Positions 1-48,457 of a DNA stretch of 48,457 bases are shown here, one piece after another (the first letter of the stretch is position 1; each line of letters starts with the position of its first letter). The translations under genes and the position numbers were made by a program. The stretch spans positions 24,369 through 72,825 of the forward strand of contig JAFMNE010000006.1 of NCBI GenBank assembly GCA_017859395.1. The letters are read 5' to 3'. This DNA is from Ilumatobacteraceae bacterium (lineage in GTDB: Bacteria; Actinomycetota; Acidimicrobiia; Acidimicrobiales; Ilumatobacteraceae). The notes under the pieces were generated by a model that searched no databases, was not told where the DNA came from, and saw only the letters and a program-made list of their open reading frames with translations.

Positions 1-84
1 GCCTTCTTCACTGCCTTCTTCGCAGCAGCCTTCTTGGCCGGAGCTTTCTTCACTGCCTTCTTCGCGGCAGCCTTCTTCGCCGGC
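1..84. repeat. 42-bp tandem repeat encoding the Lys/Ala tail
   Basis: Two imperfect copies with a 42-bp period (beginning near 1 and 43) correspond to a 14-residue Lys/Ala/Pro unit. Such coding repeats are prone to length change by slippage. Confidence 0.6.
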
Positions 85-116
85 TTCTTCGCGGCGACCT
101 TCTTGGCAGCAGCCAT
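1..116 (-). CDS. Lys/Ala-rich histone H1-like tail protein (partial, runs off window start)
   Basis: The visible 38 codons encode an ATG-initiated, strongly basic Ala/Lys/Pro peptide made of AAKK, AVKK and PAKK units. This is the composition of the C-terminal tail of mycobacterial HupB and of histone H1, which bind DNA non-specifically and compact the nucleoid. It starts 7 nt after the HU stop codon and in a different frame, so it is not simply the HU C-terminus. The upstream GTGAG is at best a weak ribosome site, so re-initiation after HU is likely. Its end lies outside the window. Alternatives are a frameshifted single hupB gene (real, programmed, or a sequencing or assembly error). The reading frame and composition are seen directly; the DNA-binding role is inferred. 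Confidence 0.7.
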   Translation of the reverse strand, partial: MAAAKKVAAKKPAKKAAAKKAVKKAPAKKAAAKKAVKK

Positions 117-123
117 CGTCAGC

Positions 124-402
124 TCACTTACCGTTCAGGGTCGACTTCAGCGTCGAGGAGGCGCTGAACTTCATTGCTGTCGATGCGGCGATCTTCACCG
201 GCGCGCCGGTCTGGGGGTTGCGACCCGTGCGAGCAGCACGCTTGGTGGTGCTGAACGCGCCGAAGCCCGGCCACGCGACCTTGTTGCCCTTCTTGGTCTC
301 GGCGACCACGGTGTCGAAGAAGGCGCCGATCGTCTTCTCGGCATCCGACTTGGACACATCGGCGGCCGCAGCGACTGCATCGATGAGTTCTGACTTGGTC
401 AT
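124..402 (-). CDS. hup: DNA-binding protein HU
   Basis: A 92-residue HU/IHF-family nucleoid protein that bends and wraps DNA as a dimer. The start MTKSELIDAV is preceded by the strong ribosome site AGAAGGA; an in-frame extension to 483 has no such signal and is not family-like. The HU signature lies at residues about 45-66 (GFGAF ... GRNPQTG), with the DNA-contacting arm around Arg61-Pro63. Most actinobacterial HU proteins (HupB, HupS) continue into a Lys-rich tail in the same chain. Here HU stops at normal bacterial length and the tail is a separate downstream frame. The gene diverges from phoH across a 282-bp region with dyad symmetries. Confidence 0.95.
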   Translation of the reverse strand: MTKSELIDAVAAAADVSKSDAEKTIGAFFDTVVAETKKGNKVAWPGFGAFSTTKRAARTGRNPQTGAPVKIAASTAMKFSASSTLKSTLNGK

Positions 403-684
403 GTTGATCCTTCTTTCCATCGGGTGGTTCACCGGTGCGGCGAACCGTTCGTCACGCAACTCACGGCTGCGCGATGCCCCCATGTTCGTATGACATGACC
501 GTTATCGTGCAACGACCATTTTCGTTGCATATGCAATGAAATGCGATGTCGTGACGAGGTTGCGATGCGCGGCCGGAACATCCGTAGGAATACGCACTAC
601 GCCGAGCATCCACCACCAGCGCCGCCACAGCCACTACCAACACCCATCGGTGAAACGTTGCACTGTTGATCCGAAAGGGGACAC
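403..684. promoter_or_regulatory. Divergent hup/phoH intergenic region with nested dyads
   Basis: No gene is supported in these 282 bp. The inverted repeat TGCAACG (508-514) / CGTTGCA (523-529) overlaps the perfect 12-bp palindrome TTGCATATGCAA (525-536). Both lie roughly 105-135 bp upstream of the hup start, where an operator or nucleoid-protein site could act on either divergent gene. The hup ribosome site is just upstream of 402 and that of phoH (AAAGGGGA) is at about 675-682. The dyads are seen directly; their function is inferred. Confidence 0.4.
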
Positions 685-2103
685 GTGACCGACTTGGCGA
701 CCGCACCCACACGCGGGGTGCTCCCTGACCCCACTGCACGCGCCATCACCGTGCTCGACACCAGCGTGCTCGTCGCCGACCCCAATTGCCTTGGGTCGGA
801 CTGGGCCTGTGATGTCGTCATTCCGCTAACCGTTGTCGAAGAACTCGACGGGCTGAAGTCGCGCAGTGACGATGTTGGCAGGGCCGCGCGAGCTGCGCTG
901 CGCACCTTGGAGGACTTTCGCGTGGGGAACGGCGGGAGCCTTGCCGACGGCGTGAACGTCGGGTCGGGCAGCCTGCGCATCGAAGTGAACGGTGTCCTTG
1001 AACATTTGCTCAAAGAACACGGCCTCGATCCGTCCAAGCCCGACAACCGGATCATCGGGGCGGCGCTTGGCCAACGGGCGCTCGGCCCGACAACAATCGT
1101 GTCCAATGATGCGGCGCTGCGCATCAAGGCTGCGCATCTCGGGCTTGATGCCACCGAGCACCGGCCATCAGGTGGACTCCGTAATGTCCAACCCAGTGGC
1201 TGGCGCATCCTCGATGTGCCCGCAGACGTGGTCGACACCGTGTATCGCGATGGCAGCATCGATGTTGCCGAACTTCCCGATGGCACCGTCGGCATCGACG
1301 ACACCCCGCCCGCAGGACATGACCGCGACGCACGCGACAGAACGCGCCTGCGCGAGAACGAATTCGCCGTCCTGCGCGCCGGCTCCCAATCCGCGCTCGT
1401 TCGCCGCAGCGATGCCCAACTCGCGCTGCTCCCGCCGGCCACACCAGAGCCATGGGGCCTGCACCCGCGCTCGAAAGAGCAGCGCTTCGCGCTCGAACTA
1501 CTCCTCGATCCCGAGGTCACCGTGGTGGCCCTCAATGGCCGGGCCGGCACCGGAAAGACCATCTTGGCCATCGCTGCGGCACTCGAACAGGTCGTGGAGT
1601 CCCAGATCTATGAGCGGGTGGCGGTGTATCGCCCACTCGTCCCGGTCGGTCGCGCCGATGTTGGATTTCTTCCCGGGGGTTTGGACGAGAAGCTCGATCC
1701 CTGGATGTCGGCCATTCACGATGCGGTGGTCGCACTCACGGATCGCCGCTCGGCCAGCGACGCTCGCCGTATGGTCGATGAGCTCACCGAACGCGGAAAG
1801 CTCTCGCTCGAATCGGTCACTTTCCTACGAGGCCGGTCGCTGCAGCAGCAGTTTGTGGTCATCGACGAAGCCCAGAACCTGGAGCCCACCACCTTGCGCA
1901 CCATCTTGACCCGGGTGGGCGAGGGAACCAAGGTTGTGTTCACCGGCGACACCAGCCAAATTGATGCGCCGTATCTGGGAGAGGCCAACAATGCCCTCGC
2001 CGTGCTGACCGGGGCATTTGCCGGTCAGCGGTGCTTCGGGCACATCACGCTGCAGGCCTGCGAGCGGTCCAGCGTGGCCAGTCTGGCCGCCGAACTCCTC
2101 TGA
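685..2103 (+). CDS. PIN-domain PhoH-family ATPase (PhoH2/YlaK type)
   Basis: The 472-residue protein joins an N-terminal PIN ribonuclease domain to a C-terminal PhoH ATPase, the architecture of PhoH2 RNA helicase/RNases. PIN acidic residues are visible as Asp25 (LDTSVL), Glu52/53 (VVEELDGLK) and Asp142 (SNDAALR). Walker A is at about 284-292 (NGRAGTGKT), Walker B near 390 (FVVIDEAQNLEP), followed by a FTGDTSQID sensor motif. The GTG start is chosen because AAAGGGGA sits 3-10 nt upstream. Mycobacterial PhoH2 unwinds and cleaves RNA in the cytoplasm; activity here is inferred from domains. A long linker of about 110 residues separates the two domains. Confidence 0.9.
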   Translation: MTDLATAPTRGVLPDPTARAITVLDTSVLVADPNCLGSDWACDVVIPLTVVEELDGLKSRSDDVGRAARAALRTLEDFRVGNGGSLADGVNVGSGSLRIEVNGVLEHLLKEHGLDPSKPDNRIIGAALGQRALGPTTIVSNDAALRIKAAHLGLDATEHRPSGGLRNVQPSGWRILDVPADVVDTVYRDGSIDVAELPDGTVGIDDTPPAGHDRDARDRTRLRENEFAVLRAGSQSALVRRSDAQLALLPPATPEPWGLHPRSKEQRFALELLLDPEVTVVALNGRAGTGKTILAIAAALEQVVESQIYERVAVYRPLVPVGRADVGFLPGGLDEKLDPWMSAIHDAVVALTDRRSASDARRMVDELTERGKLSLESVTFLRGRSLQQQFVVIDEAQNLEPTTLRTILTRVGEGTKVVFTGDTSQIDAPYLGEANNALAVLTGAFAGQRCFGHITLQACERSSVASLAAELL

Positions 2104-2123
2104 GATATCGATTCTTATCGAGG

Positions 2124-2153
2124 TTGTTGGAATAGGTCTCGATCATTTAGTGT
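2124..2153 (+). promoter_or_regulatory. Candidate whiB promoter
   Basis: TTGTTG (2124-2129), an 18-bp spacer and TAGTGT (2148-2153) resemble a sigma-70-type promoter. The -10 ends 10 nt before the whiB ATG and no ribosome site is visible, so the transcript would be nearly leaderless. Confidence 0.4.
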
Positions 2154-2163
2154 TAAATGACAT

Positions 2164-2478
2164 ATGGCCATCTCAGAAACCCTCGAGATCCGTTCGGCGA
2201 CCGACCTCCCCCGCGGTGTCGACTGGCGCGAGTACGCCATGTGCTCCGGTCGCCTCGAACTCTTCTTCGCCAAAAAGGCTGAACGCCCGCAAGCGCGCGC
2301 TCGCCGCGAAGCAAAGGCCAACATGTTGTGTACGGCATGTCCGGTACGCATCCCGTGCCGCGACTTCGCACGCGAGAACCACGAATACGGGTTCTGGGGC
2401 GGCGAGAACGAAGAAGATCGTCACCTCATGGGCTACACGGTCGCCGCACCCATCGGTATCCGCGCGCGCAACGCCTGA
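2164..2478 (+). CDS. WhiB-family iron-sulfur transcription factor
   Basis: A 104-residue WhiB-like protein, a family confined to actinobacteria and their phages. Four cysteines that should bind a redox-sensitive [4Fe-4S] cluster are at 27, 56, 59 and 65, in the family spacing C-x2-C-x5-C for the last three. The turn motif GFWGG is at 76-80, followed by a short C-terminus with little of the usual basic tail. The family typically works by binding region 4 of the principal sigma factor. The WhiB subclass cannot be assigned with confidence; the length and motif resemble WhiB1/WhiB2-type proteins. No Shine-Dalgarno site precedes the ATG. Confidence 0.93.
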   Translation: MAISETLEIRSATDLPRGVDWREYAMCSGRLELFFAKKAERPQARARREAKANMLCTACPVRIPCRDFARENHEYGFWGGENEEDRHLMGYTVAAPIGIRARNA

Positions 2479-2496
2479 ACGTCACACCCCTGACCC

Positions 2497-2502
2497 TATG
2501 GT
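2497..2502 (+). promoter_or_regulatory. -10 box for a leaderless exonuclease transcript
   Basis: TATGGT ends exactly 6 nt before the GTG start, the spacing expected when transcription begins at the start codon. Confidence 0.35.
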
Positions 2503-2508
2503 GGGGGC

Positions 2509-3093
2509 GTGTCCGACAACTCACTGCCCCGCGCCGCGCATGCCATCGCCGTTGTCGACACCGAGACCGGCGGCCTTGACCCCGCCACCGACCCCCTCTT
2601 GCAGGTAGCGGTCGTCCATGCCGACATCAGCCCCAGCGGCAGTCTTTCGATCACTCACGAGTGGTCATCCCTCGTCAGCCTGCGCCCGCCATGGCGACCG
2701 ATCGGCGCGCAGCACATCCACGGCATCGGGCGATGGGCGCTCCTGCGCGCCCCCAGCGAGCGCCGCGTGATGTCACGAGTTGCTGATCTGGTGACGGGTC
2801 GCACCCTGGTCGCGCACAACCTCGACTTCGATCGGTCATTTCTCGATGCCGCAGCCAACCGCCATGGCATATCCGTCACCCCCGACGGTGAGATGTGCAC
2901 CCTTGTGCTCTCGCGCAGCACCGACCCGGAACGACATCTCTCGCACCGCCTCGGCGACATCGCTGAGCGCCACGGAGTGGAATTACACAGTGCGCATCAT
3001 GCCCTCAACGATGCGCGCGCAACGGCCGAAGTGCTCGGCCGACTGATTGCCGCCGATCCAAGCTTGTGGCCCTTTGGTCACCGGACGTCGTAA
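2509..3093 (+). CDS. DEDDh 3'-5' exonuclease (DNA polymerase III epsilon-like)
   Basis: This 194-residue protein is a stand-alone DnaQ-fold exonuclease. Catalytic residues are visible: Asp17 and Glu19 (VVDTETGG), Asp106 (AHNLDFD), and His163-x4-Asp168 (HHALND), which makes it the DEDDh subtype. Such proteins remove nucleotides from DNA or RNA 3' ends, in proofreading, repair or RNA turnover; the substrate cannot be told from sequence. The GTG start has no good ribosome site but has TATGGT 6 nt upstream. Its 3' end overlaps the convergent pafC gene by 16 nt. Confidence 0.88.
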   Translation: MSDNSLPRAAHAIAVVDTETGGLDPATDPLLQVAVVHADISPSGSLSITHEWSSLVSLRPPWRPIGAQHIHGIGRWALLRAPSERRVMSRVADLVTGRTLVAHNLDFDRSFLDAAANRHGISVTPDGEMCTLVLSRSTDPERHLSHRLGDIAERHGVELHSAHHALNDARATAEVLGRLIAADPSLWPFGHRTS

Positions 3094-4016
3094 CGCGCCA
3101 ACACTGCTGCTGCCGTCGACGACGCCAAGCCCACATACCGCTCCGGTTCAATCACCTGGGCGTCTTCACCCAAACGCATCAGAAGCCGTGCCAACCACCG
3201 CTCAGAGGTCACTGGAACACGTGCGAGGCACCATTGATCGGCATCGGGCTCGGACACCTCATCGATCGGATACCGCTCGAGTACCCAACGGGCGCCCGGT
3301 CCCAGACGCAACAACACCCGGGGCACATCATCGCCGAACCACTCCACCTCGGATCCGTCGAGATCCTCGGGTGGGTCCACCGTGGCTTCTCCATCATCAT
3401 TGATCGATGCGATGCGGTCCACACGAAATGTCCGCAACGCCTCGCGACGCTCGTCGTGGGCCCACAGGTACCAATTGCCATCGATATGGCGCACCCTGAA
3501 CGGTGTGACGACCCGATCTGAGGGGTCGGCGTCGTCAGCCGACCGGTAGCCGATGCGCACACGGCGGCGCGACTCAATTGCGGCAGTCAATGAGCGCACC
3601 TCGTCAGGGGTCACCGACATGACGACCACACCGGTGTCGTCTTCGCCCAACGCGTCCGCGAGTTTGCGTAGTCCGCGATTCAGCGCACCACCAGCGTCAG
3701 CACCGGGAAGCTGCATCGCCGCACGCCCTGCAACAAGAAGTTCGAAGGCCTCTTCCCGGGTAAGGCGCAGCGGACGGGTGAACAATCGTGGGATTCCAAC
3801 GAACACCGTTCCCTCGTCAACGAAGACGTCGATCATCTCATCGACGTAGGGCGGTAAGCCGCACATCGCGACCAACTCAAGATCGGCGATGAGGTCGGCT
3901 TCGTCGATCTCGAAGCGTGACGCCACCTCGCCAACAGGAACCTCTCCGCGCTCCATCAGCCACGGCAGCATCACTAATAACCGGCGGAGACGCTGTTCCG
4001 CGGTGCGCCCGCTCAT
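3078..4016 (-). CDS. pafC: WYL-domain transcriptional regulator, PafC-like
   Basis: A 312-residue protein with an N-terminal winged-helix region (about 5-60) and a WYL domain with the conserved GNWYLWAHDERREALRTFRVDRI segment in its middle. The PafBC heterodimer activates the RecA-independent DNA-damage response of mycobacteria, with WYL domains thought to sense nucleic acid. The ATG at 4016 overlaps the pafB stop as ATGA, a better start than the GTG two codons upstream. Co-translation with pafB supports a heterodimer. No pup, pafA, dop or proteasome genes are in the window. Confidence 0.85.
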   Translation of the reverse strand: MSGRTAEQRLRRLLVMLPWLMERGEVPVGEVASRFEIDEADLIADLELVAMCGLPPYVDEMIDVFVDEGTVFVGIPRLFTRPLRLTREEAFELLVAGRAAMQLPGADAGGALNRGLRKLADALGEDDTGVVVMSVTPDEVRSLTAAIESRRRVRIGYRSADDADPSDRVVTPFRVRHIDGNWYLWAHDERREALRTFRVDRIASINDDGEATVDPPEDLDGSEVEWFGDDVPRVLLRLGPGARWVLERYPIDEVSEPDADQWCLARVPVTSERWLARLLMRLGEDAQVIEPERYVGLASSTAAAVLARYDVR

Positions 4017-4945
4017 CGGCACAACCCCCGCAAGTGGCTCACGATGTCGTCGCGCAGATCCTCAGGGGCGACCACAACCGCGTCGTCAAGATGCCCGAGG
4101 ACCCACGACATCATCGCCGCGGTGTTGGCATAGGGAACGTCGACCTCAACCGATCCGTCGTCGTGCACCTGCACGACGCGCTCGGCGCCGAGATCTGCGA
4201 TGGCAGGCCGCGCCCGGCGGGCCGACACAATCACGCGGGCTGTTCGCACCCGGTGGTGATCTGCTCCGAGCATCATCGGGTCATCGGGCAACGAGGTCGT
4301 CAGGTCGATATCGGCAGGTATCTCCACCTCACCGGGTGGCCCCACGTCGACTGCAGATTCCATACGGTCGATGCGGAACGTGCGCCGATCAGAACGCACG
4401 CGGTCGTAGCCGGTCAGATACCAAAAGCCATCACGCAACAACATGCCCCAGGGCTCGACTTCGCGGTCGCGACCGGCGTAGACAAAGCGCACCACGCAGC
4501 GGCGCACCACCGCGTCACGCACAATGGGCAAGGCGTCGAGGTGAGGAACCTCAATTCCGACCGACACCGGGTCGGTGGATCGGCGTGCCCCCACCTTCCA
4601 GAGTGCTTCGGTAGCCGTCGACGAACCCGGCCGGGTCGCCGCCAAGGCCACCTGCAGCGCCGCCACCTCATCACTGTCAAGGCCCGGATCGGGAAGTTCG
4701 TACTCGTCGGGGCGCACCATGTAGCCGGTGGCGCCCGCATCGTCGCCACCGAGGGTGACGGTGGTGATCTCTACTCCGATCTGTCGCAGCAGGGCTTTGT
4801 CACGCTCGAAAGCTGCGCGACGCGCGTCATGACCGTCCGGGTACTGCCCGTGAAGCTCGTCCGCAATGGACTGCAGCGTGAGAGGTTCGCGTGTCGCCAG
4901 CAACAACGCCAGCAGGTTGGTGATCCGCTCGACGCGTTCGGCCAT
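4013..4945 (-). CDS. pafB: WYL-domain transcriptional regulator, PafB-like
   Basis: A 310-residue helix-turn-helix plus WYL protein. The N-terminus (MAERVERITNLLALLL) begins a winged helix and the WYL segment reads FWYLTGYDRVRSDRRTFRIDRM. With the adjacent pafC it forms the typical activator pair of the mycobacterial-type DNA-damage response. Its ATG shares one nucleotide with the stop codon of the upstream dehydrogenase (TGATG), so translation is probably coupled. The assignment to PafB rather than PafC rests on order and N-terminus and is moderately sure. Confidence 0.85.
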   Translation of the reverse strand: MAERVERITNLLALLLATREPLTLQSIADELHGQYPDGHDARRAAFERDKALLRQIGVEITTVTLGGDDAGATGYMVRPDEYELPDPGLDSDEVAALQVALAATRPGSSTATEALWKVGARRSTDPVSVGIEVPHLDALPIVRDAVVRRCVVRFVYAGRDREVEPWGMLLRDGFWYLTGYDRVRSDRRTFRIDRMESAVDVGPPGEVEIPADIDLTTSLPDDPMMLGADHHRVRTARVIVSARRARPAIADLGAERVVQVHDDGSVEVDVPYANTAAMMSWVLGHLDDAVVVAPEDLRDDIVSHLRGLCR

Positions 4946-5823
4946 CAGCGCCGGTACTCGTAGAAACCGCGGCCCGCCTTGCGCCCCAGCAGGCCGGCAT
5001 CCACCATGCGGCTGAGCAACGGCGGCGGTGCGTACAGGGGCTCTTTGAACTCCTCATAGAGGCTCTCGGCCACCGCAAGGGTGGTATCGAGCCCGATCAG
5101 GTCGGTCAGACGCAGCGGCCCCATCGGGTGGCTGCAGCCCTCCACCATGCCGGTGTCGATGTCTTCGGCCGAGGCAAAGCCGGACTCCATCATGCGGATC
5201 GCCGACAACAGGTACGGCACCAACAACGCGTTCACTACGAAACCGGCACGGTCCTGCGACCTGATGACGCGCTTGGACAGATCGCCCGTCGCGAACGCTT
5301 CTGCGCGATCGAGCGTGGTTTCCGATGTCATCAAGCTGGTGACGACCTCCACCAACCTCAGCACGGGCACCGGATTGAAGAAGTGGATGCCGATGACCTG
5401 CTCCGGGCGACCGGTCGCGGTACCCAACTTCATGATCGGAATCGACGATGTATTCGAGGCCAAGATCGCATCATCGGCGCTCAGTACACGGTCGAGTTCA
5501 GAGAAGATGTCCACCTTCATCTGCTCATCTTCGACAACGGCTTCGATGACCAACTGCCGGTCGGACAAATCAGCGAGATCGGTCGTGAAATTCAGGCGAG
5601 CCAGCGCTGCATCGCGCTCCGCCTCGGTGAGCTTGGTTGCCGCCACACCACGATCGAGGGAGGACACCAGGCGCGCGCGACCGGCCTCGGCAGCTTCAGG
5701 TCCGGCCTCGCGCACCAGGACATCAAGTCCGGCGCGAGCGCAGACCTCGGCGATACCCGAGCCCATCAGTCCGCAGCCCACCACACCAACACGTTCGATT
5801 CCTGACATCGCTTTCGCATCCAT
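4945..5823 (-). CDS. 3-hydroxybutyryl-CoA dehydrogenase
   Basis: A roughly 290-residue NAD-dependent 3-hydroxyacyl-CoA dehydrogenase that oxidises (or in reverse forms) 3-hydroxyacyl-CoA in fatty-acid, butyrate or polyhydroxyalkanoate metabolism. The Rossmann motif GCGLMGSGIAEVCA is at the N-terminus and the family signature HFFNPVPVLRLVEVV is in the middle; catalytic His is in this segment and NTSS precedes it. The helical C-terminal domain ends in GRKAGRGFYEYRR. The start may be 5823 (CACAAT lies 6 nt upstream, suggesting a leaderless transcript) or 5808. It is the first gene of a coupled unit with pafB and pafC, an unusual partnership. Confidence 0.93.
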   Translation of the reverse strand: MDAKAMSGIERVGVVGCGLMGSGIAEVCARAGLDVLVREAGPEAAEAGRARLVSSLDRGVAATKLTEAERDAALARLNFTTDLADLSDRQLVIEAVVEDEQMKVDIFSELDRVLSADDAILASNTSSIPIMKLGTATGRPEQVIGIHFFNPVPVLRLVEVVTSLMTSETTLDRAEAFATGDLSKRVIRSQDRAGFVVNALLVPYLLSAIRMMESGFASAEDIDTGMVEGCSHPMGPLRLTDLIGLDTTLAVAESLYEEFKEPLYAPPPLLSRMVDAGLLGRKAGRGFYEYRR

Positions 5824-5829
5824 ACGACC

Positions 5830-5835
5830 ATTGTG
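5830..5835 (-). promoter_or_regulatory. Weak -10 box for the dehydrogenase-pafBC unit
   Basis: CACAAT read on the minus strand ends 6 nt before the ATG at 5823. The same CACAAT-N6-ATG layout occurs before mrp. Confidence 0.25.
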
Positions 5836-5902
5836 CCCCACGCTCACCCACTTCACCCGCTCTATCGGTGTCGTCACGATCCTGTGCGGGCAGAATCGAA
5901 CG

Positions 5903-8080
5903 ATGTCATCATCGCCGCCCACCGGATCTGGCTCGCCGCGGGTGTGGAACGGCGATGCCTATCCGCTCGGCGCGACCTTCGATGGCGATGGGACCAACTT
6001 CTCGTTGTTCTCCTCGGTGGCCGACGGAGTGGAACTCTGCCTGTTTGACGACAGTGATCGTCGCGACGCGATCCACATCGAGCTCTCCGAAGTCGACGGC
6101 CACATTTGGCACGCTCGGCTGCCCGATATTGGCCCTGGTCAGCGCTACGGCTACCGCATCCACGGCCCCTGGGAACCCGACCGCGGCATGTGGTGCAACC
6201 CGGCAAAACTACTGATGGATCCGTATGCCAAGACCGTTGATGGCACCATCGACTGGGACCCGGCCTGTTTCGGATACGACCTCGATGACCCTGAGCGAGC
6301 GAGCACCATCGACTCGGCACCGCACGTGATGCTGGGCGTGGTACACGATCCCACCTACGACTGGGGTGACGACCGCGCGCCGCACCAACCCATGCACCGC
6401 AGCGTGATCTACGAAACCCATGTGCGCGGCATGACCTACCAGCACCCAGGTATCGATCCCGGACTGCGGGGCACGTATGCCGGTATGGCCCAGCCGGTGA
6501 TTATCGACCACCTTGTTGCCCACGGCATCACCGCTGTTGAAGTCATGCCGGTCCACCAGTTCGTTCACGACCACCACCTCGCCCAGCACGGCCTGCGGAA
6601 CTACTGGGGATACAACACCGTGTCATTCCTCAGTCCGCACAATGGCTACGCAGCCGACCCCACCCGTGTCGTCGACGAGTTTCGCGACATGGTGCGCGCC
6701 TTCCACGCGGCCGGCATCGAAGTGATCGTCGATGTCGTCTACAACCACACCGCCGAAGGAAACCATCTCGGGCCCACCCTGTCGTGGCGCGGAATCGACA
6801 ACCTCGCCTACTACCGCGTTCTCGACGACAGCCCACGCCACTATCTCGACTTCACCGGCTGTGGGAACACGATGAACATGCGCCACCCCCACGTATTGCA
6901 GCTGATCATGGACAGCCTGCGGTACTGGGTGCTCGAGATGCACGTCGACGGGTTCCGATTCGATCTCGCCTCCGCACTCGCACGTGAACTCTTCGAGGTC
7001 GACCGACTCTCCGCTTTCTTCGACATCGTCCAGCAAGACCCGGTCATCTCCCAGGTGAAACTCATTGCCGAGCCCTGGGATGTAGGTGAAGGCGGTTATC
7101 AAGTGGGCAAATTCCCACCGAAATGGTCCGAATGGAATGGCCGCTATCGCGACACCATGCGCGATTTCTGGCGTGGGGAGCCCTCACATCTGGCCGAGTT
7201 CGCGCAACGATTCACAGGATCCAGCGACCTCTACCAGGCCGACACCCGTCGACCATCGGCATCGATCAACTTCGTGACCTGCCATGACGGATTCACCCTG
7301 GCCGACCTGGTCTCGTACAACGAACGCCACAATGACGCCAACGGCGAAGACGGCCACGATGGCGAACACCACAACCGGTCCGTCAACCACGGGGTGGAAG
7401 GCCCCACCGACAACCCTGAGATCATCGCCGTGCGCGACCGACAACGACGCAACATGATGGCGACCCTTCTGCTCTCCCAGGGTGTACCGATGGTGTCGGG
7501 AGGCGATGAGATCGGTCGTACTCAACGAGGGAACAACAACGCCTACTGCCAAGACAATGACGTCTCATGGTTCGACTGGACACACGTCGACACGACGATG
7601 TCGATGTGGGTGCGTCGGCTGACAACGATGCGCCACCGGCATGCGGTGTTCCGCCGCCGGCGGTGGTTCAAAGGCCGATCGATCCGTGGTCTCGACGACA
7701 TGGCCTGGTTCCGACCTGATGGCGTCGAAATGAACGACGCCGACTGGGAACAGGGCTTCGCGCGATCCGTGGGCGTGTTCATGAACGGTGAAGCAATCGC
7801 AAGCCGCGATCCATATGGTCAACGGATCCGTGACGACACCTTCTTGTGCCTGTTTTCTGCCAGCGAAATCGCTCTGGACTGGGTGCTGCCGTCGGCGACA
7901 TGGGGTCGGCTCTGGGAGGTTGCGCTCCACAGCGATGACCCCGACGCTGGCACTGTGGGCTGGCCCGAGAACCACCAGTCCGCCGCGGCCGTCACCTACG
8001 GTGCCGAGTCGGTGCTGCAGATGCCGCCATTCACCACGATCGTGCTGCGACGCACCGATCCGGCCGGGCCACCACGCTGA
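5903..8080 (+). CDS. glgX: Glycogen debranching enzyme (isoamylase type)
   Basis: A 725-residue GH13 enzyme that hydrolyses alpha-1,6 branches of glycogen. An N-terminal CBM48-like domain is followed by the (beta/alpha)8 barrel. All four GH13 regions are visible: DVVYNHT near 276, GFRFDLA with nucleophile Asp354, LIAEPWD with acid/base Glu390, and CHDG with His461/Asp462. The frame stays open far upstream to 5081, but that part is antisense to the dehydrogenase and ignored. The ATG at 5903 has CAGAAT 6 nt upstream and starts just before family-typical sequence. It converges on pgi with 9 bp between stops; both act in glycogen/glucose-phosphate metabolism. Confidence 0.95.
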   Translation: MSSSPPTGSGSPRVWNGDAYPLGATFDGDGTNFSLFSSVADGVELCLFDDSDRRDAIHIELSEVDGHIWHARLPDIGPGQRYGYRIHGPWEPDRGMWCNPAKLLMDPYAKTVDGTIDWDPACFGYDLDDPERASTIDSAPHVMLGVVHDPTYDWGDDRAPHQPMHRSVIYETHVRGMTYQHPGIDPGLRGTYAGMAQPVIIDHLVAHGITAVEVMPVHQFVHDHHLAQHGLRNYWGYNTVSFLSPHNGYAADPTRVVDEFRDMVRAFHAAGIEVIVDVVYNHTAEGNHLGPTLSWRGIDNLAYYRVLDDSPRHYLDFTGCGNTMNMRHPHVLQLIMDSLRYWVLEMHVDGFRFDLASALARELFEVDRLSAFFDIVQQDPVISQVKLIAEPWDVGEGGYQVGKFPPKWSEWNGRYRDTMRDFWRGEPSHLAEFAQRFTGSSDLYQADTRRPSASINFVTCHDGFTLADLVSYNERHNDANGEDGHDGEHHNRSVNHGVEGPTDNPEIIAVRDRQRRNMMATLLLSQGVPMVSGGDEIGRTQRGNNNAYCQDNDVSWFDWTHVDTTMSMWVRRLTTMRHRHAVFRRRRWFKGRSIRGLDDMAWFRPDGVEMNDADWEQGFARSVGVFMNGEAIASRDPYGQRIRDDTFLCLFSASEIALDWVLPSATWGRLWEVALHSDDPDAGTVGWPENHQSAAAVTYGAESVLQMPPFTTIVLRRTDPAGPPR

Positions 8081-8089
8081 ACATCCCCA

Positions 8090-9634
8090 TCACGAGGTGA
8101 TGTTGCGGTACCACGCAATCGTCGCGGCCGTCGCGGCATCGGTGGCCGGATCGATTGGGCGTTGACCGGCCACATCGGGCCCGAGCGATCCGGCGAGTTC
8201 TTTGCCAAGTTCAACGCCGAACTGATCGAAGCTGTTGATACCCCACCAGGCTCCCTGGACGAACACGCTCCACTCGTGGAACGCGATGAGTTGCCCGAGG
8301 GTGGACGGCGTGAGTTCGGTCAGCGTCACCAGCGTGCAGGGTCGATTGCCGGGCATCGAGCGATGCGGCTCACCGGGGCTCTCACGGCCCTGCACCAGCG
8401 CCGCAGCCTGAGCAAACATATTGGCCATCAACAGGTGGTGTTGTTCGTCCTCACCATGGGTGGGGGTGGCCACACCGATGAAGTCCACCGGAATCACATC
8501 GGTTCCCTGATGCAACAACTGGAAGAAGGCGTGCTGGGCATTCGTGCCAGCTTCTCCCCAGATGACCGGGCCCGTCGGCCCGACGACCGGCATTCCATCG
8601 CTGCGCACAGACTTGCCGTTCGACTCCATGTCCAACTGCTGCAGATATGCCGGGAATCGACGCAGCGCATGGCTGTAGGGCACAACAGCACGGGTCGGCC
8701 GTGCGAGCACCTCGCGGTGCATCACGGCGACCATTGCAGCCAGCACGATCATGTTGTCGCCCACCCCATCAGAGCCCACGGTGGCCGCCATGTAGTCATC
8801 CACCAGGCGCGCACCGGCAAGGAATTCGTCGAACGCGTCGGGCCCGATGGCGATCATCGGGGTGATACCCACCGCGGACCACACCGAATACCGGCCGCCG
8901 ACCCAATCCCAGAATCCCAGAGTGGCCTCGGGCGCGATACCGAATTCGGCGACGCGATCCGTGGCTGTGGACACGGCGACGAAGTGGTCGGCCACCGCCT
9001 CGGACCCCAATGCATCGATGATCCAGTTGCGGGCAACCCGCGCATTGGTGAGGGTCTCCTGGGTGGTGAACGTTTTGGATACCACCACCACCACGGTGGC
9101 GGCAGGGTCAAGCCCCGCCAAGGTCGACACGATGTCGGCCGGGTCCACATTCGATACGAAATGGGTGCGAATTCGTGGGTGCCCCACACCCGCGAGTGCC
9201 TGCGTGACCATGGCCGGGCCAAGGTCCGATCCACCGATACCGATGTTCACGACATCGGTGATCGTCGTATCCGCACGGATGCGCTCGGCCACGGCGCGAC
9301 AGCGAGCGAGCTCGGCATGTACCGCAGGAACCACGTTGACACCGTCGACGGTCATCACCGCTGAACTGGGCGCGCGCAGTGCCGGGTGCGTTACTGCGCG
9401 TGCTTCGGTGTTGTTCACCTGCTCGCCAGTCCAGAGCCGGGTGAAATGGCCGCCCACACCTGCGGTCGCAGCCGCGGCGAGCAGATCACATGCGGTGTCA
9501 ACCGTGATCGGTTGACGTGACAGGTCGACGCGTAGGTCGCCAATCTGGGCAACCAGTGCGTCGACCCGTGCCGGGTCGCGCACCAACTCCCGCAACGGCT
9601 CGGACGCGGGCGACACATCAAGAACTCGTCTCAC
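8090..9634 (-). CDS. pgi: Glucose-6-phosphate isomerase
   Basis: A 514-residue enzyme interconverting glucose-6-phosphate and fructose-6-phosphate. Seen are SNVDPADI, the phosphate-binding SKTFTTQET, ESNGKS, the PGI signature WGEAGTNAQHAFFQLLHQG with catalytic residues, and the C-terminal DQFGVELGKELA with the catalytic Lys. The frame is open to a GTG at 9658, but TAGTGT lies 7 nt upstream of the GTG at 9634, which would be the first codon of a leaderless message, so 9634 is preferred. The gene diverges from the RarD-like permease. Confidence 0.95.
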   Translation of the reverse strand: MRRVLDVSPASEPLRELVRDPARVDALVAQIGDLRVDLSRQPITVDTACDLLAAAATAGVGGHFTRLWTGEQVNNTEARAVTHPALRAPSSAVMTVDGVNVVPAVHAELARCRAVAERIRADTTITDVVNIGIGGSDLGPAMVTQALAGVGHPRIRTHFVSNVDPADIVSTLAGLDPAATVVVVVSKTFTTQETLTNARVARNWIIDALGSEAVADHFVAVSTATDRVAEFGIAPEATLGFWDWVGGRYSVWSAVGITPMIAIGPDAFDEFLAGARLVDDYMAATVGSDGVGDNMIVLAAMVAVMHREVLARPTRAVVPYSHALRRFPAYLQQLDMESNGKSVRSDGMPVVGPTGPVIWGEAGTNAQHAFFQLLHQGTDVIPVDFIGVATPTHGEDEQHHLLMANMFAQAAALVQGRESPGEPHRSMPGNRPCTLVTLTELTPSTLGQLIAFHEWSVFVQGAWWGINSFDQFGVELGKELAGSLGPDVAGQRPIDPATDAATAATIAWYRNITS

Positions 9635-9641
9635 TGCGTCG

Positions 9642-9647
9642 ACACTA
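9642..9647 (-). promoter_or_regulatory. -10 box of pgi (leaderless)
   Basis: TAGTGT on the minus strand, 7 nt before GTG 9634. The 12-mer TAGTGTCGACGC (9647-9636) recurs exactly on the other strand before the divergent permease gene. Confidence 0.4.
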
Positions 9648-9718
9648 ACCACCGGCACTGCGACGCTGTGGCCGCATACCCGACGGCTCGATCAACGGCC
9701 GATGGGGCGTCACGGACG

Positions 9719-9724
9719 TAGTGT
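9719..9724 (+). promoter_or_regulatory. -10 box of the RarD-like gene (leaderless)
   Basis: TAGTGT ends 6 nt before the GTG start at 9731, in the same TAGTGTCGACGC context as the pgi box. Confidence 0.4.
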
Positions 9725-9730
9725 CGACGC

Positions 9731-10618
9731 GTGGATCGTGAACTCGGGGCCGGCGTGCGCTCGGCTGTGGCCTCGTTTTTGTTGTGGGGTGGTTTCACGG
9801 CCTACTGGAAACTTCTGTCGGACCTGCCGGCCATCGAGTTGGTCGGATGGCGCGTGGCGATGGCCTGTGCCGCGTTATGGGCGGCGCAGATGATGCGGCG
9901 GCGGCGCCATGTGATGATCGCCACGCTGCGCGACCCGGGTGTGCGCCGACATCTCGCTATCGCGGCTGTGCTGCTGGCGGTGAACTGGTCCACGTATGTG
10001 ATCGCAGTCACCGGTGGCCGCGTGCTCGAAACCGCCCTCGGCTACTTCTTGTCACCGCTGCTCACCGTCGCCATCGGCGTCGTTGCTCTTGGCGAACACC
10101 TCGATGCTGCCCGCCGAGCCGCCATGCTGCTCGCAGGAACCGCCATCATCATCATGACGGTGTCGTACGGCCGTCTCCCGTGGGTCGCCGTGCTGTTGGC
10201 CGGCAGTTGGTCGTTCTACGGTTGGGTCAAGCGGCGGGTCCCGCTGAACCCGGTGGAGTCACTCACCGGCGAAGTCACCATTCTGGCGCCAGTCGCGTTG
10301 GCCGTTGTCGCCATGGGAGCGGTCAATGGCGAGGGCGTCACCACCATCGCAGATGCAACGACGTGGCCATTGGTGATCGGCACCGGTGCCATCACCGCTG
10401 TGCCGTTGCTGTTGTTCGCTCACGCAGCCCAACGCGTGCCATTCACCCTGCTCGGACCACTCGGCTGGCTGATCCCCATCATCAACTTTGGGCTCGGTTG
10501 GATCGCCTACAACGAAGATCTCCCCCCAGCGCGCCTGGTCGGTTTTGCAATGGTCTGGGTTGCTCTCGTCATCGTTGCCATTGCGCAAGCACGGCCAGCA
10601 AACACCACACCCACCTGA
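9731..10618 (+). CDS. RarD/EamA-family permease
   Basis: A 295-residue integral membrane protein with about ten hydrophobic segments in two EamA halves. The RarD-type start (SFLLWGGFTAYWKLL) and ALGYFLSPLLTVAIG, followed by the GEHL motif, match the RarD branch of the drug/metabolite transporter superfamily. RarD was named from a chloramphenicol-related phenotype, but the natural substrate of this branch is uncertain. The GTG start is supported by TAGTGT 6 nt upstream. It is followed after 12 nt by the DUF305 gene, so they may be co-transcribed. Confidence 0.88.
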   Translation: MDRELGAGVRSAVASFLLWGGFTAYWKLLSDLPAIELVGWRVAMACAALWAAQMMRRRRHVMIATLRDPGVRRHLAIAAVLLAVNWSTYVIAVTGGRVLETALGYFLSPLLTVAIGVVALGEHLDAARRAAMLLAGTAIIIMTVSYGRLPWVAVLLAGSWSFYGWVKRRVPLNPVESLTGEVTILAPVALAVVAMGAVNGEGVTTIADATTWPLVIGTGAITAVPLLLFAHAAQRVPFTLLGPLGWLIPIINFGLGWIAYNEDLPPARLVGFAMVWVALVIVAIAQARPANTTPT

Positions 10619-10630
10619 CACACTGTCGGG

Positions 10631-11392
10631 GTGACTTCTTCGAGCGATGACCGCCCGACACAGCGACAGATCTCAGAGTTGTCGCTCGACCAGTTGATCA
10701 TGCTGCAAGAGGCCGACACCCCACCGGTCGCCGATCGTGGTTCTGGCGACGGAGGCGGGGGCGACAACGACGACCACGGCAGTGGCGACGATGACGGCAT
10801 CGTGTTGCCATGGTGGATGCGCCCCATCAACACGCTCGCGTTGATCATCACCGTGGCACTGATCGCGGGAATGGTGGGCTTCATGGTGGGTGACGCAGCC
10901 GCCGATCCCGATCCGAACGAGGTTGACATCGGCTTTCTCCAGGACATGCGGGGTCACCACGAACAGGCCGTACAGATGGGATTCATCTATTTGACCATTG
11001 ATGACACCGATCCCGGCTTGCGCACCATCGCGCGCTCGATCATCTTTGGCCAGGGCATCGAGATTGGGCGCATGATCCAGATGCTGCGCGATGTGGGAGC
11101 CACAGAAGCGAACGAAACCGGGGTGTCGATGACCTGGATGGGCATGTCGGCCGATGTCGACGATATGCCGGGTATGGCCACCGACGACGAGCTCCTCGAA
11201 TTGGGCAACGCCCGCGGCGTCGAGGCCGACCAGATCTTCGTCGACCTAATGACCGAGCACCATCTCGGTGGCATCGAGATGGCTGCCTACGCGGCCGAAC
11301 GAGCCAATCTCGACGAAGTCCGTGCCATGGCGGCGTCGATGGCTGCGGCCCAGCGCGGCGAAATTGCCGAGATGCTCGGCCAACTCGACTGA
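10631..11392 (+). CDS. Membrane-anchored DUF305 protein
   Basis: 253 residues: an acidic, Gly/Asp-rich cytoplasmic N-terminus, one transmembrane helix at about 68-90, and an extracytoplasmic DUF305 domain. DUF305 is a ferritin-like four-helix fold; the two His-rich repeats MRGHHEQAVQM and MTEHHLGGIEM and several Met-rich stretches (SMTWMGMS) suggest metal, perhaps copper, binding. Function in this family is not settled; metal handling is inferred. It begins with GTG 12 nt after the permease stop and is followed 5 nt later by a metallopeptidase gene. Confidence 0.85.
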   Translation: MTSSSDDRPTQRQISELSLDQLIMLQEADTPPVADRGSGDGGGGDNDDHGSGDDDGIVLPWWMRPINTLALIITVALIAGMVGFMVGDAAADPDPNEVDIGFLQDMRGHHEQAVQMGFIYLTIDDTDPGLRTIARSIIFGQGIEIGRMIQMLRDVGATEANETGVSMTWMGMSADVDDMPGMATDDELLELGNARGVEADQIFVDLMTEHHLGGIEMAAYAAERANLDEVRAMAASMAAAQRGEIAEMLGQLD

Positions 11393-11397
11393 AGGTC

Positions 11398-12927
11398 ATG
11401 GGTCGGGGCACGCCACTGGCACGGTTCATCCCCGCCCTGATCGGGGCCGTGGCCGCCGCTGCGGCGTGCGCCGCTCCCACACCGGTGCAACTCCTCACCG
11501 CCGATACTGTGCCCGCCGCCACACCGGTACCTCCAGCGACCACCGGCGCTCCCGACACCTCCGATACGTCCGCACCGGTCGATACCGCTGTGCCCGACAA
11601 TGCCGCCGACGGCGAACCCTGGCTACCCGGTGATGTCGATCTCACGCTGGAACCACCGGCGGACATCACCACCGTCGTCACCCCAGCCACATTCGACACC
11701 ACCGTGATCACCGGTGGCGGCCGCGCACCGTCACCGGGCGACGAACTCGTTGCCGCGGCAGTCGTCGATATCGAAAGGTGGCTCAACTACACCGTCACCG
11801 AGGTCTACGGCCGCGCCCACCGTCCGCTGGCTGGAGGTGTCCACGCCGTGCATCCCGATCGCCGCGATCCCACCCCCGACTGCGGCGGCGTCGCCACCGA
11901 GTATCGCGACATGCTCGACTATGTGGCTCTCTACTGCCCCGCGGACGACTTCGTCGCCTACGACGCCAGCGATATCGGGCTCCTCAGCTCGCTCAACAAC
12001 GAACGTGGCGCGATGGCCACCGCCGTCGTTATCGCCCACGAATACGGTCACGTCGTCCAAGAACGCATCGGCGTGCTCAACCGACCGTTGCCCACAATCG
12101 TTCTCGAACAACACGCCGACTGTCTTGCCGGTGCCTGGACGGGATGGGACGATCCCGCGCGCTCTCTGCTTCCGGGGCGAGATGCCGTGCTCACCGCACT
12201 GGTCGCGCTGATCGAGGTGCGCGACCCCGTCGGCATCGACCCGTACTCACCGGGCGGCCATGGCACCGCATTCGACCGAATCGGTGCCTTCACTCACGGC
12301 TACGCCGGAGGGGCTGAGGCCTGCGTTGCCCTGGTCGCAGAGCCATTGGAGGTCATGCCCAACACATTTGGTGATCTCGGCGATCTCGCAAGGGGTGGAG
12401 ATGCACCCTACGACTGCACTGGAGTGACCGACCCCGAATGTCGTCCTGCTGGACAGTTCCTCGGCGACGATCTGGATGAATTCTGGTCCCTCGCGATCGG
12501 CTCATCTGTCGACCTCGAGGTCGTCACGTCAGCTGCGCCATGTGCTGACGGTACGACCGTCGGTGTCGGAGTGACTGTGTGCCCCGACCCTGGCGAAGTA
12601 CGCATCGACGAGGCGATTCTGCGTCCCGTGTACACCACGCGCGGCGACTTCACCCTTGGCTATCTGCTCGGTCGAGCCTGGGTCGAGTTGACCATCAGCG
12701 CAACTGGCGCCGATGCTGAATGTCTGGTGGGCGCGTGGGTGGGCGACTTGACCCTGGGGCGTGGCCGCAACCCCTTGCGCGAGAGCACTGTCGTGACCTC
12801 ACCGGGCGACCTTGACGAAGCCGTCGACGTGATCATGTCGACGTCGGTCGACGGTGTGCATGCACTCGAGCGCATTGCCAGCCTGCGCCGCGGCGTACTG
12901 GGTGGCCTCGACGCCTGCAATCGCTGA
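11398..12927 (+). CDS. Secreted neutral zinc metallopeptidase
   Basis: 509 residues with an N-terminal signal segment ending in AAAAACAAP, which could be a weak lipobox with Cys24. A Pro/Thr/Ala-rich linker spans about 25-110. The catalytic HEYGH is at 214-218 and the third ligand region LEQHADCLAG at 236-245 fits the neutral zinc metallopeptidase family (YpfJ-like). The C-terminal 250 residues hold several Cys pairs and no domain I recognise. The protein is expected at the cell surface, where it cleaves unknown substrates. A GAAGG ribosome site overlaps the end of the DUF305 gene. Confidence 0.85.
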   Translation: MGRGTPLARFIPALIGAVAAAAACAAPTPVQLLTADTVPAATPVPPATTGAPDTSDTSAPVDTAVPDNAADGEPWLPGDVDLTLEPPADITTVVTPATFDTTVITGGGRAPSPGDELVAAAVVDIERWLNYTVTEVYGRAHRPLAGGVHAVHPDRRDPTPDCGGVATEYRDMLDYVALYCPADDFVAYDASDIGLLSSLNNERGAMATAVVIAHEYGHVVQERIGVLNRPLPTIVLEQHADCLAGAWTGWDDPARSLLPGRDAVLTALVALIEVRDPVGIDPYSPGGHGTAFDRIGAFTHGYAGGAEACVALVAEPLEVMPNTFGDLGDLARGGDAPYDCTGVTDPECRPAGQFLGDDLDEFWSLAIGSSVDLEVVTSAAPCADGTTVGVGVTVCPDPGEVRIDEAILRPVYTTRGDFTLGYLLGRAWVELTISATGADAECLVGAWVGDLTLGRGRNPLRESTVVTSPGDLDEAVDVIMSTSVDGVHALERIASLRRGVLGGLDACNR

Positions 12928-12953
12928 TCGACGGGGCACCCGCGTCGGCGTGA

Positions 12954-14138
12954 CTAACCCACCGGAACACTCTCCGCGACCGACGCTCCCTCCACCTCTG
13001 CGCCGACATCGACGGTTGGCACGGTGGTGGTTGTGGTGGTGGTGCTGGGAGATGTCGTTGGGGTCGTCGATGTCGTGGTGGTCGACGAGGTCGTCGTCGA
13101 CTCCGGCACCTCCGGTGCCACGGTCGTCGTCGTGGTCGACGTGGTCGTGGTCGACGTGGTGGTGGTGGATGGGTTGGGCACGCTGCCATCGAAGCTGGGC
13201 AGGCTCTCGGCGTAGGTCACGTCCTCGGGTTCGCTCACCCCATTCCACACGAGCACTCGATCGCCCTTGTCGACGAGCGTCTGGAAGTACTCCGAAATGT
13301 GCATCGGAATGCGAACACATCCATGTGATGCCGGGGACTCAGGCACATTGATCGCGCCGTGAATCGCAATACCGAAGTTGAAGTACACCGGGCTCCACAT
13401 ATCGCCGAGTGGCCCGTTGCGGATGCCGTCCACCATGCGTCGCACAGTGAATACGCCACCAGGGGTCTTGGCGTAGGCACACACGTCTCTGGTCACGGGT
13501 TCTTCGAGAAGATTTCCCTCATTGTCGGTGTCGTAGGTGACCGTTTCGCAATAGAGCGCCGGTTCACCGAATTCATCGAGTTCGCCTGAGGACACATGGG
13601 TGATCAGCACCGGATCATCGGCGTGGAACACCACCATGACCTGTTCGGGGAGGTACACCTCGATGTGGTCGCTCAACCCACCAGTGGTGCGTCGCGGCCT
13701 GATGTCGATCGGATCCTGCATCCGGTCCCACACCGCAGGGGTCACCTGCCCGGTCATCTCCGTCCGCGGCACGCCCAACACCAACTTCTCAAAGGCCCAC
13801 ACCGCCTGGATCGTCATCGTTCCGTAGATCCCATCGATCGGCCCCGGGTCGAAATCGAGATCGTGTAACCGTTGCTGGATCATCGCCACATCGTCGCCAG
13901 CGAGCCCCCGGGTGAGCGTGCGACCCAGGGGTACCTTTGGCGCTGTCGTCGTGGTCGTGGCCACAATCGTTGTCGTCGCCACCGATGTGGTGGTTCCTGC
14001 CGCGTCGCTCTCCGAACCGTCTCCACCGGCCGCCACGATGCCTACGAGTATGAGCACCGCAGCAGCTGCGACCGCGGGCATCCACCGCAGCCAGTTCGGC
14101 GGCACACGCGGTGGGGAGGAGGGGGATGTCTCGTTCAT
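12954..14138 (-). CDS. L,D-transpeptidase (YkuD) with peptidoglycan-binding domain
   Basis: 394 residues. An N-terminal membrane anchor (about 20-37) is followed by a Thr-rich linker, a PG_binding_1 domain at about 75-140, and a YkuD domain at about 155-300 with His260 and the catalytic motif SHGCVR (Cys274, Arg276). Such enzymes form 3-3 cross-links in peptidoglycan or attach proteins to it. After the catalytic domain comes a tail of about 80 residues that is largely Thr/Ser, unusual for the family and perhaps a wall-spanning spacer. It follows a glycosyltransferase gene by 18 nt and is probably co-transcribed. Confidence 0.93.
   Translation of the reverse strand: MNETSPSSPPRVPPNWLRWMPAVAAAAVLILVGIVAAGGDGSESDAAGTTTSVATTTIVATTTTTAPKVPLGRTLTRGLAGDDVAMIQQRLHDLDFDPGPIDGIYGTMTIQAVWAFEKLVLGVPRTEMTGQVTPAVWDRMQDPIDIRPRRTTGGLSDHIEVYLPEQVMVVFHADDPVLITHVSSGELDEFGEPALYCETVTYDTDNEGNLLEEPVTRDVCAYAKTPGGVFTVRRMVDGIRNGPLGDMWSPVYFNFGIAIHGAINVPESPASHGCVRIPMHISEYFQTLVDKGDRVLVWNGVSEPEDVTYAESLPSFDGSVPNPSTTTTSTTTTSTTTTTVAPEVPESTTTSSTTTTSTTPTTSPSTTTTTTTVPTVDVGAEVEGASVAESVPVG
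13000..13175. repeat. Low-complexity Thr-codon repeat
   Basis: Alternating gtcgtggtggtcgac-like units encode the Thr-rich C-terminal tail of the L,D-transpeptidase. This is coding microsatellite-like DNA; there are no spacers, so it is not CRISPR. Confidence 0.6.
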
Positions 14139-14156
14139 GGCGCGACCGCTGTCAGG

Positions 14157-14987
14157 CTATCGGTCGCCTGGGCCCCCGTCCGATCGGGCGCCGGCCACCG
14201 GACGCACCCCCACCAGGTCACGCCGCAAGGTCCACATCTCGCGCAGGATTGTGACGATCACTCCGGGCGACGACAGCGTGGACACGCCGCGGGTCCGTGG
14301 GAAGTAGTCAACCCCCATCTGCACAATCTCGAATCCACTGCGTTTGGCACGGATCATCAACTCGGCATCGATGAACGACCCTTCACTGCGCAAGTCCACC
14401 GTGTCGAGCACGCGGCGTCGCACCAATTTGCACGCAAAGTTGATGTCGCGAAGTCGGACGCCGAACACCGCTTTGACCAGCGCGTTGTACACGAAGGTGT
14501 ACAACGCGCGCAGCGCCCCCTCACCTGTGCGGTCGAAGCGGTACGCGCTCACTATGTCGGCGTCGTAGTCGCGCATCAGCCGCACAATGCGCGGAAGTTC
14601 GGCAATGTCGAAGGGCAGGTCCGCATCGGTGTAGAGCACCACATCGCCACGCGCGGCGGCGAAACCCGAGCGCATCGAACCGCCCAATTTTCTGTTCACC
14701 GGGTGATGGATGACACGGACCCGCGGGTCGGCAGCAGCAATCTGGTCAGCGATCGCGCCGGTGGCATCATCTGATGCATCGTCGATGACGATCAATTCGT
14801 AATCGGTGATATCGCCCCGTTCCACGAGAGCATCACAGGCACGACGGCCGTAATCGAGCGCTCGCTCGATGTACTCCTCCTCGTTCCACATTGGGTAGAA
14901 CACCGAGAGCACGCCGAACGACTCGGTGGGGGGGTTCGGCACTGCCACAGTCTCGGACTCGACGACGTCGCCCACGCGGTCCTCCAT
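14157..14987 (-). CDS. Family 2 glycosyltransferase (polyprenyl-phosphate sugar synthase-like)
   Basis: A 276-residue GT-A glycosyltransferase. The nucleotide-sugar motifs DDASDDATG and YTDADLPFD (DxD) and the LGGSMRSGFAAARGD segment match the DPM1/polyprenyl-phosphate glycosyltransferase group, which charges lipid carriers for cell-wall or glycan assembly. No C-terminal transmembrane domain is seen. The frame is open to 15593, but the extra 200 residues are antisense to the membrane-protein gene. ATG 14987 has TAGCCT 7 nt upstream and is preferred. The sugar and acceptor are unknown; adjacency to the L,D-transpeptidase suggests envelope work. Confidence 0.85.
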   Translation of the reverse strand: MEDRVGDVVESETVAVPNPPTESFGVLSVFYPMWNEEEYIERALDYGRRACDALVERGDITDYELIVIDDASDDATGAIADQIAAADPRVRVIHHPVNRKLGGSMRSGFAAARGDVVLYTDADLPFDIAELPRIVRLMRDYDADIVSAYRFDRTGEGALRALYTFVYNALVKAVFGVRLRDINFACKLVRRRVLDTVDLRSEGSFIDAELMIRAKRSGFEIVQMGVDYFPRTRGVSTLSSPGVIVTILREMWTLRRDLVGVRPVAGARSDGGPGDR

Positions 14988-14994
14988 CGCCCGG

Positions 14995-15000
14995 AGGCTA
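14995..15000 (-). promoter_or_regulatory. -10 box of the glycosyltransferase gene (leaderless)
   Basis: TAGCCT on the minus strand lies 7 nt before ATG 14987. Confidence 0.35.
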
Positions 15001-15077
15001 ACCAACCAACGCACCGTGTGCTGAGCGGGCCCACACGCCACGCCGCCGCCCGCACTATGCACACCCGAGCACCGACG

Positions 15078-15083
15078 TAGCCT
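15078..15083 (+). promoter_or_regulatory. -10 box of the small membrane protein gene (leaderless)
   Basis: TAGCCT ends 6 nt before ATG 15090, and no ribosome site is present. Confidence 0.35.
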
Positions 15084-15089
15084 TATTGC

Positions 15090-16851
<1,762 letters not shown>

Positions 16852-16882
16852 CACGCTGCGCGCGCCGATTCACCTAGCGGGA

Positions 16883-17983
16883 TCAGTTGGCCCTACCAGC
16901 GCAACGCGCTTGGGTGATCGCTGCCACGAGACGCGCCCGGTCCGCCATGGTGTCGACCTCAACGAATTCGTGGTCGGCATGGGCGCCTCCGCCCACAGCC
17001 CCAAGGCCGTCGAGTGTGGGCACCCCGACCGCTGCCGTGAAATTGCCGTCGCTGCCACCACCCACCGCGACACCGGCAATGTTTGGGTCATGAGCGACCG
17101 CGAGTGGGAATAGCTCCACCGAGGCCGACTCGGGCATGGGCGGTCGCCCAATCGCTCCCTCCACCGAGATGACGGCTGCAGGGTCGATGGCGCTCAACGC
17201 GGCCATGGCCTCCTCGATCCGGATGCGTTCGGCATCGGAGGTCACGCGCACGTCGACGCGAACGCGTGTCATCGCCGGCACGACGTTGTCGGCAGTGCCA
17301 CCCTCGACCACGGTCGGTGTGACGGTCGTGCCGGCATCAGGTCGCGCGAGTGCGGCAATGGCCAACACCTGGTGGGCGGCTTCGACTAGCGAGTTGACAC
17401 CACGGTGGGGTTCGAGCCCGGCGTGCGCGGCCCGACCGGTGACCGTGAGCGTGAAGGTACCTGTGCCTTTGCGGCCTGTCTTCAATGCTCCGCCGTCAGC
17501 ACTTGGCTCGAGCACGAGAACAGCACCGCAGGCAAGCGCACGTTCTTCGAGAAGGGCCCGCGAGGTACGCGAGCCCACTTCCTCATCGCAGGTGAACAAC
17601 ATCTCCACCGGTGCGTCGGCGCCCAAGGATGCCACTGCATGAATGGCCTGCACAATGCCGGCCGCCATATCGAATACCCCGGGACCTGTCGCGCGACCAT
17701 CGGCGACACGGAATGGGCGCTCGGCCAAGGTGCCGAGCGGAAAGACAGTGTCGTGGTGTCCAAGAATCAATACATGTGCTGGGGTGGTACCACACCAGTG
17801 AACATGCGGGCCCGACGGGCCGCCGATAATGTCCGCGGCACGACCGGTACGACGGGTGATGAGATCGGCGAGCACGTCTGCTGAGGCGCGCAGAGCCTCC
17901 GGGTCGCTCGATGGCGACTCCACTTCAACGAGAGTGCGCAAATCCTCGATCATCACCGCCGGGTCGAACAACATGTCGTTCAC
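16883..17983 (-). CDS. M20 family metallopeptidase (glutamate carboxypeptidase-like)
   Basis: A 366-residue di-zinc exopeptidase. Metal and catalytic residues are visible: His76-x-Asp78 (GHHDTVFP), bridging Asp105 (GPGVFDMAAG), catalytic Glu134 with ligand Glu135 (CDEEVGS), and a C-terminal His in GGGAHADHEFV. An insert dimerisation domain lies between about 175 and 285. The pattern resembles carboxypeptidase G2, which removes C-terminal glutamate, but the M20 family also includes amidases and dipeptidases. The GTG start at 17983 has TAGCGT 7 nt upstream. Confidence 0.88.
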   Translation of the reverse strand: MNDMLFDPAVMIEDLRTLVEVESPSSDPEALRASADVLADLITRRTGRAADIIGGPSGPHVHWCGTTPAHVLILGHHDTVFPLGTLAERPFRVADGRATGPGVFDMAAGIVQAIHAVASLGADAPVEMLFTCDEEVGSRTSRALLEERALACGAVLVLEPSADGGALKTGRKGTGTFTLTVTGRAAHAGLEPHRGVNSLVEAAHQVLAIAALARPDAGTTVTPTVVEGGTADNVVPAMTRVRVDVRVTSDAERIRIEEAMAALSAIDPAAVISVEGAIGRPPMPESASVELFPLAVAHDPNIAGVAVGGGSDGNFTAAVGVPTLDGLGAVGGGAHADHEFVEVDTMADRARLVAAITQARCAGRAN

Positions 17984-17990
17984 CTCCGCG

Positions 17991-17996
17991 ACGCTA
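17991..17996 (-). promoter_or_regulatory. -10 box of the M20 peptidase gene (leaderless)
   Basis: TAGCGT on the minus strand lies 7 nt before GTG 17983, in the gap after the kinase gene. Confidence 0.4.
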
Positions 17997-18031
17997 CCCA
18001 GACGATGTCGACACGCTCGCCACGAGCCACA

Positions 18032-18976
18032 TCACTGTTCGTCCATGTCGATCTCGCCATGCCGTGGCGGGTCGGCACCGCGACGCCCCACGGTGACCGC
18101 AGCGGCAGCGATTCCGGCTCGCGACGCGGCGCAGAGATCGTCGATATCCGGCTGTGGTGTGGGCCCCGACGGATGGTGGCGATACCACCACGACAAAAAG
18201 CCGGCATCGAAGGTGTCGCCCGCGCCGATCGTGTCGATGACGGGCACCGCGGGAACGTCAATCTCGGCGGTGCCATCAGCGGTGTGCACACCAACCCGGT
18301 CGGCTCCGCGGGTGAGTAACACCGCTTGCGCCCCACGGGCGATAAGCGCACGGGCGGCAGTCACCGCATCGATCCCCGGGGCCAGAATCGCCAGATCGTC
18401 GTCGCTGACCTTCACAACCCAACACGATGAGATAAGGGCGTTCACCCGTTGCCGGAAGGCATCGGGGTCGCTGATCAATGCGGGACGGGCATTCACATCC
18501 ACCATCACCGCCCGGCCGGCAATTGCTGCCGAGGTGATCGCAGCGGCGACGTCGGTGGCCATGGGCTCCAACACCAACCCCAGGCCTCCGGTGAACAGCA
18601 CCGGGGCGATGACATCGAGTACGCCAACACCGATCGGCGCTGACGTGCCGTCGATATAGAAGCGATACGCGGCCGCGCCCGTGTCGTCCACTTCGGCAAG
18701 TGCCAAGGTGGTGGGAGCCTGGACACGGCGCACCCAGTCCACCATCACCCCATCGGCGACCAACGCGTCGCACATCTGCGCGCCGAATCGGTCGGTCGAT
18801 ACCGCACCGGCATAGGCCACGGGCACCTCCAAGCGCCCGAGGGCCCGAGAGGTGGTGAACACCGACCCACCTACGACCGCATCGACGCTGCCGCTTGGCG
18901 ACGCGACGAGGTCGACGAGCGCTTCGCCACATGCCTGCACGAAAGGGGCTGATGCACGAGGTTCTGTCGGTGCCAC
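18032..18976 (-). CDS. PfkB-family sugar kinase (fructokinase/ribokinase-like)
   Basis: A 314-residue ribokinase-fold kinase. The N-terminal GEALVDLVAS and GGSVFTTSRALGRLEVPVAY segments form the sugar site, and DTIGAGDTFDAGFL near the C-terminus is PfkB signature 2, holding the catalytic Asp and the anion hole. The second motif fits fructokinases, but the substrate cannot be fixed from sequence. It starts with GTG and diverges from the cation antiporter gene. It is separated from the downstream peptidase gene by 48 nt that contain a separate -10 box, so co-transcription is optional. Confidence 0.87.
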   Translation of the reverse strand: MAPTEPRASAPFVQACGEALVDLVASPSGSVDAVVGGSVFTTSRALGRLEVPVAYAGAVSTDRFGAQMCDALVADGVMVDWVRRVQAPTTLALAEVDDTGAAAYRFYIDGTSAPIGVGVLDVIAPVLFTGGLGLVLEPMATDVAAAITSAAIAGRAVMVDVNARPALISDPDAFRQRVNALISSCWVVKVSDDDLAILAPGIDAVTAARALIARGAQAVLLTRGADRVGVHTADGTAEIDVPAVPVIDTIGAGDTFDAGFLSWWYRHHPSGPTPQPDIDDLCAASRAGIAAAAVTVGRRGADPPRHGEIDMDEQ

Positions 18977-19054
18977 CTACGTATGGTGCCACCGCTCGCC
19001 ATGACATCTGACCATCGTGTCGTCACGTGCCAAATCCGCTGCGATGCTGTGGCC

Positions 19055-20161
19055 ATGTCGTGGCTCACCCCGGTGCTGTTTGTCGTGGGTGTCGCCGCAC
19101 TCCTCGTCGGGGCCGAGGGGCTTGTGCGCGGTGCCTCACGCGTCGCGCTACGCACCGGGCTCTCCCCCGTTGTCATCGGGCTGACCGTTGTTGCCTTCGG
19201 CACGAGTGCTCCCGAACTTGCGGTAAGTCTGGGCGATGCCGTCGGCGGCTCAGGTGACCTCGCACTTGGCAACGTGGTGGGCTCGAATATCGCGAACATT
19301 CTCCTGGTGCTCGGTCTGTCGGCGCTGGTTGGCGGGGGGCTCAGCGTCGCTCTGCGCATCGTGCGTATCGATGTGCCGATCATGATCGTTGTGTCCGCGG
19401 CGGTGCTCGTCATGGCGCTCGATCACCGGCTGGGCCGCGTCGACGGCGTCATTCTTGTTGCGGTGCTGATCGCGTACCTGTGGTGGACCGTGGCAGGTGC
19501 GCGTCGCACCAGCGACGACAAGACCAGCAGCGAGGCGCTCGGCGACTACGCCGATGCACTCACCCCGGAACGACTGCGCGCCACGCCCGTGTGGCGCGAC
19601 CTGATGTACGTGGCCGGCGGGTTGGGCCTGCTCGTGGTCGGTGCCCAGTTCCTGGTCAGCGCAGCGTCTGATATCGCGTCCGAGCTTGGCGTCAGCGAGC
19701 TGGTCATCGGCCTCACCGTCGTTGCGATCGGCACCTCGCTACCCGAGGTCGCGACCTCCGTCGTTGCAGCAGCCCGTGGTCAACGCGACATGGCGGTCGG
19801 TAACGCGATCGGCTCGAATCTGTTCAATCTGCTCGCCGTTCTCGGGATCACGTCGATGGTGTCTCCGGTGCGTGTCGGTGACGGCGCGCTCGGATTCGAC
19901 CTTCCCTTCATGGTCGCTGTGGCCGTGGCCTGCCTACCGGTCTTCATCGATGGCTTCGAAGTCAAACGCTGGCAAGGCGGTGTGTTCTGCACCTATTACG
20001 CGGCCTACCTGACGTGGCTGGCACTGGACGCCGCGGATTACGGCCTGCACGGCCCCTTCAGCGCCGCCATGGGGTGGTTCGTGGTGCCCGTCACCGTGAT
20101 CACCCTCACCGTCGTCGGTTGGCGTGGCTACGGGGAGTACCGCGCATCACACACGACCTGA
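19055..20161 (+). CDS. Sodium/calcium exchanger family antiporter
   Basis: A 368-residue CaCA-superfamily antiporter (YrbG/CaxA group). The two alpha repeats are clear: GLTVVAFGTSAPELAVS with GNVVGSNIANILLVLG in the first half, and GLTVVAIGTSLPEVATS with GNAIGSNLFNLLAVLG in the second. These form the ion site. Around ten transmembrane helices are visible, split by a charged cytoplasmic loop (about 150-180). It exports Ca2+ or another cation in exchange for Na+ or H+. The start MSWLTPVLFV is chosen because the 24 upstream in-frame codons are hydrophilic and unlike the family. It ends 4 bp before the ppgK stop. Confidence 0.92.
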   Translation: MSWLTPVLFVVGVAALLVGAEGLVRGASRVALRTGLSPVVIGLTVVAFGTSAPELAVSLGDAVGGSGDLALGNVVGSNIANILLVLGLSALVGGGLSVALRIVRIDVPIMIVVSAAVLVMALDHRLGRVDGVILVAVLIAYLWWTVAGARRTSDDKTSSEALGDYADALTPERLRATPVWRDLMYVAGGLGLLVVGAQFLVSAASDIASELGVSELVIGLTVVAIGTSLPEVATSVVAAARGQRDMAVGNAIGSNLFNLLAVLGITSMVSPVRVGDGALGFDLPFMVAVAVACLPVFIDGFEVKRWQGGVFCTYYAAYLTWLALDAADYGLHGPFSAAMGWFVVPVTVITLTVVGWRGYGEYRASHTT

Positions 20162-20165
20162 CCGG

Positions 20166-20903
20166 TCACTGCGAGCGCACCGCCATTGCCGCGCCGGCGA
20201 TACCAGCGGAGTTCGCGAAGTCGGCGACACGGCGCTCGGCACGAGTGTGCAACGAATCGATCCACTTGTGCGCCTTCTTCGACGCACCGCCACCGAAGAT
20301 CATCATGTCGGGTGAGAGCAGACGCTCGACAACAGCGCAGAATTCGTCGACCCGTGCGGCCCACTGATCCCAACTCAGGCCGTCACGGTCGCGGGCACTT
20401 GCAGCCGCGTAGGCCTCGATGGACTCGCCGGCAAACTCGAGGTGGCCGAGTTCGGTATTGGGCACCAATCGCCCGTCGATGAACAACGCCGAGCCAATAC
20501 CCGTGCCCATCGTGATGACCAGCACGACACCAGCGACGTCTCGGCCGGCACCGCATCTCATTTCAGCGAGACCAGCCGCGTCGGCGTCGTTCAGCAGTTC
20601 GACATCGACCCCAAGCCGATCCGCGAACAGGGCGCGGCCATCCACGCCAATCCATGCATCGTCGATATTGGCCGCGGTGTGCACCACACCGTCGATCACT
20701 ACCGATGGCATCGCGATACCCACGGGGCCACTCCATCCATGGTGATCAACGATCTTGGCGACAACGTCAGCCACCGCATCGGGCGTAGAGTTACTCGGGG
20801 TTGGTATGCGATACCGCTCGCCGATCAACGCACCCGAGTCACAATCGACGGGCGCACCCTTGATTCCGGTGCCACCGATATCGATTCCGAAGCTGAACCC
20901 CAT
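20166..20903 (-). CDS. ppgK: Polyphosphate glucokinase
   Basis: A 245-residue ROK-family kinase that phosphorylates glucose using polyphosphate (and ATP), an actinobacterial hallmark. Seen are the phosphate motif [11 protein letters not shown] at 6-16, [21 protein letters not shown] and the ELGHLEF motif that marks PPGK within ROK proteins. The C-terminus [15 protein letters not shown] also fits. It follows the FAD reductase gene by 5 nt and is probably the last gene of the prfA-prmC unit. Its product would feed pgi and glycogen metabolism encoded elsewhere in the window. Confidence 0.93.
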
Positions 20904-20908
20904 GGATC

Positions 20909-22129
20909 TCAGGCAGCGGCACGCGTGCGACGTAGCAGCGGATCCGCTGCTGCCAGGGTGCGGTCGGCCAACCGCATGACCCGACCACCAGCACCCGGGG
21001 TGTCGGCGTCGACAAGGTTACCCATGACCTGCAGGGTGATATTCGCCACCGCTTGTGTGCCAACCGCGACGCGCAGACCCGAACGCAGGATCCGAGGATG
21101 GCCGATGAGGAAGGCGAAGCGGCGACCGGTGCGCAAGAACGAATCGAATTTTGCCCCGATCTCGGCGTCGTAGCGAGCGGGGGCGGTATCGACGCCGCCC
21201 ATAAAAGCATCCACAGCTGCCATGCCCGATTCCAAGCCGTAATCGATGCCCTCACCATTCATCGGGTTCACCAATCCCGCGGCATCACCAATCGCCACCC
21301 AGCCCGGCCCATGTCGGCGTTGCACACTCATCGGCAGTCGCCACGCGCGCGGACGCTCCAGGTACTCACCTAGCGACCACGAGTCGATGACGAGGTCTCG
21401 ATAGGCGTCGAGCAGGTTGTTCAGATTCAGCGACTTGAAACCGCGCATGGTCGACAATGCACCGACACCGATATTGACGGTGCCATCGCCGCAGGGGAAC
21501 ATCCAGCCGTACCCGGGCACCGGGGTACCGGACGCGTCGCGCAGAGTCAGGCAGGCCTCAAGCATGTCTTCGCCGTGGCGCGGCGTTTCCGCGTACGCGC
21601 GTATCGCCAGCCCGAACGGTTCGTCCGCTACCCGCTCTGCGCCCAGCATGCGCGCGATCTTGCCAGGGGCACCAGCCGCGATGACCACCATGTCGGCATC
21701 GATCCGGCCACTCGGTGTGCTCACGCCCACCACACGTCCGTCATCGATAACCGGTTCGGCTTCTACACCGAAGCGCACATCAGCACCTGCTGCCGCCGCC
21801 GCATCGATCAATGCTGCATCGAGACGTCGTCGCGGCCACACCGCACCGTGATCGGGAAAGCGCCCCCCGCTCGGCCACGGCAGTTCGCGCACCTGGCGAC
21901 CGGCCACCATCCGGAGGCCGCCGATGCGGTGGGCCCCATCGAGTGGCACACCAAGTCGGTCCATCGCAGCAACCGCGCGAGGCGTCAGACCATCACCGCA
22001 GATCTTGTCCCGGCCACGTTCAGACTTCTCGAGTACCACCACCCGAAGACCGGCCTGCGCGGCAGCGATTCCCGCAGCCGCACCCGCAGGGCCACCACCG
22101 ATCACGGCGATGTCGACACGCTCGGTCAT
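20909..22129 (-). CDS. Geranylgeranyl reductase family FAD-dependent oxidoreductase (MenJ-like)
   Basis: A 406-residue flavoprotein. The dinucleotide motif [15 protein letters not shown] is at the N-terminus, with [19 protein letters not shown] typical of the geranylgeranyl reductase group and [22 protein letters not shown] as the second FAD motif. Relatives saturate isoprenoid chains of menaquinone (mycobacterial MenJ), lipids or chlorophyll. Menaquinone is plausible here because a chorismate mutase gene overlaps it upstream, but that is inference. Its ATG overlaps the chorismate mutase stop as ATGA. Confidence 0.87.
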
Positions 22130-22416
22130 GCAGCGCCGTCCGTTGCGATGCGTTGATGGTGGCGGATCACTTCAGCGACCACGAACCTCAAGAACTTCTC
22201 GGTGAATGCGGGGTCGAGACCAGCAGCCGAGGCCAGCGACTGCAGCCGTTCGATTTGAGCTTGTTCACGTTCAGGGTCTGCTGCAGGCAGACCCACGGCC
22301 GCCTTGTACTCGCCGACGGCTTGGGTGATCTTGAACCGCTCGGCCAGCATGTGCACGATGGCCGCATCGATGTTGTCGATACTCGCTCGATAGCTGCTCA
22401 GGCGGTCGTCGGTCAC
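22126..22416 (-). CDS. Chorismate mutase (AroQ type)
   Basis: A 96-residue all-helical AroQ-class chorismate mutase that converts chorismate to prephenate. The first helix (RLSSYRASIDNIDAAIVHMLAERF), the YKAAVGLPAADPEREQAQIERL segment and the FLRFVVAEVIRHHQRI end match the family; the Arg and Lys residues that bind the substrate carboxylates are present. The frame also offers ATG at 22428, but AGGA lies 5 nt before GTG 22416, so that start is preferred. No signal peptide, so it is cytoplasmic. It follows prmC after 80 nt, at the place where many actinobacteria carry a Sua5/YwlC gene. Confidence 0.9.
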   Translation of the reverse strand: MTDDRLSSYRASIDNIDAAIVHMLAERFKITQAVGEYKAAVGLPAADPEREQAQIERLQSLASAAGLDPAFTEKFLRFVVAEVIRHHQRIATDGAA

Positions 22417-22496
22417 GGTGGTCCTCATCTCGGTCGCCCGAACCTCGGGGCCATGCCCACGCTATCGGCGAGGGTTCGACCACGCCAGATGTGCGA

Positions 22497-23333
22497 TCAC
22501 TCGCTGGGCCGTCGGCCGCGTACAACGCGATCGTGGCCACCGTGGTCGGTGTCCACCGACACATCAACGAGGCCGGCCGCACTGAACAATTCGCGCACCG
22601 CCACCCCCTGCGAGGTGCCAATTTCGACAATGAGCCATCCTCCCGGCACGAGATGACCCGGGGCCTCACGCGCCAGTGTGCGCAGAGCATCAAGGCCGTC
22701 TGAGCCGGAGAACAGCGCGATGGCTGGCTCATACTGGGCGACAACCGGCTCCACATCGGGATCGTCAAGCGCGATATACGGCGGATTCGACACAATGACG
22801 TCGAACGGAGCCAAACCACGTAACGGGGCACACCAGTCGCCGAGCACCACGGTGACATTGCGAGCCGCACGGCCGATGCCCGCCAAGTTCGCTCGGGCCA
22901 CACTCAGTGCGTCGGCGTCAACATCACTCATCATCACCGATGTCCCTTCGAGGGGCAGTTCGCTCGCCACGGCCAACCCAATCGCCCCCGATCCGCATCC
23001 AAGATCGGCCACCCTCCGATGGTCGACACCATCCAACACGTCGAGCACTGCCGCAACGACAAGCTCGGTCTCGGGACGCGGGATCAGGACCCGCTGATCG
23101 ACAGCGAGGTCGAGGTGGCGAAAACCCCACCGACCGAGGACGTACTGCAACGGTTCACCCGCACGGTGACGCGCGACCATTGCATCGAGATGAGCCACCA
23201 TGCGCTCGGTGACGTCGATACCGCCGTCGGCACCCCAGTCGTCGATGCCGGTCGCCGTCTCCACGAGCCATCGCGCCGCGGTCGAATCGCCAAGAAGTTC
23301 AGTAATCTCACGCCGCAGATCACGCGGGGTCAT
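22497..23333 (-). CDS. prmC: Release factor glutamine N5-methyltransferase
   Basis: A 278-residue SAM-dependent enzyme that methylates the GGQ glutamine of release factors. The N-terminal helical domain (about 1-75) is followed by a Rossmann methyltransferase with DLGCGSGAIGLAVA and the NPPY motif (VSNPPYIAL) that holds the amide substrate. ATG 23333 overlaps the end of prfA by 14 nt, so translation is coupled to the gene of its substrate. The upstream in-frame ATG at 23381 would add 16 residues lying inside prfA and is less likely. Confidence 0.95.
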   Translation of the reverse strand: MTPRDLRREITELLGDSTAARWLVETATGIDDWGADGGIDVTERMVAHLDAMVARHRAGEPLQYVLGRWGFRHLDLAVDQRVLIPRPETELVVAAVLDVLDGVDHRRVADLGCGSGAIGLAVASELPLEGTSVMMSDVDADALSVARANLAGIGRAARNVTVVLGDWCAPLRGLAPFDVIVSNPPYIALDDPDVEPVVAQYEPAIALFSGSDGLDALRTLAREAPGHLVPGGWLIVEIGTSQGVAVRELFSAAGLVDVSVDTDHGGHDRVVRGRRPSE

Positions 23334-24420
23334 CCACCCCTCCGATCCCTGCCTCAGCGAGCAGGCGGGTGTGCTCATCATCGAGGAGTGGTCCGATCAC
23401 GGCATCGAGGTCACCAGCGAGAATGTCACCCAGTCGGTGAACGGTGAATCCGATGCGATGATCGGTGACCCGATTCTCTTTAAAATTGTAGGTGCGAATT
23501 TTCTCACTGCGGCCACCACCGCCGAGTTGGGCACGCCGCTGCGCTGACCGTTCGGCCGACGCATCATCGAGTGCTAGCGCATGAAGACGCGCCCGCAGCA
23601 CCTGCATGGCACGCAATCTGTTCTGCAACTGGCTGCGCTCGTCTTGCATCGTGACGACGAGGCCACTCGGTCGGTGGGTGATCCTCACCGCCGAATCGGT
23701 GGTGTTGACATGTTGACCCCCGGCACCCGACGAGCGGTAGACGTCGATGTCGAGGTCGTTCTCATCGATGGCGACTTCCACTTCATCCACCTCGCCAAGA
23801 ACGGCAACCGTGGCCGACGAGGTGTGAACTCTGCCCTGACTCTCGGTGACCGGTACGCGCTGCACCCGGTGCGGCCCGCCTTCGAGGTGCAGCCGTTCCC
23901 ACGCATCGTCTCCTCTGATCACGATGACCGCGGTATCGATGCCACCGAGTGCACTATGGCGTACCGAGAGCTCCTCCACTCGCCATCGCCGCCGCTGGGC
24001 ATAGGCGCGATACATGGCCAGCAGATCAGCGGCGAACAGGTTGGCCTCCTCACCGCCCTCTGCCCCGCGCACCTCCATGATCACTGCACGGCCGGCATCG
24101 GGATCGGGAGGTACCAGCAACGCCCGCGTCTGCACATCGAGTTCAGCGAGGTCGGCATCGATCCGCAGGATCTCTGCGTCGAGTTCGGCCCGCTCGCCGA
24201 CGTCGGCGCTGTGGCACATCTCGACGGCGGCCTCACGATCGCCGAGAAGGTGACGCCGTCGGGCAACAGCATCGGCAACTGGCATCAATTGCCGATGCCG
24301 GGCCGCGATCGCGCGCAGTGCCGTGGCATCGGCCGCAGCATCGGCCATGGCCGACTCGAGCTCGACGGCCTCGATTGCCATCGCCTCGAGCCGTGCCCAG
24401 ATTGCCGTGGTATCGCTCAT
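23320..24420 (-). CDS. prfA: Peptide chain release factor 1
   Basis: A 366-residue class I release factor for UAA and UAG codons. Visible are an N-terminal coiled helical domain, the codon-reading tripeptide PVT in RVPVTESQGRVHTSSATVAVL, and the catalytic GGQ in SSGAGGQHVNTTDSAVRITH. DERSQLQNRLRAMQVLRARL and the C-terminal KIRTYNFKENRVTDHRIGFTV are diagnostic. ATG 24420 overlaps the stop of the upstream unknown gene as ATGA. PVT rather than PAT in the anticodon-mimic loop is a known variant. Confidence 0.97.
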   Translation of the reverse strand: MSDTTAIWARLEAMAIEAVELESAMADAAADATALRAIAARHRQLMPVADAVARRRHLLGDREAAVEMCHSADVGERAELDAEILRIDADLAELDVQTRALLVPPDPDAGRAVIMEVRGAEGGEEANLFAADLLAMYRAYAQRRRWRVEELSVRHSALGGIDTAVIVIRGDDAWERLHLEGGPHRVQRVPVTESQGRVHTSSATVAVLGEVDEVEVAIDENDLDIDVYRSSGAGGQHVNTTDSAVRITHRPSGLVVTMQDERSQLQNRLRAMQVLRARLHALALDDASAERSAQRRAQLGGGGRSEKIRTYNFKENRVTDHRIGFTVHRLGDILAGDLDAVIGPLLDDEHTRLLAEAGIGGVDDPA

Positions 24421-25406
24421 GGGATCGCCGTGACCGAGATCGGCACCGTGACCGCCGAGCAAAGCTCATCGTGTGCCGCGAGGCGGTTGCGCTCCGGAAG
24501 TGCCATGGTCACGCCATCAACACCGAGATGCGATGCCATATCAGCTGCATCGGCCCACGCCCCCAGATCAAGGCCCGTGGTGAACACCACGAGGTGACGC
24601 CCATCGGAGGTGACGGCGAAAGCAGGAGCTGGGCTCAACACCGAGATCCGGCGATGCAGCCCTTCGAGCGGTGAGAGGTCATCGGCAACCCCATCAAGGC
24701 CACCGGCAGCAAGCACCTCGGCACGAAGTCGGCGCTCCGGTGCCAGACGTTGCAAGGGATGGGGCTCTGCGTCAGATGCCCGGTGCGCACGGACCTCAGA
24801 AACCACCTGTGCGAGTCGCTCGCGTGCACCGTCGACGCCGTAGAGCATCTCGCCAGCCGTGCGGTCATGTCGGCCGACCCCGACAGAGATCTCCGCGCCA
24901 TCTGGCCCATCGATCACCCGGCAGACCTCAAGGCCCAGCACTTCACCCAGCACCATGCCATGGTCGACCACTACGTCGGCGCCAGCCTCATCGATGGCTG
25001 CAGCGAATTCGAGGTGTGCATCGGGCGGCGGCGGCGGCGCCTCTGGCGGGTGGGCCTCAACCGCTACCGGCGTGCGACCCTCAAGGCGCACAACCCTTGT
25101 CGGTGTGGCCGCCACAGCCGCTCGCCGAGCCGTCGCCGAACCGTCGGCCTCTGCGTCAGCTCCATGCAGAGCCAGAGTGATCTCACGTACACCGGCGCGG
25201 CGGGCATGTAACCAGGCGGCCGCAATAATGCGATGAGGGGCGTCATCGGCGACGATCCACGCCGTGGTATCGCCCACAACCATCGCTGCCCCATCAATGG
25301 ACCGCGGCTGTACACCGCTCACACCCGCATCGGAAGCCACCGACGTCGCGACGACCTCGAGCAGGCGACGACGACGGGCGACGCCCTCGGCGTCAGCAGC
25401 CACCAT
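24417..25406 (-). CDS. Uncharacterised protein between rpmE and prfA
   Basis: 329 residues, not recognised. It is soluble, Ala- and Asp-rich, with no transmembrane segment, signal peptide or cysteine motif. The N-terminal half (about 1-110) looks like an alpha/beta domain (MVVGDTTAWIVADD, HRIIAAAWLHARRAGVREITLAL), followed by a Pro-rich break near 125 (PPEAPPPPPD) and a second alpha/beta half with VVVDHGMVLGEVLGLEVCRVID and LVVFTTGLDLGAWADAADMASHL. It starts 18 nt after rpmE and its stop overlaps the prfA start as ATGA, so it is fixed in a translation operon. In the actinobacterial gene order I know, prfA follows rpmE directly, so this is an insertion. A role linked to translation is only guilt by association. 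Confidence 0.7.
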   Translation of the reverse strand: MVAADAEGVARRRRLLEVVATSVASDAGVSGVQPRSIDGAAMVVGDTTAWIVADDAPHRIIAAAWLHARRAGVREITLALHGADAEADGSATARRAAVAATPTRVVRLEGRTPVAVEAHPPEAPPPPPDAHLEFAAAIDEAGADVVVDHGMVLGEVLGLEVCRVIDGPDGAEISVGVGRHDRTAGEMLYGVDGARERLAQVVSEVRAHRASDAEPHPLQRLAPERRLRAEVLAAGGLDGVADDLSPLEGLHRRISVLSPAPAFAVTSDGRHLVVFTTGLDLGAWADAADMASHLGVDGVTMALPERNRLAAHDELCSAVTVPISVTAIP

Positions 25407-25424
25407 GGGAGCAGACCGTACAGA

Positions 25425-25637
25425 TCAGGTGCGGTTGCGCTCGCCGTACCGGCGGTTGAAGCGCTCCACACGACCACCCGAGTCGACGAGCTTCTGCTTG
25501 CCGGTGAAGAACGGATGGCATTCATTGCACAGTTCGAGGATCTGCTCGCCACCGCGGGTCGAGCGGGTCTCGAAGGTGCTTCCGCACGAACAACGAACGG
25601 TCACGACCTCGTAATTGGGGTGGATATCGGCTTTCAT
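25425..25637 (-). CDS. rpmE: Ribosomal protein L31 (zinc-binding type)
   Basis: A 70-residue protein of the large ribosomal subunit. [19 protein letters not shown] and [14 protein letters not shown] carry the four cysteines of the C+ form, which binds zinc and bridges the subunits. The start is fixed by a perfect AGGAG 5 nt upstream; the in-frame extension to 25703 is not family-like. It lies 62 nt after rho, the usual order. Confidence 0.97.
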
Positions 25638-25699
25638 CAGAACTCCTGTGGATCGGCCACCGAATGGTAGCGGTGAGAAATCGGTGTTGCTCCGTGAGG

Positions 25700-27466
25700 T
25701 CACATACCCGGCTGTTTGGCGACCTCGGAGAGGAACTCGTCATTGGTGCGGAATGTCTTCAAACGATCGACGAGCAATTCGAGACCCGGAGCGGCGCTCC
25801 CGTCAGCGGCCAGACCCGACAACACGCGACGCAGTTTCCAGACCATCTGCAACTGTTTGCGATCGAAGAGCAGCTCCTCGTGGCGGGTGCTCGATGCATC
25901 GACATCGATGGCGGGATAAATCCGACGTTCGGCCATCCTGCGGTCGAGACGCAACTCCATGTTGCCCGTGCCCTTGAACTCCTCGAACACCGCTTCATCC
26001 ATGCGGCTATTCGTCTCGACCAGCGCCGTGGCCAAGATGGTCAGCGATCCACCCTCTTCAATGTTGCGAGCAGCGCCGAAGAACCGCTTGGGCGGGTACA
26101 GCGCGCCGGCATCGATACCGCCGGAGAGAATTCGTCCGCTTGCGGGTGCCGCAAGGTTGTATGCGCGGCTCAAACGGGTGATGCCATCGAGGATGACCAC
26201 GACATCTTCGCCGTACTCGACCATGCGCTTGGCCTTCTCAATCGCCATCTCGGCAACCTGAGTGTGTTGATCGCTCGGCTTGTCGAAGGTCGACGCGATC
26301 ACTTCACCACGCACGTGCCGGCGCATGTCGGTCACCTCTTCGGGGCGTTCATCGATCAAGAGAACGATCAAGCGCACCTCAGGATTGTTCGCCTCGATCG
26401 AGGTGGCGATGGTCTTCATCACCGTGGTCTTGCCCGCCTTCGGAGGCGACACGATTAGACCTCGCTGCCCTTTGCCCACCGGACAGATCAAGTCGATGAT
26501 GCGTGCGGTCATGTTGGTCGGATCACTCGGATCCTCCATGCGCAGCTTCTCGTCGGGGAACAGCGCAGTGAGGTCCTCGAAACGACGCCGCTTCTTGGCT
26601 TCGGACGGGTCCTTGCCATTGATGCTGGTGATCTCGAGCAACGCCGGATTCTTCTCGTTGCGACCCGCCGGGCGCATCATGCCGACCACATGGTCACCCT
26701 TGCGAAGACCAAGCTGGCGGGAGAGTTTCACGGGCACATAGGCGTCACGCTTGGATGCGAGGTAATCCGACACTCGGACAAATCCGTAGCCCTCATCCCG
26801 AAGATCGACGTAGCCGTCGACCGGAACCGGGTCACTGCTTTGAGGTTGCTCTTCACCATCGAAGAAATCACGATCGTCGCCCTGAGGGCCCTCGGGACCG
26901 CGGCCTGATTTACGCCGGCGGCGACGGCGATTCCGGTTGCGATTGTCGCCATCGGCATCGTCGGTATCGTCGCGTTGCCCGTCGCGATTGTTGTCGCGGT
27001 GATTCCCACGATTCGCATCACGTTGTTGCGGTTGGCGCCCACGCTGATCATCACGGCGCCCATCACGCTGGTCGCGAGATCCGCCGCGCGCAGCGGGGCC
27101 ATCACCGCCAGCGGGCGTGGACCCTGCGGTGTCGGCCGATGACTCGTCCTCAACGAATGCCATCTCCCACTCGGCCATCGGTTCGTCACCGGTTGCCAGT
27201 GGCGCCGGTGTCGGCGCCGCAGCGGGTTCCTTCGCAGATGCGGGCTCAGGCGTAGACGCCGGCTCACGAGCGGGCGCAGGTGCTGCGGCCGCCGGCGTCG
27301 GCGCTGCGTCGGGTGTTCCCGTCGACGCGAGGATGCCATCAATGATGTCGGCTTTCTTCGAGCGGGCGGTCACCTTCAGCCCGAGCGCTTTCGCGATCGC
27401 AAGAAGTTGCTCTTTGTCCTTTGTCTCCAGGACAGATTGTTCGAGTGCCTGAGCAGCCACGTTCAC
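25700..27466 (-). CDS. rho: Transcription termination factor Rho
   Basis: A 588-residue hexameric RNA helicase ending transcription. Domains: Rho_N at about 10-50, a low-complexity insert at about 55-210 that is first Pro/Ala-rich and then Arg/Asp/Asn/Gln-rich, the cold-shock-like RNA-binding domain at about 215-290 ([19 protein letters not shown]), and the RecA-like motor with Walker A PPKAGKTT near 345 and [16 protein letters not shown]. Actinobacterial Rho proteins often carry such inserts; the E. coli protein is 419 residues. The start is ambiguous: GGAAAGG precedes TTG 27469, GTG 27466 and GTG 27460, and the GTG codons are spaced best. Confidence 0.96.
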
Positions 27467-27469
27467 CAA

Positions 27470-27689
27470 ACCTTTCCGCGTGGCGGGCCGGTACCGACAT
27501 GGTGTCGATACCGCGACCGGGGAGGCGCACGACGAGCGCCCACCGGCTGTGTAGATTCCGAATCACCCTCGACCGCAGCATGGAGGTCTCAGACGATGTC
27601 AGCGACGCCGCCTGATGGCGGGAGATCCGGGGAGGCGGGCCGAACGGCACCGCCCGTATCAATGTAGCAGCCCGGTCAGTCGTGCACAA
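27470..27689 (-). promoter_or_regulatory. rho promoter and long 5' leader
   Basis: On the minus strand TTGTGC (27689-27684), a 17-bp spacer and TACATT (27666-27661) form a good sigma-70-type promoter starting at the last base before the thrC stop codon. Transcription from it would begin near 27653 and give a leader of about 190 nt before rho. The leader includes the short hairpin CCGCC-ATCA-GGCGG (27621-27608). rho genes are often autoregulated by attenuation in their leader; that is the expected role but unproven here. No ORF in this stretch is convincing, and thrB, which usually lies here, is absent. Confidence 0.5.
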
Positions 27690-29066
27690 TCACCGGCCGA
27701 CACGCGACACCGAGGCCACGAAGTCCTGCACCAATGCGAGGTCGGCCGCCATCGCCCGGAGGCGTTCCGGCCGCTCGTACAAATCGGCCAAGCCGTCGGG
27801 CAGAGCCGGACGCACGCCCGTCGCGCGTTCGACGGCGTCGGGAAACTTGGCAGGATGCGCCGTGGCCAACGTGACGACCGGCCCGTCACCACCCTTGGCA
27901 CGGGCCACCCGCGTGCCGGTGGCGGTGTGCGGATCGATCAGCAGCCCGCAATCGGCATGCACCCGTGCGATCTCGTCAAGGGTGTCGACGTCCGACACGC
28001 GGCCGGCGGTGAAGACCGGTGAGATCCATTCCGCATGCTGGGCGGCAGACACGTCGAGTCGTCCCTCACTGCGGAACGCTGCCATCTGCGCTGCTGTTAG
28101 TTCTCCGTCACGGCCGTTCATCTCGAACAGCAATCGCTCGAAATTCGACGACACCTGAATATCCATGCTTGGCGACAACGTCGCGACTACATCCAGTGCC
28201 GACATATCACGGTCCTGCACGAACCGCGCCAAGATGTCGTTGCTGTTGGATGCGATGTGGAACCGGTGGATGTCGGCCCCCATCCGCCGGGCGATCCAGC
28301 CAGCGAGAACATTGCCGAAGTTGCCCGTGGGCACACAGAACGAGGTTGGGCCGGACAGAGCGCGCGATGTCGTCACGTAGTACACGACCTGGGCCATGAC
28401 ACGCGCCCAGTTGATCGAGTTCACCGCCGACAGGTTCATTCGTTCGCGGAAGTCGCGATCAGCGAACATGGCTTTCACTAGGTCCTGGCAGTCGTCGAAG
28501 GTGCCATCGATGGCCACCGTGTGCACATGGTCGGCCTCGACCGTGGTCATCTGCCGACGCTGCACCTCTGAGGTTCGCCCCTCGGGATACAGAATGATGA
28601 TGTCGACGTTACGGCAATGGCGCACACCGTCGATGGCCGCAGACCCGGTGTCGCCACTGGTCGCGCCAACGATCGTGATCCGCTCCCCGCGGCGCTCGAG
28701 CACGTGGTCGAATAGTCGACCGACAAGTTGCAGAGCAACATCTTTGAAGGCCAGCGTCGGACCGTGGAACAATTCGAGGAGCCACTGCTGTTCATCGATC
28801 TGCACCAATGGCACTACCGCGGGGTGCCGAAACGTCGCGTAGGCCTCCGCGCAGATCGCTGTGAACACATCGGCGTCGATCGAACCGGCCACATACGGCC
28901 ACATGACGTTGACCGCCGTTGTTGCATAGTCGTCAGCGGTAGCGGCCGAGTTGAGTTCAGGCCAGCGTTCTGGCACGTACAGCCCACCATCGGGAGCAAG
29001 ACCTCCAAGAAGAGCCGCTTCGAAATCAACAACGGGACTCGCCCCGCGCGTCGATTCGAAGAGCAT
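27690..29066 (-). CDS. thrC: Threonine synthase
   Basis: A 458-residue PLP enzyme converting O-phosphohomoserine to threonine. The PLP lysine is in GPTLAFKDVALQ, the phosphate loop in GATSGDTGSAAI, and PTGNFGNVLAG fits the E. coli-like class. The N-terminal LLGGLAPDGGLYVPE is typical. ATG 29066 gives the family start; the frame upstream runs into hom and is not used. It follows hom by 25 nt. Its substrate is made by homoserine kinase (ThrB), whose gene is missing from this cluster. Confidence 0.95.
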   Translation of the reverse strand: MLFESTRGASPVVDFEAALLGGLAPDGGLYVPERWPELNSAATADDYATTAVNVMWPYVAGSIDADVFTAICAEAYATFRHPAVVPLVQIDEQQWLLELFHGPTLAFKDVALQLVGRLFDHVLERRGERITIVGATSGDTGSAAIDGVRHCRNVDIIILYPEGRTSEVQRRQMTTVEADHVHTVAIDGTFDDCQDLVKAMFADRDFRERMNLSAVNSINWARVMAQVVYYVTTSRALSGPTSFCVPTGNFGNVLAGWIARRMGADIHRFHIASNSNDILARFVQDRDMSALDVVATLSPSMDIQVSSNFERLLFEMNGRDGELTAAQMAAFRSEGRLDVSAAQHAEWISPVFTAGRVSDVDTLDEIARVHADCGLLIDPHTATGTRVARAKGGDGPVVTLATAHPAKFPDAVERATGVRPALPDGLADLYERPERLRAMAADLALVQDFVASVSRVGR

Positions 29067-29091
29067 CTGGGTACCCGATCCCACGGCGGGC

Positions 29092-30399
29092 TCAGTCCCC
29101 GACAACCCGCAACAGGCTGCCCACCCGGCGAACCACATCGAGGTTTCGTAAACCGGCCACGGTGGCCTGCACATCGGCTTCGCGGGCGACATGGGTGATG
29201 AACACCAGCCGAGCCTCATCACCCGCGCCCTCTTGCTCAGCCGCACGGATACTCACCTGGTTGTCGGCGAACACACCGGTGACGCTGTGCAGCACACCGG
29301 GCCGATCATCGACATCGATGGCCAACATGTACTCCGCGCGGCTGTCACCAATCGATGCGATCCGCGCATCCGCGAAGCGACCGGGGTGTGCATGGGTACC
29401 CCGGCGAAGGTTCACAGCCGCATCGATGAGATCTCCCAGCACCGCACTCGCGGTTGGGAAGCCACCCGCACCGCGACCGAAGAACATCAGTTGACCCACC
29501 GCATCGCCTTCGACAAAGACAGCGTTAAACGAATCGCGCACCGAGGCGAGTGGATGCGACATCGGGACCATCGCCGGATGCACGCGCACACCGATCGCAC
29601 CGTCATCGTCACGCTCGGCTATTCCCAGCAGTTTCACGGCGTACCCCAGCCGGTCGGCGATCGCGATATCGGCGGCAGTCACCCCCGATATTCCCTCGTG
29701 GTACACGTCACCGGCAACCACTTTGGCGCCGAAGGCAATGCTGGCGATGATCGCCGCCTTCGCACCCGCGTCGTACCCCTCGACATCAGCGGTGGGGTCG
29801 CGTTCGGCGAAGCCCAAGGCCTGGGCCTCCGCGAGCGCCTCGCCGTAATCGGCTCCCTCGGCTGACATTTTCGACAAGATGAAGTTGGTCGTGCCGTTCA
29901 AGATGCCCATCACCCGGCGCACCGGTTCACCGCGGAGGCTCTCGCGCAGCGGCCGGATCAACGGAATGCCGCCGGCCACCGCGGCTTCGAACAACAGGTC
30001 GACACCGTGATCGTCGGCCATCTCGAACAGTTCGACCCCGACGTTGGCCAGGAGTTCTTTGTTGCCGGTGATGACCGGCTTGCCGGCGGCCAACGCCGCG
30101 GAGATCAAACCCCGTGCCGGTTCGATACCGCCGATCACCTCGACGACAACATCGACATCAGGATCCGACACAACCGCTGTTGCGTCACCGGTGATCACGC
30201 CATCGGCCAAATCAAGGCCCCGGTCGCGTGCCGTGTTACGCACCGCCACCCTCGTGATCTCGAGGCGTAGCCCGGTGCGCAACGCGATCTCATCGGCACG
30301 GTCGCGCAGCAGGGGTACCAGCGCACCACCGACATTGCCGCAGCCGAGTAGGCCGATGCGCACAACAGAGGGGTCGACGGATGAGGCTGTGTCACTCAC
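29092..30399 (-). CDS. hom: Homoserine dehydrogenase
   Basis: A 435-residue NAD(P)-dependent reductase making homoserine from aspartate semialdehyde for threonine and methionine. The nucleotide motif GLLGCGNVGGALV is at the N-terminus, the family signature covers GFAERDPTADVEGYDAGAKA, and a C-terminal ACT domain (about 355-435, DDRPGVLHSVTGVFADNQVSI) should allow threonine feedback inhibition. GTG 30399 is chosen because TAGCGT lies 8 nt upstream and further in-frame codons run into the divergent promoter. Confidence 0.95.
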   Translation of the reverse strand: MSDTASSVDPSVVRIGLLGCGNVGGALVPLLRDRADEIALRTGLRLEITRVAVRNTARDRGLDLADGVITGDATAVVSDPDVDVVVEVIGGIEPARGLISAALAAGKPVITGNKELLANVGVELFEMADDHGVDLLFEAAVAGGIPLIRPLRESLRGEPVRRVMGILNGTTNFILSKMSAEGADYGEALAEAQALGFAERDPTADVEGYDAGAKAAIIASIAFGAKVVAGDVYHEGISGVTAADIAIADRLGYAVKLLGIAERDDDGAIGVRVHPAMVPMSHPLASVRDSFNAVFVEGDAVGQLMFFGRGAGGFPTASAVLGDLIDAAVNLRRGTHAHPGRFADARIASIGDSRAEYMLAIDVDDRPGVLHSVTGVFADNQVSIRAAEQEGAGDEARLVFITHVAREADVQATVAGLRNLDVVRRVGSLLRVVGD

Positions 30400-30407
30400 A
30401 CCGCGCA

Positions 30408-30413
30408 ACGCTA
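30408..30413 (-). promoter_or_regulatory. -10 box of hom (near-leaderless)
   Basis: TAGCGT on the minus strand, 8 nt before GTG 30399. It would allow hom-thrC to be transcribed separately from argS-lysA. Confidence 0.4.
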
Positions 30414-30453
30414 CCCGCGCCCGCCCAAGGCCGGGGGTGCCAACCCCACCGCC

Positions 30454-30459
30454 TAGCGT
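30454..30459 (+). promoter_or_regulatory. -10 box of the inserted crotonase gene (leaderless)
   Basis: TAGCGT ends 6 nt before ATG 30466. The same hexamer serves the divergent hom gene. Confidence 0.4.
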
Positions 30460-30465
30460 GCAGAC

Positions 30466-31287
30466 ATGGTGCAGCACCCACATCCGCACGCCCCCGACGG
30501 ACTCAGCACACTACGCGTCACCACGAATGATGACGGCCGCATCGTGTACGTGATGTTGAACCGCGAGAGCCGAATGAACGCTCTCTCGGCGGCCCTACTG
30601 GGGGAACTGGTGACCGTGTCGCGATGGCTCGTCACCTGCGACGAGGTGCGCGTGGTCGTCCTCCACGGGTCCGGCGACCATTTCACCGCCGGTTTCGACC
30701 TCGACGATTTCTCGGGACCATCCACCGCCGATCCACGAACAAATGCTGACCTTGGTCGCCATGCCGCCGAAGCGCTGAGCCACGTTCCACAGCTGACAAT
30801 CGCCGCTGTGCGTGGCCACTGCATCGGCGGCGGTGTGGTGCTCACCGCCTGTTGTGATCTCCGGATCGCCGCCGACAACACCGTGTTCAGAATTCCCGAG
30901 GTCGATCTCGGCATCCCGTTGGCCTGGGGAGGCGTACCGCGCCTTGTCCGCGAGATCGGGCCGGCCATGGCCCGCGAGTTGATCCTGACCTGTCGACCCT
31001 TCGATGCCAGCGAGGCGCAACGACTCGGGTTCGTCAATCGTGTGGTGCCCGTCGCCAGCCTCGATGACGAGGTCGCAACGCTGGCGTCGTCGATGGCTGC
31101 AAAACCCGCGTTCGCCGTGCGAACGACGAAGGCACAGGTCGCTGCGGTCACCGAGGAAATGGCAGGAACTGGCCGAAATGCCAATGATGCCGACACCCTC
31201 GTCGTCGCGATGCGCGACCCCGAGTCGCGGGCGATCTCGCAGGCCTACCTGGCTGCCCGCGGCCGGCGCGACGATCGCACCATCTGA
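30466..31287 (+). CDS. Enoyl-CoA hydratase/isomerase family protein with one catalytic Glu
   Basis: A 273-residue crotonase-fold protein. Oxyanion-hole segments are present (DHFTAGFDL and RGHCIGGG). Of the two acidic residues used by classical enoyl-CoA hydratases, the one in GGGxE is replaced (GGGVVL), while the second is kept (IPEVDLGI). It may therefore be an isomerase, a different crotonase activity, or an acyl-CoA binder. It is the only plus-strand gene between 20.2 and 35.2 kb, sitting between lysA and hom, which are usually adjacent. It ends 14 bp before the lysA stop. Confidence 0.85.
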   Translation: MVQHPHPHAPDGLSTLRVTTNDDGRIVYVMLNRESRMNALSAALLGELVTVSRWLVTCDEVRVVVLHGSGDHFTAGFDLDDFSGPSTADPRTNADLGRHAAEALSHVPQLTIAAVRGHCIGGGVVLTACCDLRIAADNTVFRIPEVDLGIPLAWGGVPRLVREIGPAMARELILTCRPFDASEAQRLGFVNRVVPVASLDDEVATLASSMAAKPAFAVRTTKAQVAAVTEEMAGTGRNANDADTLVVAMRDPESRAISQAYLAARGRRDDRTI

Positions 31288-31301
31288 GCGCGCTGCACCC
31301 C

Positions 31302-32585
31302 TTAGTAGTCGTCGTCGATATCGGTGAGCAACAGGTCGTCGTATGTCTCGCGTCGCACCACCACCCGTGAGCGACCTCCCGAGACGAACACCACACCGGG
31401 CCGGGTGATCCGGTTGTAGTTCGACCCCATGGACTGCCCGTAGGCACCGGTGACCGGGGTGAAGAGCACATCGCCGACGGCTGTGTCGGCCGGAAGTCGC
31501 GCCTCACGCAGGATCACATCGCCACTCTCACAATGTTTGCCCACAACACGCGCCTCCAGTGGGCGCGCCGCGTCGGGGGCGCGCGCCAAGCCGCCCTCGT
31601 ATCCCGAGCCGTACAGCACCGGGCGCGGATTGTCGCTCATTCCACCGTCGACAGCCACGTAGGTGCGCACACCAGGGATGTGCTTGATAGTGCCCACGGT
31701 GTACAAGGTGATCGCCGCCCGGGCCACCAGGGCTCGTCCAGGCTCAACCGTCACCGCCGATCGCACGCCAACACTGGCACATGCGTCGAGCACAACATCG
31801 GCCCACCCCCGCATCGACGGAGTCTCCTCGCCATTCACGTAGGCCACGCCCAGACCGCCGCCGAGAACCAGCATCGGCAGGTCCAACGGCGCCGCCATCG
31901 TGGCCATGACCTCGGCCGCTCGCCCGAGGCCACCCACGTCGAACACATTCGACCCGATATGGCAGTGCGTTCCCACCAGTTCCATCGTCGCGCTGCGTTC
32001 GGCCCGTGTGATCGCCCGATCGGCATCCCCATTGCCAAGGTTGAAACCGAATTTCGAGTCGTCTTGACCGGTCGCGATGTAGGCATGGGTATGTGCCGCC
32101 ACACCCGGCGTCACCCGCACCACCACACGCGGCACACGATGCCCCGCAACCACCAAGGCATCGATGCGATCCATCTCGTCGAAAGAGTCGACCACGATGT
32201 AGGCCACGCCTGCATCCATTGCTGCAATCAACTCGGCAGCAGACTTGTTGTTGCCATGCACGGTGATATCGCTCGCGGGCACGCCCGCTGCCAGCGCCAC
32301 GTGCAGTTCCCCGCCGGTTGCGACATCAAGCAGCAGTCCCTCGGAGTGCGCGAGGCGAGCCATCGCCCGGCAGAGGAACGCTTTCGTTGCGTACACCACC
32401 CGCCCCTGCCCGAAGGCGTCAACCGCCTCTCGGCAACGCCCGCGCAGATCGTCTTCGTCGTAGACGAACAACGGGGAGCCGTAACGCTCAATGAGGTCGC
32501 CGGTATGGCATCCGCCGATGGTCAACCAGCCATCGGTGGCCGTGCCCGCGGTCGCGGGTAACAGGGCGCGGTCGACGGCGGTCAC
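31302..32585 (-). CDS. lysA: Diaminopimelate decarboxylase
   Basis: A 427-residue fold-III PLP enzyme making lysine from meso-diaminopimelate. The PLP lysine is in VVYATKAF, the HCHIGSNV and LGGGLGVAY motifs bind cofactor, and VEPGRALVARA plus the C-terminal CESGDV and GAYGQSMGSNYN complete the active site across the dimer. GTG 32585 overlaps the argS stop as GTGA, so the two are translationally coupled, an arrangement conserved in many actinobacteria. Confidence 0.96.
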   Translation of the reverse strand: MTAVDRALLPATAGTATDGWLTIGGCHTGDLIERYGSPLFVYDEDDLRGRCREAVDAFGQGRVVYATKAFLCRAMARLAHSEGLLLDVATGGELHVALAAGVPASDITVHGNNKSAAELIAAMDAGVAYIVVDSFDEMDRIDALVVAGHRVPRVVVRVTPGVAAHTHAYIATGQDDSKFGFNLGNGDADRAITRAERSATMELVGTHCHIGSNVFDVGGLGRAAEVMATMAAPLDLPMLVLGGGLGVAYVNGEETPSMRGWADVVLDACASVGVRSAVTVEPGRALVARAAITLYTVGTIKHIPGVRTYVAVDGGMSDNPRPVLYGSGYEGGLARAPDAARPLEARVVGKHCESGDVILREARLPADTAVGDVLFTPVTGAYGQSMGSNYNRITRPGVVFVSGGRSRVVVRRETYDDLLLTDIDDDY

Positions 32586-34342
32586 ATCCGCTCCGGCGTG
32601 GTGATACCCAGCAGTCCCAGCCCGGTCGAGAGCACACGGGCGGTCACATCACAGATCACGAGACGAGCCTCGCGGACTGGCCCATCGGCACGCACTACTG
32701 GGCACTGTTCGTAGAACGCCGTGAAGGTCTGGGCGAGATCGAACAGGTAGGTGCACAGCCGATGCGGCGACTGTGACGCGATGGTGTCGTCGACAACCGC
32801 AGCAAAACCGGTAAGGGCCAGCGCAAGGTTGCGCTCGGCGTTCTCGGTGAGCACCACGTCGCCAATATCGGCGCGCAACGCCGCCCGGTCGACATCGGCG
32901 CGGCGGAAAATCGAGCAGATGCGGGCATGGGCATATTGGAGATACGGCGCCGTGTTCCCATCGAGTGCCAGCATGCGATCCCAGTCGAAGACGTAGTCAC
33001 GCACGCGATCCGTCGACAGGTCGGCGTATTTCACCGCGCCGATTCCCACCGCCGACACCACCTCGGCGACCGCATCGGCATCTAGGTCGCCAGAGCGCTC
33101 ACCAACCGCTGCAGTTGCACGCTCAATGGCCTCATCGAGAAGATCCACCAACTTCACCGAGACCCCAGAACGGCTGCGCAGCATTTTGCGGTCGTTGCCC
33201 AAGACGTTGCCGAAGGCCACATGCACCGCCTCCGCAGGGGGCACCAACCACCCGGCCATACGGCACACCTCGAACACCATCTCGAGATGCTGCGCTTGCG
33301 GCGCCCCGACGACGTACAACAACAGGTCTGCGTCAAGGCGCTCCACCCGGTCGATCACACAGGTCAGGTCGGACGTGGCGTAGTTGAAACCGCCGGTGCG
33401 TGCCTGGACGATCAGGGGCAGTGGTTCACCATCACGGTTCGTGAATCCAGGAGGAAACACCACACCAGCACCATCGCTCTGGGACAGCAGGCCTGCGTCA
33501 TCGAGTCGCTGCAAGGTGTCCGCCATCATCGGCTGATATCGGCTCTCCCCGGCGAGGTCGTCGTCGTTGAGGAGCACTCCGAGTCGGCCATACACGGTGT
33601 TGAAGTACTCCGTCGACAACGCCACCAGTCGATTCCAAAGTTCACGAGTCTCGGGATCGCCGGCCTGCAGCGCAACAACGCGTTCCCGGGAACGATCTTG
33701 GAAGTCGGGGTCGGCGTCGAACTTGGCATTCGCCTGCTTGTAGAAGCCATCGAGATCACCTTGCCCGATCCCCTCGGCCGCCACGTCGGCACCAAGGTCC
33801 AAGAGGTGCTCGATCAGCATGCCGAACGGCCGACCCCAATCACCGATGTGATTCTCACGAATGACCGTGTCACCGCGGAACATGTGCAGTCGCGCCAGGG
33901 CATCACCGATCACCGTGGATCGCAGATGGCCGACGTGCATCTCCTTGGCCACGTTCGGAGCCGAGTAGTCGATGACCACTGTGCGCGGTGCCGGCGTCGA
34001 TTCGTGGCCAAGACGGTCATCTGTCGCCATCGCTACCACCGCGGAGGTGAGCACCGCGGGTGCGAACGTCACGTTGACGAATCCAGGCCCTGCGACTTCG
34101 GCCGTCGAACACACGCCGTCCAATGCGCCAGACGCAACCAGTTCTTCTGCGATCTCGCGTGGAGGTCGCCCGACCTGCTTGCCGAGAGCCATCGCGCCGT
34201 TGATCTGCGCGTCGGCACGATCGGAGGGCCGGACAACGGGGTCAACCCCATCAAGACCGCAGATACGCCCGAGAGCGCTCGCGGCGACCTCGGCCAAGGT
34301 GGCCATCGGGTCGGCGGAATGGGACGAGACTGGCTGCATCAT
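32582..34342 (-). CDS. argS: Arginyl-tRNA synthetase
   Basis: A 586-residue class I aminoacyl-tRNA synthetase. The HIGH-type motif is seen in APNVAKEMHVGHLRSTVIG, the KMSK region is the degenerate form usual in ArgRS (NDRKMLRSRSG), and the C-terminal DALR-type anticodon-binding domain starts near 455. The start is placed at the tandem ATGATG (34342), where CACAAT lies 5 nt upstream; the frame open to 34513 overlaps the divergent regulator's coding region and is not family-like. It heads the argS-lysA unit. Confidence 0.95.
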   Translation of the reverse strand: MMQPVSSHSADPMATLAEVAASALGRICGLDGVDPVVRPSDRADAQINGAMALGKQVGRPPREIAEELVASGALDGVCSTAEVAGPGFVNVTFAPAVLTSAVVAMATDDRLGHESTPAPRTVVIDYSAPNVAKEMHVGHLRSTVIGDALARLHMFRGDTVIRENHIGDWGRPFGMLIEHLLDLGADVAAEGIGQGDLDGFYKQANAKFDADPDFQDRSRERVVALQAGDPETRELWNRLVALSTEYFNTVYGRLGVLLNDDDLAGESRYQPMMADTLQRLDDAGLLSQSDGAGVVFPPGFTNRDGEPLPLIVQARTGGFNYATSDLTCVIDRVERLDADLLLYVVGAPQAQHLEMVFEVCRMAGWLVPPAEAVHVAFGNVLGNDRKMLRSRSGVSVKLVDLLDEAIERATAAVGERSGDLDADAVAEVVSAVGIGAVKYADLSTDRVRDYVFDWDRMLALDGNTAPYLQYAHARICSIFRRADVDRAALRADIGDVVLTENAERNLALALTGFAAVVDDTIASQSPHRLCTYLFDLAQTFTAFYEQCPVVRADGPVREARLVICDVTARVLSTGLGLLGITTPERM

Positions 34343-34391
34343 CAACCATTGTGCCGTCTGAAATTGATCCCGGCACGGGACCGGCCCAGCC

Positions 34392-35105
34392 TCACACGGT
34401 GGTGGAACAGATCGCGTCACCGAGGGCCACACTCGACTCGGTGACGACCTCACCGATGCCATCGGTGTACAACTCTGAGAGCATGCCGCGCACCATGCCC
34501 CGATCGACGGCACAGATCACTGGGTGTTCCATGGCCACATCGCCGAATGGGCAGTGGTTGTTGATGATGCGCAACCGGTCGTTGCGGTCATCGGCATGAG
34601 CGGCGAAACCGTGCGCGGTCAGCGCATCGGCCACCGCGCCAATGGCGGCTCGTAGAGATCGGTGCCCGCTCTCGAGCGCGTCGCCGGTGAGGCCTGCAGC
34701 AAGCACCCGTCCATATTCCGCACCGACTTCCTCGGCGAGTTGCTCGGCGTCATCGCGCGGCAGTCGGGTGAGCGCACGCCCGAGAAGTGACAGCACAAGG
34801 TCGTCGCTGCGCACCGGAAACTCTGGGTGCGCGGCAGCCACAGCCACGTACCGCTTCGACGGACGTCCAGCGCCAGACGCATTCGGGCGACCCGATTGGA
34901 TCTCCACGTACCCACCAGCGGCCAGTTTCTCGAGGTGGTGGCGAGCAACATTTGTATGAATGTCGACCTCGGCCGCCACCATCGACGCCGTCACTCCGTC
35001 ATCGCCCGAGGACCGCACGAGAAGGTACACGTGGCGCCGTGTCGGATCACCGAATGCATCGGTGATCGCCGACACGGTCGCGTTGAATGACGTGTCGGTC
35101 GCCAT
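34392..35105 (-). CDS. SufR-like iron-sulfur-sensing HTH repressor
   Basis: A 237-residue regulator. A winged helix-turn-helix spans about 10-90 (recognition helix near 50-60, wing GRPSKRYV). The C-terminal half carries Cys185 (NNHCPFG), Cys198 (PVICAVD) and Cys233; the CPF motif and C-x12-C spacing resemble SufR/Rv1460 proteins, which bind a [2Fe-2S] or [4Fe-4S] cluster and repress the suf iron-sulfur assembly operon. Here it diverges from an Mrp Fe-S carrier gene rather than suf. TATGAT 8 nt before ATG 35105 implies a leaderless message, with a strong dyad just upstream that probably serves for autorepression. Confidence 0.8.
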   Translation of the reverse strand: MATDTSFNATVSAITDAFGDPTRRHVYLLVRSSGDDGVTASMVAAEVDIHTNVARHHLEKLAAGGYVEIQSGRPNASGAGRPSKRYVAVAAAHPEFPVRSDDLVLSLLGRALTRLPRDDAEQLAEEVGAEYGRVLAAGLTGDALESGHRSLRAAIGAVADALTAHGFAAHADDRNDRLRIINNHCPFGDVAMEHPVICAVDRGMVRGMLSELYTDGIGEVVTESSVALGDAICSTTV

Positions 35106-35113
35106 GAGCCCAA

Positions 35114-35119
35114 ATCATA
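35114..35119 (-). promoter_or_regulatory. -10 box of the SufR-like gene (leaderless)
   Basis: TATGAT on the minus strand, ending 8 nt before the ATG. The matching -35 position falls on the dyad at 35129-35152. Confidence 0.45.
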
Positions 35120-35128
35120 GACGACGGT

Positions 35129-35152
35129 TTTCCACTACCGGCGTAGTGCAAA
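35129..35152. promoter_or_regulatory. Candidate SufR-type operator dyad
   Basis: The core CACTACCGGCGTAGTG has perfect 6-bp arms around CGGC. One mismatch further out, TTT and AAA extend the symmetry to TTT-N-CACTAC-N4-GTAGTG-N-AAA, 18 symmetrical bases in 24. It lies in the 74-bp gap between the SufR-like regulator and mrp, where it would cover the -35 region of the regulator and the upstream region of mrp. Binding is inferred. Confidence 0.6.
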
Positions 35153-35179
35153 TGGTGCCGGACTTGCCACAATGGGGCC

Positions 35180-36331
35180 ATGGCCCCCACCCCCGAACAA
35201 CTCGTTGAGGCGCTCCGCCCGGTCGAAGACCCCGAACTGCACCGCTCCATCGTCGATCTCGGCATGCTGCGCCGCGCCGAGATGCGCGACGGTGGCGTCG
35301 CCGATATCTGCGTTGCGCTCACCGTGGCTGGGTGCCCGCTGCGCAACGAGATTCAACGCCGCGTGAACGATGCCGTGGTGACCCTCGACGGTGTCACCTC
35401 GGTCGATCTGGAATTCACCGTGATGAACGATGAGGAACGGGCCGCGGTACGCGAAATGCTGCACGGCGCCCCAGGGTCGGCCTCGGCCGGCCAGGGCCAT
35501 GCGCACGGCCACGCTGAGGGGCGCGCCATCCCATTCGCCGAGTCCGGATCGCGCACACGGCCACTGCTCATCTCGTCGGGCAAGGGCGGGGTCGGCAAGT
35601 CGAGTGTCACCACCAACCTCGCTGTCGCTCTCGCCCAGCAGGGCCACTCGGTCGGCGTCGTCGACGCCGACATCTACGGATACTCGATCCCGCGCATGCT
35701 CGGCACCGACCGCCAGCCCACCGTGATCGACGAGATGATCGTGCCGCCCGAGCAGTGGGGTGTGCGGTGTATCTCCATCGGCTATTTCGTCCCCGAGGGC
35801 GAAGCGGTCGTCTGGCGCGGGCCCATGCTGCACAAGGCCCTCGAACAGTTCCTCACCGACATCTTCTGGGATGAACCGGATTTCTTGCTTGTGGATATGC
35901 CACCTGGAACGGGCGACATTGCGCTCAGCCTCGCCCAGTACCTGCCACGCGGCGAGGTATTCGTCGTGACCACGCCGCAGCCCGCAGCACAGAAGGTCGC
36001 GCGGCTCTCTGCTGCGATGGCCAGCAAGGTCAACCTTCCGGTGCGCGGTGTTATCGAGAACATGTCGTGGTTCACCGGCAATGACGGCACCCGCTACGAA
36101 CTGTTCGGATCCGGCGGGGGTGCGGAACTGGCCGCCGAACTCGATGTGCCGCTGCTCGGTCAGTTGCCTCTCGTGCCCGAGTTGCGTATCGGCGGCGACG
36201 AGGGACGTCCAATCACCGCCGTCGAACCGGATTCCGAGGCCGCCCAGATGTTCCGCGACATCGCTGAGCGCATCGCGGTCGACATGCGGCCGAAGAAGGT
36301 GTTCAGCCCACAGTTGAAGGTCATCGACTGA
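35180..36331 (+). CDS. mrp: Mrp/ApbC-family iron-sulfur cluster carrier ATPase
   Basis: A 383-residue protein with an N-terminal MIP18/DUF59 domain (about 5-85, with the conserved AGCPL cysteine at 52), a short His-rich linker (107-112), and a deviant P-loop NTPase (GKGGVGKS at 134-141, VVDADIYGYSIPRMLG, LVDMPPGTGD). Mrp/ApbC proteins carry Fe-S clusters to target enzymes. The C-terminal CxxC used by many homologues to hold the cluster is absent (ENMSWFTGNDGTRYELFG). CACAAT lies 6 nt before the ATG. The divergent SufR-like gene suggests iron-sulfur-dependent control. Confidence 0.94.
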   Translation: MAPTPEQLVEALRPVEDPELHRSIVDLGMLRRAEMRDGGVADICVALTVAGCPLRNEIQRRVNDAVVTLDGVTSVDLEFTVMNDEERAAVREMLHGAPGSASAGQGHAHGHAEGRAIPFAESGSRTRPLLISSGKGGVGKSSVTTNLAVALAQQGHSVGVVDADIYGYSIPRMLGTDRQPTVIDEMIVPPEQWGVRCISIGYFVPEGEAVVWRGPMLHKALEQFLTDIFWDEPDFLLVDMPPGTGDIALSLAQYLPRGEVFVVTTPQPAAQKVARLSAAMASKVNLPVRGVIENMSWFTGNDGTRYELFGSGGGAELAAELDVPLLGQLPLVPELRIGGDEGRPITAVEPDSEAAQMFRDIAERIAVDMRPKKVFSPQLKVID

Positions 36332-36337
36332 TCAGCC

Positions 36338-36676
36338 ATGGAACCGGTACCGATCTACCGGTTCGAACAACTAGTGCGTGACGCCCTCGACGGTCTGCCC
36401 ACTGATCTTGTGCCCGTCCTCGACAATGTGGTCGTGCGAGTTCTGGATCGCGACCCCGACGAACCAGACCTGCTCGGGCTCTACGACGGGGTACCACACA
36501 CCGAGCGCACCGGCGCCGAAGGGCCCGACGTCGTCACCATCTATCGGCTAGCGCTCTGTGAGATGTGCGCCGACATCGACGAACTCGTCGACGAGGTCAC
36601 CGTCACCGTCATTCACGAACTCGCCCACGCTGCCGGCATCGACGACGAGCAACTGCACGACCTCGGCTGGGGGTGA
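36338..36676 (+). CDS. Minimal zinc metalloprotease (Zincin_1 family)
   Basis: A 112-residue protein with the extended zinc motif HELAHAAGIDDEQLHDLGW at the C-terminus (HExxHxxG followed by LHxLGW), the pattern of the small actinobacterial metallopeptidase family with minimal metzincin-like folds. No signal peptide, so it should be cytoplasmic. Physiological substrates of the family are unknown to me. It starts 6 nt after mrp and is almost certainly co-transcribed with it. Confidence 0.88.
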   Translation: MEPVPIYRFEQLVRDALDGLPTDLVPVLDNVVVRVLDRDPDEPDLLGLYDGVPHTERTGAEGPDVVTIYRLALCEMCADIDELVDEVTVTVIHELAHAAGIDDEQLHDLGWG

Positions 36677-36735
36677 ACCCCGCCGCCACCGGCTAGCGTC
36701 GCCGCGGGGCGCCACCACCGGCCCTGAGCACCGCC

Positions 36736-37203
36736 ATGCCGATCTATCTCGTCCGACACGCCAAGGCCGGCGAACGCCGCACATGGGACGGCGACGACAT
36801 CGACCGGCCTCTATCGAGCGCGGGATGGCGCCAGTCGGCAGCGCTCGCGGAGCGCCTGGCCCGCAAAGACCCCAGCGTGTTGCTGTCGAGCCCGTATGTG
36901 CGGTGCGTGCAAACCTTGGAACCACTCGGCCTCGCCATCAATGTGCCGGTCACCATCGAGCAACGCCTCTGCGAAGACGAACCCTTCGAACCGGTGCTCG
37001 ACCTGCTGGGGGAGGTACCTGACCGGGCGGTGTTGTGCTCCCACGGCGACATCATCCCGGCAACGATTCGCGCGCTGGTCCGACGTGGAATGGATGTGGT
37101 CTCCGAACCAGAGTGGCGCAAGGCCTCGGTGTGGGTGGTTAAACGATCGGCGCGCGGACGTTTCTCACGGGCAAAAGCCTGGCCTCCGCCGAGAGCGTCC
37201 TGA
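36736..37203 (+). CDS. Histidine phosphatase (SixA-like)
   Basis: A 155-residue histidine phosphatase superfamily protein. The catalytic LVRHAKAG (Arg7, His8) lies at the N-terminus, with a second Arg in SSPYVRCVQTL and the second His in CSHGDIIPATI. The short length and RHAxAG start match SixA, which dephosphorylates histidine phosphotransfer domains; other small phosphatases of this family act on sugar or nucleotide phosphates, so the substrate is open. A TAGCGT box at about 36693-36698 could give it its own promoter. Confidence 0.85.
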   Translation: MPIYLVRHAKAGERRTWDGDDIDRPLSSAGWRQSAALAERLARKDPSVLLSSPYVRCVQTLEPLGLAINVPVTIEQRLCEDEPFEPVLDLLGEVPDRAVLCSHGDIIPATIRALVRRGMDVVSEPEWRKASVWVVKRSARGRFSRAKAWPPPRAS

Positions 37204-37233
37204 GCGCAGCCAGCACGCCCAGCACGCGTTGTG

Positions 37234-37968
37234 TCACTCCTGAGCAGCAGCGATGTCGGTGGCGAGAGCTTGCACCAGATCGCGAACCTCCGCTGGCGGA
37301 TTAGACGCCAGACAGCCATCGACGAGAGGTGCTGCACCATTGGCATCGCCCGCAAAACGAAACTGCACGATGCCAAGAAAGCAGTACGGGTCGGCATAGG
37401 TCGGGTCGGTCTCGATCGCCGAGATCAACAAGTCGACGGCGGTATCGATTTGGCGCGAAGCTGCGGTCGCATCAGACATCCGCACTGCAGCGAGAGCCAA
37501 GGTCCAGCCCCGATAAGTCAACGCCTCCACATTGTCGGGATCAAGCTCAAGGACCAACCCGTAGAGCGCCGCAGCCTCCTCGGGTGAGGCCAGCGATACC
37601 GCCCGTGCCTGGGCCAGCAACCGCGTGGATTCATCGCGTGGATCGAATCCGGTCATCTCTTGACCGGGTAACCGCTGGCCCGATGACGCGGACACGATCC
37701 AGCCCAGCCCGACCGCCACGGCCAGCACCGCTGTGATGGCTACAACCTTGCGGCGCAGTCCACCGGGCTGCCGAACGCGGCGCTGTGCCGGCGCATCCGC
37801 CTCGAGCACACGGATGATCTGCGCCGCACGGGCGGTGTACCCGTCGACGAGCACCCGATGATCCTCTGAGGTGAGATCTCCCGCAGCGAGTTCACGATCG
37901 AGATCGTCTATCGACGCCAGCAAGAACTCGAGTTCGTCACCGAGGGCGTCGCGATCGGGTTCAGGCAT
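37234..37968 (-). CDS. ccmI: Cytochrome c maturation CcmI-like TPR protein
   Basis: A 244-residue membrane protein. A cytoplasmic helical N-terminus (ELEFLLASIDDLDRELAAGDLT, the pattern of CcmI/CycH) is followed by a transmembrane helix at about 75-93 and periplasm-side TPR-like repeats (about 120-235, LELDPDNVEALTYRGWTLAL). CcmI presents apocytochrome c to the CcmF/CcmH ligation complex. The start at 37968 overlaps ccmH by 8 nt and is preferred because GGAG lies 9 nt upstream; longer starts lie within ccmH. It is the last gene of the ccm operon. Confidence 0.8.
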   Translation of the reverse strand: MPEPDRDALGDELEFLLASIDDLDRELAAGDLTSEDHRVLVDGYTARAAQIIRVLEADAPAQRRVRQPGGLRRKVVAITAVLAVAVGLGWIVSASSGQRLPGQEMTGFDPRDESTRLLAQARAVSLASPEEAAALYGLVLELDPDNVEALTYRGWTLALAAVRMSDATAASRQIDTAVDLLISAIETDPTYADPYCFLGIVQFRFAGDANGAAPLVDGCLASNPPAEVRDLVQALATDIAAAQE

Positions 37969-38476
37969 CGGAATCATCTCCGGACGACGCATCGGTGCGC
38001 TCTCGACGACGAGCCACCAGCCGACGATCATCGTCGGATACCGGGCCATCGAGCAGCGCAGCATCACGCCACCGGCGGAACGCCACCGCCAGACCGAACA
38101 CGGCAATCACCCCGGCAGCCACCGGCAACGCCCACGCGAGAGCGTCAAGTCCATCGGTACGAGGTACCAGCAGCACTTGCGCGCCATAGGCGTCGGCAAC
38201 CGCAGCGATGATGCCGTCATCGTCGAGACGACCCTCTTCAACTGCAGTCACCACGGCAGCTCTGATGCCTTCAGACGCTGGGTTACGTGACTCGAAGACG
38301 CTCTCGCCATCACATACCGGGCAGGCGATCCGCCGCGAGATCGCATCGATGCGATCGCCTTCGTCGAGCGGTCCACGATCAGCGCTGGCTGCCACCGCGA
38401 ACACGACGACGAGCGCCGCTGTAATCAGCGCCCAACCTGGCCATGACTTCAACCGTCGGTTCAATGCGCGACTCAT
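37961..38476 (-). CDS. ccmH: Cytochrome c maturation protein CcmH
   Basis: A 171-residue membrane-anchored thiol reductase. After a signal or anchor segment (about 14-31) the CPVC motif lies at 52-55 in RRIACPVCDGESVFESRNP, equivalent to the LRCxxC motif of the CcmH/CycL family, and a transmembrane helix at about 112-132 follows. The Cys pair reduces apocytochrome heme-binding cysteines. It overlaps ccmG by 4 nt (ATGA) and ccmI by 8 nt. Confidence 0.9.
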   Translation of the reverse strand: MSRALNRRLKSWPGWALITAALVVVFAVAASADRGPLDEGDRIDAISRRIACPVCDGESVFESRNPASEGIRAAVVTAVEEGRLDDDGIIAAVADAYGAQVLLVPRTDGLDALAWALPVAAGVIAVFGLAVAFRRWRDAALLDGPVSDDDRRLVARRRERTDASSGDDSDA

Positions 38477-39054
38477 GAGGGTTCACGCAAGCGCTGGATA
38501 CTGGTTGCCAGAAATTCGGCCGTCACCTCTGAGATGATCCGACCGCGCACAATGCCATTCGGATCGATAATCCATGTCTCGGGCACTTGAGCCACCCCGA
38601 ACCCATTCTGAAACTCGTATTCCTCGTCGTACACCACCGGCCAATCGCCACCATTCTCGGCAAAGAACGCCTCCACCGCCTCCGGTTCGTCATGCTGCAC
38701 GATCGTGTAGAACTCGGCGCCGTCAACACCGAGATCACGCTGCAGATCGACAAATGCGATCAGTTCAGGGTGTTCACGCTGGCACGGAATGCAGTTCGAC
38801 GTGAAGAAGTTGAGCACGACCCACGAGCCCTTCCGGCGCGACAATTCGAACACCCGCCCATCGCCATAGGTTCCGGTGGCTGCAGGCGCGGGTCGATCGA
38901 GCAATGTCGTGGCCGCGGATGACCCGGTCTCGGGTTCTGCACGCACCAACACCCACATGAACGCCGCCATCACCACCGCGACTACACCGACGATGAGAGG
39001 CGCGATGCGTCGACGTGCGGGTGCGGCGTCGGAGTCGAGATCCACCTCAGACAC
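38473..39054 (-). CDS. ccmG: Thiol:disulfide interchange protein CcmG/DsbE
   Basis: A 193-residue thioredoxin-fold protein anchored by a helix at about 18-37. The redox motif is Cys88-Ile-Pro-Cys91 in LNFFTSNCIPCQREHPEL, and VAQVPETWIIDPNGIV carries the cis-Pro. CcmG passes electrons to CcmH and to apocytochrome c outside the membrane. It starts with GTG overlapping the end of ccmF by 8 nt. Confidence 0.92.
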   Translation of the reverse strand: MSEVDLDSDAAPARRRIAPLIVGVVAVVMAAFMWVLVRAEPETGSSAATTLLDRPAPAATGTYGDGRVFELSRRKGSWVVLNFFTSNCIPCQREHPELIAFVDLQRDLGVDGAEFYTIVQHDEPEAVEAFFAENGGDWPVVYDEEYEFQNGFGVAQVPETWIIDPNGIVRGRIISEVTAEFLATSIQRLREPS

Positions 39055-41011
39055 GAATCGTCTCTCCCACCGGGGCCGAGGTCGGGTCCGTCGGGCGACG
39101 CTGACGCGTGGGCGGCACCGCCGCCAACACCGTGCCCACCGCCATCAGAGCTCCACCGATCCATAGCCACAAGATGAGCGGCTTGACGAACACGCGGATG
39201 GCCACTTCGTCCGCACCGACGTCAGGTGGGTTGGTGCCGTCGATGGTCAGGTAGAGATCTTTGCCGAACGTTGTGTGCACACTTGGCGTGCCAACGGTCA
39301 TCCCCTGCGCGAGGTAGGTCGTGACCGCGGGGGCGTAGACCTGTTCGCCGTCGATCAACACGTCGGCACGCGTGGCGTCCACACGCTCATCGATCTCGTT
39401 GACGACGTCGATTAATCGGAAGGTATGCCCTGCCCATTCCACATCGGTGTCGCGATCGATCACCAACGTGGCCGAGTGGGTGTAGGCATTCGACGCAGCG
39501 AGCGCCACCGCGATCAGGATCACGCCGAGATGCACAAACATGCCTCCGTTAGCACGACCAACCAATCCACGCCAGCCCTGCCGGCGGGTGGCGAGCACGA
39601 TCTGGCGACCGGCAGCTCCGCCGGCGAAGCCACCCAGCACAAATGCGGCAAGCGGGGCCCACCCGCGCGCGCCCACCAGCAGCGACACGACGCCGGCGCC
39701 CACACCACACCACGCCGGCCAGAACAGTCGGTCCGCAAGAACCTCGCCCGCGGCTTTGCGCCACGGCAGAACCGGGGCCACCGCCATCAAGAACAGCAGC
39801 GTCAGCCCGATCGGCATCGACAGCCGATCGAAATAGGGCGCGCCAACCACGGTCTGACGGTCCTGTACGGCCTCGATCAGCAAGGGGAAGACCGTGCCGA
39901 GCAGCACGACGAACGCGAACAGTGTGAACACCACATTGTTCGCAAGGAAGGCACCCTCGCGAGATACCGGCGAATCGATCGCACCTGGAGCGCGCAGCAG
40001 GTCGCCGCGCCATGCGATCAGCGCCAACGACACCACGACCACCACCGCGAAGAACCCCAGCAGGTATCCCCCGACGCTGCCCGCCGAAAACGCGTGCACG
40101 CTCGAGATCACGCCAGATCGGGTCAAGAAGGTGCCCAGGATTGTGAGCGAGAACGTCGCCACGAGCAGGCTCAGGTTCCACACGCGCAGCATGCCCCGTC
40201 GCTGCTGCACCAAGACGGAGTGAATGTATGCCGTGCCGGTCAGCCACGGCAGCAAACTGGCGTTCTCGACCGGGTCCCATCCCCAGACACCGCCCCACGA
40301 CAGCACCTCATATGCCCACCATCCCCCGAGAAGGATGCCGATCGTGAGGAAGCCCCACGAGAACAGGGCCCAACGCCGGGTCTCGAGAAGCCATCCCTCG
40401 CCGACACGACCGGTGATCAATGCGGCGATCGCAAAGGCGAAGGGCACGGTGAAACCCACGTAGCCGAGATACAGGATCGGCGGGTGGAACAGGGTGAGAA
40501 TGTGGTTCTGCAGCAGTGGGTTCGGGCCCGGCCCGTCGAAACCGACCGGCACTGTTGCTCCCGAGGCAAAGGGCGACGCCGGGCCGAATCCGAGTAGCGC
40601 AAAGAACGTGACCACGGTGTACAGCACCACCATGGCCCAGCCGACCAACGGGTCAGCGCTGCGGCGCCTGAAGCGCGCCGACACCGCTGCGGTGAACCCC
40701 GCGAGCACCAGTAGCCACAGCAGGATCGACCCCTCGAGCGCAGACCACATCGCAGCAATGTTGTAGAGCAGAGGTGTGGCCGACGACCCCACCTCTTGGA
40801 TGTACGCAATGGAGTAGTCACGCCGGAACAGCGCAATCTGCATCATCACCGTCGCAAGAACTGCTCCGCCGAGGATCACCCATGCGTACACGTTGCCGCG
40901 TCGAAGGGTGCGCTGATCACCTCCGACGATCGCCACCCCGGTGGCCAATGCGCCAACCGCACCACCGACGAGCATCACCAGCAGCCCGGCACTGCCGAGC
41001 GCTGCGGTCAC
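39047..41011 (-). CDS. ccmF: Heme lyase subunit CcmF
   Basis: A 654-residue polytopic membrane protein of the CcmF/CycK/CcsA family, with about 14-15 helices. The tryptophan-rich heme-handling WWD motif is in SWGGVWGWDPVENASLLPWL, and HPPILYLGYVGFTVPFAFA plus the later conserved segments are typical. A large outer loop lies near the C-terminus (about 520-615). CcmF attaches heme to apocytochrome c. The start is placed at GTG 41011, overlapping the ccmE stop as GTGA; GTG 41026 is possible. Confidence 0.95.
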   Translation of the reverse strand: MTAALGSAGLLVMLVGGAVGALATGVAIVGGDQRTLRRGNVYAWVILGGAVLATVMMQIALFRRDYSIAYIQEVGSSATPLLYNIAAMWSALEGSILLWLLVLAGFTAAVSARFRRRSADPLVGWAMVVLYTVVTFFALLGFGPASPFASGATVPVGFDGPGPNPLLQNHILTLFHPPILYLGYVGFTVPFAFAIAALITGRVGEGWLLETRRWALFSWGFLTIGILLGGWWAYEVLSWGGVWGWDPVENASLLPWLTGTAYIHSVLVQQRRGMLRVWNLSLLVATFSLTILGTFLTRSGVISSVHAFSAGSVGGYLLGFFAVVVVVSLALIAWRGDLLRAPGAIDSPVSREGAFLANNVVFTLFAFVVLLGTVFPLLIEAVQDRQTVVGAPYFDRLSMPIGLTLLFLMAVAPVLPWRKAAGEVLADRLFWPAWCGVGAGVVSLLVGARGWAPLAAFVLGGFAGGAAGRQIVLATRRQGWRGLVGRANGGMFVHLGVILIAVALAASNAYTHSATLVIDRDTDVEWAGHTFRLIDVVNEIDERVDATRADVLIDGEQVYAPAVTTYLAQGMTVGTPSVHTTFGKDLYLTIDGTNPPDVGADEVAIRVFVKPLILWLWIGGALMAVGTVLAAVPPTRQRRPTDPTSAPVGETIRV

Positions 41012-41496
41012 GCCGACGGCGAGCACGCCGACTCCTCGGCGGCGGTGAGACGTTCATCGTTCACGCTCACGTACTCGTCAGAGTGTTTGACCTCCACCCG
41101 ATCGCCGAGGAACAGCTCCGTATCGGAGTCAAACACGCCATGCACAACCACCGGGATGCACTCGTTGAAGATCCCTCCCGGCTCACCCGCGTACCGCACG
41201 GCAACCGACACGCCATCAAACTCGATGTCGAACTCGGTTCGTGTGGTCGATGCGACCACCGATCCTTCCGCCACGGTGCCTTGGAGGCGCAGTCGACGAT
41301 CCGCATCACACCCATCGCGCACGCCCACCTCGTCGACATTGCAGTAGTAGTCGACTGCGGTACGCAGGTTGGTGAGCACCCACCCGCCAAAACCAACAAC
41401 GGCAACAAGGACCAGAATCGGCCCAATCCGCCGGCGACGACGCGACGGCGTCGGATCAGCCGGACGTGGTGTGAGATCGGGCATGTCGGTCGTCAC
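41008..41496 (-). CDS. ccmE: Periplasmic heme chaperone CcmE
   Basis: A 162-residue membrane-anchored OB-fold protein. The anchor is at about 24-42 and the domain shows RLQGTVAEGSV and a heme-binding C-terminal segment VKHSDEYVSV with His138 and Tyr142, the same spacing as the KHDEKY motif of E. coli CcmE where the His binds heme covalently. It receives heme from CcmABCD and hands it to CcmF. Two Cys residues (52, 63) near the anchor are not usual. GTG 41496 overlaps the stop of the CcmD-like gene as GTGA; the frame upstream of this lies in other genes. Confidence 0.87.
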   Translation of the reverse strand: MTTDMPDLTPRPADPTPSRRRRRIGPILVLVAVVGFGGWVLTNLRTAVDYYCNVDEVGVRDGCDADRRLRLQGTVAEGSVVASTTRTEFDIEFDGVSVAVRYAGEPGGIFNECIPVVVHGVFDSDTELFLGDRVEVKHSDEYVSVNDERLTAAEESACSPSA

Positions 41497-41627
41497 AACC
41501 AGTACTTCTCCTCGTCGGGGACCCGGTGCGACAGCGAACGGGCGCGGCGCAACATACGCGCGGCAACCACCGCGATCGCCCCGAAGGTCAACAGATACGA
41601 CCCGATGATGAACTCGATGCTCTCCAT
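41493..41627 (-). CDS. ccmD: CcmD-like small membrane protein (44 codons)
   Basis: The frame MESIEFIIGSYLLTFGAIAV and onward encodes 44 residues: a short N-terminus, one transmembrane helix (about 5-24), then a basic stretch (RMLRRARSLSHR) and an acidic, aromatic end. This is the CcmD layout: a small one-helix protein helping release of heme-loaded CcmE from the CcmABC complex. Its ATG shares one base with the ccmC stop (TGATG) and its stop overlaps the ccmE start (GTGA), so it is held in place on both sides. Sequence identity in CcmD is weak, so the name rests on size, topology and position. Confidence 0.8.
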   Translation of the reverse strand: MESIEFIIGSYLLTFGAIAVVAARMLRRARSLSHRVPDEEKYWL

Positions 41628-42382
41628 CAGTTCTGACCACCCGCTGGTACTTCAGCAGCACGCTCAGCAAGCGCCTCGTCCAAAGAGCGCTCCTCGACCA
41701 GGGCTGCGAGCGCCATCACCCGGGCACGATGGAGCACAAACCACACGAACCACAGCGTGAACGCGATGACCCCGACAAACAGAGTGAACAACATCAAGCC
41801 GTCGATGTCGACATCAAGGTCGGTGTCGAGCACCGTTGCCTCTTGATGCAAACTCCGCCAGAGACGGACACTCCAGTGCACCAGCGGGATCTCCGCCACG
41901 GCGACCACGCCTACTACCGCAGACCGGCGGGCGCGCTGTTCAGGCGACCCATCGAGCCCGCGCACCGCCAGGTACCCGATGTAGGTGATGAACAACAGCG
42001 CGGTCGTGGTGAGCCGTGCATCCCACTGCCAATAGACACCCCACGTGATCCGCCCCCACAACATGCCACTCACCAAAGTGACAGCCATGAATACGACGCC
42101 GATTTCTGCCGATGCCCCGGCGACCCGGTCCACTCCGGGCACCCGGCCACGTGCCACCAGCACCCACACCGAGCAGATGGCCGTGACGATGAACGCGAGG
42201 TACGCGAGCCACACCGACGGCACGTGGACGTACATGATGCGCACGGCGTCACCTTGGGCAACATCGGCTGGCGACAGCACCAGGCCGAACAGGGTCAGCC
42301 ACGCCGACATCACGATGGCGGCGATGCCGATCACCCGTGTGGCGCGGGTGCCGGTGCTGCGAGGGGTGGTGGGGGTCGTCAT
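41627..42382 (-). CDS. ccmC: Heme exporter subunit CcmC
   Basis: A 251-residue protein with six transmembrane helices. The tryptophan-rich motif ITWGVYWQWDARLTT and flanking histidines (MYVHVPSVW and PLVHWSVRLWRSLH) are those of CcmC, which binds heme at the outer face and loads CcmE. The start ATG 42382 is 14 nt after the ccmB stop; GTG 42391 is an alternative, and the long upstream frame lies inside ccmB. Confidence 0.94.
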   Translation of the reverse strand: MTTPTTPRSTGTRATRVIGIAAIVMSAWLTLFGLVLSPADVAQGDAVRIMYVHVPSVWLAYLAFIVTAICSVWVLVARGRVPGVDRVAGASAEIGVVFMAVTLVSGMLWGRITWGVYWQWDARLTTTALLFITYIGYLAVRGLDGSPEQRARRSAVVGVVAVAEIPLVHWSVRLWRSLHQEATVLDTDLDVDIDGLMLFTLFVGVIAFTLWFVWFVLHRARVMALAALVEERSLDEALAERAAEVPAGGQN

Positions 42383-42396
42383 GTCGTGCACATCGC

Positions 42397-43092
42397 TCAG
42401 TCCCTGATCGCCGACCCGAACGTCAGCGCACCAACGACAGCCGACGCGACGGCAACCACAGCCAGCAGACCCACCCAGGGCCAGCCGTCTGCAACCGCCG
42501 TCCCACCGGTGCCGAGAGCCGCTTCCACGGCTCGGGTGGCCCCGATCAGGACCGGCGACACCACCGGAACGACGAGCAGTGGGAGCAATGTTTCCCGACC
42601 CGACACACCGGCGGCGAGGCCTGCATAGATGGTACCTGTGGCAGCGAGCGCGCACGTTGCGCAGATCGCAGATGTGACGAGGAGCACGACACCGCCTGCG
42701 GGTGGGTCAAGGTCATACAAAATCAATGCGGCCAGCACCATGACCGCGGCAAGAGCAAGCAATTGCACCGCGAGAGCAGCGGCCTTCCCCAAGAAAATTC
42801 CCACCGGGTCGACACCGGCCACCCGCAGCGCCTCAAGAGCGCCATCGGCTGACTCGATTGCAAAGGCACGTTGGGCGCACAGCAGGAGCGAGAACATCAC
42901 GGTGAGCCACACCAATCCGGGAGCGAGACGGCCCAGCGCTCCGGTGTCGTCAACGGCGAAGGCGAACAGCACCATGGTGACCGCAGCGAACGGAATGACC
43001 TGGTTCATCACCACGCGGGCACGCCACTCGATACGCAGATCGCGCGCGGCGATCATGCGAGCGGTGGCGACAACGCCCGGAGGGGTACTCAT
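42397..43092 (-). CDS. ccmB: Heme exporter subunit CcmB
   Basis: A 231-residue membrane permease with six hydrophobic helices. RDLRIEWRARVVMNQVIPFA, GLVWLTVMFSLLLCAQRAFAIE and LPLLVVPVVSPVLIGA follow the CcmB pattern. With CcmA it forms the ABC complex that drives release of holo-CcmE. Its ATG overlaps the ccmA stop as ATGA. Confidence 0.93.
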   Translation of the reverse strand: MSTPPGVVATARMIAARDLRIEWRARVVMNQVIPFAAVTMVLFAFAVDDTGALGRLAPGLVWLTVMFSLLLCAQRAFAIESADGALEALRVAGVDPVGIFLGKAAALAVQLLALAAVMVLAALILYDLDPPAGGVVLLVTSAICATCALAATGTIYAGLAAGVSGRETLLPLLVVPVVSPVLIGATRAVEAALGTGGTAVADGWPWVGLLAVVAVASAVVGALTFGSAIRD

Positions 43093-43784
43093 CGCCGCAC
43101 CTCGCGCGATACGCGGCCCGCGACAAGGTCCACACCGTGGTCGACCATGGCGTCGACCCGATCCAGGTCATGGCTCGACAACATGACCGTGGCCCCCGCA
43201 TCGGCTCCGGCCCGCAACAGGCGATCGAGTTGGTCGCGGGCATCGACATCAAGGCCGGTATGCGGCTCGTCAAGCAGCCAGAGTTCACACCGCCGTGCGA
43301 CAAGGCCAGCGAGCGCCACACGGCGACGCTGACCAGCCGATAGGTGCCGCACCCGTACATCACGCAGCCGATCGCTGATTTCCATGGCCGCCATCGCCGC
43401 GTCGACATCACCACGGCCCGCTCCCACCGTGGACGCCCAGAAGGTGACATTTTCCAGAGCGGTCAAATCGTCGTAGAGGCCATTCGAATGACCGAGATAG
43501 CCAACACGCCACCGCAATGGTGCGGGGTCATCAGCGACATCGACATTCAACACGCGCGCCGTACCGCGATCGGGTCGCAGCAGCCCGGCGCAGAGGCGCA
43601 GCACGGTTGTTTTGCCCGCCCCATTGGGCCCACGCAGCCCCACCAACGTGCCGCGGCGTACTCGTAGATCCACCCCGGCAAGTGCCGGAAAGGCGCCCAT
43701 GACCACGACCGCAGCCTCGAGGACGACGGCCGCATCGGTCGATCCGTGGTCACGGTCGGGTGTCGTCGGACGATCAGCGGACAT
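43089..43784 (-). CDS. ccmA: Heme exporter ATP-binding subunit CcmA
   Basis: A 231-residue ABC ATPase with Walker A GPNGAGKTT, the Q-loop region YLGHSNGLYDDLT, signature LSAGQ, Walker B LWLLDEPHTGLD and a switch His (SSHDLDR). YLGHxxGLxxxLTALEN is typical of CcmA. It heads the ccm operon. The start at 43784 is supported by TAGCGT 10 nt upstream; GTG 43796 would overlap that box. Confidence 0.94.
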   Translation of the reverse strand: MSADRPTTPDRDHGSTDAAVVLEAAVVVMGAFPALAGVDLRVRRGTLVGLRGPNGAGKTTVLRLCAGLLRPDRGTARVLNVDVADDPAPLRWRVGYLGHSNGLYDDLTALENVTFWASTVGAGRGDVDAAMAAMEISDRLRDVRVRHLSAGQRRRVALAGLVARRCELWLLDEPHTGLDVDARDQLDRLLRAGADAGATVMLSSHDLDRVDAMVDHGVDLVAGRVSREVRR

Positions 43785-43794
43785 GAACGGCGTC

Positions 43795-43800
43795 ACGCTA
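43795..43800 (-). promoter_or_regulatory. -10 box of the ccm operon
   Basis: TAGCGT on the minus strand, 10 nt before ATG 43784, giving a very short or absent leader. The divergent sortase gene has the same TAGCGTGACG sequence on the plus strand at 43811. Confidence 0.4.
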
Positions 43801-43810
43801 ACGGCGTCGG

Positions 43811-43816
43811 TAGCGT
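43811..43816 (+). promoter_or_regulatory. -10 box of the sortase gene (leaderless)
   Basis: TAGCGT ends 6 nt before the GTG start at 43823. Confidence 0.4.
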
Positions 43817-43822
43817 GACGTC

Positions 43823-45172
43823 GTGCCACCCGTCGACAATGAACACCCCGTCGATGGTCCCGAGAACCACCAGCGATCACGGTTGCGCGAACAGTTGTCG
43901 TACATGCATCGCACCGGGCCGACCCGGCGATGGGCCCGCTGGTGGCGCCACCGCATCAATACCGCGCGACAGCATCGCCGTGCCCGATGGGACCGGCCGC
44001 CCGAACCCCACGACTGGCGATGGGGTATCGGCCTACTCGGGCGTGGGCTCGTTGTGGCCGGCCTCGCCATGCTCGGTTTCGTTGCCTACCAACTGTGGGG
44101 CACCGGGCTGCAGACAGCGGCCGCCCAACGTGATCTCGATGCGCGCTTCAGCGCACTCATCGCCGAGACGCCTGCAATGTCAATTGCCGACACTCCCACC
44201 ACCACCACTGCTGTTTCGCCCACGACGACCGTCGCCAGTCCGGCGTCCACAACCACCGTTGTCGAGAACTCCACCACCACGACCACCACCGTTGCCCCAG
44301 CCATATGGCCCGCCGACGCGGGTATCGCAATCGGCGACCCCATCGCACGGATCGAGATGCCCGCGATCGGCACCGACCACATCGTGGTCGCTGGCGTCGG
44401 TGTCGACGAGTTGCAACAGGGCCCAGGGCATTTTCCTGATACGCCACTGCCTGGCCAGCTCGGCAATGCGGCAATTGCCGGGCATCGCACCACATACGGT
44501 CAGCCATTCCACGACGTCGATCGCCTCGCCGAAGGTGACGACATCGTGATCACGACGCCGGCCGGGCGTTTTGTATACCGCGTGACCGGCACCGGCATCG
44601 TCGAACCCACCGACTACTACGTGGTGGCAACAGATGATCCCACCACCGCCGTGCTCACGCTGACCTCGTGTCACCCCAAATGGTCAGCCGCTCAGCGCAT
44701 CATCGTGAGCGCAACCCTCGACCCGACCCGCTCCGACACCCCGTCATCGCCGACCGGATATGCGGCCGCGCCAGAGGCAACACCAGCGATACTCACGGCT
44801 GCAGACATCACCACAACGGTTGCCACCACCGATGCCGCCAGCGAAACCACCGCGGTGTCCGGCGCGGCGGTGTCAACGCCAACCACCATCACCCCAACCA
44901 CCGTCACCCCAGCCACTACGGCCGTCACCGTGCCTGAACAACCACTCGCCAGCGACGCCGCATTCTCACGAGGTTGGTTTCACGACCCCGACGCCATCGG
45001 TTCGGTGGCGATCTGGGCGGCTGTGCTGATCGCGATCGCTGTCGTCGCCTCGCGCCTGAACCGACGGTTTCGCACCCTCGCCGCAGGCACCCTGCCAGCG
45101 CTGATCCCCTTCGCCTTCGCGCTGTACCGGTTCTACGCCGAGGTCAACCGGCTGCTGCCACCAAACCTGTGA
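43823..45172 (+). CDS. Sortase with Thr-rich linkers and C-terminal membrane segments
   Basis: 449 residues. A basic cytoplasmic N-terminus, a helix at about 68-92, a Thr-rich stalk (about 122-160), then a sortase domain at about 163-300 with His221 (AGHRTTYG), Cys283 (TLTSCHP) and Arg292. TLTSCHP and AAQRIIV resemble class E sortases of high-GC actinobacteria, which fix proteins to peptidoglycan. After the catalytic domain a second Thr-rich stretch (about 310-380) leads to two more hydrophobic segments (about 394-412 and 420-438), so both ends appear membrane-anchored, which is unusual. No LPxTG-type substrate gene is nearby. Confidence 0.88.
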   Translation: MPPVDNEHPVDGPENHQRSRLREQLSYMHRTGPTRRWARWWRHRINTARQHRRARWDRPPEPHDWRWGIGLLGRGLVVAGLAMLGFVAYQLWGTGLQTAAAQRDLDARFSALIAETPAMSIADTPTTTTAVSPTTTVASPASTTTVVENSTTTTTTVAPAIWPADAGIAIGDPIARIEMPAIGTDHIVVAGVGVDELQQGPGHFPDTPLPGQLGNAAIAGHRTTYGQPFHDVDRLAEGDDIVITTPAGRFVYRVTGTGIVEPTDYYVVATDDPTTAVLTLTSCHPKWSAAQRIIVSATLDPTRSDTPSSPTGYAAAPEATPAILTAADITTTVATTDAASETTAVSGAAVSTPTTITPTTVTPATTAVTVPEQPLASDAAFSRGWFHDPDAIGSVAIWAAVLIAIAVVASRLNRRFRTLAAGTLPALIPFAFALYRFYAEVNRLLPPNL

Positions 45173-45179
45173 CCCGTCC

Positions 45180-45923
45180 TCACCGCCCGGTGAAACGGGC
45201 TGGTCGCTTCTCGAGGAAGGCTGCGCGTCCCTCATCAGCATCGGCCGAGGCCCATACTTCGTCGCGCAGTGCCGCGGTATCGACGTCCGTGGTACTTCCA
45301 CGAGTAGTCGCCCGAAGCATCTCGCGATGAGTTCGAATGGACAGCGGCGCCAACTGCGCAATCTCCTCGGCCCATACATGGGCATCATGCACGATTGCTC
45401 CCGATTCGCCGAGCCGATGCACGACCCCCGCGGAATACGCCACGGTGGCGTCAACCTGCTCTGCAGCGATCAGCATCGAGCGAGCCAAACCCATCCCGAA
45501 TTCGTCGACCACACGATCGACCGTCCACTGGTCGACGGCGAGGCCGAGACGCGCAGCGGGTATTCCGAACACCGACGAACGAGAGGCAATCCGCAGGTCA
45601 CACACCGCTACGAGTTGAATTCCCGCTCCGAGGGCCGGCCCATCGACGGCGGCAATGATCGGAATGGACGCACCGGCCATGGCCCGCAGAACCCGTGAGA
45701 GGTGGTCGTGGAATTCCTCCGATGTCACACCGGTGAGATCAGCCCCCGCGCAAAATGCCGGTGGGGACCCGCTCAGCACGACCACACGGTCGGTCGTCGG
45801 ATCAAGCGCATCGATCGTCTCGCTGAGGGCGGCCAAAGTGGGCACGTCGACCGCGTTGCGGCGTTGCGGTCGGTCGATAGTGATCGACACCACCGAGGGC
45901 GTGTGCCGTTCCACGCGTAACAT
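45180..45923 (-). CDS. Crotonase-fold protein lacking both catalytic glutamates
   Basis: A 247-residue enoyl-CoA hydratase/isomerase family member. CoA and oxyanion segments are present (PPAFCAGADLTG and DGPALGAG), but the two catalytic Glu positions are Gln (GAGIQL) and Ala (IPAARLGL). PAARLG resembles my memory of mycobacterial EchA6, described as a non-catalytic acyl-CoA binder, so a hydratase role is doubtful. The ATG is supported by TAGGGT 6 nt upstream. It ends 7 bp from the sortase stop. Confidence 0.85.
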   Translation of the reverse strand: MLRVERHTPSVVSITIDRPQRRNAVDVPTLAALSETIDALDPTTDRVVVLSGSPPAFCAGADLTGVTSEEFHDHLSRVLRAMAGASIPIIAAVDGPALGAGIQLVAVCDLRIASRSSVFGIPAARLGLAVDQWTVDRVVDEFGMGLARSMLIAAEQVDATVAYSAGVVHRLGESGAIVHDAHVWAEEIAQLAPLSIRTHREMLRATTRGSTTDVDTAALRDEVWASADADEGRAAFLEKRPARFTGR

Positions 45924-45929
45924 GCGGGC

Positions 45930-45935
45930 ACCCTA
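45930..45935 (-). promoter_or_regulatory. -10 box of the crotonase gene (leaderless)
   Basis: TAGGGT on the minus strand, 6 nt before ATG 45923. The box touches the first base of the divergent membrane-protein gene. Confidence 0.4.
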
Positions 45936-46204
45936 TGGCCTCTGACCCCCACGCCAACGATCCCGTTCGCGCGCGACGAGCTGTCGTGGCGCGGTGGACA
46001 CTGCTGGCGAACCGCGTCGGTTACCTGCTGCTTGCTGCCGCTGTCGCCGTGTTCGTCATCGGCGTGGCGGTCGGCTTCTCCTCGGGGGTTGCGACCACGG
46101 TAATCATCTTGCTGGTCGCGTCGTCGGTTCTACTGGCTCCGTCGATCGTGCTCGGCTACGCGGTGAAAGCCGCCGAGCGCGACGACCGTGAAGCCGGGCG
46201 CTGA
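45935..46204 (+). CDS. Hypothetical small two-helix membrane protein
   Basis: 89 residues, not recognised beyond general type. A basic N-terminus is followed by two hydrophobic segments (about 27-48 and 52-76) and a charged C-terminus (KAAERDDREAGR), so both ends are probably cytoplasmic. Only 11 bp separate its start from that of the divergent crotonase gene. TAACAT lies 11 nt upstream and may be its -10 box. Confidence 0.6.
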   Translation: MASDPHANDPVRARRAVVARWTLLANRVGYLLLAAAVAVFVIGVAVGFSSGVATTVIILLVASSVLLAPSIVLGYAVKAAERDDREAGR

Positions 46205-46292
46205 GCATCACCAGGCTGACGTATTTCGCCTGCGCCGCGGCCGCGACACCTCGCGAAGGGGTCTCGATCTAACGTCGGCAGCAATCGCGACG

Positions 46293-46298
46293 TAGCAT
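46293..46298 (+). promoter_or_regulatory. -10 box of the TetR gene (near-leaderless)
   Basis: TAGCAT ends 8 nt before the GTG start at 46307. The remaining upstream gap (46205-46292) shows no clear palindromic TetR operator. Confidence 0.35.
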
Positions 46299-46306
46299 CA
46301 TCGGAC

Positions 46307-46897
46307 GTGAGTACCACGCGACTCCCCGCGGATGAACGACGCGACCAACTGCTCGACATCGCCCTTGAGGTGTTCGCCACCGCTGGTTTCCACGGCGCAT
46401 CCATGAACGACGTTGCCGAAGCAGCCGGCGTCACCAAACCGGTGCTCTACCAGCATTTTGATTCGAAAAATGATCTCTTCGCGGCGCTCCTCGACGAGGT
46501 CGGTCGACGTATGCGCACCGCCATCGACAAGGCGACCGCCGATGCCACCGATGGCAAGGACGCCACCATTCGGGGGTTCCGCGCCTATTTCCGGTGGGTT
46601 GCTGCCGACCTCGACGGGTTCCGACTGCTGTTCGGCGGCGCCGCGCGCCACGATGCAGCGTTCGCCGAGCAGGTGCGCGCCATCACCTCCGATGCCGCGA
46701 CGGCCATCGCACCATTGATTGCCGCCGATGTCGATGACGACACGCGACGCCTCATCGCTCACGGCCTTGTCGGCCTCGCCGAGGGGTCCAGCAGGCGACT
46801 TCTCGCTCATGGCCAACCCTTCGACCCCGATTCTGTCGCTGAAACTGTGGCGGGGCTCGCCTGGGCCGGTCTTCGCTCACTTGACGCCGCGAACTGA
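46307..46897 (+). CDS. TetR-family transcriptional regulator
   Basis: A 196-residue regulator. The N-terminal helix-turn-helix (about 10-55) reads LLDIALEVFATAGFHGASMNDVAEAAGVTKPVLYQHFDSKNDLFAALL in shortened form: LDIALEVF, then GVTKPVLYQHFDSK, the classic TetR pattern. The C-terminal helical ligand domain is unassigned, although FRLLFGGAARHDAAFAEQV resembles regulators of lipid or drug genes. Its 3' end overlaps the convergent lhr gene by 21 nt. The target and inducer are unknown. Confidence 0.9.
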   Translation: MSTTRLPADERRDQLLDIALEVFATAGFHGASMNDVAEAAGVTKPVLYQHFDSKNDLFAALLDEVGRRMRTAIDKATADATDGKDATIRGFRAYFRWVAADLDGFRLLFGGAARHDAAFAEQVRAITSDAATAIAPLIAADVDDDTRRLIAHGLVGLAEGSSRRLLAHGQPFDPDSVAETVAGLAWAGLRSLDAAN

Positions 46898-48457
46898 CCC
46901 TTCCGGCCGCCACTTCATCGACCGATAGGTATCGACGAACCCGCAACTAAGAAGTTCGGTGCGGAGCCCCTCGTCGAAGTTCCCCACCGCGCCACCGTCG
47001 TGACGTCGAATCTCCAATGCCGCCGAACGCCCCGTGCCAGCGCGCGTGCCACTCAGGTAGTCCGCAAGGGCGGTCGCCCAGGCCTGTGCCGGCGTCGACG
47101 CATCGAGACGGATGAGATGTCGGGACCGTCTGTCGAACCACCCCACCGGCATGCCATCGACGAGAACCACGAGTGCCGACGGCAACCGAGTGGCGCGGCC
47201 GCTGTGGTCGGGCCACGCCAGTGCCGCCCCGAACGGCTGCGCCGGATCGACCGCACTGAGCACGACGACGACCCCACCCTCGCCCGGTGGTTCGCGTAGC
47301 CGGTCGACGGCGTCACGTACGGCGAACTGCGCCGCTCCAAGGCCATCGACGAAGTATCCACGCCGCACTTCTCCACGATCTTCCAACTCGCACAGCAGTG
47401 GATACACCGCGGCGTAGCCCCCTGGCACCTGCTCAGCAAGAACCGCCTCGCGCGTCACCACACCGTGACGCCACAACAGATCGACCGCGCGCTGATGCAA
47501 CACCTCGGTCGGAGCCACCGTTGCCTCGCCGGGCCGACGCAACAGCGACCACCGCCCTGCCGCCGCCGGCGGGCCCTGACGGTTGATCGCTCCCAGACGT
47601 GGCCGCAACGAACGCGAACGCGGTCCGCTGCGCCGCGCCGCGCCACGACTGGCCGCGGCGGTCCATGCGCGCACCACAGCGATGGAGTCATTGGTGACCT
47701 CCCCTGCCCACACCAGATCCCACAACGCGGCTAACAATGCATCGTCATCGACCGTGGGTGCTGCCGACCGCAACGACCACCAGAAACTCGCCCCATTCGC
47801 ATCGAGATGCGCCCGGATCGCGTGATGCATCTCGCCGTCGGGGGTCTCTGGCCAATCCCAACCCGCTGCGGCGACCGCAAACTGATCTGGGGTGCAGAGT
47901 CGAATCCGGCCGCCATGAGGCCCCACAGCGCCAGCCCCCACCCACATCAGCACTCCCGATGCAACCCACCGTTCGATGACTGCCAGGCCCGCGGGTCCCG
48001 TCCGCACCGGAATGATGTCGTCGAACAGCGACGACGCGTGCACCGCAACCGAACTGAGCCGTTCCACCATGTCGCCGATCACGGTCTCGATGACCTCGTC
48101 GGACGGAGCCACGTGCGGCGTTGGCCCGATCCCGTGCCAATCCAGCCCGAAACGGACGAACGCATCATGGGTCACGGGTTCGATCTCGGCGCGCAGCGCC
48201 GCAATCGAACGACGCCGGATGAGCCGCAACACATCGGTCGAGCACCACTCCGATTCGGTGCCTGCCGGACGGTATGCGCCCTCGATCACCTGCCCCTCGG
48301 CGGCGAGCGCCTGCAGCGCGCCCATCACCCGCTCCACCGGCAGAGCGAACTCCTCGGCGACCTCAGCCACCGTGAATGGAGCGTGCGTGCGCGCATAACG
48401 ACCGATGAGGTCCTCCAAGGGACGCGGCACCGGGTCGGTCATCGAACTGGGCAGGCC
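46877..48457 (-). CDS. lhr: C-terminal part of a large Lhr-type helicase (partial)
   Basis: The frame is open to the window edge (codons continue upstream of the ATG at 48442), so this is the 3' end of a longer gene; about 526 residues are visible. PRPLEDLIGRYARTHAPFTVAEVAEEF, the YRPAGTESEWCSTDVLRLIRRRS segment and GRWSLL ... LLWRHGVVTREAVLAEQVPGGYAAVYPLL match the C-terminal winged-helix and glycosylase-like regions of actinobacterial Lhr, a 1500-residue ATP-dependent 3'-5' helicase of DNA repair. The helicase core lies outside the window. A shorter stand-alone protein starting at 48442 is possible but less likely. Confidence 0.8.
   Translation of the reverse strand, partial: GLPSSMTDPVPRPLEDLIGRYARTHAPFTVAEVAEEFALPVERVMGALQALAAEGQVIEGAYRPAGTESEWCSTDVLRLIRRRSIAALRAEIEPVTHDAFVRFGLDWHGIGPTPHVAPSDEVIETVIGDMVERLSSVAVHASSLFDDIIPVRTGPAGLAVIERWVASGVLMWVGAGAVGPHGGRIRLCTPDQFAVAAAGWDWPETPDGEMHHAIRAHLDANGASFWWSLRSAAPTVDDDALLAALWDLVWAGEVTNDSIAVVRAWTAAASRGAARRSGPRSRSLRPRLGAINRQGPPAAAGRWSLLRRPGEATVAPTEVLHQRAVDLLWRHGVVTREAVLAEQVPGGYAAVYPLLCELEDRGEVRRGYFVDGLGAAQFAVRDAVDRLREPPGEGGVVVVLSAVDPAQPFGAALAWPDHSGRATRLPSALVVLVDGMPVGWFDRRSRHLIRLDASTPAQAWATALADYLSGTRAGTGRSAALEIRRHDGGAVGNFDEGLRTELLSCGFVDTYRSMKWRPEGSVRGVK

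Follow-up and report, generated by a model that had tools for sequence, protein, structure and literature searches.

The divergent gene pair and its intergenic dyad

The window, i.e. the whole stretch of 48,457 nucleotides that was analysed, contains a gene for a SufR-like regulator and an mrp gene in divergent orientation, separated by 74 bp. The locus comprises the following features:

34392..35105, minus strand: SufR-like winged helix-turn-helix regulator P0001, with C185-X12-C198-X34-C233 (open reading frame and Pfam)
35114..35119, minus strand: putative -10 element TATGAT of the regulator, which ends 8 nt before the regulator ATG (sequence reading)
35129..35152, no strand: putative operator dyad TTT-N-CACTAC-N4-GTAGTG-N-AAA (inverted repeat and recurrence of the pattern)
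35168..35173, plus strand: putative -10 element CACAAT of mrp, 6 nt before the mrp ATG (sequence reading)
35180..36331, plus strand: Mrp/NUBPL-family P-loop ATPase P0002, with an N-terminal DUF59/SufT-like domain, conserved C52 and Walker motif, and no CxxC (open reading frame and Pfam)

The dyad, which a first-pass annotation had recognised between the two genes, was recovered at 35129-35152, which leaves 23 bp of the gap on the regulator side and 27 bp on the mrp side. Its 10-nt arms (35129-35138 and 35143-35152) are 90% complementary, with 4 nt between them, and form the only inverted repeat reported in the gap. When up to 3 mismatches are allowed, the full pattern has this single match in the window, and none in 100 shuffles.

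The hexamer TATGAT (35119-35114, minus strand) and a 17-nt spacer place the -35 element of the regulator at 35142-35137, which is the centre of the dyad. The earlier claim that the dyad covers the -35 region of the regulator is therefore right by geometry, for a promoter that is itself inferred. The right arm of the dyad provides TAGTGC (35144-35149) at the presumed -35 position of mrp, with an 18-nt spacer, and CCACAATG/CCAGAATG recurs in many of the regulator-mrp gaps examined. A scan for consensus promoters detected none, which is why all promoters are treated here as putative.

The divergent arrangement is conserved in all 30 loci that were fetched and in 77/77 named loci with mrp in range (3 further named loci have no mrp within the stretch covered). 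The neighbours outside the pair drift: a zincin gene lies next to mrp in 23 of 66 loci, and argS is found 3' of the regulator in 12 of 71. In the window, the gene of a zincin-like metallopeptidase (PF06262, 36338-36676) lies 6 bp 3' of mrp, and is perhaps a member of the mrp operon.

Relation of the regulator to SufR

P0001 is a protein of 237 residues, translated from an ATG. The features that had been read in it, a helix-turn-helix domain and C185-x12-C198 plus C233, are confirmed: Pfam HTH_20 matches residues 19-65 with 32.6 bits, and C185, C198 and C233 are the only cysteines of the protein. They align with cysteines of the canonical-looking SufR rows L268, L271 and L275, in an alignment from which Rv1460 is absent. 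The arrangement C-X12-C-X24..44-C is present in 80/80 named regulator loci.

A close relative of P0001 (E 1e-52 or better) was found in 56 of 61 genomes; it is missing in G001 (58% complete), G027, G040, G051 and G055. Where their annotation is more precise than Actinomycetota, the best 80 named relatives are mostly labelled Ilumatobacter(aceae) or Acidimicrob-, with a few odd labels (e.g., Acidobacteria and Bifidobacterium breve). The regulator is assigned to Acidimicrobiales on the basis of these names.

The score of P0001 against the NCBIfam model TIGR02702 is 29.3 bits, below the cut-off of 178.8. The canonical-looking actinobacterial SufRs L268, L271, L275 and L211 also fall short of this cut-off, with 77-93 bits, so that the score alone is not decisive. 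In a tree of 78 rows, from which ten duplicate or overlapping regulator rows were omitted, P0001 falls in a clade of 38 rows (support 96/84) that does not include the canonical SufR rows (100/99), which are stand-ins for SufR: L268, L271 and L275 were picked by their cysteine spacing and L211 by its adjoining sufB, and none is a named SufR. L211 forms a long branch and has no CxxxC, and the label "sufBadjacent" is loose, L212 and L213 being 2.5 and 6 kb from suf genes. The deeper branching order is unsure because some branches are long.

The ligand spacing of SufR is CxxxC-X12-C-X27-C, with residues 171, 175, 188 and 216 in Corynebacterium glutamicum (PMC11995493), and C-X12-C-X13-C-X14-C in cyanobacteria (PMC8593673). 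P0001 has no cysteine ahead of C185, hence no upstream CxxxC, and none between C198 and C233, the last ligand spacing being X34. The SufR operator described in cyanobacteria and Streptomyces avermitilis is CAAC-N6-GTTG (PMC8593673, PMC11995493), and this sequence occurs nowhere in the window. The name "SufR-type" that P0001 had been given thus holds for its homology to SufR and its three cysteines, but the label of canonical SufR is rejected on the basis of the TIGR02702 score, the separate clade, the missing CxxxC and X34 spacing, and the different operator.

The three C-terminal cysteines of Rv1460 (C203, C216 and C244) are required for complementation, and in M. smegmatis reporter assays the cysteine variants repressed their own promoter as well as the wild type did (PMC6034842). 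Cluster-dependent repression is therefore not simple even in SufR. For M. tuberculosis, repression has been ascribed to holo-SufR and derepression to apo-SufR (PMC9045647, PMC10848736).

The Mrp-family protein

P0002 is a 383-residue protein composed of an FeS_assembly_P domain (DUF59) and an Mrp/NUBPL P-loop domain (PF10609, 4.5e-86). Its deviant Walker A motif, GKGGVGKS at position 134, and the DUF59 cysteine C52 are both kept in 77/77 relatives. A CxxC motif is lacking in P0002 and in the aligned portions of all 77 relatives. The Mrps of the other-class pairs L259, L260 and L264 carry CPHC.

The CxxC pair of Mrp proteins is presumed to hold a bridging cluster between the two subunits of the dimer (PMC8593673). 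Since this cluster-ligand motif is absent, a function of P0002 as an Fe-S carrier is not established. The first-pass annotation had described an Mrp/ApbC Fe-S carrier: the Mrp P-loop domain stands, while the carrier role is weakened. P0002 is as likely to be an ATPase or a SufT-like maturation factor as an Fe-S carrier.

Recurrence of the dyad at suf genes

The exact core CACTAC-N4-GTAGTG occurs at two places in the 2.25-Mb source genome (95 contigs), and the reversed pattern at none. The second exact site, ATTTGCACTACCCACGTAGTGCAAAT, is on contig 85, before sufC-sufS-sufU (named from TIGR01978, TIGR01979 and TIGR01994, all over their cut-offs), where 27 bp separate the end of the 24-bp dyad from the start of sufC. 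With up to 3 mismatches, the full pattern gives three places in the source genome, the third directly before sufD (reversed control, 0), and purine/pyrimidine freedom adds a fourth, before sufB on contig 93. The search for the dyad upstream of suf genes therefore succeeds, with an exact site before sufC-sufS-sufU and weaker ones before sufB and sufD. The compact two-gene switch that had been proposed at this locus is not borne out, since the same site also precedes these suf genes. As for the control of mrp, which the first-pass annotation regarded as a different wiring from that of SufR, mrp is among the genes carrying the site, together with suf genes.

The source genome contains two SufC paralogues (L003:332-1105 and L155:3394-4188), both over the TIGR01978 cut-off, one with sufS-sufU and the other with sufB-sufD; 50 of 61 genomes hold at least two matches to the first. 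Between sufB and sufD there is a Cys-containing open reading frame of 119 residues (L155:1572-1931) with no Pfam or NCBIfam match.

Among the 61 genomes, the exact core has 10 sites in 8 genomes, which were assigned by hand to regulator/mrp (2), sufC (7) and sufD (1); the reversed control of this core gives 37 places. The looser pattern TTNNCACTAYN4RTAGTGNNAA, with at most 1 mismatch, gives 66 places in 43 genomes, against 2 for its control. This pattern was drafted when the sufC and regulator sites were known, and the sufB sites were new to it. As many as 62 of the 66 places are at regulator/mrp, sufB, sufC, sufD or sufS: a script assigned 61 (sufB 27, sufC 23, regulator/mrp 10, sufD 1), and one further place precedes a SufS-like open reading frame in G054. 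The four others are inside an open reading frame in G017, before one shared hypothetical gene in G006 and G011, and in G010, which has a near-identical site.

In 20 suf loci (L003, L155 and L157-L174), the places with up to 3 mismatches, among the matches listed (at most 3 per locus), are all before sufB, sufD or sufC. A scan of about 150 bp around the sufC start, in which a best match always exists, gave best matches with 5 mismatches or fewer of 20 in 25 of 30 cases, L051, L052, L055, L061 and L064 having more.

A palindromic matrix was built from 39 suf sites (22 sufC and 17 sufB, a subset of the sites found), with no regulator/mrp site. In 71 of 77 named loci, the best window of this matrix is in the regulator-mrp gap, compared to 1.3 expected, the gap making up on average 1.7% of the positions. 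A recognisable dyad is absent from the gap in the six other loci (L104, L110, L115, L128, L131 and L133), and also from that of L037. Several of these seven gaps have in common a stretch which contains TTAGGCTAA.

The site is less regular outside the family. Among the genomes with the regulator, a place with at most 1 mismatch to the loose dyad occurs at suf or mrp in 31 of the 35 that belong to the family, versus 11 of 21 elsewhere in the order, and 14 of the 56 have no such place (4/35 in the family, 10/21 elsewhere in the order). Because the genomes are related, the counts do not represent independent events. When other families of the order and class are considered, the matrix score is positive and first-ranked in 8 of 14 regulator-mrp gaps (L289, L291, L293, L298, L237, L238, L239 and L241), where the site often reads TTCTACCTAY-N4-RTAGGRGAAA. 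There is no credible site in the six other gaps (L217, L287, L295, L297, L242 and L243), that of L217 being ranked first with a negative score. Based on the 8/14 gaps and 11/21 genomes, the operator has drifted or is missing in some members of the order.

Genomes that lack a close relative of the regulator

In G027, G051 and G055, none of the eight mrp or suf loci (L284, L283, L281, L279, L280, L282, L211 and L285), in the parts scanned, has a place with up to 3 mismatches or a positive matrix score. G051 and G055 are outside the family, where absence of the site is common even when the regulator is present. In G027, mrp1 is retained (78% identical) but the regulator is not, and a different sufB (L211) is flanked by a SufR-type gene that belongs to the canonical group. 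Since the SUF genes of G027 have apparently been replaced, its lack of sites points to co-replacement and not just to site loss.

G040, in which no close relative of the regulator was found, has a perfect site at sufC; since mrp1 is missing too, the absence of the regulator probably reflects an assembly gap. In G057 (L286), the matrix reaches a maximum of 15.5 somewhere in the suf locus, where the mismatch scan found no place.

Proposed circuit and alternative explanations

P0001 is likely to be an autoregulated, cluster-sensing repressor of a dispersed Fe-S assembly regulon which includes mrp. The conservation of the dyad at regulator/mrp, sufB, sufC and sufD, together with the divergent pair in 77/77 loci, suggests that Acidimicrobiales probably have such a dispersed SUF regulon. 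The regulon appears real, conserved and probably autoregulated, with a non-canonical SufR-like regulator, a new operator and mrp among its members. This proposal draws directly on the protein homology, the conserved cysteines, the divergent pair, the conserved sites and the absence of sites in the regulator-less loci examined.

A P0001 dimer would bind TTTNCACTAY-N4-RTAGTGNAAA sites that overlap the promoters, presumably active, of its own gene, mrp, sufB, sufD and sufC-sufS-sufU. The aligned cysteines suggest that P0001 holds a cluster. When clusters are sufficient, a cluster on C185, C198 and C233 would keep P0001 bound and the expression of the target genes low. If clusters become scarce or suffer damage, apo-P0001 would leave the dyad, and the assembly genes and mrp would rise together. 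The attribution of repression to the holo form and of release to the apo form, which the first-pass annotation had also made, is by analogy with SufR (PMC6034842, PMC8593673, PMC9045647).

A rather unlikely alternative is that the signal sensed by a dyad-binding P0001, through its three cysteines and a V4R/TRAPP-like domain, is zinc, a small ligand or thiol oxidation and not an Fe-S cluster. In its favor is an AlphaFold model (38 sequences, pLDDT 71, pTM 0.53), in which an ArsR-like winged helix precedes a domain that resembles TRAPP/V4R structures. V4R/TRAPP-like domains bind lipids, zinc and aromatics. The C-terminal half of the model resembles TRAPP/Bet3 and the phenol-sensor domains of MopR/PoxR with Z values of 10.3-12.4, which can reflect a common arrangement in a model of moderate confidence; the comparison of residues ~96-237 with TPC6 gives a VIA Z of 12.4 over 136 residues, with an rmsd of 2.9, at the same pLDDT of 71. 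The best Foldseek match of the model has an E of 1.8e-3, and a sequence search found no solved structure of the SufR type (best match E 0.11, xylose isomerase). However, Fe-S assembly is the very process that the predicted regulon serves. In addition, the three cysteines align with those of canonical-looking SufRs, their counterparts in Rv1460 being needed for function (PMC6034842).

It is improbable that the dyad is the site of another regulator, such as the Rrf2/IscR-type protein at G000:C60, and that the SufR-like gene is merely one of the targets. IscR sites also resemble ACT..AGT dyads, the source genome has one Rrf2 protein over the cut-off, with a C-X5-C pair, and some genomes that have the SufR-like gene do not show the dyad. 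But no dyad was found within 3 mismatches at the Rrf2 gene of the source genome, and Rrf2 proteins over the cut-off are encoded by G027, G051 and G055, three genomes in which the dyad was not detected. Conversely, dyads are present in G008 and G009, which have no Rrf2 match, and in G010, G014 and G017, where the match is weak; a missing Rrf2 may be a gap, since four of these five genomes are drafts below 90% completeness. In addition, most members of the family have the dyad right at the SufR-like gene. The co-occurrence across genomes thus makes an Rrf2 protein less likely as the dyad binder, although the Rrf2 protein of the source genome may be a further regulator.

In the source genome, the dyad lies over the -35 positions of the regulator, mrp and sufC, as assigned by sequence reading, and overlaps the apparent extended -10 TGTTACTAT of sufB and the apparent -10 TAGTAT of sufD. 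The overlap with TGTTACTAT would explain the conserved left half, TTGTTACTAT, of the sufB site. The dyad covers promoter-like elements at its targets and therefore fits repression. It is very unlikely that it is an activator site from which the regulator switches suf and mrp on: activators can also sit around the -35, as the dyad does at the presumed mrp and sufC promoters, but the overlaps with the -10 at sufB and sufD do not favor this explanation, and the described SufR homologues are repressors. Finally, a chance palindrome with no function is rejected, given the absence of matches in the 100 shuffles and the recurrence at these genes across dozens of genomes.

A second regulator-Mrp pair

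The source genome has a second pair, which spans L156:1826-3740 on contig 34: an Mrp gene (C34:5915-7000) is divergent from the gene of a three-Cys regulator (L156:3087-3740), which is 33% identical to P0001. The gap of this pair carries a different dyad, approximately TTACACGG-N6-CCGGTAA, as do several other second pairs of Acidimicrobiales. In some genomes, no regulator was found beside the second mrp. Divergent pairs are present in at least 16 of 181 genomes sampled outside the class, including at least 12 of the 13 genomes of family f38 with an Mrp match, and the first pair in at least 15 of 17 sampled members of the class; all these counts were made by eye from coordinates and are minima. 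In L308 (G229), a site of the first type, TTCCACTATGGCCGTAGGGGAA, precedes the second mrp, which hints at cross-control.

Tentatively, the regulator and Mrp may form a co-evolving, duplicated sensor-client module, in which the CxxC-less DUF59-ATPase would load or repair the cluster of the regulator, each copy would have its own operator, and a V4R/TRAPP-type fold would have become the Fe-S site. Related divergent pairs are present in additional families of actinobacteria beyond the class. The regulator would then report the state of the maturation step and set the levels of SUF and Mrp. In M. tuberculosis, the DUF59 protein SufT reportedly associates with SufR, and its depletion reportedly raises suf expression (PMC9045647), which makes the idea of cluster loading plausible.

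Significance and comparison with known systems

The control of SUF has been described mainly in cyanobacteria and a small number of actinobacteria. For the latter, no more than two SufRs are named as described in a 2021 review (PMC8593673). In the open-access literature, covered mostly by titles and the beginnings of abstracts, nothing was found that links SufR to the control of mrp or to Acidimicrobiales. The present analysis predicts a near-complete circuit of Acidimicrobiales, with its regulator, operator and targets. It would add a new regulator clade and a new operator to Fe-S homeostasis, and tie an Mrp-family gene to the SUF regulon. The role of CxxC-less Mrp proteins would become testable.

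P0002 resembles the maturation factors Mrp/ApbC/Nbp35 and SufT (DUF59), with a DUF59 domain that contains C52 and an Mrp P-loop ATPase domain with GKGGVGKS, but it is devoid of the CxxC cluster ligands of ApbC-type carriers. Its gene is opposite that of the regulator, with an operator common to both, unlike in these systems.

The regulators of the IscR/Rrf2 type (E. coli IscR and Myxococcus RisR) are described as controlling Fe-S assembly operons, as is predicted for P0001. They belong to a protein family unrelated to the SufR-like regulator, and their palindrome is different.

P0001 and the SufRs of cyanobacteria, Streptomyces avermitilis, Corynebacterium and Mycobacterium (Rv1460) have in common a winged-helix N-terminus, three aligned C-terminal cysteines, and sites, which are predicted in the case of P0001, at suf promoters and at their own promoter. 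Unlike SufR, P0001 belongs to a clade of its own, has no CxxxC, and has C-X12-C-X34-C where SufR has C-X12-C-X27-C. Its gene adjoins mrp, whereas that of SufR sits within the suf operon, and the operator is CACTAY-N4-RTAGTG instead of CAAC-N6-GTTG. The predicted regulon of P0001, unlike that of SufR, is spread over several loci, mrp included.
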